Positions 1 through 64,000 of a stretch of DNA of 64,000 nt are shown here, piece after piece. Within the stretch, counting starts at the first letter, position 1, and every line of letters starts with the position of its first letter. The stretch comes from an uncultured Pseudomonadota bacterium (lineage in GTDB: Bacteria; Pseudomonadota; Gammaproteobacteria; Methylococcales; Methylomonadaceae). The notes under the pieces are model-generated. The model saw only the letters and a list, made by a program, of their open reading frames with translations. It did no database searches and was not told the DNA's origin. The translations under genes were made by a program, and so were the position numbers. The DNA is taken from contig CAIQDI010000032.1 in assembly GCA_903870545.1 (NCBI GenBank), positions 1-64,000 of the forward strand, given 5' to 3'.

Positions 1-1
1 A

Positions 2-1909
2 GAGCGTATGCTCGGTTACACCGCCGACGATGTGATGAACAAAATTACTCCCGCTGATATTTCTGATCCACAAGAAGTCATTGCTCGCGCTCAAGCCTTG
101 AGTGACGAACTCGGCACGCCGATTACGCCTGGATTTGAAGCATTGGTGTTTAAAGCGTCACGCGGTATTGAAGATATTTACGAATTGACCTACATTCGCA
201 AAGACGGCAGTCGTTTCCCCGCCGTGGTGTCCGTGACCGCGTTGCGCGATACCGATGACGTAATTATTGGCTATTTGTTGATTGGCACAGACAACACCGC
301 CCGAAAAGAAATTGAAGCCGAACAAAAAGTTCTCGCCCAACGTTTGCGCGACCATCAGTTTTACACGCGCTCACTCTTTGAAGCCAACATTGACGCGCTG
401 ATTACCACGGATCCATCGGGCATTATTACTGACGTTAATAAGCAGATGGAAATTCTCACTGGTTGCACACGCGACGAACTAATCGGTGCGCCGTTCAATA
501 ATTATTTCACCAATCCAGATCAAGCCGAAGCCAGTATTAAATTGGTGTTAACGAATAAAAAAGTGACCAATTACGAACTTACGGCGCGGGCTATTGATGG
601 AAAAGAAACGGTGGTTTCTTATAACGCGACTACTTTTTATGATCGAAACAGAAAGTTGCAAGGCGTATTCGCGGCGGCACGGGATATAACTGAACGCAAA
701 TTGATTGATCAAGTATTGCAAGAAAAGAATGTTGAATTGGAAAATGCAATGCTGGTGGCAGAAAAAGCCAATCTCGCTAAATCCGAGTTTTTATCGAGTA
801 TGAGTCATGAATTACGGAATCCACTGACGGCAATTCTTGGTTTCGCGCAATTGATGGAAACTGAACTGCCATCGCCGTCAGCAGCTCAAATGGAAAGTAT
901 CGCGCAGATTCTTCGGGCTGGCTGGCATTTGTTAACGTTAATCAATGAAATTTTGGATCTCGCAAAAGTCGAATCGCGACAAATGTCGATGTCTGAAGAA
1001 ACGGTGTCGCTGGGAGATGTGATGCAAGAGTGTCAAGGTATGATGGAACCGCAGGCGCAGCAACACGGTATTCAACTGACTTTTCCCGCATTTCACGCGC
1101 CTTGTTTTATTCGCGCTGATAGCACGCGGTTGAAGCAAGTTATTATCAATTTATTGTCCAATGCTATTAAATACAATCGACCTAATGGAATGATTGTGGT
1201 CAGTTATGGCGTACACAGCAAGGAACGCACACGCATTAGTGTGACTGATACGGGTATGGGTTTGTCATCGGAAAAGGTTGCCCAACTTTTTCAACCGTTC
1301 AATCGGCTTGGTCGTGAAACGAGCGGAGTTGAAGGCACTGGCATTGGTCTTGTGGTGGTCAAACGACTGGTCGAATTGATGGGCGGCGTAATGGGGGTGG
1401 AAAGTACCACTGGCGTGGGAAGTGTGTTCTGGTTTGAACTCATTTCTGCTACGGCACCACACGTTACTATCGAAGGCAGTGTTACGCCATTGGAAAAGCC
1501 GCCGGTATATCACGAAGCAGGTCAGCATACTGTTTTATACATCGATGATAATCCGGTGAATTTGAAACTCATTGAACGAATCATTGCCCGTCATCCTGGT
1601 GTAAGTTTGCTGTGTGAAGTTGATGCGACTGTTGGCATCGAAACAGCGCGGCTTTCTCAACCAGATGCCATTCTTATGGACATCAACATGCCAATTATTA
1701 ACGGTTTTGAAGCCTTGAAAATGCTGCGTACCGACGAGCTAACGTCACACATTCCCGTTATTGCTTTTAGTGCTAATGCCATGCCGCGTGATATTAAAAA
1801 AGGTCTGGATGCTGGATTTTTTCGCTACATCACTAAACCCATTAAAGTTAATGAATTCATCTCCGCATTGGATGAAACATTGGCATTTTCCGAAAAAAAT
1901 AACGGTTAA
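2..1909 (+). CDS. hybrid sensor histidine kinase (PAS-PAS-HisKA-HATPase-REC), 5' end outside window
   Basis: Sensor kinase that would autophosphorylate and pass phosphate to its own receiver or to the next protein. The frame is open to the window edge and the first residues (ERMLGYTADDV) sit in the middle of a PAS fold, so the ATG at 8 is internal and the true N-terminus is missing. Visible order: remainder of PAS 1 (to about residue 99), PAS 2 (about 120-235), a short helical linker, HisKA with the phospho-acceptor His near 269 in SMSHELRNPL, HATPase_c with N box NLLSNAIKYN and G boxes DTGMGL and GTGIGL, then a receiver with Asp near 560 in LMDINMP. No membrane segment is visible, but one could lie upstream. 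Only 6 bp separate it from the HD-GYP regulator, its likely output. The sensed signal is unknown. Confidence 0.93.
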   Translation, partial: ERMLGYTADDVMNKITPADISDPQEVIARAQALSDELGTPITPGFEALVFKASRGIEDIYELTYIRKDGSRFPAVVSVTALRDTDDVIIGYLLIGTDNTARKEIEAEQKVLAQRLRDHQFYTRSLFEANIDALITTDPSGIITDVNKQMEILTGCTRDELIGAPFNNYFTNPDQAEASIKLVLTNKKVTNYELTARAIDGKETVVSYNATTFYDRNRKLQGVFAAARDITERKLIDQVLQEKNVELENAMLVAEKANLAKSEFLSSMSHELRNPLTAILGFAQLMETELPSPSAAQMESIAQILRAGWHLLTLINEILDLAKVESRQMSMSEETVSLGDVMQECQGMMEPQAQQHGIQLTFPAFHAPCFIRADSTRLKQVIINLLSNAIKYNRPNGMIVVSYGVHSKERTRISVTDTGMGLSSEKVAQLFQPFNRLGRETSGVEGTGIGLVVVKRLVELMGGVMGVESTTGVGSVFWFELISATAPHVTIEGSVTPLEKPPVYHEAGQHTVLYIDDNPVNLKLIERIIARHPGVSLLCEVDATVGIETARLSQPDAILMDINMPIINGFEALKMLRTDELTSHIPVIAFSANAMPRDIKKGLDAGFFRYITKPIKVNEFISALDETLAFSEKNNG

Positions 1910-1915
1910 AAGACG

Positions 1916-2992
1916 ATGCTTCCACTAAATTTGCCTAACATTTTTGACTGCAAAATACTGATTGTTGACGATCACGAAGTTAATGTTACCTTGCTTGAGC
2001 GGCTATTGTGTCGAGGGGGTTATCAGCACGTTACTTCCACGATAAATTCATGCGAAGTCTGCGAACTTCACCAAAAGAATGACTATGACTTGATTTTGCT
2101 CGATCTTCAAATGCCAGTTATGGATGGTTTTCACGTCATGGAAAAACTAAAAGAAATGGAAGTGGACACCTATCCTCCGGTGATTGTGATTACAGCGCAA
2201 CCGAATCACAAGTTACGCGCATTCAAAATGGGAGCTAAGGATTTTATTGGCAAACCGTTTGAAATGGCGGAAGTATTGGCACGGGTTCACAATTTTTTGG
2301 AAGTGCGCGTGCTGCAAAAGACACTGAAAAATTACAATAAAACGTTAGAAAAACGAGTTAGTGAAAAAACCTCTGATTTGCGTGACAGTTATATTGAAAC
2401 CATTTTCACCATGACACGAGCAGCGGAATATAAAGACGAAGAAACGGGCGATCATGTGCAGCGTATTAGCTATTACAGCCGTGAATTCGCCAAAATGCTC
2501 GGACTGGATGAAGAATTTATCGATAAGATTTTTTTTGCTAGCGCAATGCACGATATTGGCAAAATCGGTATTCCTGACCATATTTTACTCAAACCAGGCA
2601 GTTTTGAACCGCACGAATGGCTAATAATGCAACAACACGCTGCAATGGGGGCAAAAATTCTTGGCAACAGTAATTCACCTTATCTTAAAATGGGGGCAGA
2701 AATTGCGCTGAATCATCATGAAAGATGGGACGGTAGCGGTTACCCTAGTGGCAAAAAAGGCGAAGAGATTCCATTGTCCGCGCGTATTATGAATATCTGT
2801 GATATTTATGACGCGCTGCGAAGTAAGCGACCTTACAAGCCTGCTTTCAATCATTCAAAAACAATGGAAATCATTACAAGCGGTGATGGACGCACTCAGC
2901 CACAACATTTTGACCCTGTTATTTTTGCTGAATTTAAAAAAAATCACCAAGTGTTTGGCGATATTTTTGACATGCAAACCGCACTGATTTGA
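1916..2992 (+). CDS. response regulator with HD-GYP domain (RpfG-type c-di-GMP phosphodiesterase)
   Basis: A 358-residue cytoplasmic regulator. The receiver domain (about 1-125) has its phospho-acceptor Asp at about 63 in LILLDLQMP and a conserved Lys in IGKPF. A helical linker (about 130-160) leads to an HD-GYP domain with catalytic HD at about 212-213 (HDIGKIGIPD) and the motif HHERWDGSGYP, whose GYP lies at about 275-277. In this family HD-GYP hydrolyses cyclic di-GMP and phosphorylation of the receiver controls the activity. The gene follows the hybrid kinase by 6 bp, so the pair is probably one phosphorelay that lowers c-di-GMP. All signature residues are intact, so I expect an active enzyme. 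No strong ribosome binding site is visible, which fits translational coupling to the kinase. Confidence 0.93.
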   Translation: MLPLNLPNIFDCKILIVDDHEVNVTLLERLLCRGGYQHVTSTINSCEVCELHQKNDYDLILLDLQMPVMDGFHVMEKLKEMEVDTYPPVIVITAQPNHKLRAFKMGAKDFIGKPFEMAEVLARVHNFLEVRVLQKTLKNYNKTLEKRVSEKTSDLRDSYIETIFTMTRAAEYKDEETGDHVQRISYYSREFAKMLGLDEEFIDKIFFASAMHDIGKIGIPDHILLKPGSFEPHEWLIMQQHAAMGAKILGNSNSPYLKMGAEIALNHHERWDGSGYPSGKKGEEIPLSARIMNICDIYDALRSKRPYKPAFNHSKTMEIITSGDGRTQPQHFDPVIFAEFKKNHQVFGDIFDMQTALI

Positions 2993-3021
2993 AGCGATAG
3001 CTTGTTCTGGTTGCCCAATAG

Positions 3022-3049
3022 TTGACTATTTTGCTAGGTTAAGTATAGT
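3022..3049 (+). promoter_or_regulatory. iscR promoter with overlapping IscR type-1-like operator
   Basis: TTGACT (3022-3027) and TATAGT (3044-3049) form a sigma70-like promoter with a 16 bp spacer, about 40 bp before the iscR GTG. From 3019 the left half ATAGTTGACT matches the left half of the type-1 IscR operator consensus. A right half similar to AGTCRRSTAT lies at 3037-3046 (GGTTAAGTAT), but the gap between halves is longer than in the E. coli consensus. Autorepression by Fe-S IscR is inferred. Confidence 0.45.
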
Positions 3050-3089
3050 TCAACCACTTTTTTATATTCTAAAACCAACAGGATTCACC

Positions 3090-3560
3090 GTGCGTTTAAC
3101 TACTAAAGGTCGCTATGCAGTAACAGCGATGCTGGACTTGGCATTTTACAGTCAAGAAAACCCCGTCACGCTCACAGAAATTGCAACGCGCCAAACTATT
3201 TCTTTGTCGTATTTAGAACAGCTTTTTGCACGATTGCGTAAAGCGGATATTGTACTCGGCGTACGCGGGCCCGGTGGTGGCTATCAATTACGTCAATTCC
3301 CCGAACAAGTCACTGTTGCTGCCATTATTGAAGCGGTAAATGAACCCATTGATTCGACTAAATGCGGTGGTGAAGCGAATTGCCAGCACGAAAGTATGTG
3401 TTTAACGCATGACTTGTGGACAGGATTGAGCGAACATATTCATGGTTATTTAACCGATATTACGTTGGCAGATTTACTCGTTCAGCGTCAGCAACGTCAG
3501 CGTTCAATCGAAACGGGGGAATGTGTGGTGACTATTCAAAAAATACAAAAACAAGCCTGA
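3090..3560 (+). CDS. iscR: Fe-S cluster assembly transcriptional regulator IscR (Rrf2 family)
   Basis: A 156-residue Rrf2-type regulator with an N-terminal winged helix (MRLTTKGRYAVTAMLDLA) and three cluster-binding cysteines at 92, 98 and 104, the same positions as in E. coli IscR. With a [2Fe-2S] cluster, IscR represses its own operon; as apo-protein it activates stress Fe-S genes. The start is GTG at 3090, preceded by AGGA at about 3080. No other in-frame start fits the conserved first residues. Unusually, no iscS, iscU or other isc gene follows. The next feature is an opposing tRNA-Met, so this iscR is monocistronic here. The tail after residue 130 is divergent. Confidence 0.92.
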   Translation: MRLTTKGRYAVTAMLDLAFYSQENPVTLTEIATRQTISLSYLEQLFARLRKADIVLGVRGPGGGYQLRQFPEQVTVAAIIEAVNEPIDSTKCGGEANCQHESMCLTHDLWTGLSEHIHGYLTDITLADLLVQRQQRQRSIETGECVVTIQKIQKQA

Positions 3561-3580
3561 TACATTTTTACGGCACGCAC

Positions 3581-3616
3581 AAAAAAGCCCTGCTGACGAA
3601 AACCGCCGCAGGGCTT
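3581..3616 (-). terminator. intrinsic terminator downstream of tRNA-Met
   Basis: Inverted repeat AAGCCCTGC (3585-3593) with GCAGGGCTT (3608-3616). Read on the minus strand, the hairpin is followed by six T (complement of 3581-3586), so it ends the minus-strand tRNA transcript. It sits 20 bp beyond the iscR stop and may also slow plus-strand transcripts, but there is no T-run on that side. Confidence 0.8.
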
Positions 3617-3624
3617 GAAGTATT

Positions 3625-3701
3625 TGGTGGCGATGGGTGGGGTCGAACCACCGACCTTGGGGTTATGAATCCCACGCTCTAACCAACTGAGCTACATCGC
3701 C
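3625..3701 (-). tRNA. tRNA-Met (CAU anticodon), CCA encoded
   Basis: A 77-nt cloverleaf on the minus strand. The acceptor GGCGATG pairs with CATCGCC, followed by discriminator A and an encoded CCA (complement of 3625-3627). The D arm contains AGCTCAGTTGGTTAGAGC and the T arm GGTTCGACC. The anticodon loop TTCATAA gives CAT (complement of 3665-3667). G1-C72 rules out initiator tRNA-fMet. An elongator Met tRNA is most likely. A lysidine-modified tRNA-Ile2 also reads CAU and cannot be fully excluded by eye. Confidence 0.9.
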
Positions 3702-3739
3702 TTAAAGTCCGCAAATTATAGGGATTCGCGTCGATATTG

Positions 3740-4831
3740 TCAAACATTGAACCTAAAATGCACCACATCACCGTCTTTTACAATGTAATCTTTACCTTCC
3801 AATCGCCATTTCCCCGCATCTTTTGCGCCTTGTTCGCCCTTGTAAGTAATAAAATCATTGTATGAAATCACTTCTGCACGAATAAATCCTCGTTCAAAAT
3901 CACTGTGAATAACGCCAGCGGCTTGTGGCGCAGTTGCGCCAACGGGAATTGTCCACGCGCGAACTTCTTTCACACCCGCTGTAAAATACGTCGCCAATTG
4001 AAGTAATTCGTATCCAGCCCGCACGACGCGATCCAAACCGGCTTCTTCCAAGCCTAAATCATCCAAAAACTCTTTCTTTTCGTCGTCGTCCAACTGCGAA
4101 ATTTCAGCTTCAATAGCCGCACAAATTGGCACCACTTGTGCGCCTTCTTTTGCCGCAAATGCCCGAACTTTATCCAGCAACGGATTATTTTCAAAGCCAT
4201 CGTCTTGAACGTTCGCAATATACATCGTCGGTTTTAACGTAATTAAGCACAAATCTTTAATCATCGCTTTTTCGTCGTCGTCTAAATTCAATGTTCGCGC
4301 TGGTTCACCCGCGTCTAATTGAGCAAAAATACGCTCCAAAACGCTTTTTTTAATTTGCTCTTCTTTATTGCCGGTTCGCGCGATTTTAGACGATTTGATT
4401 AACGCTTTTTCAACTGAAGCCATATCCGCTAACGCTAATTCGGTGTTAATCACTTCAATATCTGATAATGGATCGATTTTTCCCGCAACATGCACCACAT
4501 TATCGTCTTGGAAACAGCGCACGACGTGAGCAATCGCGTCATTTTCACGGATATTGGCTAAAAATTTATTGCCCAATCCTTCACCTTTTGACGCGCCCGC
4601 AACCAAACCCGCAATATCCACAAATTCAATCGTCGTTGGCAGAACGCGCTCAGGATTGACAATGACCGACAACGCATCTAGCCGTTTATCCGGTACCGGT
4701 ACCACGCCCACATTCGGATCAATGGTGCAAAATGGATAATTTTCTGCCGCAATTTTCGCTTTGGTCAGTGCGTTAAATAAAGTCGATTTTCCAACGTTCG
4801 GTAAGCCTACAATTCCACAATATAATGCCAT
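3740..4831 (-). CDS. ychF: redox-regulated ATPase YchF
   Basis: A 363-residue Obg-family P-loop protein, the usual YchF length. The N-terminal G domain starts with [12 protein letters not shown] (Walker A, residues about 6-17), followed by the switch region VDIAGLV and a helical insertion around 120-200. The C-terminal TGS domain ends with [12 protein letters not shown]. YchF proteins prefer ATP over GTP, bind ribosomes and modulate translation and oxidative stress responses. The gene stands alone between tRNA-Met and the divergent mtnA. Neighbouring pth, its common partner in enterics, is absent here. Confidence 0.96.
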
Positions 4832-5035
4832 AACAGTCTCTGATTACTCTTTTTGAAATAGGGTTTGAAATAATTAAGCCGCGAATTATACAAGCTAACG
4901 CGCGAATAAAAGCATAATTCGACGTAATTCGTAAACATGAAACGCCATCGCTTCAAAACAAAAATCCGCTTATTCGTAATAACTTTCGATTAAACTAAGC
5001 GTCACTTCAACTAAAACTTTATGAATCTTTAAATT

Positions 5036-6070
5036 ATGACACTTTCAATCGCACAGGCTCTCATTTGGACAGGCAACAGTATCGGTGTTTTGGATCAACG
5101 AAAACTGCCCGAACAAACGCATTACGATAATTACCACGATGCCGCCGGCGTAGCAGAAGCCATTATTTCGATGCGGGTACGCGGTGCGCCAGCAATTGGT
5201 ATTGCAGCCGCTTACGGCGTGGTTTTATCGGTGCAGCAGCATTATTCTCAGTCGGAAAATTGGCAAAATGCCGTGGCGACGGATATTGAAACACTCGCGC
5301 AATCACGTCCGACCGCCGTGAATTTATTTTGGGCGTTGGACAAAATGAAAGCCGTTCTCGCGAACACGCACGACGATGTTTTAACCGCCGTTACAGCGTG
5401 CGCGATAAAAATTCACGCGGACGATTTAGCCGCCAATCACACGATGAGCGATTTCGGTGCGGCGTTATTAGTCGGTGCAAAAGGCGTGTTGACGCATTGC
5501 AATACCGGCAGTTTAGCAACGGGCGGTTATGGCACCGCATTGGGCGTGATTCGTAGTGCCGTCGCGCAAAATCAACATTTAAACGTGTACGCCGATGAAA
5601 CTCGTCCGTGGTTGCAAGGCGCACGGTTAACCGTTTGGGAATTGGCACAAGATGGCATTCCCTCAACGCTGATTGCGGATTCTGCGGCGGCGTGGCTGAT
5701 GAAATCTGGCGCAATCGATTGGATTATTGTCGGCGCAGATAGAATTGCGGCAAATGGCGATACGGCGAATAAAATTGGCACTTATTCGTTGGCGACATTG
5801 GCGAAACAACACGGCGTAAAATTCATGGTGGTTGCGCCTATTTCGACGATTGATTGGTCATTGGAAAATGGCGATAACATCGAAATTGAATGCCGTAGTC
5901 CGCGCGAATTATTGCCCGCTTGTTACGACACGCCGAATTCATTAGTCAGCGCGTGGAATCCCGTTTTTGACGTAACGCCTGCCGCGTTAATTAGCGCAAT
6001 TGTCACCGAAGCGGGCGTGGTTTTAAATCCAGCCGAACACGCGCAAGGCATTCGGAGTTTACAATTATGA
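5036..6070 (+). CDS. mtnA: S-methyl-5-thioribose-1-phosphate isomerase
   Basis: A 344-residue isomerase of the methionine salvage pathway, converting methylthioribose-1-phosphate to methylthioribulose-1-phosphate in the cytoplasm. Family motifs are RGAPAIGIAAAYG near 45, the active-site cysteine in THCNTGSLATGGYGT near 155, and the catalytic Asp in VGADRIAANGDTANKIGT near 235. Length and motifs match MtnA rather than the related eIF2B alpha subunit. No other salvage gene is nearby. The stop overlaps the next start by 4 bp (ATGA). The 204 bp between ychF and mtnA is AT-rich; I saw no clear riboswitch in it. Confidence 0.95.
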   Translation: MTLSIAQALIWTGNSIGVLDQRKLPEQTHYDNYHDAAGVAEAIISMRVRGAPAIGIAAAYGVVLSVQQHYSQSENWQNAVATDIETLAQSRPTAVNLFWALDKMKAVLANTHDDVLTAVTACAIKIHADDLAANHTMSDFGAALLVGAKGVLTHCNTGSLATGGYGTALGVIRSAVAQNQHLNVYADETRPWLQGARLTVWELAQDGIPSTLIADSAAAWLMKSGAIDWIIVGADRIAANGDTANKIGTYSLATLAKQHGVKFMVVAPISTIDWSLENGDNIEIECRSPRELLPACYDTPNSLVSAWNPVFDVTPAALISAIVTEAGVVLNPAEHAQGIRSLQL

Positions 6071-6762
6071 TTAACGCGGTTTCGTATTTGTGGAAAGGGC
6101 TGAAATTATTGACGACTCCCGCGTTGCGTCCGTTTATTTTAATGCCGCTCGCCATCAATCTCATTTTGTACAGTGTCGCGTTGGTCTTGGGCTTTTTGTA
6201 TTTGGATAATTTGGTCGAGCAAATGATTCCACCTTGGTTATTTTTGTTGAAATGGCTGATTTATCCATTATTTTTTACCAGTTTTTGCGTGATTGGTTTT
6301 TTCACGTTTTCGTTGTTGGCGAATCTGATTGCCGCGCCGTTTTACGCGAAATTAGCCGCAAAAACATTGGTGGTGATTCACGCGCCCACTTTGGCAACGT
6401 ACGAACCCAGCGCGTTACAGGTTTGGCAAGCCGAATTAAAACGTTTGAGTTATTCGTTGACGCGCACGTTGCCGTTGTTACTGTTGTTTTTAATTCCGGT
6501 CGTGAATTTAATTGCGCCGATTTTATGGTTATTATTTAGCGCGTGGTGCGTGGCGTTGGAGTATTTCGCCTTTCCACAAGAAAATCGCGGCGTGTTATTT
6601 CCACAACAAAAAGAACAATTAAAAAAAATGCGCTTCAGTGCGTTGAGTTTCGGCGGTTTGGTGACGTTGGGCTTATCTATTCCACTAATTAACATTGTCA
6701 TTGCGCCCGTTGCGGTTATTGCCGCAACACTTTATTCGCAAGCTCGTACGATACAAAATTAA
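6067..6762 (+). CDS. cysZ: CysZ-like EI24-family membrane protein (sulfate uptake)
   Basis: A 231-residue polytopic membrane protein of the EI24/CysZ family. It opens with an amphipathic segment (residues 1-20) typical of CysZ, then has hydrophobic segments at about 22-45, 58-85, 140-165 and 195-225. CysZ proteins mediate sulfate entry for cysteine synthesis. The gene overlaps mtnA by 4 bp, so the two are probably co-translated and linked through sulfur metabolism. It is slightly shorter than E. coli CysZ (about 250). The family call rests on overall pattern and the N-terminal segment, so transport of sulfate specifically is inferred. Confidence 0.8.
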   Translation: MINAVSYLWKGLKLLTTPALRPFILMPLAINLILYSVALVLGFLYLDNLVEQMIPPWLFLLKWLIYPLFFTSFCVIGFFTFSLLANLIAAPFYAKLAAKTLVVIHAPTLATYEPSALQVWQAELKRLSYSLTRTLPLLLLFLIPVVNLIAPILWLLFSAWCVALEYFAFPQENRGVLFPQQKEQLKKMRFSALSFGGLVTLGLSIPLINIVIAPVAVIAATLYSQARTIQN

Positions 6763-6768
6763 ATGTCG

Positions 6769-6774
6769 TATAAT
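6769..6774 (+). promoter_or_regulatory. perfect -10 box upstream of hfq
   Basis: TATAAT at 6769-6774, about 88 bp before the hfq ATG and just past the cysZ stop. No convincing -35 hexamer lies 17 bp upstream, so an activator or an extended contact may be needed. Confidence 0.4.
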
Positions 6775-6861
6775 TGCGTGAGTCGTTGAGAAACGCTATT
6801 CCGTGCCGATTTTGGCGCAATAAAAATAAGAAAAACCAATCTAATAATCAGGAGAAAACGG

Positions 6862-7101
6862 ATGTCCAAAAGTCAAAATTTACAAGATAACTTTCTAAAT
6901 ATTCTTAGAAAAGAGCATACGCCGGTGTCGATTTTTTTAGTGAACGGGATTAAATTGCAAGGCAAAATTGATTCGTTCGATCAATACGTCATCATGTTGA
7001 AAAATACGGTTAGTCAAATGGTTTATAAACACGCGATTTCAACCATTGTGCCGAGTAAAATGGTGCGTTTAGGAGGCGACGTTGATGACAGCGACGATTA
7101 A
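6862..7101 (+). CDS. hfq: RNA chaperone Hfq
   Basis: A 79-residue Sm-like protein that forms a hexameric ring and pairs small RNAs with mRNAs. It starts [13 protein letters not shown] (Gln8 of the proximal face is present), then has the Sm1 motif with [15 protein letters not shown] and the Sm2 motif [12 protein letters not shown] with the YKH triad. The acidic tip DVDDSDD is short compared with the long enteric tail. A strong AGGAG lies at about 6850. hflX follows after 3 bp, the classic hfq-hflX order, although miaA is missing upstream. Confidence 0.98.
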
Positions 7102-7104
7102 ATT

Positions 7105-8382
7105 ATGATGCAAGATTTAGTTTCAGAACGTCCTGACGCGGGCGAACGTGCGATTTTAGTTCACATTACGTTTCATCGCGGGCAAGAAAATTTGCCAGAA
7201 CTCAAAGAGTTAGCGAAATCTGCCGGCACAGAACCCGTTCATGTGCTGACCGGCGGGCGGCAACGTCCAGATTCTAAATATTTTATTGGCAGCGGAAAAC
7301 TCGACGAATTAAAAATTGCTATCCAAATGTTCGAGGCGGATGTGGTGTTGTTTAATCACGCGCTTTCGCCGAGTCAGGAACGCAATTTGGAAGGTTTTTT
7401 GGGCGTTCGCGTCGTCGATAGAAATGGTTTGATTCTGGATATTTTCGCGCAACGAGCGCAATCGTTTGAAGGAAAATTGCAGGTTGAATTGGCGCAATTG
7501 AAACATTTATCGACACGATTGGTGCGCGGTTGGACGCATTTGGAACGTCAAAAAGGCGGAATCGGCATGCGCGGGCCGGGTGAAACGCAGTTGGAAACGG
7601 ATCGCCGATTGCTCGCTGTGCGTTTGAAACAAATTCAGCAGCGACTGGATAAAGTTGATAAACAACGTCATCAAGGTCGCAGTCAGCGTAAAAAAAGTGA
7701 AACACCGACCATTTCGCTGGTGGGTTACACCAACGCGGGAAAATCGACGCTGTTCAACACGCTGACGGGTTCGGACATTTATGCGGCGGATCAATTATTT
7801 GCCACGCTCGACCCGACGCTGCGTCGTTGTCCGTTGCCAAATAATAATGAAGTGGTTTTTGCGGATACGGTTGGTTTTATTCGGCAATTGCCGCACGAAT
7901 TAGTGGCGGCATTTAAATCGACGTTGCAAGAAGCCTGCGAAGCGGAATTATTGTTGCACGTTGTTGACGCTCACGCCGAAGACCGTGCAGATTTGATGCA
8001 CCAAGTCGATTTGGTATTGAAAGAAATTGGCGCGGCAGACATTCCACGTTTAGAAATTTTTAACAAAATCGATTTGCTGGAAAACGTCGCGCCACATATT
8101 GATCGAGACGAAGAAGGTAATGCCATTCGGGTGTGGTTATCAGCGGTCACAGGTGCGGGAATTGAATTATTACTTGAGGTTTTGGTCGAAAAATTCGCGA
8201 ATACCAAAGTGCGTCGCCGCTGTTATTTATCACCCAAAGAAGGCGGAATTCGGGCAAAATTGTTTGCCTGCGCCAACATTCTCGAAGAGAGTCTTGATGA
8301 ATTTGGTGATACCGAGTTGCTTATCGAAATCGACGTAAAACATTTAGGTTTGCTAAAAGACATTCAATGCGACGAAATTTAA
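7105..8382 (+). CDS. hflX: ribosome-splitting GTPase HflX
   Basis: A 425-residue GTPase that dissociates stalled or stress-damaged 70S ribosomes. The N-terminal HflX domain (about 20-190) contains the nucleotide-binding glycine segment GMRGPGETQLETDRR, followed by a helical linker. The G domain begins with VGYTNAGKST (about 206-215) and has switch II DTVGFIRQLPHELV and base-recognition NKIDLL. The C-terminal region (about 365-425) is present. It follows hfq by 3 bp and ends in front of a strong terminator, so hfq-hflX is one transcription unit. Confidence 0.97.
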   Translation: MMQDLVSERPDAGERAILVHITFHRGQENLPELKELAKSAGTEPVHVLTGGRQRPDSKYFIGSGKLDELKIAIQMFEADVVLFNHALSPSQERNLEGFLGVRVVDRNGLILDIFAQRAQSFEGKLQVELAQLKHLSTRLVRGWTHLERQKGGIGMRGPGETQLETDRRLLAVRLKQIQQRLDKVDKQRHQGRSQRKKSETPTISLVGYTNAGKSTLFNTLTGSDIYAADQLFATLDPTLRRCPLPNNNEVVFADTVGFIRQLPHELVAAFKSTLQEACEAELLLHVVDAHAEDRADLMHQVDLVLKEIGAADIPRLEIFNKIDLLENVAPHIDRDEEGNAIRVWLSAVTGAGIELLLEVLVEKFANTKVRRRCYLSPKEGGIRAKLFACANILEESLDEFGDTELLIEIDVKHLGLLKDIQCDEI

Positions 8383-8397
8383 AATTTTGAATGTACA

Positions 8398-8435
8398 AAA
8401 AACGCCCGACTTTTGAAAGAAAGTTGGGCGTTTTT
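8398..8435. terminator. bidirectional intrinsic terminator between hflX and sodB
   Basis: Near-perfect inverted repeat with arms AAAAACGCCCGACTTT (8398-8413) and AAAGTTGGGCGTTTTT (8420-8435) and one G-T pair. The A-run on one side and the T-run on the other let it stop both the plus-strand hfq-hflX transcript and the minus-strand sodB transcript. Confidence 0.88.
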
Positions 8436-8460
8436 ATGGGGTCGAAAATGAACTTAAAAA

Positions 8461-9042
8461 TTACGCAGCAAAATTTTTCGCGGCAAAATCCCAGTTCACT
8501 AATGCCCAAAATGCTTCCAAATACGCAGGACGCGCATTGCGGTAATCCACATAATAAGCGTGTTCCCAAACGTCACAGGTCAACAACGGTGTTTGTCCAG
8601 TCGTCAACGGGCAACCGGCGTTACTAGTGCTAACTAACGCCAAACTACCGTCTGCATTTTTTACCAACCACGCCCAACCAGAACCAAAAGTGGTGATAGC
8701 GGTTTTGGCGAACTCTTCTTTGAATGTCGCAAAAGAACCAAATGTGGCGTTAATCGCCGCCGCTAATTCGCCAGTCGGTTCGCCGCCAGCATTTGGAGCT
8801 AAACTGTTCCAGTAAAACGTGTGATTCCAAACTTGCGCGGCATTGTTAAAAATGCCACCGGTTGATTTCACGACGATTTCTTCAAGCGACAAATCCGCAA
8901 ATTCAGTGTTTGGCACTAAATTATTTAAATTCGTAACGTAAGTTTGATGATGTTTGCCGTGATGAAATTCCAACGTTTCAGCTGAAATATGTGGCGCGAG
9001 TGCGTCTTTTGCGTACGGTAAAGCGGGAAGTTCAAAAGCCAT
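8461..9042 (-). CDS. sodB: superoxide dismutase [Fe]
   Basis: A 193-residue cytoplasmic Fe/Mn-family superoxide dismutase. The metal ligands are recognisable: His in [11 protein letters not shown] near 27, His in [10 protein letters not shown] near 74, and Asp/His in [16 protein letters not shown] near 157-161. The Gln inside [10 protein letters not shown]-type context and overall length favour the Fe form, as in E. coli SodB (193 residues). A clear AGGAG ribosome site precedes the ATG (about 9047-9053). It is transcribed alone, with a 124 bp gap to the divergent CDGSH gene, and it ends at the shared terminator. Confidence 0.95.
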
Positions 9043-9166
9043 AAAAATCTCCTAAAAAATAAATACCAAGTGATTAACTACGGAATAACTTTAACATCGA
9101 CAGCCAATTAAATAAAGAATTGACTTATAATTCACGCTCACTTTATGAAACACTGGAAAAATCGAA

Positions 9167-9400
9167 ATGACTGAAAAATATAACGCACCCATGCCCATCA
9201 ATGTTCAAGCTGGCGAAACCTACAGCTGGTGCAGTTGTGGCTTGAGCGGCACGATGCCAATTTGCGACGGCACGCATAAAACCGCCGACACCGAAAAACG
9301 CTCGTTGAAATTTGTCCCCGAAGAAACCCAAACAGTTTATCTATGCGCGTGTGGAAAAACGGGCAACGCGCCGTATTGCGACGGCAGCCATTCAGGTTAA
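9167..9400 (+). CDS. CDGSH iron-sulfur domain protein (two CDGSH motifs)
   Basis: A 77-residue protein with two copies of the CDGSH zinc-finger-like [2Fe-2S] motif: CSCGLSGTMPICDGTH near 22-37 and CACGKTGNAPYCDGSH near 58-73. Each has the C-x-C-x9-C-x3-H spacing that ligates one [2Fe-2S] cluster by three Cys and one His, so two clusters per chain are expected. Such small bacterial proteins are proposed electron or cluster carriers. The role is unproven. It opens the plus-strand run leading through the CYTH and decarboxylase genes, 9 bp before the CYTH start. Confidence 0.9.
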   Translation: MTEKYNAPMPINVQAGETYSWCSCGLSGTMPICDGTHKTADTEKRSLKFVPEETQTVYLCACGKTGNAPYCDGSHSG

Positions 9401-9409
9401 GGTTACAAA

Positions 9410-9889
9410 ATGGCACAAGAAATCGAACACAAATTTTTACTCGCTAACGACGAGTGGCGCGAACACGTCAGCCATTCGGTCATTTATAAACAAGGTTATT
9501 TGAGTTCGCAAGCCACCAGCTCCATTCGCGTGCGAATCAGCGACAGCCAAGCGTGGCTCAATATCAAAAGCGCGACGATTGGCACGCAACGCAGCGAATA
9601 TGAATATGAAATTCCGTTAGCCGACGCGCATGAAATTTTGAATGATTTGTGTCTGAAACCTGTGATTGAAAAAACGCGCCACCACGTCAAACACGAAAAT
9701 CATTTGTGGGAAATTGACGAATTCGACGGTGAAAATGCCGGTTTGATTGTCGCTGAGATTGAATTAGACGCGGTGGGCGAATCGTTTGTAAAACCCGATT
9801 GGATTGGCGCGGAAGTCACGCAAGACGTGCGTTATTACAATAATAATTTGGCGCGTGAACCTTATTACCAATGGCGCGACGATGTTTGA
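9410..9889 (+). CDS. CYTH-domain protein (triphosphate tunnel metalloenzyme)
   Basis: A 159-residue class IV adenylate cyclase/thiamine triphosphatase-fold protein. The diagnostic ExExK motif is at the very N-terminus (EIEHK, residues 4-8), followed by the alternating charged strands of the tunnel (SIRVRIS, WLNIKS, YEYEIPL, WEIDEFDG, GLIVAEIEL). The family hydrolyses inorganic tripolyphosphate or organic triphosphates with Mg2+ or Mn2+. Cyclase activity is less likely for a short stand-alone bacterial copy. AAGG precedes the ATG by 8 bp. Its end overlaps the chosen decarboxylase start by 8 bp, so the genes are probably coupled. Confidence 0.88.
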   Translation: MAQEIEHKFLLANDEWREHVSHSVIYKQGYLSSQATSSIRVRISDSQAWLNIKSATIGTQRSEYEYEIPLADAHEILNDLCLKPVIEKTRHHVKHENHLWEIDEFDGENAGLIVAEIELDAVGESFVKPDWIGAEVTQDVRYYNNNLAREPYYQWRDDV

Positions 9890-11315
9890 AACCGTTGGAA
9901 AATCGTTGGATCCAGCGGATTGGACGGCGTTTCGCGTTCAAGCGCACAAAATGCTCGATGATATGTTGGATTACACTGAAAATGTGAGTTCGCGCGACGT
10001 GTGGCAACCGATGCCAGCCGACGTGAAAGAACATTTGAGTTCGCCATTGACGGAAAAAACGTTAGCCGAAGCCCACGCCGAATTTATGCGCGACATTCTG
10101 CCTTATGCGGTCGGGAACGCACATCCTCGTTTTATGGGTTGGGTTCATGGCGGCGGCACGCCCGTTGGCATGATTGCCGAAATGTTGGCGGCGGGTTTGA
10201 ATGCCAATTTAGGCGGACGCAATCAAGCTCCGATTGAAATCGAACGCCAAGTCATGCGTTGGGTGCGCGATTTATTTGGTTTTCCCGAAACGGCAAGCGG
10301 CGTATTTGTCACGGGAACATCGATGGCGAATTTGATTGGTTGTTTATGTGCGCGATTTAAAAAAGCCCCAATTTTTGAAGGCGGATTGGGGGAATTTGCT
10401 TTAACGGCTTACACCTCAACTGCGGCTCACATCAGCGTCGCGCAATCTTTGGATATTTCTGGTATTGGCATTAACGCTTTGCGAAAAATTCCCGTCAATG
10501 CGAATTATGAAATAGACGTTTTTGCGTTGGAACAAGCGATTATTGCCGATAAACAAGCGGGCAAAACGCCATTTTTAGTGGTCGCAACGGTTGGAACGGT
10601 GGACGTTGGTGCGATGGATGATTTACAAAAAATCGCGGCGGTGTGTCAACGTGAAAACGTTTGGTTTCATATTGACGGCGCATTGGGTGCGCTGGCAATG
10701 CTTGCGCCCCAACTCGCGCCACGTTTGGCGGGAATTGAATTAGCCGATTCGATTGCGTTTGATTTTCACAAATGGGGACAAGTTCCTTACGATGCGGGTT
10801 TTGTGTTGGTTCGAGATGGCGACATTCATCAAAAAACGTTTGCGTCCCCCGCCGCGTATTTGCAGCGACAAGAACGGGGTTTGTCGGCAAATTCGCCGTG
10901 GGCGTGTGATTTTGGTTTAGATTTATCGCGTGGTTTTCGGGCGTTAAAAACGTGGTTTACGTTGAGCGTTTACGGAAACGAAAAACTCGGGCGAGTCGTC
11001 GCGCACACTTGCGAATTGGCGCAATATCTAAAATGCCAAATTGAAGCTACGTCTGAATTAGAATTGCTCGCGCCGGTCGCGTTAAATATCGTCTGTTTTC
11101 GGTATCGTTGTGACGACGCAAACCGCGTGAATACTGAATTGGTGATTACGTTACAAGAATCAGGAATTGCCGCACCTTCTTCGACAACATTGAATGGAAA
11201 CGTGGCGATTCGTGCCGCGATTGTGAATCACCGCACAACTAAAAATGATATGGATATTTTGCTGGCAGCCGTTTTGAAATTCGGTAACGCCTTAACTTTG
11301 AACAACAATTTATGA
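9882..11315 (+). CDS. PLP-dependent group II amino acid decarboxylase
   Basis: A 477-residue fold-type I PLP enzyme of the aromatic/glutamate/diaminobutyrate decarboxylase group. The cofactor-phosphate region TGTSMANLIGCLCA (about 145-158), the Asp of WFHIDGALGA that contacts the pyridine ring, and the Schiff-base Lys at about 297 in FDFHKWGQ are all visible. The open frame extends upstream to 9804, but the ATG at 9882 fits the family start and gives only an 8 bp overlap with the CYTH gene. The substrate cannot be told from sequence; Glu, Asp, Dab or an aromatic residue are possible. It overlaps the ATP-grasp gene by 4 bp, which suggests its amine product feeds that enzyme. Confidence 0.88.
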   Translation: MFETVGKSLDPADWTAFRVQAHKMLDDMLDYTENVSSRDVWQPMPADVKEHLSSPLTEKTLAEAHAEFMRDILPYAVGNAHPRFMGWVHGGGTPVGMIAEMLAAGLNANLGGRNQAPIEIERQVMRWVRDLFGFPETASGVFVTGTSMANLIGCLCARFKKAPIFEGGLGEFALTAYTSTAAHISVAQSLDISGIGINALRKIPVNANYEIDVFALEQAIIADKQAGKTPFLVVATVGTVDVGAMDDLQKIAAVCQRENVWFHIDGALGALAMLAPQLAPRLAGIELADSIAFDFHKWGQVPYDAGFVLVRDGDIHQKTFASPAAYLQRQERGLSANSPWACDFGLDLSRGFRALKTWFTLSVYGNEKLGRVVAHTCELAQYLKCQIEATSELELLAPVALNIVCFRYRCDDANRVNTELVITLQESGIAAPSSTTLNGNVAIRAAIVNHRTTKNDMDILLAAVLKFGNALTLNNNL

Positions 11316-12487
11316 AATCCACTTTAGATTTAAACGCTCTGACGGCGAAACCTTTTATTGGTTTGGTTGAATTGATGCGATTAGCGCACGCGAATGTTGA
11401 TCTTGCTGCGTTAGGGCAAATGTTAATCGACAAAACGGTTGAAAATCCACACGATGCGAATGCGTTGATGGATTTAGCGACGGTTTTACAATTGCGTGGT
11501 AATCCAGATTTAGCATTGCAATTTCAAGCAGAAGCCATTGAATTACAACGTACTTATATTTTGCCGAACCATTCACAAACGACGTTGCGCGTGTTGGCGT
11601 TAATGAGTGCGGGCGATTTGATGGCAAATACGCCGATTGAATTTTTACTTGAAAATTCGGATATTGCGCTCACACAATTTTATGTCTTGCTAGAATCGGG
11701 GAAATTTGATTTGCCCGAACACGACGTGTTATTTGTAGCAATTGCGGAATCAGAAGAAAATTTGCCGTTGTTAAAACAGCTCGAACCTATTTTAAAATCG
11801 TGGGCGAAACCTGTTTTGAACAAGCCTGAACACATTGCCAATATGTCGCGTGATGCAGCATGTCAATTATTAGCGAATGCGGCGGGAATTGTGATGCCAG
11901 AAACGGTGCGTTATACGGTTGAAAATCTCAAGCCAGAAATTTTTGATTATCCGTTAATTATTCGCCCCGTTGATTCGCACGCGGGTCATGATTTAGAAAA
12001 AATCGAATCGCAAACGGCGTTGAATGATTATGTCGAACGGCAAAATTTCAACGACTTTTTCGTGGCGCGATTTGTCGATTATCGGAATGCGGACGGGGTG
12101 TTTCGCAAATATCGCGTGATGCTCATTTCAGGGCAACCATTTTTGGCGCATTTGGCAATTTCTGACCATTGGATGATTCATTATTTAAACGCAGGCATGG
12201 CGGAAGACGCGGCAAAACGTGCCGAAGAAGCGCAAGCGATGCACGATTTCGCAGCGACATTTGCCAAAAAACACGCCGCCGCGTTCAAAACGATTTATAA
12301 ACGCACAGGTTTGGATTATGTTGGAATTGATTGCAGCGAAACCCCAGACGGCAAATTACTGATTTTTGAAATTGATAGTTGCATGATTGTTCATGCAATT
12401 GATTGTGTAGATTTATTTCCCTATAAACCCGCGTATATGGCAAAATTATTCACGGCGTTTCAGCGATTATTCAAAGCAGCGCAGTAA
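11312..12487 (+). CDS. TPR-like / ATP-grasp protein, function unknown
   Basis: A 391-residue protein. Residues 1-110 look like helical TPR repeats (ANALMDLATVLQLRGNPDLA). About 150-390 resemble an ATP-grasp ligase of the RimK/glutathione synthetase type: the lid region FDYPLIIRPVDSHAGHD with phosphate-binding residues, VARFVDYRNADGVFRKYRV, and a metal-site-like FEIDSC near 352. The canonical N near that acidic pair is replaced by the unusual SCMIVHAID. ATP-grasp enzymes activate a carboxylate as acylphosphate and join it to an amine or thiol. Coupling to the decarboxylase (4 bp overlap) hints at amide formation with a decarboxylated amino acid. The substrate is unknown. Confidence 0.7.
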   Translation: MKSTLDLNALTAKPFIGLVELMRLAHANVDLAALGQMLIDKTVENPHDANALMDLATVLQLRGNPDLALQFQAEAIELQRTYILPNHSQTTLRVLALMSAGDLMANTPIEFLLENSDIALTQFYVLLESGKFDLPEHDVLFVAIAESEENLPLLKQLEPILKSWAKPVLNKPEHIANMSRDAACQLLANAAGIVMPETVRYTVENLKPEIFDYPLIIRPVDSHAGHDLEKIESQTALNDYVERQNFNDFFVARFVDYRNADGVFRKYRVMLISGQPFLAHLAISDHWMIHYLNAGMAEDAAKRAEEAQAMHDFAATFAKKHAAAFKTIYKRTGLDYVGIDCSETPDGKLLIFEIDSCMIVHAIDCVDLFPYKPAYMAKLFTAFQRLFKAAQ

Positions 12488-12523
12488 AAACAAAATTTTT
12501 TATTACTCTCAGGAAAATTGATT

Positions 12524-12922
12524 ATGACAAAGCACATTATTCACACACACCTTGCACCGCAAGCGATTGGCACTTATTCACAAGCAGTGAAAGTCGGTCG
12601 TACGGTTTATTTATCGGGTCAAATTCCACTGATTCCTGACACGATGACGTTGGTTAAAGGCGATATTAACGCGCAAATCACCCAAGTTTTTGAAAATTTA
12701 CAAGCTGTCGCACACGCTGCCGGTGGCGATTTAAATGACATTGTAAAATTAAACGTATTTTTAACCGATTTGGCGCACTTCCCGATTGTGAATGAAATTA
12801 TGGGCAATTATTTTGATGAACCGTATCCGGCGCGGGCAGCGATTGGCGTAGCGGCTTTACCCAAAGAAGTCGCCGTTGAAATGGATGGCATTATGGAATT
12901 ACCATTGCAAGAATACGCATAA
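12524..12922 (+). CDS. ridA: RidA family reactive enamine/imine deaminase
   Basis: A 132-residue YjgF/YER057c/UK114 protein. It hydrolyses 2-aminoacrylate and similar enamines released by PLP enzymes. Family motifs are [21 protein letters not shown] (split here by the sequence limit) near 16-35, [23 protein letters not shown]-type centre near 60, and [20 protein letters not shown] near the end with the catalytic Arg. I chose ATG at 12524, preceded by AGGAA at 12511, over an in-frame TTG at 12518. It lies between the PLP decarboxylase pair and recG, so it may protect against that enzyme's by-products. Confidence 0.94.
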
Positions 12923-12926
12923 AAAA

Positions 12927-15874
<2,948 letters not shown>

Positions 15875-17170
15875 TTAACGATGTTGAAGTGGCAAATTAC
15901 GTTGCTCAGAACCACGGTATAATTGACGTGGGCGACCAATGCGTTGTTCAGGATCGGCGATCATTTCATCCCAATGAGCAATCCAGCCAATCGAACGTCC
16001 CATTGCAAAAATAGCGGTAAACATATTCGCTGGAATGCCCAAAGCGTGCAACACAATACCAGAGTAAAAATCGACATTCGGATAAAGTTTTTTCTCAATA
16101 AAATAGGAATCTTCCAACGCATGCCGTTCCAGTTCTAACGCCAATTTAAACAATTTATCATCATGTAAACCCAACTCTTCCAAGACTTCATAACACGTCG
16201 CCCGCATGAGTTTGGCGCGTGGATCGTAATTTTTATAAACGCGATGTCCAAAACCCATTAACCGAAACGCATCATTTTTATCTTTCGCCCGCGCGATAAA
16301 TTTTGGAATTTCGGACACGTCGCCGATTTGTTTTAGCATATTCAAAACGGCTTCGTTCGCGCCACCGTGCGCTGCGCCCCATAAACACGCAATGCCCGCC
16401 GTGATACACGCATACGGATTTGCGCCACTTGAACCGGCTAAACGCACGGTTGAAGTCGAGGCATTTTGTTCATGATCCGCGTGCAAAATCAGAATGCGTT
16501 CCAATGCCTGAACTAAAACAGGATTCGGCACATAATCTTCGCAAGGTGTCGCAAACATCATTCGCATGAAATTAGCGACATAGCTCAGTTTATTATTCGG
16601 ATACATGAACGGCAAACCAACGCTGTATTTGTAGCACATCGCCACAATCGTTGGCACTTTGGCAATTAACCGAATCGCGCTTAAATCTCTGTCTTTTTTA
16701 GATTTAATATCCAGCGCGTCATGGTAAAACGCGGACAATGCGCCCACCACACCCACCATAATCGCCATCGGGTGTGCGTCACGACGAAACCCTTTAAAAA
16801 AGTTGGTCAACTGATCATGCACCATGGTGTGCATGGTGATATTTTGCTCAAATGCTGTCAATTCTTCAGCTGCCGGCAATTCGCTGTGTAGCAATAAATG
16901 ACAAACTTCTAAAAAGGTGCAGCGTTCGGCAAGCTGCTCAATCGGAAAACCTCGATACAATAAAACGCCTTCTTCGCCGTCAATATAAGTAATCGTAGAC
17001 GTGCAGCTAGCGGTCGAATTAAATCCTGGGTCATAAGTAAACAAACCGGTTTTTTTGTACAACGCTTGAACATCGATAACATCAGGCCCGATTGTTCCTT
17101 TCAAAACAGGTAATTCACAAACCGTTTGTGAATGCTCGTCTACTAAAGTGAGTGTGCGTATTTGGGTCAT
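15875..17170 (-). CDS. gltA: citrate synthase (type II, hexameric)
   Basis: A 431-residue citrate synthase that condenses oxaloacetate and acetyl-CoA at the entry of the TCA cycle. The N-terminal domain with Zn/beta region ([15 protein letters not shown]) is typical of gram-negative type II enzymes. Catalytic motifs are the His in [15 protein letters not shown] near 265, His in [16 protein letters not shown] near 308 and Asp in [13 protein letters not shown] near 365. The C-terminus ([12 protein letters not shown]) is complete. argB follows 6 bp later. A long palindrome separates it from eda upstream. Confidence 0.97.
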
Positions 17171-17196
17171 GACTTTTCTCGATTATATTTTCAAAT

Positions 17197-17253
17197 GTGG
17201 GCGCGAATTCATTCACGCTTGTCGAGTATTTGCGCGAATGAATTCGCGCCCAC
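17197..17253. repeat. long perfect intergenic palindrome (REP-like) between eda and gltA
   Basis: Arms of 18 identical bases, GTGGGCGCGAATTCATTC (17197-17214) and its exact complement (17236-17253), extend inward to 22 bp with one mismatch around a 13 nt loop. It fills most of the 91 bp gap. There is no T-run on either strand, so it is more like a dispersed REP-type element than a standard terminator. Similar GGCGCGAATT/GGCGGAT palindromes occur at 59402 and 59466. Confidence 0.75.
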
Positions 17254-17261
17254 CTCTATGT

Positions 17262-17912
17262 TTATGAGCGATGCACACCAGCAATCGCTTGTTGCGCTAA
17301 TTCGGTGACTTTCGCCCAATCTTTGTTTTTCACCACATCAGCCGGTGCAAGCCACGAACCGCCGACACACGCTACGTTGCTAAGTTTTAAATAATCGTTG
17401 TAATTCGTTAATGAAATACCACCCGTTGGGCAAAAAGTGACTTGTGGAATGGGACCAGCAATCGCTTTTAACATCGGAATTCCGCCTGCATTTTCAGCAG
17501 GGAAAAATTTGAAATGGTCTAAACCGTATTCCATGCCGAGCATCAATTCCGACAAACTTGAAATTCCTGGAATTAACGCAATCGAACTTTTTTGTGCCGC
17601 CGCTAATAACGTTGCAGTTAAACCTGGGCTAATCGCAAATACCGCGCCAGCTTCTTCAGCGGCTTTCAATTGTTCAGGCGTTAAAATGGTTCCTGCGCCG
17701 ACAATCGCTTCTGGAACTTCTTGGCTAATTTGGCGAATCGCTTCTAATGCGACGGCGGTGCGTAAGGTAATTTCTAAAACTCGAATTCCACCAGCCACTA
17801 ACGCTTTTGCCAACGGTACGGCATTTTCTAAATCCTGAATGACCATGACTGGCATGACTGGACTGGCATTTAAAACGATTGAAGGTTGAATTTTCCACTG
17901 ATTGTTATTCAT
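17262..17912 (-). CDS. eda: KDPG/KHG aldolase (2-dehydro-3-deoxy-6-phosphogluconate aldolase)
   Basis: A 216-residue class I aldolase that splits KDPG into pyruvate and glyceraldehyde-3-phosphate in the Entner-Doudoroff pathway. The active-site Glu lies in [11 protein letters not shown] near 47, and the Schiff-base Lys in HFKFFPAE near 137. GTILTP and CPTGGI are the phosphate-binding loops. The frame is open to 18002, but the ATG at 17912 (protein MNNNQWKIQ) gives the normal length (E. coli 213) and has a GAG ribosome site. No edd is in the window, so a role in oxaloacetate or hydroxyglutarate metabolism is also possible. Confidence 0.95.
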
Positions 17913-18020
17913 TTTTAACTCGCTGAATGTGAATGATAAAAGAAAATTTACTGCGCTTTCGTGGCGCATTATCGCAGAATCTGACTGTTTTTGCAGTCTC
18001 AATACAGCGGTGAATATGTT

Positions 18021-18869
18021 TTACAACGCTAACAAATCCAAATCTTTATCGGCAACTGCGGTCGGTTCACGCAATAAATTCACAAAATCAAACAAATTTC
18101 TATCCGCTAATTGCGACGGTGCGACGTTTTGCAAGCTGGTGAAAATCGTTTCTAACCGACCCGGAAATTGTTTGTCCCACGTTTTCAGCATTTCTTTCAT
18201 GGCTTTACGCTGCAAATTTTCTTGCGATCCGCACAAATTACACGGAATAATCGGGAAATTTTTAAACGCGGCAAAACGCTCAATATCTTTTTCGCGCGTG
18301 TAAGCCAACGGACGAATGATGATATTTTTCTTGTCGTCACTGAGTAATTTTGGTGGCATCGATTTGAGTTTGCCACCGTAAAAAATGTTCAAAAAGAACG
18401 TTTCTAAAATATCGTCACGGTGATGTCCAAGCGCAATTTTCGTGACGTTATTCGCTTCGGCATAACCGTACAACGTGCCGCGCCGTAAGCGTGAACACAA
18501 ACTGCACGTTGTTTGCCCTTCGGGAATCACCCGTTTCACAACGCTGTAAGTGTCTTTTTCAATAACGTGATACGGCACGCCAATCATTTCAAGGTATTCA
18601 GGCAAAACGTGTTCGGGAAAACCAGGTTGTTTTTGGTCTAAATTCACCGCCAATAATTCAAAATCAACGGGCGCGGTTTTCTGCAAATTCAGCAACACAT
18701 CGAGCAACGTGTACGAATCTTTGCCGCCCGATAAACACACCATAATTTTGTCGCCGTTTTCAATCATGTTGAAATCAGCAATCGCGTCGCCGACGGTGTG
18801 GCGCAAACGCTTTTGGACTTTGTTAAATTCGTAACGTTCTTTTTGAGTTAAATCGGAAACTTCGGACAT
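18021..18869 (-). CDS. ttcA: tRNA 2-thiocytidine biosynthesis protein TtcA
   Basis: A 282-residue PP-loop ATPase that thiolates C32 of certain tRNAs using a [4Fe-4S] cluster. The PP-loop [11 protein letters not shown] is near 48-58, and the two cluster cysteines are in [10 protein letters not shown] near 121-124. A third cysteine pair region, [14 protein letters not shown], lies near 212. All defining TtcA features are intact. The upstream frame on the same strand is the methyltransferase gene, from which it is separated by a terminator-like hairpin, so ttcA likely has its own promoter. Confidence 0.96.
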
Positions 18870-18895
18870 ATTTTTGAGGTGTAAATGTGAGAAAC

Positions 18896-18920
18896 AAAAA
18901 GTGCCTTATTCAGGCACTTT
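18896..18920 (-). terminator. intrinsic terminator downstream of the methyltransferase gene
   Basis: Hairpin AAAGTGCCT-GAATAA-GGCACTTTTT on the minus strand (complement of 18896-18920), ending in a T-run. It lies between the methyltransferase stop (18945) and the ttcA start (18869). Confidence 0.8.
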
Positions 18921-18944
18921 GAAAAATAGTGATGGCGAATTATT

Positions 18945-19874
18945 TTATTTAAAACAGGAATCTAAAACGTTTTTGGCATCCGTGAATTTCGCAGTTGCAT
19001 TTCGCTCATCGAAAATTTTGCCAACTTTGCCAATTAAACGCAAATACGGAAACGGTGACAAATAATGATTCAAAACGGTGTGATTTTTGACAATCGCAAA
19101 CACTTTTTCATAATTTCCCGCGATTGTCAGTGGTGCGTGTGCAATTTCAGATTTTTGAGCGATCAATGTGAGATTGCCGCCGTCTTCAGAAAGTGCCGAT
19201 TGAACCACGGAAAAGCCTGTTTTTTCAGCCAATAATGCTAACGTTTCAGGATTGAAATTGAACAAATGCGCGGTGTGAAAGGTGCTTTTAGGCGATTGGC
19301 AAACGGCTTCCACATTCGGAACTTCTAACGCCAAAATACCATTTGGTTTTAACCACGTTCGCAATTTTTTCAGCATCGTGGTGGGATTATCAACGTGTTC
19401 TAAAACGTGCGACATCGTAATGAAATCAAACGTTTCAGCGGCGAATTTCAGATGTTGAGCAAAGCCAATTTGAACATTTAAACCGTATTGTTTTTTGGAG
19501 TAATTGCCGTAGCCTTCATTCGGTTCAATCGCCGAAACATCAAAGCCTTTTTTCGTCAGTAAATATGAAAATTCACCGCCGCCTGAACCAATTTCAAGCA
19601 CCTTTTTTTTGCTTGCCAAATGCGTTTCGAGACGTTTGTAGCGTTCGACGGCAACATTCGCGGCACGGTAAATGTGCTTAATTTTCGGGCTGTAAGTGCC
19701 TTTGTACAGAATGCGGTAATTTTTTTGATAATACTCAGCGGTATCAATCGGAAACGGATCGCTCCAAACCAAACCGCAATTTTTGCAAATCACGGTTCGT
19801 AATGCGCCATCGCGTCCTACATTTGAAAGTTCATCGAAGTCTGTCGAATGGCACACATTACAAGGATTTGTCAT
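18945..19874 (-). CDS. class I SAM-dependent methyltransferase with N-terminal zinc-binding motif
   Basis: A 309-residue protein. Residues 1-40 contain two CxxC pairs (CNVC, CKNC) typical of the zinc-binding head of the Methyltransf_13 family. The Rossmann domain has motif I VLEIGSGGGEFS near 92, the acidic IEPNEGYG after beta-2, and FDFITMSHVLEHVDNP (motif IV region) near 150. A C-terminal region of about 90 residues has no recognised domain. Relatives modify sugar nucleotides, natural products or lipids; the substrate here is unknown. It follows fabB by 3 bp in the transcribed direction, which may mean co-transcription with fabA-fabB. Confidence 0.85.
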   Translation of the reverse strand: MTNPCNVCHSTDFDELSNVGRDGALRTVICKNCGLVWSDPFPIDTAEYYQKNYRILYKGTYSPKIKHIYRAANVAVERYKRLETHLASKKKVLEIGSGGGEFSYLLTKKGFDVSAIEPNEGYGNYSKKQYGLNVQIGFAQHLKFAAETFDFITMSHVLEHVDNPTTMLKKLRTWLKPNGILALEVPNVEAVCQSPKSTFHTAHLFNFNPETLALLAEKTGFSVVQSALSEDGGNLTLIAQKSEIAHAPLTIAGNYEKVFAIVKNHTVLNHYLSPFPYLRLIGKVGKIFDERNATAKFTDAKNVLDSCFK

Positions 19875-19877
19875 TGA

Positions 19878-21098
19878 TTAACCGTTGTAACGTTGGAAAA
19901 TCAGCGTTGCATTCGTGCCACCAAAACCAAAACTGTTCGACATAATCGTGTTCAACGTGATGTTATCTTGGCGTTCACGCACGATGGGAATGCCCGCCGC
20001 GCCCGCGTCTAAATTCGTGATATTTGCTGACGCACTCAAAAAATTATCACGCATCATCAATAACGAATAAATCGCCTCATTCACACCCGCCGCGCCTAAT
20101 GCGTGACCGGTTAAAGATTTTGTCGAACTCACCCACGGCACATTGTCGCCCGAAAAAACTTCACGCAATGCGCCTAATTCTTTCGTATCACCAACCGGCG
20201 TACTTGTTCCATGCGCGTTAATGTAATCAATTTTTCCATCAACCGTCGCCATTGCTTGTTGCATGCAACGCACCGCGCCTTCGCCCGACGGTTGCACCAT
20301 ATCGTAACCGTCCGAAGTTGCGCCATAACCAACCAATTCAGCGTAAATTTTCGCGCCACGGGCTTTGGCGTGTTCGAGTTCTTCAATCACCAAAACACCG
20401 CCGCCGCCTGAAATCACAAAGCCGTCACGGCTTTCATCGTAAGGACGTGAAGCGGTTGTTGGCGCGTCGTTGTATTTTGAAGACATTGCGCCCATCGCAT
20501 CGAATAACACCGACATTGTCCAATGCACTTCTTCGCCACCGCCTGCAAACACGACATCTTGCTTGCCCATTTGAATCAATTCCATGGCGTGACCGATACA
20601 ATGTGCGCTGGTCGCGCAAGCAGACGTAATCGAATAATTCACGCCTTTGATTTTAAACGGAGTCGCCAAACACGCGGTATTCGTACTCGACATGGTGCGC
20701 GGCACGCGATAAGGCCCAACTTGTTTCACGCCTTTTTCACGCAAAATATCGGCAGCTTCCACGACATTTGCCGTCGAAGGGCCACCTGAACCCATGACTA
20801 AACCGGTGCGAAAATTAGAAATTTCATTGTCTTCTAAACCCGAATCGTTAATCGCTTGCTGCATCGCAACGTAATTAAATGCCGCGCCATCGCCCATAAA
20901 ACGACGCACTTTGCGATCAATTAAATTGTCTAATTCAATTTTGATTGCGCCTTCAATTTGACTACGCAAGCCCATTTCTTTGTACGTTTCAGAAAAAACG
21001 ATGCCTGAACGTCCGCATTTCAACGATTCGACAACGTCTTGTTGATTATTTCCGATGCTAGAGACAATGCCTAAACCAGTAACTACCACGCGCTTCAT
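19878..21098 (-). CDS. fabB: beta-ketoacyl-ACP synthase I
   Basis: A 406-residue condensing enzyme needed to elongate unsaturated fatty acids. The catalytic Cys is in [15 protein letters not shown] near 161, with His in [14 protein letters not shown] near 296 and in [11 protein letters not shown] near 331. The frame runs to 21113, but ATG at 21098 ([14 protein letters not shown]) matches E. coli FabB in start and length, with GAGGG 10 bp upstream. It follows fabA by 11 bp, the standard fabAB arrangement for anaerobic-type unsaturated fatty acid synthesis. Confidence 0.97.
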
Positions 21099-21109
21099 TG
21101 TTGCTGCCC

Positions 21110-21625
21110 TCAAAAATTTTCTGTAGAAGTAAATAAGCCGACGCGCAAATCGGTGGCTTCATAAATCACTTTGCCATCCACTTCCATCGTCGCATCAGCA
21201 ATGCCCATCACTAATTTACGCATAATAACGCGCTTTAAATTGACACGATAAGTGACTTTTTTGTTGATGGGTAACACTTGACCGGTGAATTTTACTTCGC
21301 CCACGCCTAACGCCCGACCTTTTCCAGGACCGCCCATCCAACATAGATAAAAACCCACGATTTGCCACATTGCGTCTAAACCTAAACAACCTGGCATCAC
21401 GGGATCGCCCTTGAAGTGGCAATCGAAAAACCATAAATCGGGTGTAATATCGAGTTCCGCGATGATTTCGCCTTTACCGAAAGTGCCACCTTCATCAGAA
21501 ATATGCGTGATTCTATCCATCATCAACATATTGGGTAAAGGGAGTTGGGCGTTTGCTGGCCCGTATAATTCGCCTCGACCGGATTGAAGCAATTCTTCGC
21601 GGGTGAAACTGGATTGTCTCTGCAT
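21110..21625 (-). CDS. fabA: 3-hydroxydecanoyl-ACP dehydratase/isomerase
   Basis: A 171-residue hotdog-fold enzyme. It dehydrates 3-hydroxydecanoyl-ACP and isomerises trans-2- to cis-3-decenoyl-ACP, the branch point to unsaturated fatty acids. The active-site His is in [20 protein letters not shown] near 70 and the Asp in the same helix (GLDAMWQ) near 84. Length equals E. coli FabA (172). fabB follows at 11 bp. The 122 bp upstream, before the next gene, probably holds the promoter of the operon. Confidence 0.98.
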
Positions 21626-21747
21626 GAGTCTTAAAACCTTTTGTAGTTATTCTTATTAAGTTGCGCGTCATTATCTAACAGTCGCTGAAAAAAATCAGCT
21701 CAATTTTTAGCAATAGGGTAACAAATTGAGTGAATACGACTGGAGTT

Positions 21748-22098
21748 TTAACGTTTTGACTTACCTTTTTTCTTTGCGACTTCGGGCGTATTAACTTTAC
21801 TTTCAATTTTTGGCTCCGCTTCTTTTATCGGAGCGGCAACCGTTGCTAAATACTCACTTTTTTTCATGACTTTCGGCACAATTTGTTCAGGCTGTTTGTA
21901 AGCATGGCTAAATTGCTGCGAAAATATATTATCAACAGTCAGCACGGGAATTAACAAAATAACCAAAACCGCAATCGCCACGAACGCTGGATTCATAATG
22001 GTTGAGAGCCAATACGCCGCCAATCCACCAATCAATAATCGAGTGAAACTCGGTATTTTCACCAACGCTATTTTTTTTTCTTTTGTGTTTGCCATCAT
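21748..22098 (-). CDS. small membrane protein of unknown function
   Basis: A 116-residue protein. Two hydrophobic segments (about 17-32 and 33-53, LLIGGLAAYWL and FVAIAVLVILLIPVLTV) could form a hairpin in the membrane. The rest is a charged tail rich in Lys and Pro (EPKIESKVNTPEVAKKKGKSKR), probably cytoplasmic. I recognise no family. It starts 13 bp after the S49 peptidase stop in the transcribed direction, so it is likely in the same operon and may be an accessory or substrate of that peptidase. ATGs at 22098 and 22095 are both possible. Confidence 0.7.
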   Translation of the reverse strand: MMANTKEKKIALVKIPSFTRLLIGGLAAYWLSTIMNPAFVAIAVLVILLIPVLTVDNIFSQQFSHAYKQPEQIVPKVMKKSEYLATVAAPIKEAEPKIESKVNTPEVAKKKGKSKR

Positions 22099-22111
22099 TT
22101 TTTCTCAATTT

Positions 22112-23059
22112 TTAACGCAATGCGATGGGCTGCAAAAAACTACTCATTGCTTGACCAAATGACGCGCCCAATCGTCCGGCAATTCTATCCATTAAGTGTT
22201 CTTGCGGTGTAAAATTCACTTCGTTTTCAGCCCCAATTAAGGTTTTAGCCACCTCATTTTGCGTCGCAAATTCATCAACTAAACCTAATTTCACACCTTC
22301 TTCACCCGTCCACACTAAACCAGAAAACATATCGGGTGTTTCTTTTAAGCGCGTGCCACGTCCATTTTTCACGGCGGTAATAAATTGTTGATGCACTTGA
22401 TTGAGCAGACTTTGCATATAAATTGTTTCGTTTTCTTTGCGCGGTGTGAACGGATCGAGCATCGCTTTATGTGAACCGGCAGTCAGTAACCGACGTTCTA
22501 CGCCCAATTTCTGCATGACATCGACAAAGCCAAAACCATCCATCAACACGCCAATCGAACCGACCAAACTGGCGGGATTAACGAAAATTTTGTCGCTTGC
22601 CGACGCAATGTAATAACAGCCCGATGCACACATATCGCTGACTACGGTGAAAATCGGTAAGTTTGGATGCTCTTTTTTAATGCGGCGAATTTCGTCATAC
22701 ACATACGCGGATTGAACGGGACTGCCACCCGGTGAATTGGCGTGCAAAATAATTCCTTTCGTATGTTTGTCTTCTACCGCGTCGCGTAAACCTTCGATAA
22801 TCGAATCGGCATTGGCATCTTTATCTTCGGCAATCGCGCCCACTAAATCAATAATCGCGGTGTGATCGTCGCCTTTTGAACCGTGATGATCGCCCAATTT
22901 GGGATAAACCGCTACGCCAAAAATGGCAAATAAATAAACAAATAACAGTCCTTTAAAAGCGATTCCCCACCGACGAGCGCGGGTTTGTTCTGTGATGGCG
23001 GCGAGCGCGACTTTTTCAATTAAATCGCGTTCCCAGCCTGAATTGGGTTGATGTTCCAT
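22112..23059 (-). CDS. S49 family signal peptide peptidase (SppA/SohB-like)
   Basis: A 315-residue inner-membrane peptidase with one N-terminal transmembrane segment (about 34-54, GLLFVYLFAIFGVAVYP). The single S49 domain has the nucleophile Ser in SDMCASGCYYIAS near 146 and the general-base Lys in TAGSHKAMLDPF near 197. NSPGGSPVQSA near 110 forms the oxyanion region. It is the short, single-domain type, half the length of E. coli SppA, as common in pseudomonads. The family digests signal peptides left in the membrane. The HAD phosphatase gene lies 21 bp upstream in the same direction. Confidence 0.92.
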   Translation of the reverse strand: MEHQPNSGWERDLIEKVALAAITEQTRARRWGIAFKGLLFVYLFAIFGVAVYPKLGDHHGSKGDDHTAIIDLVGAIAEDKDANADSIIEGLRDAVEDKHTKGIILHANSPGGSPVQSAYVYDEIRRIKKEHPNLPIFTVVSDMCASGCYYIASASDKIFVNPASLVGSIGVLMDGFGFVDVMQKLGVERRLLTAGSHKAMLDPFTPRKENETIYMQSLLNQVHQQFITAVKNGRGTRLKETPDMFSGLVWTGEEGVKLGLVDEFATQNEVAKTLIGAENEVNFTPQEHLMDRIAGRLGASFGQAMSSFLQPIALR

Positions 23060-23080
23060 AAAATATGTTTAACCGTGTGT

Positions 23081-23731
23081 TTAGATAAAATGTGGTAATA
23101 ATTCCGTTGGCTGCAAAAAACAATGCAACGGCGAATAATTTTTTAATTGTTCCGAATCGTGTGCGCCACTGGTCACGCCAATGGAGGAAATGCCAGCATT
23201 CAACGCCATTTGTAAATCGTGCGTCGAATCGCCCATCATCAATGTGCGTTCGGGTGAAATCTGCGTGTGAGCCATGATTTCTTCCAACATTTGCGGATGC
23301 GGTTTGGATTGCGTTTCGTCAGCGCAACGGGTTATGCAAAATAAATCCAACGTATTGGTCGCGCTCAAGGCTTCATCTAAACCTTCGCGCGTTTTGCCCG
23401 TTGCTACTGCCAGTTTAAAACCTTTTTGCTTTAACGCTTCTAACATTTCATAAACGCCCGCAAATAAATCGTCGCGACTTATTTTTTTAGAAAAATACGC
23501 GCTTTCATAACGTCGCACCAAATCCAAAACTTCGTCCGCATTTGCGTCGGAATATAACGCTTCAATGGCGCGTTCGATGCTTAAACCAATAACCTCTTTG
23601 GCAGCTTGATAATCGGGGATTTCGTGGCGCGTGTTCGTTGCGGCATTTTGCAAACAACGCGCAATCCAATCAATTGAATCGATTAACGTGCCATCCCAAT
23701 CAAAAATAAGTAAATCAAAGCGGTTTTTCAT
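23081..23731 (-). CDS. HAD-IA hydrolase (phosphoglycolate phosphatase-like)
   Basis: A 216-residue haloacid dehalogenase-type phosphatase. Motif I is FDWDGTLIDS near 11-20, motif II VATGKTREG near 114, the motif III Lys in ETQSKPHPQ near 144, and motif IV MMGDSTHDLQMA near 167. A helical cap lies at about 20-85, class IA. Such proteins commonly sit beside sppA and rluC in gammaproteobacteria; here rluC is 5 kb away. Phosphoglycolate or a nucleotide monophosphate could be the substrate, but sequence alone does not decide. Confidence 0.88.
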   Translation of the reverse strand: MKNRFDLLIFDWDGTLIDSIDWIARCLQNAATNTRHEIPDYQAAKEVIGLSIERAIEALYSDANADEVLDLVRRYESAYFSKKISRDDLFAGVYEMLEALKQKGFKLAVATGKTREGLDEALSATNTLDLFCITRCADETQSKPHPQMLEEIMAHTQISPERTLMMGDSTHDLQMALNAGISSIGVTSGAHDSEQLKNYSPLHCFLQPTELLPHFI

Positions 23732-23781
23732 CTGTTCCTGTTTTTGTTAATGCTGTTGTTATCAAGTTGATTTGTAAATAT

Positions 23782-25437
23782 TTATAGCGTGAAACGCACC
23801 AAATCCATTTTCGCCAACACCGCCACCGCTAAAACGGTTTCACCTAACTCTAGGCGGCTTTGTTGTGAAAGTTCGTTCAGCGTTAATGTTTTTGCAATTA
23901 AAACCTGAGCTATTTTTTCAACATTTGTGATATTTGGCAAAACGTGTGTGGCGTAATTAAACAACGGATTTTTAATCAACGCCGCATACGTTTCCACGGT
24001 ATGCGAGGTTTGTAACGTAACGGGCGTGTGTGGCTGAATCAATGTTGTCGGATAATGCCCAAAACTGTAAAACGGATCAAGCCGATTTCCCGCGACGTTT
24101 GGCGCAGAATGTTGGGCGGGATTTTGTTTCGCCGACTGCCGCAATGTGTGCAATTCCGCGTATAAATTCTGGTATTGTGAATACACCACGCGCCAATCAA
24201 AGTGTGTTCGCGCTCGTTCTTTTCCCGCCGCGCCCATTTTTTGCCGCAATTCTGGCTGCTCCACCAACACCGTTAATTTTTCCACCAATGTCGCCATCGA
24301 TATAGAAATCGTTTGGCAAATCAACCCGCAATAAATATCGTAATTCATCATTTCGGTTTCATGCGATTTGGCGAAATTTTCACCTAAATTCGGCGGCGGC
24401 ATGAACGTTGGAATCCGAAAACCGTCCACGCCATCGCGTACCGTATCTTTATAACCGTTCCAATCGCTCACAATCACCGGCAAACCCGCCGCCATTGCTT
24501 CAATCGGCGTAATGCCAAAGGTTTCTTGAATGTTATCCGACAACGAAATGAAAATATCCGCACTCGCCCAACATTGCCGCGCCAATTCAGGATTTCGTCC
24601 ATCAATAAAACACGCTCGAACGTCTGGACAAAATTGCGCTGCGCCCTCGATAAAACTGGCTTGAATGGCATCGTTGCCAAACCAACCGCATTGCAATAAT
24701 GTGATTTTTTTGCCGGTCGATGTTGCCACTTCTTGCGCGGCAAGATACATCGCGTGCGGGTGCGCTTTGGCGTGAAAAGACAATCGACCGACAAACACCA
24801 ACACGATTTCGTCGTCGCTGATATTCAACTCTGTTCGCGCTTCAGCTCGATTATCGGCAGTAAATTCAAAATCACGGCAATGAATGCCTAACGGAATCAC
24901 AGGTAATTGCGGTAACGTGATTTGAATTTGTGAACCAAACCGCCACCGCAACGTGTCAATTTCCGCATTTAATAATAATTTAACGGTTTCCAACACGGCG
25001 GTAGATGTACAAATTAATGCATCCCACGGCATAACGGGCGCAGCTAACAAACCGGTAATCGCATCCATTGCCCGATGTGAAGCCGTCGTGTGTGTCACGC
25101 CAACTAATGAATACGCCGTATTACTCGCGCGTAATCGCAATTTTGCCGCCACGTCCAAACCTGGCCCGGGTAAATATAATGTGCCAATTTCGCTGAGTAA
25201 ATCCAAGCGATTGGCGGGAATCCAGTGCGCGGTGGCAGTTGGCTCAATAGTTTGCACCAGATTTGCAAAAACCGCCGCCGATTTTTGATGGGGCGTGTAC
25301 GCATAAACTGCCTGCTGATTCCGTCCCGCCACTGCCGCGCGTAAAAAACTGTTTCCCGCCGCTTGCCGTCCCATCAATTTAGGCTCAGACAATAAATACG
25401 CATCAGGTTCAAAAAGAATAGCAGCCGTGTGAGACAT
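23782..25437 (-). CDS. GT4-type glycosyltransferase with C-terminal extension
   Basis: A 551-residue retaining glycosyltransferase with GT-B fold. The donor-binding half has LVFVGRLSFHAKAH near 240 and the E-x7-E motif in ETFGITPIEAMAAGLPVIVSD-type context near 325-333. A C-terminal part of about 120 residues (from about 430) has no family I recognise. The frame extends to 25488, but ATG at 25437 (MSHTAAILFEP) has a GGAA ribosome site and a typical start. It is divergent from glgP with a 170 bp shared upstream region, so it may act on glycogen or another alpha-glucan. That link is inferred from position only. Confidence 0.82.
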   Translation of the reverse strand: MSHTAAILFEPDAYLLSEPKLMGRQAAGNSFLRAAVAGRNQQAVYAYTPHQKSAAVFANLVQTIEPTATAHWIPANRLDLLSEIGTLYLPGPGLDVAAKLRLRASNTAYSLVGVTHTTASHRAMDAITGLLAAPVMPWDALICTSTAVLETVKLLLNAEIDTLRWRFGSQIQITLPQLPVIPLGIHCRDFEFTADNRAEARTELNISDDEIVLVFVGRLSFHAKAHPHAMYLAAQEVATSTGKKITLLQCGWFGNDAIQASFIEGAAQFCPDVRACFIDGRNPELARQCWASADIFISLSDNIQETFGITPIEAMAAGLPVIVSDWNGYKDTVRDGVDGFRIPTFMPPPNLGENFAKSHETEMMNYDIYCGLICQTISISMATLVEKLTVLVEQPELRQKMGAAGKERARTHFDWRVVYSQYQNLYAELHTLRQSAKQNPAQHSAPNVAGNRLDPFYSFGHYPTTLIQPHTPVTLQTSHTVETYAALIKNPLFNYATHVLPNITNVEKIAQVLIAKTLTLNELSQQSRLELGETVLAVAVLAKMDLVRFTL

Positions 25438-25607
25438 AATGAAAAGTTCCGTAAAATTTAAAAAAGTATCAGTTAGTTTTATTTTCAATCAACGCAAACA
25501 AATTGTCATCAATCGTTGTCATACTCAATCATGCTTATATTTTACCGAATGTAGACTAAAATATCAGTGTGTCCTAAATCTTAACTTAACATATAGTGAT
25601 AATTATC

Positions 25608-28115
25608 ATGCCATTTAGAATTTTTAAAACCAGTAAACCCAGTGCCACCATTACATCTTTGCCTGATTTAGGCATGGATGAACACCATATTGAAAACGAT
25701 TTTAAGCGTTATTATGGACATCGATTAGGGCGCGACGCGAGTTGCCGTTCGCCGCATTATGCGTATGAAGCGTTGTCGTTGGCGATTAGTGATCGTCTGG
25801 TTGAACGCTGGAAACGCACTTACACCACTTACAAAGAGGAAGATTGTCGTCGTGCGTCGTATTTATCGATGGAATTTTTAATGGGACGCGCGTTAAGCAA
25901 CGCCATGTTAAATTTAAATCTTGGCAAAGTGGTCACCAATGCCATGTACGATTTGGGTTTGGATTTGGAAGAGTTAATCGAAAGTGAACCCGACGCAGGT
26001 TTAGGCAATGGTGGTTTGGGACGTTTAGCGGCATGTTTTATTGACAGTTGCGCGACGCTGCAATTACCTGTAACAGGTTACGGGTTACGTTATGAATACG
26101 GTATGTTTACACAAGCGATTATCGACGGTGAACAAGTTGAAAAACCGGATCATTGGTTGCGTAACGGTAATGTGTGGGAAATCGAACGGGCAGAATATGT
26201 TCAGCGGGTAAAATTTGGTGGACGAACCGAAATTCACACCGATGAAAAAGGTCGTCGCAGAGTGTGTTGGGTGGATACACACGACATTCTTGCCGTGCCT
26301 TTCGATACGCCGATTCCTGGTTATGAAAATGGCACCGTGAATACATTACGTTTGTGGAAAGCCACTGCCAACGAAGAATTCGATTTGCAAGAATTCAACG
26401 CCGGTGATTATGCCGAATCAGTAGCAGCAAAAAATACCGCTGAAAATATCACGATGGTGTTGTATCCGAATGACACTAGCGAAAACGGTAAAGCGTTGCG
26501 TTTACGTCAACAGTATTTGTTGGCTTCAGCGAGTTTGCAGGACGTGATTGCAACGTGGGTCGGACGACACGGCAATAATTTCAAAGAATTCGCGGCAAAA
26601 AATTGCTTCCAACTTAACGACACACATCCGAGTATTTCTGTGGCGGAGTTAATGCGTTTGTTGCTCGACGTTTATGGTTTGTCGTGGAATGAAGCGTGGG
26701 CGATTACCAGTAACACCATGGCGTACACAAATCACACCTTATTACCGGAAGCGTTGGAACGTTGGTCGGTGGGTTTATTCCAAGAATTGTTGCCGCGCTT
26801 GATGGAAATTATTTTTGAAATCAATATGCATTTTATGTCACAAGTCTCTTCGCATTGGCCCGGTGATAAAGAGCGTTTGACACGCATGTCAATTATTGAA
26901 GAAAATAATGGCGGGCAGTATGTGCGAATGGCGTATTTGGCAATTGTCGGCAGTTATTCGGTGAATGGCGTAGCGGCATTGCATTCGAAATTGTTGCAAC
27001 AAGGTTTGTTCCGTGATTTTTACGAACTCACACCAGCAAAATTCAATAACAAAACCAATGGCGTGACACCGCGTCGTTGGTTAGCGGCGTGTAATCCCGA
27101 ATTGGCAGCATTGATTACCGAAACGATTGGTGCCAGTTGGATTACGGATTTATCGCAATTGCAATTGCTCGTACCATACGCAGAAGATAAAGTTTTCCGC
27201 GATAAATGGGCGAAATTGAAACAAAACGCCAAACAAAAATTGATTGATTATAAACGTCAGGAACACGACGTGGATTTCAATGTGAACGCGATGTTTGACG
27301 TGCAAGTGAAACGGATTCACGAATACAAACGTCAATTGCTGAACGTGTTGCACGTTATTCATTTGTACGATCGTATCAAACGTGGCGACACCGCGAATTG
27401 GGTAGATCGTTGCGTGTTAATTGGCGGAAAAGCTGCGCCAGGTTATTACATGGCGAAACGCATCATCAAATTGATTAACAACGTCGGTCATGTGATTAAC
27501 GCCGATCCAGAAGTAGGCGGCAAATTGAAATTGGTTTTCTTGCCAAATTATCGCGTGTCGGCAATGGAAAAAATTTGTCCAGGTGCGGATTTATCAGAGC
27601 AAATTTCAACCGCAGGCAAAGAAGCGTCTGGAACGGGCAACATGAAATTCATGATGAATGGCGCGTTGACGATTGGCACATTAGACGGCGCAAACATTGA
27701 AATGCGTGAAGAAGTGGGCGACGAAAATTTCTTCTTATTTGGTTTAACAGAAGAAGAAGTACAAGCCCTGAATCACAATTACAATCCGCAGTCGTACATT
27801 GACGCAGACGTTGATTTGCAACGCGCGTTGAATTTGTTGGAATGCGGACATTTCAACCAGTTTGAGCCGAACATTTTTGATGACATTATCAATTCGGTGA
27901 AAAGTCCGAACGATGCGTGGAAAACGTTGGCGGATTTCCGTAGCTTTTTAGACGCTCAAGGTCGCGTTGAAGAAGCGTATCGAGATAAAGATCGCTGGAC
28001 GAAAATGAGTATTCTCAACTGTGCGGCGAGCGGTAAATTTTCGACTGATCGCACGATTTCTGAGTACAACAACGAGATTTGGAAATTAACACCCGTGCAA
28101 ATCGACAATTCCTAA
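25608..28115 (+). CDS. glgP: glycogen/starch/alpha-glucan phosphorylase
   Basis: An 835-residue GT35 enzyme that releases glucose-1-phosphate from glycogen ends. The N-terminal region has [12 protein letters not shown] and [12 protein letters not shown] (substrate channel). The C-terminal half has KVVFLPNY-like [15 protein letters not shown] and the PLP site [17 protein letters not shown]-type signature near 655-675 with the cofactor Lys in [10 protein letters not shown] chose ATG at 25608 over an in-frame GTG at 25596. trmL follows after 1 bp. The synthesis genes are 27 kb away, so storage and breakdown are separately transcribed. Confidence 0.97.
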
Positions 28116-28116
28116 T

Positions 28117-28584
28117 ATGTTTCACATTGTTCTTTTTGAGCCAGAAATTCCGGCTAATACGGGCAATATCATTCGATTATGTGCAAATGCAGGAATGCAA
28201 TTGCACTTAATTAAACCGTTAGGATTTGATTTGGATGATAAAAAACTGCGTCGGGCGGGGTTGGATTATCACGAATGGGTGGCGGTTAAATTACATGAAT
28301 CGTTTGCTGATTTTTTAACGAACGCTCAACCGTCACGCCTGTTTGCGCTGACCACCAAAGGCAAAACCGCTTATGATTCGATAGAATTTCAAGCGGGTGA
28401 TGCGTTTTTATTTGGCCCCGAAACACGCGGTTTACCCGTCGATATTTTGGAAAAGATTGGCGAACGCTGTTTGTATTTGCCGATGCAACCCGATAGCCGC
28501 AGTTTGAATTTATCCAATACTGTGGCGATTGTGTTGTATGAAGCGTGGCGACAAGCTGAATTTCTGGGCGCAGTGATTAAGTGA
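28117..28584 (+). CDS. trmL: tRNA (cytidine(34)-2'-O)-methyltransferase
   Basis: A 155-residue SPOUT (alpha/beta knot) methyltransferase that 2'-O-methylates the wobble base of certain tRNA-Leu. Motifs are [16 protein letters not shown] near 9-24, FGPETRGLP near 101-109 and [20 protein letters not shown]-type knot near 122-140. Length matches TrmL (157 in E. coli). The start lies 1 bp after the glgP stop, so expression depends on glgP translation. A terminator overlaps the end of the convergent rluC just downstream. Confidence 0.95.
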
Positions 28585-28593
28585 AAACTATTT

Positions 28594-29571
28594 TTAACCC
28601 GCTGTTGAAAGCAGCGGTTTTTCTTGTGTTAATAATTGTTCAAGTTGTGGCGGTAAGGGCGCGGTAATTTTCATGACTTCGCCCGTTATTGGATGCGAAA
28701 ACGTCAATGTTTTCGCGTGCAAAAACATCCGTTTATAGCCTTTTTGTTTAAACGTTAAATTCAAATCGTCCCGCCCGTAACGTTCATCACCAATAATCGG
28801 ATGCCCTAAATGCACCGCGTGAACACGAATTTGGTGTGTTCGTCCCGTTTTAGGTGCAGCTTCCACCAGCGTCGAATCTTGAAATGCAGTTAAACGTGTA
28901 AAAACCGTTTCCGCCGCTTTCCCCGCAGAACTAATCACCACCATTCGCTCGCCACTTTTCGCGATATTTTTTAACAATGGCGCGTTGACGACCAATTTTT
29001 TCTTTTTCCATTGTCCCGCCAGCAACGCCAAATACGTTTTGTGAATTTGATTATCTCGAAAAATGGCATGAAAAGCGCGTAACGCACCGCGTTTTTTGGC
29101 GATAATTAAGCAGCCGGACGTATCTTTATCCAAACGATGCACCAGTTCCAAAAAATGCGCTTCGGGACGCAATAAACGCAAACCTTCGATAATGCCAGAA
29201 CTCACGCCCGTGCCACCGTGAACCGCAAATCCTGCTGGTTTGTTCACAATTAAAAAACCGTCGTCTTCGTACAAAATACTGTGTTGCAGCGCGTCTTTTA
29301 AATTCGTCGGTACAAATACTTCTTCGCTTCGTTCGGCAATTCGCACCGGTGGAATTCGCACGATGTCGCCCGTGACTAATCGATAATTCACTTCGACGCG
29401 CCCTTTATTAACACGCACTTCGCCTTTTCGCACGATGCGATAAATCCGACTTTTCGGCACGCCTTTTAAGCGCGTGATTAAAAAATTATCCAATCGTTGA
29501 TCGTGATTTTCTTCGGTAATTTCAACGAAACTGACGGGATTGGTGGCGGTTTGATTTTGTTCTGTGTTCAT
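28594..29571 (-). CDS. rluC: 23S rRNA pseudouridine(955/2504/2580) synthase
   Basis: A 325-residue RluA-family pseudouridine synthase. An N-terminal S4 RNA-binding domain (about 20-85, RLDNFLITRLKGVPKSRIYR-type) is followed by the catalytic domain with the nucleophilic Asp in HRLDKDTSGCLI near 148-153 and GRTHQIRVHAVHLGHPI-type motif near 245. RluC is favoured over RluD by N-terminal S4 sequence and length (E. coli RluC 319). RluC usually sits beside rne; here rne is about 4 kb away behind kup and nhaD. Confidence 0.9.
   Translation of the reverse strand: MNTEQNQTATNPVSFVEITEENHDQRLDNFLITRLKGVPKSRIYRIVRKGEVRVNKGRVEVNYRLVTGDIVRIPPVRIAERSEEVFVPTNLKDALQHSILYEDDGFLIVNKPAGFAVHGGTGVSSGIIEGLRLLRPEAHFLELVHRLDKDTSGCLIIAKKRGALRAFHAIFRDNQIHKTYLALLAGQWKKKKLVVNAPLLKNIAKSGERMVVISSAGKAAETVFTRLTAFQDSTLVEAAPKTGRTHQIRVHAVHLGHPIIGDERYGRDDLNLTFKQKGYKRMFLHAKTLTFSHPITGEVMKITAPLPPQLEQLLTQEKPLLSTAG
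28596..28625 (+). terminator. intrinsic terminator after trmL, inside the 3' end of rluC
   Basis: CCGCTG (28599-28604) and CAGCGG (28612-28617) pair around a 7 nt loop, followed by TTTTTCTT on the plus strand. It lies 15 bp after the trmL stop and within the last codons of rluC on the opposite strand. Confidence 0.75.
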
Positions 29572-29601
29572 AAATAGTTTAAATTTTAATGATGGGAAAA
29601 A

Positions 29602-31494
29602 TTAAAGTTCAACACGCACGCCCAGCTCGACAACGTTTTCAACAGGAATTTTGAAAAAGCCAATTGCACTGCTCGCGTTGTGGAATAAGAAAAGAAAAAG
29701 ACCACGTCGCCACACGGGCATTTTGCTCCGTCGTTTGAACGTAATGTGTTCGTTGCCGACAAAAAATGACACATTATTTAAATCAATATCCAAACCTCTT
29801 TTGATGGCTAAACTCAGCGCGTAACGCACGTCGGGACTTTCTTTAAAACCAAAATACAATTTGATTCGATTAAACTGCCCGTGACTACCAAAAGAACGCA
29901 CTTTAATTTGTTGCGCCTCGTGATCGATATACGGCTCATCGGTGGTGACAATGGTGAGAACAATAATGCGTTCATGCACGACGTGATTGTGTTCTAAATT
30001 GTGCAGCAACACTTGCGGCACACCGTGCAAATTTCGGGCTAAATAAATTGCCGTGCCTTTCACCGTCACTAATTCGTGCGTACTTATTTTTTCTTCTAAT
30101 TCTTCAAAGGAAACTTTCTTTTCGTCGATGGCTTCGGCTAACACCGCTCGCCCTTGAATCCACGTTGTCATCAGTAAAAATAACACGCCGCCAACTAATA
30201 AAGGCAACCAGCCGCCGGATAAAATTTTCAAACTGTTTGATGAGAGAAAAACGAAATCCACCAGTAAAAATAAACTCAAAAATGAATAACTCACCACGGG
30301 ATTCCACCGCCACAAAGCGTGAATCACAATAAACGTCAAAATCGTGTCAATCATCATCGTACCTGTCACCGCGATACCGTAAGCGGACGCTAAATTGGAC
30401 GACGATTTAAATCCTAATACCAAAATAAACACGGAAAACATCAGCATCCAATTGACGGTTGGCACATAAATTTGCCCAATTTCACTGTCTGACGTGTGCG
30501 TCACATTCATGCGTGGACAATAACCCAATTGAATCGCTTGTTTGGTGATGGAGAACGCGCCCGAAATGACGGCTTGCGACGCAATCACCGTGGCAAATGT
30601 CGATAAAACCAACAACGGGTACAACGCCCACGATGGCGCGAGGAGATAAAACGGGTTTTCAATCGCTTCGGGATGTTGCAGTAACAATGCGCCTTGTCCA
30701 AAATAATTGCACAGCAACGCAGGAAAGACGAAGCCGAACCACGCAAATCGAATCGGTTTTAAACCAAAATGTCCCATGTCGGCGTATAACGCTTCTGCGC
30801 CCGTCATGACTAACACGACGGAACCCATGATTAAAAAGCCTTTTACGCCTAATTCGTTCAACAAATGAATGCCGTAATAGGGATTGATTGCCATCAAAAC
30901 GTGCGGCTGGTGAATAATTTGATTGATGCCAAAACCTGCCAGAATGATAAACCAAATCATCATTACCGGCGCAAACAGCTTACCGATTTTCGCGGTGCCT
31001 CGCGCTTGAATAATAAACAAGAATGACAACACAATCAGCGTAATCGGAATCACATAATGTTCCAATTTTGGCGCGATAACTTGTAAACCTTCCACCGCAC
31101 TCAATACCGAAATCGCGGGCGTAATGACGCTGTCACCGTAAAATAACGTTGCGCCCAAAATCCCCATCAAAACAATAATATGTTTTTTGCTGGGATTATC
31201 TTTGGTTGCGAGTAACGCCAACGCCGTCAACGCCATCACACCGCCTTCGCCTTTGTTATTCGCTCGCATAATGAGAATGGCGTATTTAATGGCTACCACC
31301 AACATTAACGACCAAAAAATAAGCGATAACACGCCCAAAATGTGCGTGGCATTGAGCGTTAAATGTTCACGAAAAATCTCTTTTACCGCGTACAACGGAC
31401 TGGTGCCAATGTCGCCAAAAACGACACCAATACTTCCAGCAATTAGCGTGGCGTACTGTTTATGATTCAGTTGTTTGGTATTACTTGAAGACAT
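29602..31494 (-). CDS. kup: low-affinity potassium transporter Kup
   Basis: A 630-residue KUP/HAK/KT transporter that takes up K+ with protons. The signature IGVVFGDIGTSPLYAVKE is near 21-38, followed by about 12 membrane segments to about residue 440 and a cytoplasmic C-terminal domain (about 460-630). The frame extends to 31530, overlapping nhaD by 17 bp, but ATG at 31494 (MSSSNTKQLN) matches family starts. It lies 19 bp downstream of nhaD in the same direction, so the two cation transporters probably form an operon for pH, Na+ and K+ balance. Confidence 0.95.
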   Translation of the reverse strand: MSSSNTKQLNHKQYATLIAGSIGVVFGDIGTSPLYAVKEIFREHLTLNATHILGVLSLIFWSLMLVVAIKYAILIMRANNKGEGGVMALTALALLATKDNPSKKHIIVLMGILGATLFYGDSVITPAISVLSAVEGLQVIAPKLEHYVIPITLIVLSFLFIIQARGTAKIGKLFAPVMMIWFIILAGFGINQIIHQPHVLMAINPYYGIHLLNELGVKGFLIMGSVVLVMTGAEALYADMGHFGLKPIRFAWFGFVFPALLCNYFGQGALLLQHPEAIENPFYLLAPSWALYPLLVLSTFATVIASQAVISGAFSITKQAIQLGYCPRMNVTHTSDSEIGQIYVPTVNWMLMFSVFILVLGFKSSSNLASAYGIAVTGTMMIDTILTFIVIHALWRWNPVVSYSFLSLFLLVDFVFLSSNSLKILSGGWLPLLVGGVLFLLMTTWIQGRAVLAEAIDEKKVSFEELEEKISTHELVTVKGTAIYLARNLHGVPQVLLHNLEHNHVVHERIIVLTIVTTDEPYIDHEAQQIKVRSFGSHGQFNRIKLYFGFKESPDVRYALSLAIKRGLDIDLNNVSFFVGNEHITFKRRSKMPVWRRGLFLFLFHNASSAIGFFKIPVENVVELGVRVEL

Positions 31495-31513
31495 ATAAAA
31501 AGCCGATAGAAAA

Positions 31514-32920
31514 TTAAAAATTAACTGCATTTACCCAAAAATGGGCGGCGATACTCAGAAAATAACCCAACAAAATGGCAGGCATCCAACGCAAATGAAA
31601 GCCAAAAGTATATTCTTTCACTTGCCCGAGCAATCCCACGCCAGGCGCAGAACCAATTGAAAGTAAGCTACCGCCTACGCCTAATGTCAGTGTTAATAAC
31701 AACCATTGTCCATTGGGAATATCGGGGTGCATGCTTAACACCGCAAACATCAACGTTCCGTTATCAATAAACGCCGACGATAAACCAATCATGATATTTG
31801 CAACGGCAACATTCATTTCACCGAATAAGAAATGCGCGATTAAATCTAAATAACCGACAAAACCTACTGCGCCAATAATCATCATCGCGCCATAAAAAAA
31901 TAATAATGTATCCCAATCAATGTCACCGATGCTTTTGAAAATATCTAATGTTGTTGCTCTGCTCTCTGTGCCTTGAAATTCTACTTTTTCAGATTTAACT
32001 AAAAAATAACTAAACATTTGTAACAATCCTAAGCCCGCCATCATGCCAGCAGCAGGGGGTAACTCGAGTAATACATTGGATGAAACAGTAATGATAAGCG
32101 TTAGAACAAATAAAAAGATGATGCGTTTGCTGCCTCTTCTGAGCCAAATTTTTTGTTGAGTTACCTCGGGGATTTTTTTAGGAACAGAAAAATACATCAT
32201 GCTAGCAGGAACAAGAAAGTTAATAACGCAAGGAATCATTAACGCAAAGAATTCAGAGAAATGAAGGATTTTATGTTGCCAAACAAAGAGCGTTGAAATT
32301 CCTCCCAAAGGGCTAACCGTTCCCCCCGCATTTGTGGCAATAACCACATTCAGACACGCAACGGCAATAAATTTAGGTTGATCTTTTCCGACTGCCACAA
32401 CGATTGCCCCCATTAACAATGCAACAGTAAGCCCGTTGATAACCATAGAAAGTACAAATGCTAACCCGCCAGTAATCCAAAATAATTGTCGATAACTGTA
32501 TTGTTTGTTGAGCAATAAAATCCGTAAACCATCAAAAATACCACGTTCGGTCATGGTGTTTAAATAGGTCATGGATACCAAAATAAACAATAGTAATTCA
32601 ATGTACGCCAGTAAATTACTTTCAAAAGCGAGTGCAGCGGTTTTTGCTTGCCCGTGCATCGCGTAATAAATACAAATAGCAAACCAAACCAAGGCAGCAC
32701 TTAATACCATTGGTTTTGATTTTTTTAAGGCAATAACGTCTTCTGACATCGCGGCAATATAAGCAATAATTGTTAAAGCTGCTGCGGAATAACCGACAAA
32801 ATGATGGGTTAAATCTAATTGTACTGAAGTAGTTTCTTGTGCTGAACTTAACGAAGGTAAAAAAAAGAGAACGAAACTAAAGAAATAATGCGCGTCGGTA
32901 AGGCGGTGGACTTTTTTCAT
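31514..32920 (-). CDS. nhaD: sodium/proton antiporter NhaD
   Basis: A 468-residue ion-transporter-superfamily membrane protein. A cleavable-looking N-terminal signal (YFFSFVLFFLPSLSSAQ, about 12-28) precedes 11-12 hydrophobic segments. Typical NhaD features include NAGGTVSPLGGISTLFVW near 197-214 and IGLSSAFIDNGTLMFAVLS near 378-396. NhaD expels Na+ or Li+ in exchange for protons, mainly in marine and alkaliphilic bacteria. Together with the nqrM gene in this window it suggests a sodium-based membrane economy. An AT-rich region with the rne promoter lies upstream. Confidence 0.9.
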   Translation of the reverse strand: MKKVHRLTDAHYFFSFVLFFLPSLSSAQETTSVQLDLTHHFVGYSAAALTIIAYIAAMSEDVIALKKSKPMVLSAALVWFAICIYYAMHGQAKTAALAFESNLLAYIELLLFILVSMTYLNTMTERGIFDGLRILLLNKQYSYRQLFWITGGLAFVLSMVINGLTVALLMGAIVVAVGKDQPKFIAVACLNVVIATNAGGTVSPLGGISTLFVWQHKILHFSEFFALMIPCVINFLVPASMMYFSVPKKIPEVTQQKIWLRRGSKRIIFLFVLTLIITVSSNVLLELPPAAGMMAGLGLLQMFSYFLVKSEKVEFQGTESRATTLDIFKSIGDIDWDTLLFFYGAMMIIGAVGFVGYLDLIAHFLFGEMNVAVANIMIGLSSAFIDNGTLMFAVLSMHPDIPNGQWLLLTLTLGVGGSLLSIGSAPGVGLLGQVKEYTFGFHLRWMPAILLGYFLSIAAHFWVNAVNF

Positions 32921-32980
32921 GTGAACTCTTCAGAATGTGGATGAAAATATCGAATTTTAGGACGTTATTCTAACTTCAAA

Positions 32981-33009
32981 TTGAAGTAAAACCATAAGAT
33001 TGTTATAGT
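32981..33009 (+). promoter_or_regulatory. sigma70 promoter for the rne leader
   Basis: TTGAAG (32981-32986) and TATAGT (33004-33009) with a 17 bp spacer and an extended -10 TG at 33001-33002. Transcription would start near 33016, giving a leader of about 325 nt before the rne ATG at 33340. Confidence 0.65.
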
Positions 33010-33339
33010 GACAGCGTTTTAATCGAACTTGAAAGCGGTGGCAGCTAAAACAACGTCAATAGTTTAGTGATGATTAAAATAGCGACTTTGAGACGCTTTA
33101 AAGCTCATACAGAATTTCGGGTTTACCGTTCGACCCAAGACGAACGTTTTTTCAAGTACCTGCCTGATTTTTCGCCTGGTTCACCATCTTAAACGACTAT
33201 CTACCCGCAATAATTCGCCTTGTTGTTCTATTTTCAATACGAGCTACACACAAAGACGCTTAGATAAAATATCGCTTTAATGCTTGGTTGTTTAGTCGCC
33301 ACGCCAATGCAGCGCAGGTCAATCACAAGGATATATTGC
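33010..33339 (+). promoter_or_regulatory. long rne 5' leader with U-tailed hairpin (possible autoregulatory element)
   Basis: The 419 bp between nhaD and rne holds no plausible gene. Within it, CGTTCG (33127-33132) pairs with CGAACG (33141-33146) around an 8 nt loop and is followed by six T (33147-33152), a terminator-like hairpin. In E. coli the rne mRNA has a long structured 5' leader through which RNase E destabilises its own message. A similar leader length here suggests the same logic, though sequence homology is not claimed. A short RNA of about 135 nt ending at the hairpin is an alternative. Confidence 0.5.
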
Positions 33340-35550
33340 ATGAAAAGAATGCTAATCAATGCCACGCAAGCAGAAGAATTGCGCGTGGCGTTAGTGGATG
33401 GTTATAAGCTGTACGATTTTGATATTGAAGTCCCTTCACAAGAACAAAAAAAATCAAATATCTACAAGGGAATTATCACGCACGTTGAAGCCAGTTTAGA
33501 AGCGGCTTTTGTGAATTACGGCGCGGAAAAACACGGTTTTTTACCGTTTAAAGAAATTATTCCGTTATACCGTCGTCCCGTTTCAGATAGCGAAACAAAA
33601 GACGGCAAATCCCCGCCGCGTCGTGGCGTAAAAGATTTAATTCGTGTTGGACAAGAAGTTATCGTTCAAATCGAAAAAGAAGAGCGCGGCAACAAAGGCG
33701 CGGCGTTGACAACGTACGTTAGTTTGGCAGGAACGTATTTAGTGTTAATGCCGAATAATCCCAAAGCGGGCGGTATTTCACGACGCATCGAAGGCGAAAC
33801 GCGGAACGAATTGCGTGACGCGATGCACGCTTTAGAAATTCCTGAAAATATGGGTTTAATTGTCAGAACCGCTGGTTGTGGTAAAAACGTTGAGGAATTG
33901 CAGTGGGATTTGAATTATTTACTGCAATTGTGGGAAGCGATTGACCGTTCAGCGCAACAACAAGCCGCGCCGTTTTTAGTATTTCAAGAAAGTAACGTCA
34001 TTATTCGCGCGTTGCGTGATCATTTGCGAAACAACATTGACGAAATTCTGATTGATGATGCCGAAGCCTTTGAGCTGGTAAAAAGTTTTTTAAAACAAGT
34101 TATTCCCGACTTTTTGTCGAAAGTTCGTTTGTACAAAGATCCCGTGCCGTTGTTCAACAAATACCACATCGAATCCCAAATCGAAATCGCGTATAACCGC
34201 GAAGTGTCTTTACCGTCGGGCGGTTCGATTGTCATTGATCACACGGAAGCCTTAACGTCGATTGATATTAACTCCGCTCGCGCGACGAAAGGCAGCGATA
34301 TTGAAGAAACGGCGTTAAATACCAATTTAGAAGCCACTGAAGAAATCGCCCGACAATTGCGTTTGCGCGATTTGGGCGGATTATTTGTAATTGATTACAT
34401 CGACATGACTTCGATGAAACATCAGCGACAAGTTGAAAATCATTTGCGCGAAGCCATCAAAATTGATCGGGCGCGAATTCAAACGGGACGAATTTCACGG
34501 TTTGGTTTGTTGGAAATGTCGCGCCAACGAATGCGTCCGTCGCTCGGCGATACCAGCCAGCTCAATTGTCCGCGTTGTAAAGGTCAGGGAACGATTCGCA
34601 GCGTGGAATCGGTGGCGTTATCGGTGTTGCGAATTATTGAAGAAGATGCGATGAAAAAAGGCGTGGAAAAAATTATCGCGCATTTGCCGATTGAATGCGC
34701 CGCCTTTTTATTAAACGAAAAACGCAGCGTGATTGAGCGTATCGAAAATCGTTTAAAAGTCGCGATTGTGGTGTTGCCCAGTCGGCATTTAGAAACACCC
34801 GCTTACGATATTGAACTGATTCGAGAGCGCGATTATCATGAAGAAAAAAGCAGTTATTCGCAAATCAAAGTCGAAGCTATCAGTATTCCAGAGTTTGCTC
34901 AACACGTTAAACATCAAACACATGCGGCGAAACCACCTACAGTAACCGAATTTTTACACGATTCGCCGGCACCAATGCAAAATAAAAACGAAGCGTCGGT
35001 GTTGATTAAACGTTTTTGGCAAAAATTAACCAAGTCATCGACGAGCAATGACGAAATGGATGTTGAAAGTGAATTATCGTCCGATACTGACGGTGACAGT
35101 TCGGCAGTGTCCACAGAACCGTCACGCAGTTCAAAAAGTCGTAATAATCGCCGCAACAAAAATAAACAAAATCAAAAACGTAATCTAAAAATTGCGGAGA
35201 ATGCGGATGAAAACGCCGCGCCAGTTGTTACAAATTCTGTTGAAAATGACGATGTTCAAAACGCCAGTGCAGCGGTTGAAAATACCGCTGAATCGCCTGT
35301 TGAGGGTGAAGCCGCTCCACGCAAAAACGGTCAGCGTAATAATTTGCGACGCGGCCCGAATCGCCGTAAACCGCGTAATCCAGATTATAAAAAACCAGAA
35401 AATGTGGTCTATTCTGAAAGTAATGACATGAATTCAAATTCGGCGGAGCATTCACACGCCGGTGAAGCGGTTTCTTTTGAAACGCATTCCAGCCCATCTT
35501 ATTCAAACTCAAATATGGATTCGAGCGATAACGGCTCACAATCAGATTAA
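33340..35550 (+). CDS. rne: ribonuclease E
   Basis: A 736-residue RNase E/G-family endonuclease that starts most mRNA decay and matures rRNA and tRNAs. The catalytic half has an S1 domain (about 35-125), the 5'-sensor/RNase H-like region, catalytic Asp residues in [11 protein letters not shown] near 308 and VIDYIDM near 351, and the Zn-link CPRCKGQG near 409-416. After about residue 520 the tail is low-complexity, rich in Asn, Arg, Lys and Glu. It is shorter than the E. coli tail (1061 total) but longer than RNase G. The frame opens at 33280, but ATG at 33340 with AAGGA upstream fits MKRMLINAT. Confidence 0.95.
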
Positions 35551-35567
35551 AACCGATTTTCTGCCTT

Positions 35568-35610
35568 AAAAAATAAAGCGTGTTGTCGAAAGTCAACGCG
35601 CTTTATTTTT
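35568..35610. terminator. bidirectional terminator between rne and the Nudix/ThiE gene
   Basis: Inverted repeat AAAATAAAGCGTGTTG / TCAACGCGCTTTATTTT with one G-T pair, A-rich on the left and T-rich on the right. It contains the stop codon of the minus-strand Nudix/ThiE gene (35603-35605) and follows the rne stop by about 18 bp. Confidence 0.85.
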
Positions 35611-36541
35611 GCGTTTCAAAAAACGTTTGAATTCCGGCAATACCTTGTCCGCCATAAGATTGCGCGGTTTCTAAATCTGTTTTTTTCATTCCACCCAACG
35701 CATAAATCGGCACATTGCATTCGTTAATCCAGTCGCTAAAAATAGCCCAGCCTAACGGAATGGTTTCGGGATGCGTGGTGGTTTTCCTAATCGGCGCAAG
35801 CACTGCAAAATCGACACCGATTTTTTCGGCGTGTTTCAATTCTGCCTGATTGTGGCAAGATGCCGCCAACCAACGCAGATTTTTAGGGCGAGATTTCAAC
35901 GCCAACAAATCGCCGCTCGTTAAATGAATGCCGTCACTCGGCATTTCAAATGCGTTCGCCGTGCCAGAATTCACCAACAACCACGCGCCTTTCGATTGGC
36001 AAAGTGGATAAGCCAATGCTAAAAATTCACGCGCTTGAGCTGCGGTTAAATTTTTCAATCGCGCTTGAATCAGCGTTACGCCTTGCGCGAGTAACGAATT
36101 TAATTTTGATAATAAATCGTCTGTGTCATCATTCAAAATCGCGTAATACGGTGGCAAACGACACGCGGTCAAAATCGCTTTATTCGCGGCTGGAAACGCA
36201 TAGTTTGTTAAATCGTCGGTTTTCACCCACGCCCATTCTTGATTAAGACGACTTTGCGCTTCGCCTTCGTATTCCACAACGGAAAAAATGTGCAATTTCA
36301 CCACGCAATCCGAATACTCGTGTAACAAATGAATTAACGGTTTCGCGGTAATTATGTCGATGCCGATTTCTTCTTTCAATTCTCGTGCTAACGCGATTTC
36401 TAAAGTTTCGCTGTGTTCTACTTTTCCACCTGCAAATTCCCACAAACCGCCTTGATTCAAGGTGTTGTGGCGGCGGGTAATAAAAATTTTCCCAGCTGAA
36501 TTTTTAACAATGCCAATCACAATCGAAATCGGGGCTTTCAT
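35603..36541 (-). CDS. Nudix hydrolase (MutT) fused to a thiamine phosphate synthase-like domain
   Basis: A 312-residue two-domain protein. Residues 1-130 are a MutT-type Nudix domain with the box GGKVEHSETLEIALARELKEEIGI-type (key residues G38, E53, E57 region; REL-EEIG visible), expected to hydrolyse 8-oxo-dGTP. Residues about 135-312 form a TIM barrel of the ThiE/TenI type (LLVNSGTANAFEMPSDGIHLTS, FAVLAPIRKTTTHPE, ALGGMKKTD). This fusion is known in many gammaproteobacteria; the barrel is often TenI-like and may not make thiamine phosphate. It overlaps rep by 4 bp. Confidence 0.9.
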   Translation of the reverse strand: MKAPISIVIGIVKNSAGKIFITRRHNTLNQGGLWEFAGGKVEHSETLEIALARELKEEIGIDIITAKPLIHLLHEYSDCVVKLHIFSVVEYEGEAQSRLNQEWAWVKTDDLTNYAFPAANKAILTACRLPPYYAILNDDTDDLLSKLNSLLAQGVTLIQARLKNLTAAQAREFLALAYPLCQSKGAWLLVNSGTANAFEMPSDGIHLTSGDLLALKSRPKNLRWLAASCHNQAELKHAEKIGVDFAVLAPIRKTTTHPETIPLGWAIFSDWINECNVPIYALGGMKKTDLETAQSYGGQGIAGIQTFFETQK

Positions 36542-38550
36542 AATTCTTCCTCATCACAAGCCTTTCTTAAATTTTCAAGATTTTGTTTTATTTCTTCACG
36601 CGACAATTTTCGTCCTGCATATTGCAAATCTTCGGCGGGCAATTCGTCCAAAAATCGACTCGGCAAACACTCTTCTAAAATGCCGCGTTGTTTGCGATGC
36701 GTGCAATAACTCAGCGTGCAAGTGCGTTGCGCTCGCGTGATGCCGACATACGCCAATCGCCGTTCTTCTTCGATGCTGTCCGCGTCGATGCTGTTTTGAT
36801 GCGGCAAAATTTTCTCTTCCACGCCAATCAAAAAAACGTGCGGAAATTCCAACCCTTTCGCGGCGTGCAAGGTCATCAAACTAATTTCGTCATTCACTTC
36901 GTCTTCGCGATTACGCTCCAAAATATCCAGCAACATCACTTTGGCGACCAGTTCCGTCAATGAAAATTCGTCGCCGTCCGCCGTCTGTTTTTCGACCATT
37001 CGCTGCAACCACGCCAGCAATTCCTGAACATTTTTAATACGCCGTTCCGCCGTTTCACGACTGGCACTGTCTTCACGCAAATAAGCGGAATAACCCATTT
37101 GGTCGAGCAATTCGTTAATCAATTCAATTTTATTACTCACCGAATTTAACGACGCGGTTTTTTGTAAAATCCAATCGTGAAATTGTTGCAAACGTAAACG
37201 TGGCGCGTCGTGCAGACGGGTCGATAAACCCATTTCACCGCACGCGGCAAATAAACTGACTTGCCGTTCGCGTGCGTACGCGCCTAATTTTTCCAATGTC
37301 GTCGCGCCAATTTCGCGGCGTGGCGTGTTTACAATTCGTAAAAATGCCGCGTCGTCCTCGTGATTCGACAACAAACGCAAATAACTCAACACATCTTTCA
37401 CTTCGGCATAAGCGAAAAAAGACGTGCCGCCGCTGATAAAATACGGCACATTTCGTTCGCGCAAAACCTGTTCAAACAAACGAGATTGATGGTTGCCACG
37501 ATACAAAATTGCGTAATCTTTGTAGTGCGTTTGCTTCATTAACTTGTGGTGCATAATTTCAGACACCACTTGCATCGCTTCCACTTCGTCATTTTTGTGC
37601 GCCAACACGCGCAATGCCTCGCCGTGTTCTAATTGACTCCACAAGCGTTTTTCAAAAACGTGCGGATTGTTGGCGATTAACTGATTCGCCACTTTTAAAA
37701 TACGTCCGGTTGAACGGTAATTTTGCTCGAGTTTAATCACTTCCAAACGCGGGAAATCGTGTTGCAATTGCGCCAAGTTTTCAGGTTGTGCGCCGCGCCA
37801 CGCATAAATCGATTGGTCGTCATCGCCCACGACGGTGAATTTCGCCAACGTTCCGACCAACAATTTCACCAACTGATACTGCGTTAAATTTGTGTCCTGA
37901 TATTCATCAACCAGCAAATAGCGAATTCGATTTTGCCATTTGGTTAACACGTCTGGATTCGCTTGAAATAACAACACCGGTTTCAAAATTAAATCGTCAA
38001 AATCCACTGCGTTGTAAGCCAGCAAACAGCGGGTGTAATCGGCGTAAACCTGCGCGATTTCTATGTTTAACGGCAACGTTTCAACCGCAATGGCTTGTTC
38101 AGGAGTTAGAAAGGCATTTTTCCATTGTCCAATTTTCGCCGCAAATTGTTCGACTTGTTTTGCGTCATAATCACCGGTTTTTTGCGCGAGTAAACTTTTT
38201 AAAACGATGAGTTTGTCGTATTCATCAAACAACGTAATCGCGGCTTTGTAGCCCAACGATTTATGTTCTTTGCGAAGAATATCCAAACCCAACGAATGAA
38301 AAGTCGAAACGCGCAAACCGTGACTTTGCGTACCGTGCAGCAATTTACTGACGCGACTTTGCATTTCCCGCGCGGCTTTATTGGTGAAAGTGAGCGCGGC
38401 GATATGTCGAGCCGGTAAACCTTGGCGCACCAAATAGGCAATTTTTTCAGTAATCACGCGGGTTTTGCCACTGCCCGCTCCGGCTAACACTAACAGCGGT
38501 CGCTCGATTTGTTTGACCGCCGCTTGTTGTTCGGAATTTAATGATTTCAT
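36538..38550 (-). CDS. rep: ATP-dependent DNA helicase Rep
   Basis: A 670-residue superfamily 1A 3'-5' helicase. Motif I GAGSGKTRV is near 24-32, motif Ia LTFTNKAAREM, motif II DEYQDTN near 216-222, motif III GDDDQSIYAWRGA near 240, motif IV LEQNYRST, motif V TLHAAKGLEFPHVFL and motif VI YVGITRAQ. Length and YAWRGA favour Rep (E. coli 673) over UvrD (720). Rep clears proteins ahead of replication forks. The gene abuts pilU (0 bp gap) and overlaps the Nudix fusion by 4 bp, so pilT-pilU-rep-Nudix read as one long unit. Confidence 0.95.
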   Translation of the reverse strand: MKSLNSEQQAAVKQIERPLLVLAGAGSGKTRVITEKIAYLVRQGLPARHIAALTFTNKAAREMQSRVSKLLHGTQSHGLRVSTFHSLGLDILRKEHKSLGYKAAITLFDEYDKLIVLKSLLAQKTGDYDAKQVEQFAAKIGQWKNAFLTPEQAIAVETLPLNIEIAQVYADYTRCLLAYNAVDFDDLILKPVLLFQANPDVLTKWQNRIRYLLVDEYQDTNLTQYQLVKLLVGTLAKFTVVGDDDQSIYAWRGAQPENLAQLQHDFPRLEVIKLEQNYRSTGRILKVANQLIANNPHVFEKRLWSQLEHGEALRVLAHKNDEVEAMQVVSEIMHHKLMKQTHYKDYAILYRGNHQSRLFEQVLRERNVPYFISGGTSFFAYAEVKDVLSYLRLLSNHEDDAAFLRIVNTPRREIGATTLEKLGAYARERQVSLFAACGEMGLSTRLHDAPRLRLQQFHDWILQKTASLNSVSNKIELINELLDQMGYSAYLREDSASRETAERRIKNVQELLAWLQRMVEKQTADGDEFSLTELVAKVMLLDILERNREDEVNDEISLMTLHAAKGLEFPHVFLIGVEEKILPHQNSIDADSIEEERRLAYVGITRAQRTCTLSYCTHRKQRGILEECLPSRFLDELPAEDLQYAGRKLSREEIKQNLENLRKACDEEEL

Positions 38551-39792
38551 TTAACGATGCGTGAAAATTGAACCGGCATCACTGCTATCATCATAAATAT
38601 CGGATAAGGTTATTTCACTGGATTCAAACGCACTTGGGCGTTTACTTTCCTGTTCATTATTTGAGGTTTGATTGCTGGTATCCAACGATGGATTATTGAC
38701 GGTGTTTTTTTGCAAGTCAGCGGTATCCGTATTTTCCATGAGTTTTTTTACCATCATTCGGAATTCGTTTTTGTATTCGGCGGATTCGAGTGCGTCTTCA
38801 TAACTGATTTTTTGCTGCATGAATAAATCACAACGTGCTTGATCAAAACTTTGCATTCCAGAGTTGCGCCCGTTGATAATCAAATCTTTGAATCGGTGGA
38901 ATTCGCCGCGTCGTAACGCTTCTTTTACTTCCGGCGTGGCGATTAAAATTTCTGCCACCACATAAGTTTGACCATTTTCACAACGTAATATTTGTTGCGA
39001 TATTATCGCCGACAAACTGGTCGCTAAATCGAGTCGAACTTGTCGTTGCATATCATCAGGAAAGAAATTCAAAATACGTTCGACGGTTTGTTCAGCATTA
39101 TTCGTCGTTAACGTCGATAAACATAATTGCCCAGAATCGACAATGTTGAAGGCACTTTGCATGACTTCGCGCGATTGAATTTCGCCAATTGACACCACAT
39201 TGGCAGATTGTTGTAACGCATTTTTCAATCCTACTGTATACGATTCGGTATCCAAACCCACTTCGCGCTGTGTCACGATGCAACCAATGTGTGCGTGCAT
39301 AAATTTCATGGGATCATCCAAAATAATGATGTGACCATTACTATTTTGATTCCGATATTTAAGCGACGAAGCCAGCGAAGTTGATTTACCGGAACCTAAC
39401 GCGCCGGCAAATAAAATTAAACCGCGCTTTTCCATTACCAATTTTTTGATAATTTTTGGCAAATTTAAGCTATCAAAGTCGGGAATATCTTGCCGAATGC
39501 GGTGTAACACCATGCCCGCAAAATCCCGTTGAATAAACGCACTGACCCGAAAATGTCCGACATTAGGCACACTAATAGCAAATTGGCATTCTTTGGTTTT
39601 GTGAAATTCTTCTTTGTAGCGCGGTTCCATCAGGCTCAACACCAACGCCATCGTTTGTTCTTTGTTGAAAACGGTTTTAGCCACTTCCACTAATACACCG
39701 TCAATTTTCATAGTCGGCGCACGACCCGCAGTAATAAATAAATCAAATGAGTTTTTTTGCACCATCAGTGCTAATAAGGCATTAAAATCCAC
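38551..39792 (-). CDS. pilU: PilT/PilU-family twitching motility ATPase (PilU)
   Basis: A 413-residue hexameric secretion-type ATPase, the accessory retraction motor of type IV pili. Walker A is GALGSGKSTSLA near 138 and Walker B VVSIGEIQSREV near 205. The Asp box is ILDDPMKFMHAH, where PilT has EDPIEF. A Ser/Asp-rich tail of about 60 residues follows the core, a feature of PilU rather than PilT. It lies 9 bp downstream of pilT, the usual order. The altered Walker B surroundings (IQS instead of MRD) suggest weaker ATPase activity, but the catalytic Glu is kept. Confidence 0.9.
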   Translation of the reverse strand: MDFNALLALMVQKNSFDLFITAGRAPTMKIDGVLVEVAKTVFNKEQTMALVLSLMEPRYKEEFHKTKECQFAISVPNVGHFRVSAFIQRDFAGMVLHRIRQDIPDFDSLNLPKIIKKLVMEKRGLILFAGALGSGKSTSLASSLKYRNQNSNGHIIILDDPMKFMHAHIGCIVTQREVGLDTESYTVGLKNALQQSANVVSIGEIQSREVMQSAFNIVDSGQLCLSTLTTNNAEQTVERILNFFPDDMQRQVRLDLATSLSAIISQQILRCENGQTYVVAEILIATPEVKEALRRGEFHRFKDLIINGRNSGMQSFDQARCDLFMQQKISYEDALESAEYKNEFRMMVKKLMENTDTADLQKNTVNNPSLDTSNQTSNNEQESKRPSAFESSEITLSDIYDDSSDAGSIFTHR

Positions 39793-39801
39793 AATTTTCT
39801 C

Positions 39802-40839
39802 CTAGTGAAACATATCTTTGTTGACCGCTTTAGCAGCGGCGATTTTGGCAGTAATTAGCCCTTTATCGACCAATTCTTTCATATTTTGATCCAGTGTTTG
39901 CATTCCGTCATTGCGTCCGGTTTGAATTGCCGAATACATTTGCGCGACTTTAGCTTCACGAATGAGATTTTTAATTGCCGGCGTACCAATCATGACTTCG
40001 TGTGCAGCTACTCGTCCACCGCCGGTTTTTTTCAGTAATGCTTGTGAAATAACCGCTTGCAACGATTCCGACAGCATGGAGCGAATCATGTCTTTTTCAG
40101 CAGCGGGAAATACGTCGATAATTCGGTCAATGGTTTTGGCGGCGGAAGTCGTGTGTAAGGTGCCAAACACCAAATGTCCGGTTTCAGCCGCAGTTAACGC
40201 CAGCCGAATGGTTTCTAAATCTCGCATTTCGCCGACCATAATAATGTCGGGATCTTCGCGCAATGCTGACCGTAACGCTTCGTTAAAACCTAACGTATCA
40301 CGATGAACTTCGCGTTGATTGATGAGACAGCGTTTACTTTCGTGAACAAATTCAATCGGATCTTCGACGGTTAAAATGTGTGCATAATCGTTGTTGTTGA
40401 TGTGGTTAATCATCGCCGCCAAGGTCGTCGATTTTCCCGAACCCGTTGGCCCTGTGACTAAAATTAACCCGCGTGGTTTTTTACATAATTCTTGGAAAAA
40501 TAATGGTGCTTTTAATTCTTCCAAACTTAGCACCACGGATGGAATCGTCCGAAATACCGCCGCCGCGCCACGCGCTTGATTGAAGGCATTGACCCGAAAT
40601 CGCGCCACATTCGGCAACGAAAATGAAAAATCGGTTTCTAAAAATTCCTCATAATCGCGGCGTTGTTTGTCACTCATAATATCGTAAATTAAACCGTGAA
40701 CTTCTTTGTGGTCTAACGCGGGAACATTGATGCGACGCATATCACCATCGACGCGAATCATGGGCGGCAAGCCGGCAGATAAATGTAAATCGGAAGCATT
40801 ATTTTTAAACGAAAAAGTGAGTAGTTCTGCAATATCCAT
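39802..40839 (-). CDS. pilT: type IV pilus retraction ATPase PilT
   Basis: A 345-residue ATPase that depolymerises type IV pili. The start MDIAELLTFSFKNNASDLHLS matches Pseudomonas PilT closely. Walker A is GPTGSGKSTTLA near 132, the Asp box VEDPIEFVHESK, Walker B IIMVGEMRDLET near 200, His box HLVFGTLHTTSA, and the C-terminal AIKNLIREAKVAQMYSAIQ-type helix near 285. The frame extends to a TTG at 40857, but ATG at 40839 gives the family length (344). It is divergent from yggS, a very conserved neighbour. No pilin genes are in the window. Confidence 0.97.
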   Translation of the reverse strand: MDIAELLTFSFKNNASDLHLSAGLPPMIRVDGDMRRINVPALDHKEVHGLIYDIMSDKQRRDYEEFLETDFSFSLPNVARFRVNAFNQARGAAAVFRTIPSVVLSLEELKAPLFFQELCKKPRGLILVTGPTGSGKSTTLAAMINHINNNDYAHILTVEDPIEFVHESKRCLINQREVHRDTLGFNEALRSALREDPDIIMVGEMRDLETIRLALTAAETGHLVFGTLHTTSAAKTIDRIIDVFPAAEKDMIRSMLSESLQAVISQALLKKTGGGRVAAHEVMIGTPAIKNLIREAKVAQMYSAIQTGRNDGMQTLDQNMKELVDKGLITAKIAAAKAVNKDMFH

Positions 40840-40933
40840 AATTTTTGAAGTGTCCAAGTTGAAAATAGGTTAAAAAGTTCGGGACATATTTGCGGTAAAA
40901 TCAAAGCTCCGTTTACTTTTAAAAGCTCCTATT

Positions 40934-41620
40934 ATGCCTACAATCGCTCACAGACTTAAACAAATTTACACACAGATTCACCAAGCGGAACAGACTTTTT
41001 CGCGCGTTCCAAATTCTGTGCAGCTGCTCGCCGTCAGTAAAACCAAACCGGCGCAGGCGATTATTAGCGCGTATCAAGCGGGACAACGGCATTTTGGCGA
41101 AAATTATGTGCAGGAAGCGTTGCTGAAACAACAGGAATTAAGCGCGTTGGCGATAACATGGCATTTTATTGGCCCAATTCAATCGAATAAAACGAAAGTG
41201 TTAGCGACGCATTTTGATTGGGTTCACAGCGTCGATAATTTGAAAATCGCGCAACGGTTGAGTTCCCAACGTCCCAATTTTTTGCCACCGTTAAATGTGT
41301 GCGTGCAAGTGAATATCAGCGATGAAACTAGCAAATCTGGTGTAACGTTAAACAATTTACCCGAATTGATTTTGGGAATTTCTGAATTACCGAATCTTAA
41401 TTTGCGCGGCGTGATGGCAATTCCCGCGCCACACGCTGATTTTGCCGCTCAACGTGAACCGTATCAACAATTAGTTTCTGCTGTGAAAGCGTTGAATAAT
41501 CCGAATTTAACGACGTTTTCATTTGGTATGTCGGATGATTTGGACGCGGCTATTGCCGAAGGTTCGACACTTGTTCGCATCGGTACCGCGTTGTTTGGGG
41601 CGCGGCGTAAATTGCTATAG
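40934..41620 (+). CDS. yggS: YggS family PLP homeostasis protein
   Basis: A 228-residue single-domain alanine-racemase-fold protein that binds PLP through a Lys (LLAVSKTKPAQAI near 37) and buffers the cofactor supply. Other family features are FGENYVQEALLKQ near 56, WHFIGPIQSNK near 78 and FSFGMSDDLDAAIAEGSTLVRIG-type end near 196-218. It is divergent from pilT, as in Pseudomonas, where proC usually follows. Here proC is replaced by nqrM. Confidence 0.95.
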   Translation: MPTIAHRLKQIYTQIHQAEQTFSRVPNSVQLLAVSKTKPAQAIISAYQAGQRHFGENYVQEALLKQQELSALAITWHFIGPIQSNKTKVLATHFDWVHSVDNLKIAQRLSSQRPNFLPPLNVCVQVNISDETSKSGVTLNNLPELILGISELPNLNLRGVMAIPAPHADFAAQREPYQQLVSAVKALNNPNLTTFSFGMSDDLDAAIAEGSTLVRIGTALFGARRKLL

Positions 41621-41676
41621 AATGGCGGCTTATTTTTAGATTTTGAAACGTAACTTTTAATTTTTTGGAAAAACGA

Positions 41677-41868
41677 ATGACTTTTATAATGACTTTTGTG
41701 TTGATGCTGGCGGTGATTGCAATTATGGCGGTGGGCGTGATATTTGGACGACGCGCGATTAAAGGTTCGTGCGGCGGTGGCATGGATAAAGCCGCGTGCG
41801 TCTGTGTTGAAAAATGTGATAAACGCAAAAAATTTGATGCAGAACAAGCCGCTAGTTTAAGTAGTTAA
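41677..41868 (+). CDS. nqrM: Na+-NQR maturation protein NqrM
   Basis: A 63-residue protein with one N-terminal membrane helix (about 3-25) and a cysteine-rich C-terminus with GSCGGGMDK, ACVCVEKCDKRKK. NqrM (DUF539) delivers Fe for the membrane-embedded Cys4 iron centre between NqrD and NqrE of the sodium-pumping NADH:quinone reductase. I chose ATG at 41677 rather than the TTG at 41665; GGA lies 8 bp upstream. It is too short to be found easily by length filters. No nqrABCDEF or apbE gene is here, so the complex must be encoded elsewhere. Confidence 0.85.
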   Translation: MTFIMTFVLMLAVIAIMAVGVIFGRRAIKGSCGGGMDKAACVCVEKCDKRKKFDAEQAASLSS

Positions 41869-41878
41869 ACCGCTCATT

Positions 41879-43669
41879 ATGCCAACAAAAAACACCGCTC
41901 AAATTTACACTTGGCGTTACATTCTGTCGATTGCGCGGCAACATAAAAAGCAGCTGATTTCGGCACATTTGATTGCGATTTTGGCGACGCTGGTGAGCGT
42001 TCCGGTACCGCTTTTAATGCCGCTGTTGGTGGATGAGGTGTTGCTGAATAAACCGGCAATTGTGGTGCAAACGGTCAATCGATTATCGCCGGTCGAATGG
42101 CAATCGCCGCTACTTTATATTGGCGCGGTGTTGATGTTGACGGTGTTTTCACGTTTGTTGGCGATGATGTTGAATGTGCTGCAATCGCGCCAATTTACGC
42201 TGATTGCGAAAGATATTGTGTTCCGAATTCGTGCCGAATTGATTGGGCATTTACAAACGATTTCGATGGCGGAATATGAAAGTTTGGGTTCGGGAACGGT
42301 CAGCACGCATTTGATTAAGGATTTGGACACGATTGATAATTTTGTTGGCACGACGGTTGGTAAATTATTGGTCGCGGTGTTGACGGTGACGGGAACGGCG
42401 GCGATTTTGTTGTGGATGCACTGGCAATTGGGTTTGTTTATTTTGTTGCTCAATCCGGTGGTGATTTATTTTACCCGCGTGGTGGGCGCGAATGTGAAAC
42501 ATCTCAAAGCAAAAGAAAATTCGGCATACGAAATTTTTCAACAATCGCTCACCGAAACGCTGGAAGCAATTCATCAAATTCGCGCCAGCAATCGCGAACA
42601 ACATTATTGTGAACAATTGATTGAGTTGGCACAAACCGTTAAAAATAATTCCAGCGCGTTTGCGTGGAAAAGTGAAGCCGCGTCACGATTGAGCTTTTTA
42701 GTATTTTTGTTTGGTTTTGATATTTTTCGCGCGTGTGCGATGTTGATGGTGTTTTATTCCAATTTGACGATTGGGCAAATGTTGGCGGTGTTTGGTTATT
42801 TGTGGTTCATGATGTCGCCCGTGCAAGAAATTTTAAACATTCAATATGCGTTTTATGGCGCGAAAGCCGCATTGACGCGCATCAATAAATTAACGGTGTT
42901 GCGCCAAGAGCCACGTTATCCGCACCACAAAAATCCGTTTGCCAATAAAAAAACGGTCGCCGTTCGCGTGGATAATTTACATTTTGGTTATGGTGATAAA
43001 AAAATTCTCAACGGCATTCAATTACACATTCAAGCCGGTGCAAAAGTGGCGTTAGTCGGCGCAAGCGGTGGTGGAAAATCGACGTTAATTCAAATTCTCA
43101 TTGGTTTATATCCCGCCACGTCTGGCAGAATCTTGTTTAACGACGTGCCAATTGAGCAAATTGGTTTAGATGTGGTGCGCGAAAACGTGGTGACGGTGTT
43201 ACAAAATCCAATTTTATTTAACGATTCGATTCGCGCCAATTTGACGCTCGGTAAAAAAGTTAGTGATTCACAATTATGGCATGCGTTGGGAATTGCTCAA
43301 TTAGCCGAAACCGTTAAAGATTTGCGAAACGGTTTAGAAACGATTGTCGGACGCGGCGGAATGCGGTTATCCGGTGGACAACGACAACGTTTAGCGATTG
43401 CGCGAATGGTGGTGGCAAATCCAAAAGTTGTGATTTTAGACGAAGCGACTTCAGCGTTGGACAGCGAAACTGAGTTTAAAGTTCATGAAGCGTTGCAAGA
43501 ATTTCTAAAAAATCGCACCACCATTATCATCGCGCATCGACTTAGCGCGGTAAAACAAGCCAATCATGTTTATGTTTTTGAAGACGGTGAAATTTGCGAA
43601 CAAGGCAACCACAAAGCGTTGATTGAGCAAAGTGGTTTATACGCCAAGCTGTACGGGGATTATCAATAA
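41879..43669 (+). CDS. ABC transporter, fused permease-ATPase (exporter type)
   Basis: A 596-residue half-transporter. Six membrane segments fill residues about 25-315 (two early at 28-50 and 80-105), followed by the nucleotide-binding domain with Walker [11 protein letters not shown] near 396, Q loop, signature [14 protein letters not shown] near 498, Walker [13 protein letters not shown] near 519 and switch IIIAHRL near 551. Homodimeric exporters of this type move lipids, peptides or drugs. MsbA, the LPS flippase, is possible but the length and motifs do not separate it from other exporters. It starts 10 bp after nqrM and overlaps the convergent RnfB-like gene by 7 bp. Confidence 0.9.
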
Positions 43670-44199
43670 GTTTTTTGCGCCAATAAACGTTCTTTTTGTA
43701 ATCGGGAACGTTCCACTTTTTCTGCGAGTTCTATTTCTTTGCGTTGTTGCCGTGCGATGTAACGTTGTTTCGCGTGTAAATTCGTGGGCGCAAGTGCCAC
43801 ATTTTCTAACGGAATCATCGTAATACAATCAATCGGACACGGTGCCACGCACAATTCGCAGCCCGTACATTCAGCGGCAATGACGGTGTGCATGTGTTTC
43901 GCCGCGCCAATAATCGCATCAACGGGACAGGCAATAATACATTTTACGCAACCAATACAAAGTGCTTCGTCAATCAGCGCGACACTTTTGAGTTTATGTT
44001 CGCCAAATTGTGAATTTAGGGGTTTTGCCGAAACATTTAAAAATGCCGCAATGCGGGCAATGCCTTCGTCGCCGCCTGGTGGACATTGGTTAATATCAGC
44101 ATCGTCTTCCAAAATTGCCGCTGCGTACGGGCGACAGCCGTTAAATCCACATTGCCCGCATTGCGTTTGTGGCAGTAAATTATTTAAGGCTTCAATCAC
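43663..44199 (-). CDS. RnfB/RsxB-like ferredoxin without membrane anchor
   Basis: A 178-residue iron-sulfur protein. The N-terminal four-Cys site CGQCGFNGC ... CPPGG (about 14-40) is the RnfB-type [4Fe-4S] domain. Two ferredoxin clusters follow, [15 protein letters not shown] near 82-96 and [15 protein letters not shown] near 112-126. The N-terminal membrane helix of true RnfB is absent, so this is a soluble variant. The Arg/Gln/Glu/Lys-rich C-terminal helix (about 145-178) is unusual. Overlap with hldD is 4 bp. No other rnf gene is in the window, so it may serve as a stand-alone electron carrier. Partners are unknown. Confidence 0.88.
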
Positions 44200-45149
44200 A
44201 TTGCGACCTGATTTAATTGATTCAAATAATCGGTCACGCCTTGTTTCACTGTCATAAATTCACGTTCATAACCCGCTGCGCGTAATGACGAAATATCCGC
44301 TTGCGTGAAACTTTGGTACGCGCCGTGCAAATGTTCAGGAAATGGAACGTAGTGAATGTGTCCGCGTTCATGCCAATCAATCACCACTTGCGCCATCGTG
44401 TTGAATGTTTCCGCTTTTCCTGTACCGACATTATAAATGCCGCTTTGGTGTGAATTTTCTAAAAACCACAAATTCACCGCCACCACATCGTTCACATAAA
44501 CAAAATCGCGTTGTTGTTCACCGTTGCCATAACCATCACAACCGGCAAATAATTTTACGTCATTTGACGTATGCAATTGCTGATTGAAATGATAAACCGT
44601 GCTGCTCATGCTGCCTTTGTGTTGTTCGCGCGATCCGTAAACATTGAAATAGCGCAGCCCCACGATTTGACTATTCGCACGCGGTAAAATGCGGCGCACA
44701 TATTGATCAAATTGAAATTTAGAATACGCATACATATTGATGGGCTTTTCACATTGTCTATCAACTCGAAAACCATCTTTCCCCGCGCCATAAACCGAAG
44801 CCGACGACGCATAAATAAAGGGAATATGCTTGGTTTGACACCACGTCAACAAGCGTTTGGAATACTCGTAATTATTCGCCATCACATAATGACCGTTCCA
44901 TTCGGTCGTCGCCGAACAAGCACCTTGATGAAAAACCGCGCGAATATGCGTCAGGAAATTCGGGTTTGCCAATTGCTCGATAAATTCGTTTTTGTCCATA
45001 TAGTCGGCGATATTTAAATCGGCGATATTGTGCATTTTGTGACCGTTCGTCAGATTATCGACCAACAAAATATCGTTTTCGCCTTGTTGATTGAGCGTGT
45101 AAATGAGATTACTACCAATGAATCCCGCGCCACCTGTGACTATAATCAT
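44196..45149 (-). CDS. hldD: ADP-L-glycero-D-manno-heptose-6-epimerase
   Basis: A 317-residue NAD(P)-dependent short-chain dehydrogenase that makes ADP-L-glycero-D-manno-heptose for the LPS inner core. The nucleotide-binding loop GGAGFIGSN is near 6-14. Catalytic residues are Ser/Tyr/Lys in SSASVYG near 115 and [12 protein letters not shown] near 138-149. [13 protein letters not shown] near 170 is diagnostic of HldD. The frame extends to ATG 45167, but ATG at 45149 ([10 protein letters not shown]) matches E. coli and has AAGG upstream. It is 26 bp downstream of the SulP-carbonic anhydrase gene's stop region. Confidence 0.95.
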
Positions 45150-45175
45150 GTTTTTGCCTTCTCTCATTTAAAAAA

Positions 45176-47347
45176 TTAACGTTCGGAATAAAATTGCACT
45201 TTGCCGGTTTCCACATCGTACATCCCGCCCACAATGCCAATCGTGCCACGTTGCAATAAATCATTCAATAATGAACTGCGTTGTTTAATTTGCGCCACCA
45301 TCAATTCAACATTGCGTTCGGCAACTTTTTGAATCAATACGTCATCGTGTCCAATTTTGGCAACGTGATGTTCCGTGCAAACGATTTGTACCGCTGGTTT
45401 TATTTTATCCAACAAACCAGTCAAATGATCCAATTCCACTTCCGCGCACGCGCCTTTAATCGCGCCACAATGCGTGTGTCCCAACACGACAATCAGTTTT
45501 GAACCCGCCACCTGACACGCATATTCCATGCTGCCCAAAATATCATCGTTCACGATATTTCCCGCCACGCGCGTACTAAATACGTCGCCCAGCCCTTGGT
45601 CAAAAATCAATTCCGTTGAAGTGCGCGAATCCATGCAACTCAAAATAATCGCAATCGGAAATTGCCCTTGTTGCGTGTCGTTGACTTGTTCGAGCAGATT
45701 GCGATTCGCTTTTAAATTATTCACAAAATCGGCGTTGCCTTCTTTGAGCAACTCTAAAACCTGCGCGGGCGTGAGCGATTGTTGGCTTTCATAAGTATGC
45801 GCTCGGGCATTTTCAACGGGTGGCAAAATGCCAAACCCGCGCATATTTTCTAACGTCAGTTGAATTTTTTTCAGCGGTGCTTCTTTTTTGAAATCTCGAA
45901 TCACCTCAAACACATCGTAATCCAGATATTTAGAACGAGTCGCATCAATAATCACTTCCGAATGCGACGGCAATTGGTCAAGCGTTTGTTTAATGGTCGC
46001 TTTATTCAAAAATGAAACGTGTTCCGACAAACGAAAAATGATTTTATTACCTTTGCGGGTTTCTTGAAAATTAAACGCACTTTTATAATTTTCTAGCAAA
46101 ATAGACAGCAATGCGGCGGCTAATCCGATGACAATGCCCATCAATAAATTGGTGAAAATTAAGCCCAAAATCGTGGCGCAAAATGGAATGAAATGATACA
46201 TGCCGGCGCGGTACATTTTTTGAAACACACGCGGACGCGCCAATTTATAACTCACCACCAATAAAATACTCGCCAAACTCGCCAACGGAATTTTGTTCAG
46301 CCATTCGGGCATCAAAAATACCGTCACAGCTAAAAATAATCCGGAAACAAACCCCGATAATTTCGTTTTCGCGCCCGATTGAATGTTAATCGAACTGCGA
46401 ATAATCACCTGTGTGATCGGCAAACCACCCAATAAACCAGACGTAATATTGCCAAAACCTTGCGCGATTAACTCCCGATTCGGTGGCGTGACACGTTTAT
46501 AAGAATCTAAACGATCAACCGCTTCGACGGATAATAACGTTTCTAAACTGGCGATAAATGCCAACATTGCCGCGCTGAAATACACCGCAGGATTCGCTAA
46601 TTGGGAAAAATCGGGGCTGTGCATTTGTCCCAATAATTCGCCGAAATTTGCCGCCACGGGAAGATTCACCAAATGCGTTTCGTTTAAGGCAAATTCAGGA
46701 TAAAAAATTTGCAGCGATTGATTGATTAAAACACCGACGATAATGGTGATTAACGTGCCGTGCAGCACTTGAAAGAAATTACTTTTTTTCAGCTTAGGAC
46801 GTTCCCACACCATTAAAATCAGCAACGAAATAATGGAAATAAGTATCGCCGTGGGTGACGAAAATTCCAAAATATGCGCTAATTCGGTGAGCGTCGAATA
46901 ACTGTCGGATTGAATGAACGACAAATCCCCTTCGTAATCGTCGTCGTGACCGACGGCGTGCGGAATTTGTTTTAAAAAGATAATCACGCCAATGCCGGAC
47001 AACATGCCTTTAATCACGGAACTGGGAAAATAATGTGCGATGCTGCCCATTTTTGCCAAACCCATAAACACCTGCAACACGCCCGCCAAAATCACCGTCA
47101 ATAAAAACGCCGAAAACCCCAACGTTTCAATATCGCTCATCATCAACATGACGAGACCCGCCGCCGCGCCGCTAATTCCTAAGGCGGAACCACTCAATGG
47201 TGCAACTAAGATGCCACCGATAATGCTGGCGATTAACCCTGAAAATAACGGTGCGCCGGAGGCGAGCGCAATGCCCATCGATAATGGAATGGCGATAAAA
47301 AAAATAGCAATGCCCGCTGGAATGTCGCATTTTAGATTCTTAAACAT
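45176..47347 (-). CDS. SulP transporter - STAS - beta-carbonic anhydrase fusion
   Basis: A 723-residue three-part protein. Residues 1-400 are a SulP anion transporter core with 10-14 membrane segments (IPLSMGIALASGAPLFSGL, SALGISGAAAG). Residues about 415-505 form a STAS-like domain (VIIDATRSKYLDYDVFEVI). Residues about 530-720 form a beta-carbonic anhydrase with Zn ligands in SCMDSRTS near 570 and GHTHCGAIKG near 630. Such fusions are bicarbonate importers coupled to CO2/HCO3- conversion. ATG at 47347 (MFKNLKCDIP) is the family start; ATGs at 47362 and 47395 are possible. It precedes hldD and is divergent from the serine acetyltransferase. Confidence 0.9.
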   Translation of the reverse strand: MFKNLKCDIPAGIAIFFIAIPLSMGIALASGAPLFSGLIASIIGGILVAPLSGSALGISGAAAGLVMLMMSDIETLGFSAFLLTVILAGVLQVFMGLAKMGSIAHYFPSSVIKGMLSGIGVIIFLKQIPHAVGHDDDYEGDLSFIQSDSYSTLTELAHILEFSSPTAILISIISLLILMVWERPKLKKSNFFQVLHGTLITIIVGVLINQSLQIFYPEFALNETHLVNLPVAANFGELLGQMHSPDFSQLANPAVYFSAAMLAFIASLETLLSVEAVDRLDSYKRVTPPNRELIAQGFGNITSGLLGGLPITQVIIRSSINIQSGAKTKLSGFVSGLFLAVTVFLMPEWLNKIPLASLASILLVVSYKLARPRVFQKMYRAGMYHFIPFCATILGLIFTNLLMGIVIGLAAALLSILLENYKSAFNFQETRKGNKIIFRLSEHVSFLNKATIKQTLDQLPSHSEVIIDATRSKYLDYDVFEVIRDFKKEAPLKKIQLTLENMRGFGILPPVENARAHTYESQQSLTPAQVLELLKEGNADFVNNLKANRNLLEQVNDTQQGQFPIAIILSCMDSRTSTELIFDQGLGDVFSTRVAGNIVNDDILGSMEYACQVAGSKLIVVLGHTHCGAIKGACAEVELDHLTGLLDKIKPAVQIVCTEHHVAKIGHDDVLIQKVAERNVELMVAQIKQRSSLLNDLLQRGTIGIVGGMYDVETGKVQFYSER

Positions 47348-47494
47348 AAAATTTTCGCCCATTTTTGTGAAACAAATCCATAGAATCTCAATCAATTGTT
47401 TTATTATAGTCGGCTAATTTACCAAATGAATTCCGTTGTGACTATTCAAGAAATTCACAGCTACCCAACACAGAAATCGAAGGATTGAAAAATA

Positions 47495-48400
47495 ATGAAT
47501 GAAATCACCCAATATCACTGGGGCGTTGAAGAAACGGTGGCGCGATTGCGACAGTTGCGCGTGCAATCGTTGGAAAATCGTCAACGTCAACACAAACCGC
47601 CTAAATTACCGTCGCGGAAAGAGCTGCAACAGATTGTAGACGGGTTATCGTCCGTGCTGTTTCCGAATCGATTAGGACGACCGGATTTAACCGAAGAAGG
47701 GATTGATTATTTTGTCGGTCATACGTTGGATTGCGTGCTGCATGAGTTGTTCAAACAAATCCGGCGGGAATTACAGTTTATTTCTGGGAGCGACGGCGTA
47801 GACAATACCGCGCATCAACGAGCGATTCAGATTACACGCCAATTTACCGCGCAATTGCCCGCCGTTCGCGCGTTGATTGATAGCGATATTCAAGCGGCTT
47901 ATGAAGGCGATCCGGCAGCGCGAACGCCAGACGAAGTGTTAGTTTGTTATCCTGGCATTATGGCGGTGATTTATCATCGATTGGCGCATATTTTATACAC
48001 GCACGGTGCCTTATTGGTGGCGCGAATGATTGCCGAATTGGCGCATTCGGCGACCGGTATTGATATTCATCCTGGCGCACAAATTGGCGAAAGTTTTTTT
48101 ATTGATCACGGAACGGGCGTGGTGATTGGTGAAACGGCGATTATTGGAAAGCGGGTGCGTTTGTATCAAGCCGTCACCTTGGGCGCGAAACGGTTTCAAA
48201 AAGATGAAAATGGTGTGTTGATAAAAGGCAATTTGCGCCACCCGATTGTCGAAGATGAAGTGGTTATTTATGCGGGCGCGACGATTTTAGGGCGCGTGAC
48301 GATTGGCAAAGGCTCGATTATTGGCGGAAATGTGTGGCTAACATACAGCGTGCCGCCGCGCAGCGTCATTACGCAACAAGCCAACGAACGGAGCGAATAA
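47495..48400 (+). CDS. cysE: serine O-acetyltransferase (EpsC type)
   Basis: A 301-residue acetyltransferase that makes O-acetylserine for cysteine synthesis. The first 170 residues are alpha-helical and longer than E. coli CysE. The left-handed beta-helix begins near 178 with GIDIHPGAQIGESFFIDHG-type hexapeptides, and active-site His residues are in IDHGTGVVIGE and LGAKRF context. This long N-terminus is typical of EpsC-like serine acetyltransferases found in sulfur bacteria and others. It is alone on its strand, 76 bp before tRNA-Arg, and divergent from the SulP gene. Confidence 0.92.
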   Translation: MNEITQYHWGVEETVARLRQLRVQSLENRQRQHKPPKLPSRKELQQIVDGLSSVLFPNRLGRPDLTEEGIDYFVGHTLDCVLHELFKQIRRELQFISGSDGVDNTAHQRAIQITRQFTAQLPAVRALIDSDIQAAYEGDPAARTPDEVLVCYPGIMAVIYHRLAHILYTHGALLVARMIAELAHSATGIDIHPGAQIGESFFIDHGTGVVIGETAIIGKRVRLYQAVTLGAKRFQKDENGVLIKGNLRHPIVEDEVVIYAGATILGRVTIGKGSIIGGNVWLTYSVPPRSVITQQANERSE

Positions 48401-48476
48401 TTGCAAAAGTCGCGTTAATTCAAAGAATCTAATCGTAATCAACGCGGTTTTCGTTTAAAATCCATCACTTCAAAAC

Positions 48477-48553
48477 GCGCCCGTAGCTCAGCTGGATAGA
48501 GCGCAGCCCTCCGGAGGCTGAGGTCAGAGGTTCGAATCCGCTCGGGCGCACCA
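48477..48553 (+). tRNA. tRNA-Arg (CCG anticodon), CCA encoded
   Basis: A 77-nt cloverleaf. Acceptor GCGCCCG pairs with CGGGCGC, then discriminator A and CCA (48551-48553). The anticodon stem CAGCC/GGCTG (48504-48508, 48516-48520) encloses the loop CTCCGGA, with anticodon CCG at 48511-48513. The T arm has GGTTCGAATCC. The Zorya-like operon starts 206 bp downstream, so this tRNA may mark an insertion site. I found no repeat of its 3' end up to 52700. Confidence 0.96.
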
Positions 48554-48626
48554 ACTTTTCAAAATTCTGCACTATTTTTCACCGTAATTTCCCTGCAATA
48601 TCCTTTCTCCGCAACGTTTACAGCAA

Positions 48627-48650
48627 CGATTAACACCGATTTGTTAATCG
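48627..48650. promoter_or_regulatory. inverted repeat upstream of the Zorya-like operon
   Basis: Perfect 9 bp arms CGATTAACA (48627-48635) and TGTTAATCG (48642-48650) around a 6 nt centre, 110 bp before zorA. It has the size of an operator for a dimeric regulator. No T-run follows, so it is not a normal terminator. The rest of the 206 bp between tRNA-Arg and zorA is AT-rich with no recognised gene. Confidence 0.45.
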
Positions 48651-48759
48651 ATAAATACCTTAATACTCAACGAAAACGTGCGCCAATTCATGATTAACCG
48701 ACCTAAAGTTTAGATTTAGCGGCGAAAATAAAAACGTTTCGCCTATTTCAAAATTTTAA

Positions 48760-51042
48760 ATGAGTCATTTCATGGAAATTCAACAAATTTCAGAACAAGT
48801 TTTTGCCAGTTCAACGAACATTCTTGCCGCGATAATTATCATTGGTTTAACGCTGCTGGCATTATTCGGCACATTCAGCAAATCAAGTAATCACAAAATT
48901 AGACACTTCGCCCGACAATCACCCGCAATTTTAGCAACGGTTGGGATATTTTTCAGTTTTTGGGGAATTTCAATTGGCTTAATTGGTTTAGATTTAAACG
49001 ACATTCAAAACAGTATTCCAAAATTATTGGACGGTTTGAAAGTTAAATTTATCGCCAGTTTGATGGGCATTGGCGCGTCGATTATCGTCCGAATTGCTCA
49101 GAATTTTGCGGTTGAAGATATTATCGAAAAAGACAATGACGAAAAAATCGTTAATTTGCTTGGCGATATTCACAAGGTTTTAGCCAATAACGCCAATAAC
49201 AGTCCCGAAACATTATTGCAGGAATTGAAAGAAGAAATTGGTAAATTACCGATTGAATTTGGAAAACAAACGCTATTACTTGAGAGCATCAAAACCAGTT
49301 TGGCTGGTGATAACGATGGGTCGGTGACAACTCAATTATTAAAAGTCAGAACTGCAATAACAGATAAATTGGATTCAATAGATTCTAACAATAGGCAACG
49401 TAGCGAATCACTCAATAGCACATTGACTTCTAAATTCGATAATTTGACACAGGAATTTAGAAACTTTGCAGAAAAAGCTGCGGAAAATAATTCTAAAGCG
49501 TTTATTGAAGCATTAGCTACAGCAATGAATGAGTTTAATAAAAATCTTGCCGAGCAGTTTGGCGAAAACTTCAAACAGCTAAATCAAGCCGTCGGCGAAT
49601 TATTGACGTGGCAAGACAATTACAAATCGCACGTTGAAACGTTAACGGGCAATTTTGAAGTCGCGTTAAACAGCGTCGCCACAATTCAAACCGCATTTAG
49701 TGATATTCAAACGCGCTCCGAAAGTTTCACCGAAGTTTCTACGGAATTAGGCGGCATTTTGCAAAAACTCGATTTACAGTTACAGGATTTGAATCACCAT
49801 CTGAAATCTTTAGACCAAGTCGCAGACAGCGCAAAACAAGCGTTCCCAATCATTGAAGATAATTTAATAAAATTGACGACGGGCTTTAAAAAATCGACGG
49901 AACAATCACTCGCGGACATTACCAGCACCGTTGAAACGGTCGGTGAAAATTTGGTTGAAACGACAAGCCGATTAAAAGATACGATGGGCAAATTGCGTGA
50001 TTCAATGGAAAATCAACGTGAAACACTCGAAAAAACCAGCGACGAATTTAAAGAAGTCGTCGGCGTAACGTTGAAAAGTTTGGCGAAAGAAACGAAAGCC
50101 AGTATTGAAACTTATCAGGAATCATTACAGGAAGCCGTCACCACGCAATTGGACAGCATCCATTCCAACATTAAACAATCCAACGCGGTGGTGAATTCTA
50201 CCATTCAAAACGCCAGTACCGAATTTGAAAAAGCGATTGTCGAAACGGGCGCAGTTCTTAAAACTAGCACCAACACTGTGGCGAATCATTTGAGCGGTGC
50301 AACCGATGCCATGCAAGGCATGATGGTAGAACAACAAAGCGCGTTGAATTCTACAAGTGCCGAATTTAAAACTGTGGTGAATCAAACCTTGCGCGATTTA
50401 TCCCGCGATACGCAAGTCAGCATTCACGATTATCAAACGTCGTTACAACAAGCGGTGACGCAACAACTGAATAGCATTGATGCCAACATTCAACAATCCA
50501 ATGCTGTGGTAAATTCAACGATTCAAAACGCCAGTGCCACGTTTGAAAAGTCGATTACTGAAACGGGTTTGATATTGAAAGCAACAACGAATACTGTAAG
50601 TGACCACATTAGTAATGTTGCTTATCAATTGAGCAATTCGACCAATGCGATGAAAGAAATGATAGACAATCAAAAAGATACTTTGAACGCAACGAGCAAT
50701 GAATTTAGAACTGTGGTGAATCAAACGTTGCGCGATTTAAGTGAGCAATCAAAATTATCAATTAGGGAATACGAAAATAATTTACATAATGCTGTTACTA
50801 ACGCCAGCAAAGAATTCAACCGGTTGTTACAGGAAAATGCACAGAATAGTAACGATATTCTAAAGCAACAAACCCAATTACTTGATACAGCTTTACAAAC
50901 TAAATTGAAAAAAACAATTGAAGAAATGGGAAGTCATTTAGTTTCTTTATCAGCAAAATTTGTTGAGGATTACACGCCACTAACGGAAAAACTGAGAGAA
51001 GTTGTTAGATTAGCCGATGACTTGAATCGGGGCAGATTATGA
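48760..51042 (+). CDS. zorA: ZorA-like MotA/ExbB-family membrane protein with long coiled-coil tail
   Basis: A 760-residue protein. Three membrane segments lie at about 19-39 (ILAAIIIIGLTLLALFGTF), 56-77 (ILATVGIFFSFWGISIGLIGL) and 94-113 (VKFIASLMGIGASIIVRIA), with the MotA/ExbB-type FWGISIGL and KFIASLMG context. The remaining 640 residues are a charged, Gln/Asn/Ser/Thr-rich coiled coil without Pro-rich breaks. About 429-760 hold three tandem copies of a ~106-113-residue unit. In Zorya anti-phage systems ZorA pentamers with a ZorB dimer form a proton-driven motor whose long tail signals to a nuclease. The 4 bp overlap with the MotB-like gene fits. No good ribosome site is seen at ATG 48760; ATG 48772 is the alternative. 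Confidence 0.85.
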   Translation: MSHFMEIQQISEQVFASSTNILAAIIIIGLTLLALFGTFSKSSNHKIRHFARQSPAILATVGIFFSFWGISIGLIGLDLNDIQNSIPKLLDGLKVKFIASLMGIGASIIVRIAQNFAVEDIIEKDNDEKIVNLLGDIHKVLANNANNSPETLLQELKEEIGKLPIEFGKQTLLLESIKTSLAGDNDGSVTTQLLKVRTAITDKLDSIDSNNRQRSESLNSTLTSKFDNLTQEFRNFAEKAAENNSKAFIEALATAMNEFNKNLAEQFGENFKQLNQAVGELLTWQDNYKSHVETLTGNFEVALNSVATIQTAFSDIQTRSESFTEVSTELGGILQKLDLQLQDLNHHLKSLDQVADSAKQAFPIIEDNLIKLTTGFKKSTEQSLADITSTVETVGENLVETTSRLKDTMGKLRDSMENQRETLEKTSDEFKEVVGVTLKSLAKETKASIETYQESLQEAVTTQLDSIHSNIKQSNAVVNSTIQNASTEFEKAIVETGAVLKTSTNTVANHLSGATDAMQGMMVEQQSALNSTSAEFKTVVNQTLRDLSRDTQVSIHDYQTSLQQAVTQQLNSIDANIQQSNAVVNSTIQNASATFEKSITETGLILKATTNTVSDHISNVAYQLSNSTNAMKEMIDNQKDTLNATSNEFRTVVNQTLRDLSEQSKLSIREYENNLHNAVTNASKEFNRLLQENAQNSNDILKQQTQLLDTALQTKLKKTIEEMGSHLVSLSAKFVEDYTPLTEKLREVVRLADDLNRGRL
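50044..50820 (+). repeat. tandem ~318-339 bp repeat encoding the ZorA tail
   Basis: Units begin at 50044, 50362 and 50701 with GAATTTAAAGAAGTC, GAATTTAAAACTGTG and GAATTTAGAACTGTG. Each carries (S/T)xEFxxVVxxTLxxLxxxxxxSIxxY, and the first two also share QSNAVVNSTIQNAS 318 bp apart (50179 and 50497). Spacing is 106 then 113 codons. The third unit is degenerate after about 130 bp. Confidence 0.8.
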
Positions 51043-51749
51043 AACACCAGCACACAGAGGAAGAAGGCGAACACTGGCTTTCTGTCAGTGACATGATGTC
51101 AGGTTTAATGGTGATTTTTTTGTTTATTGCCATTACTTACATGATGCAGGTCAGCAAAATCAGCAAGGGAATCGTTGATATTGTAGCGACTGACGAAATA
51201 ACCAAAGTTGCCATTTATGAAGGCTTGCAGGCTGAATTTAAAGACGATTTAAAAAAATGGAATGCCGAAATCGATAAGCCATCTTTAGCATTTCGTTTTA
51301 AAGAACCAGACGTATTATTCAACGTTGGCGATGCGGACGTTAAAGACAAATTCAAGGTTATTTTGAATGACTTTTTCCCGCGTTATATCAAAATTCTCAA
51401 GCAGTATCGGGCAGATATTGAAAATCAGGCTGATATTGAAGAGATTCGCATCGAAGGTCACACATCGTCGGAATGGAGTAAAGATATGGCGTTGAATGAA
51501 AAAGCCTATTTTTTGAATATGGAATTATCTCAAGATAGAACGCGAGAAACTTTAGAATACTGTTTTATGTTGCCGAGTATTAGTGACGAACGATTTTGGA
51601 TAAAGCAAATTTTGACGGCAAACGGTTTATCTTCAAGCAAACCAATTTTGGTCAATAACGAAGAAGATAAAATACATTCGCGGCGAGTTGAATTCAAAGT
51701 TAAAACCAATTTAGAAACACGCATCTCGAAATATCGACAAGGTTCATAA
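51039..51749 (+). CDS. zorB: ZorB-like MotB/OmpA-family membrane protein
   Basis: A 236-residue protein with one membrane segment (about 18-40) that starts with an Asp: VSDMMSGLMVIFLFIAITYMM, Asp18, in the place of the proton-carrying Asp of MotB/ZorB. A linker (about 45-110) leads to an OmpA/MotB peptidoglycan-binding domain with EIRIEGHTSSEWS near 130 and LSQDRTRETLEY near 165, ending with RRVEFKVKT. The protein would anchor the ZorA motor to the cell wall. It overlaps zorA by 4 bp and is 1 bp from the HNH gene, so the three form one translation-coupled operon. Flagellar motB is unlikely given this partner set. Confidence 0.87.
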   Translation: MKHQHTEEEGEHWLSVSDMMSGLMVIFLFIAITYMMQVSKISKGIVDIVATDEITKVAIYEGLQAEFKDDLKKWNAEIDKPSLAFRFKEPDVLFNVGDADVKDKFKVILNDFFPRYIKILKQYRADIENQADIEEIRIEGHTSSEWSKDMALNEKAYFLNMELSQDRTRETLEYCFMLPSISDERFWIKQILTANGLSSSKPILVNNEEDKIHSRRVEFKVKTNLETRISKYRQGS

Positions 51750-51750
51750 G

Positions 51751-52587
51751 ATGAAGCTCGATATTGATTTTTCTGGATTAGAAAGAATCGTAAAAAAGAT
51801 GGGTGCAACTGCTTTAAACTGGACAATTCCAGCTGTAGCTTCTGTGAAGCCCCCCGATTTCGGTGAAATAGATTTTAGTAAGCTAGCAACAACAGGCGTT
51901 CCTGTTGATTTGAACGATGTTCATTTTGATAGTATAAATCGACGTGCGACTACTCCAGACGGAAAACAGATTTTATTGCATATCAAAAAAGTGAATAATT
52001 TTGGTGACAACCGATTACCAAAATTCCATTTTTATGAATGCCGAACATTAAAGGACATGAAAAATAAGGGGAAATTTGAAAAATATGTCATGACACAAAG
52101 GAAAGATGGTTATTTTTTAATGGATGTAAATACTGGCAGCGGCTATATAGAACGCGAAGAAAAGTTAGATGTTTGCAAAAATTGTTTGAACTGGTACAAA
52201 AGCGAATATGGGAAAAAATATAGTGTTGAAACGTTTGATATTCCAGCATTTTTTGAACATTTTGGCGATTCTCGATTTACAGAAATGCCAAAACATACCG
52301 ATATTTTTGCACCAAAATCTGGTTACACCGATGATTGGAACGATATTTCAAAACAACGCAAAGAACAATTTGGTTATATTTGTCAGCAATGCAGCATTGA
52401 CTTGAGTAATTACAAAAAATTTTTACAAACGCATCACGTCAATGGCGTGGAAAATGACAATAGACATAATAATTTAAAAGTGTTGTGTATTGAATGTCAC
52501 AGCAAACAGTTTGATCATAATCACATGAAAAACAGTCACGCAGACCAAATTTTAGAAATTCAGAAAATTCGACAATCAGCGTGGTAA
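51751..52587 (+). CDS. HNH endonuclease, candidate Zorya type II effector (ZorE-like)
   Basis: A 278-residue protein. The C-terminal HNH domain has zinc-type CQQC at 211-214, HH at 228-229 in THHVNGVENDNRHNNLKV and CIECH near 246-250, where His, Asn and His-type metal residues are kept. A second CxxC (CKNC, 142-145) lies in the middle. The first 140 residues have no family I recognise and could be a DNA- or motor-binding region. Base composition looks AT-richer than the chromosome genes around it. ZorE in Zorya type II is an HNH nuclease encoded right after zorB, exactly this position. I cannot confirm ZorE orthology without a profile search. Confidence 0.78.
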   Translation: MKLDIDFSGLERIVKKMGATALNWTIPAVASVKPPDFGEIDFSKLATTGVPVDLNDVHFDSINRRATTPDGKQILLHIKKVNNFGDNRLPKFHFYECRTLKDMKNKGKFEKYVMTQRKDGYFLMDVNTGSGYIEREEKLDVCKNCLNWYKSEYGKKYSVETFDIPAFFEHFGDSRFTEMPKHTDIFAPKSGYTDDWNDISKQRKEQFGYICQQCSIDLSNYKKFLQTHHVNGVENDNRHNNLKVLCIECHSKQFDHNHMKNSHADQILEIQKIRQSAW

Positions 52588-52602
52588 ATTTGCACAAACA
52601 TT

Positions 52603-52643
52603 AAAAAAGCCAACTTTCGCCCATCACGAAAGTTGGCGTTTTT
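52603..52643. terminator. bidirectional terminator at the end of the Zorya-like operon
   Basis: Arms GCCAACTTTCG (52609-52619) and CGAAAGTTGGC (52627-52637) around a 7 nt loop, with A6 on the left and T5 on the right. It can end both the plus-strand zor operon and the minus-strand malQ operon. Confidence 0.88.
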
Positions 52644-52663
52644 GCCAAACCGAAACGGTAAAT

Positions 52664-54124
52664 TTACCGATGCGATTGTTTAATCCATTGTGCAAACCGC
52701 GACACTTTTGCGGGTGACAATTGTTGCCAGTCAAAATGCCATTGCCAATTCCCCGTCGTGGTTCCAGGGATATTCATACGGCTTGCGCTGTCTAAACCTA
52801 AAATATCCTGCATCGGCAAAATGGCTAAATTCGCCACCGATTCCAAAGCAGATTGCATCAACGCCGCCGCAATATCGGCATCTTCATCAATGTTCAATGT
52901 TTTACAAATCCATGCACGTTCTTCAAGGGTCAATTTTTGCACCCAGCCGCGAATCGTATCGTTATCGTGCGTGCCGGTATAAACCACGCCATTCACAACA
53001 TGATTTTTGGGTAAATACGGATTATCTACTTCGCCATTAAATGCGAATTGCAAAATCTTCATACCGGCTAAATTGAATTTTAAGCGTAACGCATCGACTT
53101 CTTCAGTGATAATACCTAAATCTTCGGCGACTAGATTAACTTTAAATTTAGTGTAAATTGCGGTCAATAATTCTTCCCCCGCCGCTTTTGTCCACTCGCC
53201 GTTCATTGCCGTGGGTTCGTCAGCGGAAATTTCCCACGCCGCTTCCAGCCCACGAAAGTGATCAATTCGCACAATGTCAAACAAAGCCGCTTGCGTTTGC
53301 ATACGTTTCAACCACCAGTTAAAACCGTTCGCTTGTAAATAATTCCAATCGTAATGTGGATTGCCCCAGCGTTGTCCGGTTTCAGAAAAATAATCGGGCG
53401 GAACACCAGCGACCACTGACATATTGCCTTCGGGCGTAAGTTTAAATACTTTCCGATTTGCCCACACATCCGCGCTATCGTAAGACACAAAAATCGGCAT
53501 ATCACCAAAAAGCAAAACACCACGTTTATTGGCGTAGGTTTTTAACGCCGACCATTGTTTGAAAAAAACAAATTGTTCAAATTTAACAATTTCAATCGGT
53601 GTTTTTAGAAAAAAACGTGCGTCATTCAATGCGGCGAGATGGCGATTTTTAAAGTCTTCTTCCCAATCACTCCATGTTTTTTGATTAAATTTCAACCGTA
53701 AAACCATGAACAAAGCAAAGTCATCAAGCCAATAATGATTCGTTATGCAAAATTGCAAAAACTCCGCTTTTTCAGCTTCAGTCGCGTTTGTTTTAAAACT
53801 GGAAACGACTTTGCTCAACACACAACCACGGTGAATGTTAGCGTGACCTTCGCACACTTCGCAGTTTTCTTCCTCCGTCAACCAACCTTGTGCTACCAAA
53901 GTTTTGAAACAAATTAAATCGGGATTTCCAGCGTGTGCTGAAAGCGATTGGTACGGCGACTTATCGTCATGTGTAATGCCCAGCGGTAAAACTTGCCAAA
54001 CGGTCGCGCCAACTTCGTGTAAAAAATCGACAAAACGATACGCATCCTGACCTAAATTTCCGGCGGGTAGTGACGTAATGTGGAGTAATACGCCTGCACG
54101 GCGTTGATTTAAAGTCGCATTCAT
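52664..54124 (-). CDS. malQ: 4-alpha-glucanotransferase (amylomaltase)
   Basis: A 486-residue GH77 enzyme that transfers glucan chains between maltodextrins. Start motif RRAGVLLHITSLP and PLGITHDDKSPYQS near 45-60. Catalytic residues are the nucleophile Asp in VRIDHFRGLEAAWE near 285, Glu in VAEDLGIITEEV near 335 and Asp in YTGTHDNDTIRGW near 392. It is the compact bacterial/plant DPE1-type length (E. coli MalQ is 694). It is last of the minus-strand glycogen unit glgC-GH57-malQ, 17 bp after the GH57 gene. The role is to recycle short chains from glycogen. Confidence 0.95.
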   Translation of the reverse strand: MNATLNQRRAGVLLHITSLPAGNLGQDAYRFVDFLHEVGATVWQVLPLGITHDDKSPYQSLSAHAGNPDLICFKTLVAQGWLTEEENCEVCEGHANIHRGCVLSKVVSSFKTNATEAEKAEFLQFCITNHYWLDDFALFMVLRLKFNQKTWSDWEEDFKNRHLAALNDARFFLKTPIEIVKFEQFVFFKQWSALKTYANKRGVLLFGDMPIFVSYDSADVWANRKVFKLTPEGNMSVVAGVPPDYFSETGQRWGNPHYDWNYLQANGFNWWLKRMQTQAALFDIVRIDHFRGLEAAWEISADEPTAMNGEWTKAAGEELLTAIYTKFKVNLVAEDLGIITEEVDALRLKFNLAGMKILQFAFNGEVDNPYLPKNHVVNGVVYTGTHDNDTIRGWVQKLTLEERAWICKTLNIDEDADIAAALMQSALESVANLAILPMQDILGLDSASRMNIPGTTTGNWQWHFDWQQLSPAKVSRFAQWIKQSHR

Positions 54125-54141
54125 ATATCGTAAGTTCCTAG

Positions 54142-55830
54142 TTAGTGTTCCGTTCCTTGACGCATGGTTCCACCCATTGCGGGCATACCGGAACCTTGCG
54201 TAAACGAAAGAGCTAAATAGGCGGGCGGTTTTTCGCCGAGTAAATAATACAAATTCGTCAAATTTAATCGAAATTGTTTTTCAAAACTACTCACCGCATC
54301 GTTCGGATTGTAATCTCCAAACCACCAAAACCAATCTGAGCCTTCGCAAACGGCGAGTTGTAATTCTGCTTTTTCGCGCAATTCAGCATCCATTTCTTTG
54401 GTTGCCATAGTATGATCAAACATAACTTTCGCAGCTCCCAACATATCCCAACCGCGATTTTTGTCGGTATCGCCAATCCACGTTGAAAATGTGCCATAAA
54501 CCCAACTGCCGGCGACTAATTTTTTCAACTGTTTTGTCGGTACATTTTGCGTCACACATTCTGAAAAGGTCGTCATTTCAATGCGCGGATGATTCGACAA
54601 ACGACGATACAGCGCACTTAAAAAATAAATCCCATTTTCGGGGAAATGTTCCCACGCATTTTCGCCATCCATAATAATGGACACCACGGCATCCGGAATC
54701 GCGCGATCCGCAATGTGTTCCAAATGCTTGATTAAATCACTGACGGCATCATCGGCGTGCCAGGTGGAATATTGAAAACCGATTAAATCCGACAAACCGT
54801 CATCACGGAAAAAGCAGCGAATGTCACTTTTTTTCAATTGAAATGGATGATAAGTGCTGGTGGGGCGGGTATTTTCTGTACAAATCAAGCTGTTGCCAAG
54901 TACCGCGCCACCGCTTGCCACCCAATCAAAACCAAAATCGTCCAATATTTTAATCGTTTCTTCACTCACACTGCCTTCTGAGGGCCAACAACCTTTGGGT
55001 GCAAAACCAAAAAAGCGTTTGAATGTTTCCACGCCTTTTTTCAAATGCCATAAAACGCGCTCTTCTCCGTTTGGATATTGTTCCAATTCAGGCAAAGGCG
55101 CATGCGGCATTGCTTCGTGAGTGGTTTTTAAGTCCAGCAATAACGGCATAATCGGATGTGCGTAAGGCGTAACGGATAATTCAATCTGTCCTTTTTTCGC
55201 TAACCGTTTGTACCGTTCCAACACTTTCGATAATTGATCCGCAATAATATCAAGCATTTCTAAACGATCAGCTAGCGTATAATTTTTGCCTTTGTTTAAA
55301 AGTCGATGTGCGCGGGTATCCGTTAATTTTATGGTTTCGCCCAACCAAGCCAAGTGATACCACATTAACAAATCTGCGATAAATTGCGCGTTAACGTAAT
55401 GAACAATTTCTTTTTCAATAAGTAAATTCGCCGTCTCCACCAAATGTTTAAAATAAGGATAACGATTTATTTGCCGATCTTCGTTTGCTTTCAAACAGTC
55501 TGTAACGGTTTTTAATGGCGTGTTTGTCAGTGCGAAATCATCTACTAATGCCGCCAATAACGAATCGGTAATGGGTGTACGATGGTGCAAATAACGATCT
55601 ACTTGGTGCGCGTACTCTTCAATTTGTTCCAACAAAATGGGCGCAAAATTGACCACTACTTTCGCTTCGGGAGCTGCTTCCAAATGCGCCACCATATCGA
55701 CGTAATCTTTAATGACGTGTAAATACGTCCACGGCAATTTGAATTCACCTGATTGTAAATCTCGATATTCTGGCTGGTGCATGTGCCAACACAGCACCAA
55801 TTTTAATTTTTTGCTTTTGTTATCGAACAT
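54142..55830 (-). CDS. GH57 family glycoside hydrolase (alpha-glucan-active)
   Basis: A 562-residue (beta/alpha)7-barrel enzyme. Motif [14 protein letters not shown] near 12-25 is the GH57 N-terminal signature. The nucleophile Glu is in [10 protein letters not shown] near 298, and the acid Asp in [16 protein letters not shown] near 387-402. Relatives are alpha-amylases, 4-alpha-glucanotransferases and branching enzymes; the WPSEGSVS version is often annotated alpha-amylase or amylopullulanase-like. It lies inside the glycogen cluster, overlaps glgC by 11 bp and precedes malQ, so a glycogen-trimming or chain-length role is inferred. Activity is not decided by sequence. Confidence 0.88.
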
Positions 55831-57097
55831 AATGTCTTCTCACTCCTAACATTTCTGGGGTCACTAAAATAACACCACCTGGACTAACGTGGTAAAGAAT
55901 GGCATCTTCTTCAGGATTTTCACCGATAATGGTGCCTTCAGGAATATCGCAGCCTTTTTCAATAATGGCGCGAGTAATTCGACAATGGCGACCAATGTTC
56001 ACATCAGGTAAAACAATGGTATCTTCTATTGTGCTGTAAGAATTCACACGCACATTAGAAAATAATAACGAATGACGCACCGTCGCACCCGACACTACGC
56101 AACCACCCGAAATCATGGAATCAACCGCAATGCCGCGTCTGTCTTCTTCGTCAAAAACAAATTTTGCGGGCGGGGTTTGTTCTTGATATGTCCAAATAGG
56201 CCATTTTTTGTCGTATAAATTTAAATCAGGATGTACGCCAATCAATTCCATATTCGCTGACCAATACGCATCAATCGTTCCTACATCGCGCCAATAACTT
56301 TGCGCTCCACTTTGTAAATCTAAAAAGGGATAGGCATTCACGACGTGATCTCGAATGACGGCTGGAATAATATCATGACCGAAATCATTGGAAGATTCCG
56401 GATTGTCAGCATCTTTGATGAGCTGTTCAAACAAAAAATCTGCGTTGAAGATATAAATGCCCATCGATGCTAACGCGGTATCGGTGCGCCCTGGCATGAC
56501 GGGCGGGTGTTCTGGTTTTTCCACGAAGGCTTTTACACGGCGATAATCATCTACATCCATCACACCAAACGCGGTCGCTTCATCTAACGAAACTTCGATA
56601 CAGCCAATCGTTAAATCCGCCCGCTTGGCAACATGATCGGCAAGCATTGCGCCATAATCCATTTTATAAATGTGATCCCCCGCCAACACTAAAATATGTT
56701 CAGGATAGCGACTACGCAAAATATCAATATTTTGATAAATTGCGTCGGCAGTTCCGCGATACCAAGAATTTTCACTGTGACGTTGTTGCGCCGGCATTAA
56801 ATCGACATATTCGCCAAATTCACCACGCAAAAACCCCCAGCCTTGTTGAATATGGCGAATTAGAGAATCGGATTTATATTGCGTAAGAACGCCAATTTTG
56901 CGAATACCTGAATTGACACAATTGGATAGCGGGAAATCAATAATACGAAATTTTCCACCAAACGGAACCGCTGGCTTGGCTCGCCAATCAGTCATATTTT
57001 TTAAGCGCGAACCTCGTCCACCTGCCAAAATTAAAGCAATGGTATTGCGTGTAAGGTGACTAACAAAACGATCTGTACTTGAATCATGCGATGACAT
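55820..57097 (-). CDS. glgC: glucose-1-phosphate adenylyltransferase
   Basis: A 425-residue nucleotidyltransferase that makes ADP-glucose, the controlled first step of glycogen synthesis. The N-terminal pyrophosphorylase domain has [17 protein letters not shown] near 18-34, [19 protein letters not shown] near 40 and [12 protein letters not shown] near 138. The C-terminal beta-helix (about 310-425) is complete. The frame extends to 57151, but ATG at 57097 (MSSHDSSTD) has GGGAGA 5-8 bp upstream and gives the E. coli length (431). It is divergent from glgB, with 92 bp between start codons. The end overlaps GH57 by 11 bp. Confidence 0.97.
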
Positions 57098-57189
57098 TCT
57101 AATCTCCCATTTATTTATATAGATACACAACTTTTTTTTTGTTTGATACACTTCGCAAACATTATCCTACTACATCAAGGCTATTCCTA

Positions 57190-59364
57190 ATGAAAAAGCA
57201 ATCTCCCGTTACGCTGGATTTCGATTCAGTCAAAGTCGCAGCTGCACAACATCATAACCCTTTTTCGGTGTTAGGTCGTCACTCGAAAGCGAATAAAATT
57301 CATGTACGTTTATATCTGCCTTACGCAGAATCTGTGCATTTTATGCACAATGATGTTGCAATTTCGCGTATTGATGGCACAGATTTTTTTGAATACATCG
57401 CAAAAAGAGGTGAATTACCACCCCATTACCGAATTTCGTGGCTCGATAAAGATGGCGTAAATCATGAAAATTATGACCCGTACGATTTTGGGGTGCAGTT
57501 GCCAGAATTTGATTTGCATTTGTTTGGCGAAGGCAAACATTGGCACATTTATCAAAAACTCGGCGCACATTTGCACACGGCGGACGGCATTGCCGGCGTT
57601 TTATTTGCGGTGTGGGCGCCTAACGCCGGACGTGTCAGCGTAGTCGGTGATTTCAATCACTGGGATGGACGTTGTCATCCGATGCGAAGTTTAGGCGGCG
57701 GTGGTGTGTGGGAATTATTTATTCCTGAATTGGCGGCAGGCTGTTTGTACAAATTTGAATTACTTAATCGTGCTAGCGGTGAAGTTCTGGTCAAAACCGA
57801 TCCGTACGGGCAACAGTTTGAACATCGTCCGAAAACAGCTTCACAGGTGGTGGCGAAAAATACCCACGATTGGCAAGACAGCAAATGGTTGTCAGAACGC
57901 GCTAAATTCGATTGGTTGCATCAACCGATGTCGATTTATGAAGTGCATTTGGGTTCGTGGAAACGCGACGAACATGGGCATTTTTTAAATTACCGCGAAT
58001 TGGCGACGGAATTAGTCGCGTATGTGAAAGCGTTAGGCTTCACGCATCTTGAATTGTTGCCGATTACCGAACATCCGCTCGATGATTCGTGGGGTTATCA
58101 AACCACCGGTTATTTTGCGCCGACCAGCCGTTTTGGTTCTGCGGACGATTTTCGTTATTTTGTCGATTGTTGCCACCAAAATAACATTGGCGTGATTCTC
58201 GATTGGGTTCCCGCGCATTTTCCGAAAGATAATTTTGCCTTGGCGCGTTTCGATGGCAGTGCCTTGTACGAACACGAAGATCCGCGCAAAGGTGAACATC
58301 GTGATTGGGGAACGCTGATTTACAATTACGGACGCAATGAAGTGCGTAACTTTTTGTTGGCGAGTGCCGTTTTTTGGTTGGAAGAATTTCATCTCGACGG
58401 GTTGCGCGTGGATGCCGTTGCGTCGATGTTGTATTTGGATTATTCGCGTGAAGCCGATGATTGGGTGCCGAATTGTTACGGCGGCAATGAAAATTTAGAA
58501 GCGATTGATTTTCTGCGCGAGTTGAACACGATTACCCATCAGCAACAACCTGGTACCGTGATTATGGCGGAAGAATCGACTTCGTGGCCGCAAGTCACTC
58601 GTCCAACTTGGGCAGGTGGTTTAGGCTTTTCGATGAAGTGGAATATGGGTTGGATGCACGATGTTTTAGCGTACATGCAACAAGAATCGATTCATCGCCA
58701 ATATCACCACGATCAACTGACATTCGGTATGTTGTATGCGTTCACTGAAAACTTTGCGCTGCCATTTTCGCACGATGAAGTCGTTCACGGTAAAGGCTCG
58801 ATGCTCAGTAAAATGCCTGGCGACGAGTGGCAAAAGTTTGCGAATTTACGTTTGCTTTACACGTTTATGTTCGCGTATCCAGGCAAAAAATTGTTGTTCA
58901 TGGGCAATGAATTCGGTCAAGGTACGGAGTGGAATTTCAGAAAAGATTTAGACTGGTATGTGTTGGAATATCCGCTTCATGAAGGTCTGAAAACGTTGGT
59001 GAAAGATTTGAATCATCTCTATAAAACCGAGTCAGCGTTGTATCACCATGATTTTGAACAACGTGGATTTGACTGGATTGATTGCCACGATGTGCAGCAA
59101 TCGATTTTGTGTTTCCAGCGTAATCACGGACACGAAAGTTTGATTGTGGTGTTGAATTTTACACCGGTGGTGCGTGAAAATTATCGAATAGGGGTGCCAG
59201 CAGAAGGCGTGTATCGCGAGATTTTCAATTCGGATTCCGAGTATTATGCAGGAACAAATACCGGCAATGCAGCAGTTGAAACCAGTAATGAAGCGTGGAT
59301 GAACCAGTCGTTTTCGATTAGTTTAACGTTGCCGCCGTTAGGTGCCATCATTCTCAAAATCTAA
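57190..59364 (+). CDS. glgB: 1,4-alpha-glucan branching enzyme
   Basis: A 724-residue GH13 enzyme that forms alpha-1,6 branches in glycogen. Order: N1/CBM48 region (about 20-215, with [10 protein letters not shown]), catalytic barrel (about 225-620) with the nucleophile in [14 protein letters not shown] near 400, Glu in MAEESTSWP near 455 and Asp in [11 protein letters not shown] near 522, and the C-terminal beta domain ending in GAIILKI. Frames extend to 57139, but ATG at 57190 with AAGG upstream gives E. coli length (728). A terminator (59402) separates it from glgA, so glgA may need its own promoter. Confidence 0.97.
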
Positions 59365-59401
59365 CCGTTTTTTATTCGCTCAATCGGCGAGTTGTGATTA
59401 G

Positions 59402-59435
59402 GATGGCGCGAATTTATTTACTCGTGCCATCTTTT
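59402..59435 (+). terminator. terminator-like hairpin between glgB and glgA
   Basis: GATGGCGCGA (59402-59411) pairs with TCGTGCCATC (59422-59431), one G-T pair, followed by TTTT. It resembles the GGCGCGAATT palindrome at 17197. It lies 38 bp after the glgB stop. Confidence 0.6.
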
Positions 59436-59465
59436 GACTTTTACTTTTACTTTAACTTTTACAAA

Positions 59466-59487
59466 TAGGCGGATAAATCCGCGCCTA
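59466..59487. repeat. GGCG palindrome directly before the glgA start
   Basis: TAGGCGGAT (59466-59474) faces ATCCGCGCCTA (59477-59487) with a 2 nt bulge. It ends 6 bp before the glgA ATG, in the place where a ribosome site should be. T/A-rich CTTTTA-type repeats (59432-59463) precede it. Possible REP-type element or translation control. Confidence 0.55.
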
Positions 59488-59493
59488 CGCATT

Positions 59494-60936
59494 ATGAAAA
59501 AAATTCTTTTTGTTACCAGTGAATTGCATCCTTTAATCAAAACGGGTGGTCTTGCTGACGTTTCCAACAGTTTACCGAAAGCACTCGCTGATACCGGGCA
59601 AGATGTGAAGGTGATTTTACCCAATTATCGCGCGTTAAAACTGACTCGAAATGTGCAGTTGCGTAGTACCTTTCAAATAGGTAGTCATTCTGTACAACTT
59701 TTAGAAACGCAATTGCCCGACAGCAATGTGACCGTTTGGCTGGTGGATTGCCCCGAATACTTTGGTATGGCGGGGAATCCGTATGTGGATTCGGTCGGAA
59801 ATTCTTACCAAAATAATCCAGAGCGATTTGCGCTATTTTGTCGCGCGGCGATTGAAGTGGCGATGAATCGTGCCGATTTGGATTGGAAAGCCGATATTGT
59901 TCATTGTAATGATTGGCAAACTGGCTTAGTTCCAGCGTTGTTGTCGTTGGAATTGGAAAATGAATTCTGCCCGAAAACTGTTTTCACCATTCACAATATG
60001 GCGTATCAAGGTTTATTTAACGGATTAACCGCCTCAATGTTGCAACTGCCTGCCGAATTGCTGTTGCCTGATGGGCTGGAATTTTACAGCAAAATTTCGC
60101 TCATTAAAGGTGGTATTGCTTACGCTGATAAAATTACAACCGTCAGCCCGACTTATGCACAAGATATTCAAACGCATGAATTAGGTTATGGCTTGGAAGG
60201 GCTGTTAATTTATCGCAATGATGATTTGACTGGCATTATCAATGGCATTGATGACGACTGGAATCCCGAAACGGATACGCTGATTGCTCAAAAATTTAGT
60301 GTGAATTCGCTGCACGACAAAGTGACCAACAAAACGGCATTACAATCACGTTTAAATTTGCCAATAAATGAAAATGTGCTGGTGTTAAGTTTAATTAGTC
60401 GATTAGTCGAGCAAAAAGGCATTGACATACTTTTAGATTGTTTGCCGCAATTGCTAAATTTGCCCGTTCAAATTGTTATTTTGGGCAGTGGTGAAAAAAT
60501 TTTTGAGCAAGATTTAAAACAATTTGCCACGACGTATCCGCACAAAATGGCGTTAACATTAGGGTATGACGAAACGTTGGCGCATTTGATTGAAGCGGGT
60601 GCCGATGTGTTTTTGATGCCATCGCGTTTTGAACCGTGCGGCTTGAATCAAATGTACAGCCAACGTTATGGTACGTTACCAATTGTGAGAAATACGGGCG
60701 GTTTAGCGGATACGGTCGTGGATACGTTGCCGAATACGTTAGCCGATAAAACTGCAACGGGCTTTATGTTCGACGAAGAAAATGCAGGCACATTATTGGA
60801 AACGATAAAACGCGCGTTGCTGTTATACGGTTTCCCCGAAGCGTGGCAACAAGTTCAAACAAACGCCATGAATTGTGATTTTTCATGGAAACGAAGCGCG
60901 GCGCAGTATTTAGACTTGTACGAAAATATCGACTAA
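59494..60936 (+). CDS. glgA: glycogen synthase (ADP-glucose type)
   Basis: A 480-residue GT5 glucosyltransferase that elongates glycogen from ADP-glucose. The acceptor/donor loop ELHPLIKTGGLADVSNSLPKAL-type signature is near 8-30 with the KTGGL motif. HCNDWQTGLVPALL is near 150, LISRLVEQKG near 302 and the C-terminal MPSRFEPCGLNQMYSQRYGTLPIVRNTGGL-type region near 375-405. Length matches E. coli GlgA (477). The frame extends to 59434, but ATG at 59494 (MKKILFVTSELHP) is the family start. No Shine-Dalgarno is visible because a palindrome occupies that place. Confidence 0.97.
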   Translation: MKKILFVTSELHPLIKTGGLADVSNSLPKALADTGQDVKVILPNYRALKLTRNVQLRSTFQIGSHSVQLLETQLPDSNVTVWLVDCPEYFGMAGNPYVDSVGNSYQNNPERFALFCRAAIEVAMNRADLDWKADIVHCNDWQTGLVPALLSLELENEFCPKTVFTIHNMAYQGLFNGLTASMLQLPAELLLPDGLEFYSKISLIKGGIAYADKITTVSPTYAQDIQTHELGYGLEGLLIYRNDDLTGIINGIDDDWNPETDTLIAQKFSVNSLHDKVTNKTALQSRLNLPINENVLVLSLISRLVEQKGIDILLDCLPQLLNLPVQIVILGSGEKIFEQDLKQFATTYPHKMALTLGYDETLAHLIEAGADVFLMPSRFEPCGLNQMYSQRYGTLPIVRNTGGLADTVVDTLPNTLADKTATGFMFDEENAGTLLETIKRALLLYGFPEAWQQVQTNAMNCDFSWKRSAAQYLDLYENID

Positions 60937-60951
60937 TCGCTTTTTTATTAT

Positions 60952-61779
60952 TCAAATCGAAATCGGCGGTTGATTTTCGCCGCTGATTTTCACTTTTACG
61001 TTGTCGCCCACCGCTAATTTCCCGCTTTGATTATGCAGCGCGTTTTGTCCAAAATAAATCTTGTTTTGCCATTGTCTCAAACGGCTTAATGTCGTCAGCG
61101 GCTCTTTGCCAACTTCAGCAGTTTGAGGATTTATCGCCGGAACGGAACAACGCGAACACGGTTTCGGCAAACGAAAATCGAGGTCGCCAATTTGAATCTC
61201 GCGCCACGAATCTTCGGCGTAAGCGGCACAACCCGAAATCACTAAATTTGGACGAAAACGCGCCATTTCAATCGGTATTGCTAACGCCGAATTCAGCGAA
61301 TTTAACGAATTTTCAGACACAATTAAAAATGGAAAACCATCGGCAAACGCCACGCGGTCAATCTCATTCGCGTAATTCAAATCCACGCTGCGTTTGGTTT
61401 CTGTCGGCAAATAAACCAATTGACACGATTGTTGCAAAATCGCGCTAAACCACGCATCCGCTGCATCTGAAACGTGTTCCGCCGCACAACAATCTTTCCA
61501 AACCGTACTTTGAATAATTGCGCCGCGTTGTGGTTCGAGCGACAAAGTAAAATCCGTAAAATCCGGCGCGGACAAAATCAATTCAGAATCCGTCAATCGC
61601 GTCTGAATCATCGCCATTTTGGGCAAACGGCGTTGGCTGAGAAATTGTCCATTTTCGTCAATCAACATCCATTGTCGATCGTAACGCAAACCCGTTTCCA
61701 CCACGTCCCACTTTGAAACCCGAATGCCCGCCAGTGATTTCACCGGGTAAATAAAAATATCGCTCAATGTAAATAACAT
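60952..61779 (-). CDS. MOSC domain protein (YcbX-like)
   Basis: A 275-residue protein with a MOSC N-terminal beta-barrel domain (about 1-120, IYPVKSLAGIRVSKWDV) and a MOSC domain (about 130-265). The conserved Cys that can bind molybdenum is in PCSRCSVPAINPQTAE near 208-214. RFRPNLVISG near 175 is also typical. E. coli YcbX works with the molybdenum cofactor to detoxify N-hydroxylated bases; YcbX has an extra C-terminal ferredoxin domain that this protein lacks. It is convergent with glgA (15 bp gap). Electron donor unknown. Confidence 0.9.
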   Translation of the reverse strand: MLFTLSDIFIYPVKSLAGIRVSKWDVVETGLRYDRQWMLIDENGQFLSQRRLPKMAMIQTRLTDSELILSAPDFTDFTLSLEPQRGAIIQSTVWKDCCAAEHVSDAADAWFSAILQQSCQLVYLPTETKRSVDLNYANEIDRVAFADGFPFLIVSENSLNSLNSALAIPIEMARFRPNLVISGCAAYAEDSWREIQIGDLDFRLPKPCSRCSVPAINPQTAEVGKEPLTTLSRLRQWQNKIYFGQNALHNQSGKLAVGDNVKVKISGENQPPISI

Positions 61780-61787
61780 AAAAATCT

Positions 61788-62201
61788 CTAATAGGTTTTC
61801 AAAGTGACTAACAATTGTCGATAGTCGTTAAAATTCGGGAGCAGGGCATCTTTGGCGATGATGCGATAATGTTTTTTCCCGTCGTGCTGATAATGCAAAA
61901 AAATTAGGCGGCGACTGATGACGGTTGATGGCAGAATTTCAATGGAATCGGTCGCGCCGAATTCAGTCAATCGCCAACCGTTTTCATCGTGATAATTGAC
62001 CAGCCAATTTTCACGCGCCAATCGTTTTAGCGTTTGCCAACCGTGCCAAAAAACAAGACTCGCCAAACTCACACAAATCAGCCACGGCAACGCATTTATA
62101 AAACACGCGATAAACGCCAAACTATAAATTATCAACAAAATCCGCCGCTGCCAAACTGATTCCGTGATTTTCCAATATGAATCGGACGGCTTCTTTTTCA
62201 T
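61788..62201 (-). CDS. YgfX/CptA-like small membrane protein
   Basis: A 137-residue protein with two membrane segments (about 23-41 and 42-58, ILLIIYSLAFIACFINALPW and LICVSLASLVFWHGWQ) and a C-terminal soluble part with LIFLHYQHDGKKHYRIIAKDALLPNFNDYRQL-type strands. This is the layout of the YgfX family; in E. coli YgfX (CptA) is encoded beside SdhE and was proposed as a toxin. No sdhE is here. I chose ATG at 62201, which overlaps the upstream transglycosylase stop by 4 bp, over GTG at 62213. Family call is by pattern. Confidence 0.65.
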   Translation of the reverse strand: MKKKPSDSYWKITESVWQRRILLIIYSLAFIACFINALPWLICVSLASLVFWHGWQTLKRLARENWLVNYHDENGWRLTEFGATDSIEILPSTVISRRLIFLHYQHDGKKHYRIIAKDALLPNFNDYRQLLVTLKTY

Positions 62202-62776
62202 TGCAACGAACACGCGCCAAGTTGCTGTTGAAAAAGTTGAGCGCGATTAGCGACTTTATTTGAAATCTGTAATAACCACGGTTTTTGATTATAGGTTTGT
62301 TTTTGAAAACCGCCGTGACCTTCGTGATAAGCGAGATATAAATTTCTCGTATCGTTTTTGGCAATGCCCAATTTTTTATAACTGGTTTGCGAATACCAAC
62401 CAATAAAATCACAGGCATCGGCAAACTGATCCCGTTTCGCCGAATTATTACCGCTTTTTCGTTGATAATCGCGCCACGTTTCGTCTTTGGCTTGCGGATA
62501 ACCGTACGCGCTGCTGCCAAAACCTAACCATGAAAAAAATCCGCTCGGCGGTGCGGCATCGGCGACAAAATGCGATTCTTGGTGCATGATTGCCATTTGC
62601 ACTGGAATCGGAACGCCCCATTTTTTAAACGTCGCGTTGCTCGCATTATACCAACCGCGTTTTTCTTTGAACGTGGCACACAAATTTTCAGTATTGTGCG
62701 GCGTGAGTGGAATGGTGCTGCACGCGGTTAATAAGTAAGTCACGAGGCATAAAACTAAAAGAGAAATTTTCGACAT
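62198..62776 (-). CDS. transglycosylase SLT-like lipoprotein
   Basis: A 192-residue lipoprotein. The signal has hydrophobic LLVLCLVTYLLTAC with lipobox LTAC (Cys19), so it is probably attached to the outer membrane. The mature part resembles lytic transglycosylases: catalytic Glu candidate in AIMHQESHFVADAAPPS near 67, GYPQAKDETW near 93 and YLAYHEGHGGF near 148. Such proteins cut peptidoglycan. The usual GL(M/L)Q motif is replaced, so activity is uncertain. It is co-translated with the YgfX-like gene (ATGA overlap). Confidence 0.75.
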   Translation of the reverse strand: MSKISLLVLCLVTYLLTACSTIPLTPHNTENLCATFKEKRGWYNASNATFKKWGVPIPVQMAIMHQESHFVADAAPPSGFFSWLGFGSSAYGYPQAKDETWRDYQRKSGNNSAKRDQFADACDFIGWYSQTSYKKLGIAKNDTRNLYLAYHEGHGGFQKQTYNQKPWLLQISNKVANRAQLFQQQLGACSLQ

Positions 62777-62856
62777 TGGGTTCGTAAGTGAAAATAAAAA
62801 AACACGCCACGATGATTTTGGCGCAATGCTGATAAAATACCACTTTTAAAGCAAAT

Positions 62857-62888
62857 CCCCCAACCCTCTTCAAAAAGGGGGCTTTTTT
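62857..62888 (+). terminator. terminator-like hairpin just upstream of trpC
   Basis: CCCTCTT (62864-62870) pairs with AAGGGGG (62875-62881) including one G-T pair, followed by C and six T (62883-62888). An alternative pairing uses CCCCC (62857-62861) with GGGGG (62877-62881). It lies 28 bp before the trpC ATG, with no plus-strand gene close upstream, so an attenuator or dispersed repeat is possible. Confidence 0.55.
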
Positions 62889-62916
62889 AACCTTGAAAAT
62901 TTTACCTTGAATCTTT

Positions 62917-63717
62917 ATGACTAACACTCCCGATATTTTAAAAACCATTCTCGCCAAAAAAGAAGAAGAAGTGGCGCGTCGCCGCGAGCAAACACCGATT
63001 GAAATGCTGCAAGAAATCGGCAGCGGCACTGAAAAACCGCGTGGGTTTTATGCCGCCTTGCAGCGCAAAGCGTCGTTAAAAAAACCCGCCATTATCGCTG
63101 AAATTAAAAAGGCTTCGCCCAGTCAAGGCGTGATTCGGGAAGATTTTCAACCCGTGACGATTGCCCAAGATTACGCGATGAATGGTGCGACCTGTTTATC
63201 AGTTCTGACCGATAAAGATTTTTTCCAAGGTTCGGAAGCCTATTTGCAAATGGTACACGATCGTTGTCCGTTGCCCGTTTTGCGTAAAGATTTTATGATT
63301 GATGTGTATCAAATTCAGGAAGCGCGGACGTTGGGCGCGGATTGTATTTTGTTAATTGTTGCCGCGTTGAACGATGCCAAAATGCACGAATTAGCGGATT
63401 TTGCGACAAAATTGGGCATGGATATTTTGGTGGAAGTGCATGACGCTGACGAATTGCAACGCGCGTTGAAACTCGATACCAAGTTGATTGGCATTAACAA
63501 CCGTAATTTGCGGACGTTTGAAACGAATTTGCAAACTACGTTGACGTTGAAAGACGCGATTCCTGACGACCGTTTGGTGATTACCGAAAGCGGCATTCAC
63601 ACGCGCGACGACGTGGAATTGATGTTGGTGAATGACGTTTATGCGTTTTTGGTGGGTGAAGCGTTTATGCGCGTGGAAAAATCGGGACAAAAAATGCGCG
63701 AGTTATTCGCGTTGTAA
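62917..63717 (+). CDS. trpC: indole-3-glycerol phosphate synthase
   Basis: A 266-residue TIM-barrel enzyme of tryptophan synthesis that closes the indole ring from CdRP. Motifs are [17 protein letters not shown] near 59-75 with catalytic Lys, [13 protein letters not shown] near 124, [16 protein letters not shown]-type near 190 and [14 protein letters not shown] near 222. The domain is not fused to TrpF. No other trp gene is adjacent; the partner nadC is convergent 37 bp downstream. No strong ribosome site is seen at ATG 62917. A terminator-like hairpin precedes the gene. Confidence 0.96.
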
Positions 63718-63723
63718 CCTTTT

Positions 63724-63745
63724 TGGGCGGGTTCAAATCCGCCCA
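63724..63745. repeat. GGCGG palindrome between trpC and nadC
   Basis: TGGGCGG (63724-63730) and CCGCCCA (63739-63745) around an 8 nt loop in the 37 bp convergent gap. No T-run follows on either strand, so it is a weak terminator at best. The GGCGGATTTGAACCCGCC core on the minus strand resembles the palindrome before glgA. Confidence 0.5.
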
Positions 63746-63754
63746 ACATTTCAA

Positions 63755-64000
63755 TCAAGACACCAACTGAATCCGCAACGACAAATCAATCGCTTGAACA
63801 TGTTTCGTCAACGCGCCAATCGAAATAAAATCTACACCGGTTTCTGCCACTGCGCGAATCGTCGTTAAATCGATATTCCCCGACGCTTCTAATTCTACTT
63901 TTCCCGCTGTTAATTCAACGGCTTGACGCAAATCGACAAGCGTAAAATTATCCAACATAATTCGATTCGGTTTGGCGTTCAGAGCTTGCACCAATTCGGC
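63755..64000 (-). CDS. nadC: nicotinate-nucleotide pyrophosphorylase, 3' end (5' end outside window)
   Basis: The last 81 residues of quinolinate phosphoribosyltransferase, which makes nicotinate mononucleotide in NAD synthesis. The frame is open to the right window edge; the TTG at 63994 is internal. MLDNFTLVDLRQAVE, KVELEASGNIDL and TGVDFISIGALTKH are diagnostic of the NadC C-terminal alpha/beta barrel and phosphate-binding loops. It is convergent with trpC. Confidence 0.93.
   Translation of the reverse strand, partial: AELVQALNAKPNRIMLDNFTLVDLRQAVELTAGKVELEASGNIDLTTIRAVAETGVDFISIGALTKHVQAIDLSLRIQLVS

What the first reader, a model, noticed from the sequence alone, without database searches (positions are those of the whole stretch)
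50044..50820. Tandem duplication lengthening the ZorA tail
Three copies of a 106-113 residue coiled-coil unit follow one another, with the first two still similar at DNA level. Tail length affects how ZorA reaches into the cytoplasm, so copy number could set signalling distance or vary between strains.
Basis: seen in the sequence. Interest (0 to 1): 0.6.

Follow-up and report, generated by a model that had tools for sequence, protein, structure and literature searches.

The report
ZorA defence rod lengthened in steps
The long intracellular rod of a bacterial anti-phage motor protein has been lengthened by repeating one coiled-coil segment, and related species carry one to four copies, which makes it possible to test whether rod length matters for defence.

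Summary
The window carries a type II Zorya operon (zorA-zorB-zorE) of a Methylococcales-type bacterium. ZorA (760 aa) has two full units (106 and 113 aa) plus a partial third, between a conserved tail core and a conserved C-terminal tip; the solved 378-aa Sulfuricurvum ZorA lacks this stretch. Copy number is not conserved: 1, 1, 2, 3 and 4 units in five related systems (the 4-unit gene has a broken frame). Three units are mosaics (8 of 8 scans, 0/2000 permutations), the pattern left by unequal crossing-over. Another genus of the same class repeats the phenomenon: of 18 measured ZorAs, 11 have an interior tail of exactly 336 residues, 5 have 424, and one each 391 and 376. Seven indel lengths are close to whole turns of the 3.66-residue hydrophobic repeat of these tails. 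One ZorA joins a motor end 97% identical to a long-tailed relative to a tail end 98% identical to a short-tailed one. This sample does not bear out a published remark that component size is well conserved within each Zorya family. Whether length sets reach or signalling is untested, strain-level variation could not be tested, and neutral tolerance of in-register lengths remains a strong rival.

The parts
48760..51042 (+). zorA, 760 aa, type II Zorya rotor protein (MotA/TolQ/ExbB-like) with extended cytoplasmic tail
   Evidence: PADLOC ZorA2 best hit 8.6e-93; PDB 8vvi_F (S. kujiense ZorA) 1.8e-45
49447..49965 (+). conserved tail core (about residues 230-402) with the EQFGENF motif; heptad-like hydrophobic period 3.52
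   Evidence: invariant columns in alignment A2; period over residues 230-400
50014..50331 (+). unit 1 (residues 419-524, 106 aa)
   Evidence: unit profile 209.9 bits, a seed of that profile; 90% aa identity to unit 1 of G010
50332..50670 (+). unit 2 (residues 525-637, 113 aa = 106 + a 7-residue insertion); mosaic, switch near codons 51-55
   Evidence: unit profile 137.9 bits; two breakpoint scans, 0/2000 each
50671..50859 (+). terminal partial unit (residues 638-700); mosaic, 5' unit-2-like and 3' like the terminal unit of G001, switch near codons 18-24
   Evidence: unit profile 42.8 bits; three breakpoint scans, 0/2000 each
50860..51039 (+). conserved C-terminal tip (about residues 701-760, FVEDYTPLTEKLREVV)
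   Evidence: residues 696-752 align with the C terminus of 8vvi_F, directly after its tail core, without the units; invariant columns
51039..51749 (+). zorB, 236 aa, stator/peptidoglycan-binding subunit
   Evidence: PADLOC ZorB2 6.2e-86; ion-path Asp (D24 of E. coli) aligned at D18, and H141, S143, R215 kept; R230 is Ser
51751..52587 (+). zorE, 278 aa, HNH effector
   Evidence: PADLOC ZorE2 2.6e-64; HHVNG...NNLKVLC..CH stretch
48477..48553 (+). tRNA-Arg (CCG) just upstream of zorA
   Evidence: ARAGORN on L090, coordinates converted

Best explanation
This is a type II Zorya operon whose ZorA rod has been lengthened by in-register tandem units inserted between a fixed tail core and a fixed C-terminal tip. 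SHOWN: the repeat, its place, variable copy number in relatives, mosaic units, a 3.66-residue hydrophobic period, and the same step-wise length change in a second genus. INFERRED: units arise and are lost by unequal homologous crossing-over inside zorA; only products that keep the core of the ZorA coiled coil in phase survive; each 106-aa unit adds up to about 16 nm of helix (0.15 nm per residue) to a five-chain rod, moving the tip further from the membrane without changing motor or tip. In the published model phage-triggered ion flow turns ZorA and the rod recruits ZorE; here the units would act as spacer and torque shaft between motor and tip.
For: Repeat far above shuffles. Unit counts (profile domains above 20 bits) G252=1, G253=1, G001=2, window=3, G010=4, and no domain above 10 bits in the 16 other ZorAs of the same search. 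ZorB identity to the window (G010 89%, G001 78%, G252 and G253 64%) gives an order along which copy number rises, G010 apart from the window by one unit. phmmer to 8vvi_F matches residues 36-118, 216-382 and 696-752 and skips the whole repeat zone. Mosaic units at three different breakpoints, 0/2000 permutations in 8 of 8 scans of those three units. Interior motif-to-motif tail lengths: 267, 267, 355, 468, 589 in this clade; in the second genus 336 in 11, 424 in 5, 391 in 1 and 376 in 1 of 18 measured. Seven indel lengths (106, 7, 11, 11, 88, 33, 40) lie on average 0.038 turn from whole turns at period 3.66, against 0.25 when jittered by up to 5 aa, 0/20000; the period was measured in a separate call (67). 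Unit 1 of window and G010: dN/dS 0.14. The tail is needed for defence in both types (PMC11890865, sections 6 and 10 read).
Against: No experiment here shows that unit number changes rod length or defence. AlphaFold2 models are all-helical but poor (mean pLDDT 48.7 and 49.3); model 1 breaks the helix at 521-526 and 624-634, model 2 at about 508-521 and 603-612, close to or somewhat before the unit junctions at 524 and 637, so hinges or fold-back are possible. G010, the 4-unit case, has a broken zorA frame (218 + 653 aa). The register result depends on the period: the mean deviation is 0.071 turn at 3.64, 0.190 at 3.6 and 0.224 at 3.5; the seven indels are few, not all independent, and partly placed by the aligner. 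In-register lengths could reflect recombination that follows an existing 11-residue repeat rather than selection. The systems lie at different loci, so the copy-number series is between mobile homologues, not a vertical lineage.
Confidence: 0.8

Rival explanations
1. Neutral length: any tail that stays in helical register works, and unequal crossing-over makes copy number wander with no functional tuning.
For: Type II ZorA lengths range from 334 to 760 aa in 27 intact systems, which I presume to be functional; the units look like plain coiled coil (best Pfam match Apolipoprotein, 48.9 bits, below its cut-off of 90). Nothing here links length to a phenotype.
Against: Interior length is exactly 336 in 11 of 18 measured congeners, among them pairs only 60% identical in motor and neck (G1081 and G1130), which free drift would hardly keep; unit 1 has dN/dS 0.14 between window and G010.
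Confidence: 0.45
2. Diversified surface: extra and shuffled units change docking sites on the rod (for ZorE, or for phage counter-defence proteins), and length is a by-product.
For: Units are mosaics. The window's ZorE is 58% identical to G010's although their ZorB is 89%, while G010 and G001 ZorE are 84%; the ZorA tip shows the same contrast (distances 0.34 against 0.09).
Against: Across 24 systems the tail core correlates with ZorE at least as well as the tip does (partial r 0.51 against 0.42 given ZorB; 0.60 against 0.34 given each other), so the tip is not singled out, and the units themselves were not tested against ZorE.
Confidence: 0.15
3. Fold-back: each unit is an arm of a hairpin or thicker bundle, so units change thickness or flexibility, not reach.
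For: Both AlphaFold2 models break the helix at or before the unit junctions.
Against: Model confidence is low there; the hydrophobic period over residues 400-637 is a single strong peak; EM of S. kujiense and Shewanella ZorAB shows a rod-like extension (PMC11890865).
Confidence: 0.12
4. Assembly or sequencing artefact.
For: The five systems of this clade come from draft genomes of 39 to several hundred contigs; G010's frame is broken.
Against: Copies in the window are only 64% identical at DNA level, hard to explain as misassembly, and the phenomenon recurs in a second genus, including long-tailed genomes of 2-4 contigs (G790, G1059, G1043, G1007).
Confidence: 0.03

Closest known systems
Type II Zorya (ZorA2-ZorB2-ZorE), e.g. 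E. coli and Sulfuricurvum kujiense (PDB 8VVI)
   Same: Gene order, PADLOC type II models for all three proteins, conserved ZorB ion-path Asp and ZorE HNH stretch, conserved tail core and tip.
   Different: Tail lengthened by 106-aa tandem units not found in the S. kujiense protein or by profile in the E. coli one; below the NCBIfam equivalog cut-offs (132.7 of 700, 223.5 of 400 and 164.2 of 600 bits); ZorE shorter than the E. coli one (278 against 367 aa).
Type I Zorya ZorA (Shewanella ANA-3)
   Same: Long cytoplasmic extension seen as a rod (PMC11890865); weak PADLOC ZorA1 matches.
   Different: Best ZorA1 match 3.5e-13 against 8.6e-93 for ZorA2; ZorE here in place of ZorC/ZorD.
Bacterial chemoreceptor length classes
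   Same: Membrane signalling rod whose coiled coil differs between classes by in-register blocks: 12 to 32 paired heptads (PMC6628036, passage seen).
   Different: No homology claimed; those are paired heptads in a four-helix coil, these are hendecad-based units in a presumed five-chain rod.

Membership tests
Type II Zorya | ZorA of the ZorA2 class | tested here: met
   PADLOC ZorA2 8.6e-93 against best ZorA1 3.5e-13
Type II Zorya | ZorB2 next to ZorA with conserved ion-path Asp | tested here: met
   ZorB2 6.2e-86; D18 aligns with E. coli D24
Type II Zorya | ZorB peptidoglycan-binding residues (H141, S143, R215, R230 in the E. coli type II protein of PMC11890865) | tested here: inconclusive
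   three of four kept; R230 is Ser in the window and G010, Leu in G001 and G253
Type II Zorya | ZorE HNH nickase downstream | tested here: met
   ZorE2 2.6e-64; HNH stretch present; nickase activity not testable
Type II Zorya | NCBIfam equivalog cut-offs | tested here: not met
   132.7/700, 223.5/400 and 164.2/600 bits; the models may be drawn around the enterobacterial members (inference)
Type II Zorya | anti-phage activity | not testable with these tools
   needs a plaque assay
Intragenic tandem repeat shaped by unequal crossing-over | copy-number differences between homologues and mosaic units | tested here: met
Intragenic tandem repeat shaped by unequal crossing-over | within-species copy-number variation | not testable with these tools
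   one genome per species held; E. coli lacks the repeat

The most novel reading that the evidence does not exclude
Rod length in type II ZorA is a quantised, selectable parameter. Recombination between in-phase coiled-coil units, and swapping of whole tail ends between motors, moves a Zorya system among discrete length classes that alter where or when the tip delivers the effector, and so which phages are stopped.
Probability: 0.3. Interest if true: 0.8.

Novelty: new variant of a known kind. Interest (0 to 1): 0.6.

Why it matters
How the ZorA tail passes the signal from motor to nuclease is open: the published work shows that the tail is needed and proposes recruitment by rotation or rearrangement (PMC11890865, sections 6 and 10). 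Natural ZorAs that share motor and tip but differ by whole units are a ready-made length series: lengthen or shorten the rod by 88, 106 or 113 residues in phase, or by half a turn out of phase, and ask whether length, phase or neither matters. [quoted passage not shown]

Tried and rejected
Tandem Repeats Finder gave no row inside the units, as the copies are too diverged. A six-pattern scan of viral contigs confirmed no relative of ZorB; the phage collection gave one 46.6%-identical ZorB in an unannotated record. The genome-contig scan brought six loci, of which L007 and L008 mattered most. AlphaFold2 on full ZorA and on the tail gave low confidence, so no fold search was run. A spectrin-like reading (spectrin repeats are also about 106 aa, recalled) was set aside because one 3.66-residue period dominates residues 400-637. 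A partial Mantel test for tip-ZorE co-evolution over 24 systems did not single out the tip; it left out Prevotella and G790 by choice and G454 and L012 for want of the core motif.

Rows left out of the 28-system survey, although seen: G369 (order A-E-B, 422 aa), G285 (1340 aa, no ZorE hit), G074 (zorB split), L062 (G320's second system, no ZorE hit), L063 (G482, no ZorE hit), L009 (cut by the contig end), L010, L011, G060 and G222 (no ZorE hit), the phage record L074 (only ZorB hit), and seven loci with only a weak ZorB-like hit (L019-L022, L024, L025 and the remnant L006). Of 21 plasmid records with a ZorB match I fetched 6; of 7 non-own phylum genomes I fetched 6 (not G980). In the second genus 4 of 22 matches were not measured: G1017 (frame ends 72 residues after the motif) and three without the exact motif; ZorB and ZorE beside ZorA were checked there only for G859, G850 and G790. 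In one search, besides the window, G001 and G010, several other ZorAs also exceeded their 60 block shuffles: G285 clearly (640 against 83), and Vibrio coralliilyticus, Prevotella, L012, L011, G537 and G189 by smaller margins, so weak internal repeats are not unique to this clade.

Literature: 20 of 65 papers listed; 8 of 8; 1 of 1; 15 of 1551, a loose search; no listed title was on ZorA tail length, repeats or copy number, but two of these lists were capped. The main Nature paper on Zorya (Hu et al. 2025) is not held and was not read; it may treat tail length. Read: of PMC11890865 the abstract and sections 6 and 10; of PMC12904381, PMC13192584, PMC12505986 and PMC6628036 passages only.

Full report
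Observation. ZorA (48760-51042, 760 aa) contains a tandem repeat. Its best self-diagonals are at offsets 106 (score 298; residues 403-592 against 509-698) and 113 (216); 60 residue shuffles reached 63 and 60 shuffles of 11-residue blocks reached 78 at most. A profile built from three 106-aa copies (window unit 1, G010 units 1 and 2, which therefore match by construction) finds units in the window at residues 419-524, 525-635 and 638-727 with 210, 138 and 43 bits; a 14.9-bit match at 179-224 lies outside the array. The third copy is partial. DNA similarity between the first two is 71% and 73% in two blocks and 64% overall with dS about 2, so the event is old. The coordinates in the finding are right to within some tens of bases.

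Context. The operon is zorA-zorB-zorE, type II Zorya by PADLOC, though below the NCBIfam equivalog cut-offs. The lineage is inferred: same-genus genome G001 has a 24364-base contig like that of the Methylococcales record behind L008. The operon lies between a tRNA-Arg(CCG) that follows a serine-acetyltransferase-like gene and a convergent 4-alpha-glucanotransferase-like gene (names of these neighbours are from my reading). Of 16 congener loci around the first gene, three (L093, L094, L103) show the second gene directly after it, with the same tRNA between and no Zorya; in the other 13 the second gene was not within the fetched flank. The homologous operons of G010 and G001 lie beside other genes. 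So this looks like a mobile cassette, and the comparison is between homologues at different loci.

Place of the insert. The solved S. kujiense ZorA (378 aa, 8vvi_F) aligns to residues 36-118, 216-382 and then 696-752 of this protein, with nothing over the repeat. The units therefore sit between a conserved tail core and a conserved C-terminal tip, both rich in invariant columns over ten ZorAs.

Copy number. Of 237 genomes of the family, 14 (own included) have a ZorB match. Five of these carry close ZorAs; counting profile domains above 20 bits, G252 and G253 (another genus) have 1 unit, G001 2, the window 3, G010 4. Sixteen other ZorAs in the same search had no domain above 10 bits. ZorB identity to the window falls from G010 (89%) to G001 (78%) to G252 and G253 (64%). 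Interior tail length between fixed motifs is 267, 267, 355, 468 and 589 residues. G010's zorA is split (218 + 653 aa), so the 4-unit form may be a dead gene or a draft error. A sixth genome, G003, retains only a ZorA N-terminus and a ZorB C-terminus.

Mosaic units. In a codon alignment of units, G010 unit 2 is like window unit 2 and G010 unit 3 at its start and like unit 1 after codons 24-33, depending on the parents used. Window unit 2 switches near codons 51-55, and the window terminal unit near codons 18-24. All 8 scans of these three units gave 0 of 2000 permutations; scans of G010 unit 3 and G001 unit 1 were weaker (1 and 7 of 2000). A chimera with a U2 5' part and a U1 3' part between U1 and U2 is what one unequal crossover would leave. 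Gene conversion could also make such chimeras but would not by itself add a unit.

Second genus. A draw of 398 phylum genomes (8 with a match, own included) turned up three ZorAs of one genus of the same class with open frames of 680, 680 and 593 aa, each beside ZorB and ZorE. Searching the 227 held genomes of that genus found 22 with a match at E <= 1e-60; 18 could be measured. Interior length is exactly 336 in 11, 424 in 5, 391 in 1 and 376 in 1. The 424 class has an 88-residue insert; self-comparison of one of its members is best at offsets 11 and 44. The 376 form has a 40-residue insert at another site that looks like a tandem duplication (17 of 26 residues and 71% of DNA over its best 26 codons). 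G1081 has a motor/neck 97% identical to long-tailed G859 but a tail end 98% identical to short-tailed G1168, whose motor/neck is only 81% identical: tail length is exchanged as a block. (A label inside the script, and my notebook, say 12 for the short class; the recount gives 11.)

Register. Hydrophobic periodicity is 3.64-3.66 residues over residues 400-637 and 3.66 over 330-520 of G859 (0 of 500 shuffles), and 3.52 over residues 230-400. The seven indel lengths taken from the alignments (106, 7, 11, 11, 88, 33, 40) deviate on average 0.038 turn from whole turns at 3.66, against 0.25 for lengths jittered by up to 5 residues, 0 of 20000; the fit is period-dependent (0.071 at 3.64, 0.190 at 3.6, 0.224 at 3.5). 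The set is small, not fully independent, and some gaps were placed by the aligner. Either selection for a continuous coiled-coil core or recombination guided by the 11-residue subrepeat could give this.

Generality. In 27 intact type II systems ZorA was 334 to 760 aa (median 547), ZorB 223 to 276 (starts are the first possible start of each frame, so E. coli appears as 569 rather than the annotated 550; dropped rows are listed under Tried and rejected). [quoted passage not shown] this sample does not support that for ZorA II. In E. coli, whose ZorA2 has no repeat above shuffles, 526 of 5426 genomes matched, 522 over at least 80% of the gene; of the 30 records listed, 28 had one uninterrupted 1653-base match, one had an insertion element and one was a fragment. 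Some other type II ZorAs show weaker internal repeats, and G285's 1340-aa protein a strong one.

Function. In print: the tail is needed for defence in types I and II, forms a rod in EM, and is modelled as a five-helix bundle (PMC11890865). Inferred here: units lengthen the rod by up to about 16 nm each. AlphaFold2 gave all-helical but low-confidence models with breaks at or before the unit junctions. A lead: in the window both the ZorA tip and ZorE are divergent from G010 and G001, while ZorB is not divergent from G010; across 24 systems the tip was not specifically tied to ZorE.

Verdict. The repeat is real, varies in copy number, and belongs to a wider pattern of quantised, recombining ZorA tails. 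The claim that length tunes signalling is open.

Noticed in passing
51751-52587 and loci L007, L008: The window's ZorE is only 57-58% identical to those of G010 and G001, which are 84% identical to each other, although its ZorB is 89% identical to G010's: the effector looks swapped independently of the motor.
   Followed up: partly
28 type II systems: ZorE falls into two length groups, 265-303 and 361-382 aa; [quoted passage not shown] coli protein.
   Followed up: no
L059 3212-7234 (-): A 1340-aa ZorA2-like protein beside ZorB2, with strong internal repeats (best offset 64, score 640) that lie mostly before the conserved tail core; no ZorE hit in the fetched stretch, and a gene matching Mads-type defence models is adjacent.
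   Followed up: partly
L032 3134-3659 (G003): Remnant of the same operon: a ZorA N-terminus next to a ZorB C-terminus, with the whole tail lost.
   Followed up: no
L007 3363-5998 (G010): zorA reading frame broken before the tail core, either decay or a draft-assembly error, while zorB and zorE are open.
   Followed up: partly
48477-48553: tRNA-Arg(CCG) directly upstream of zorA; three of 16 congener loci show the same tRNA site without Zorya, suggesting an insertion site.
   Followed up: partly
L008 1473-8485 (G001): In G001 the Zorya operon sits between what I read as cell-wall elongation genes (mreD/PBP2-like before, RodA-like after; names recalled from sequence), an odd place for a defence cassette.
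   Followed up: no
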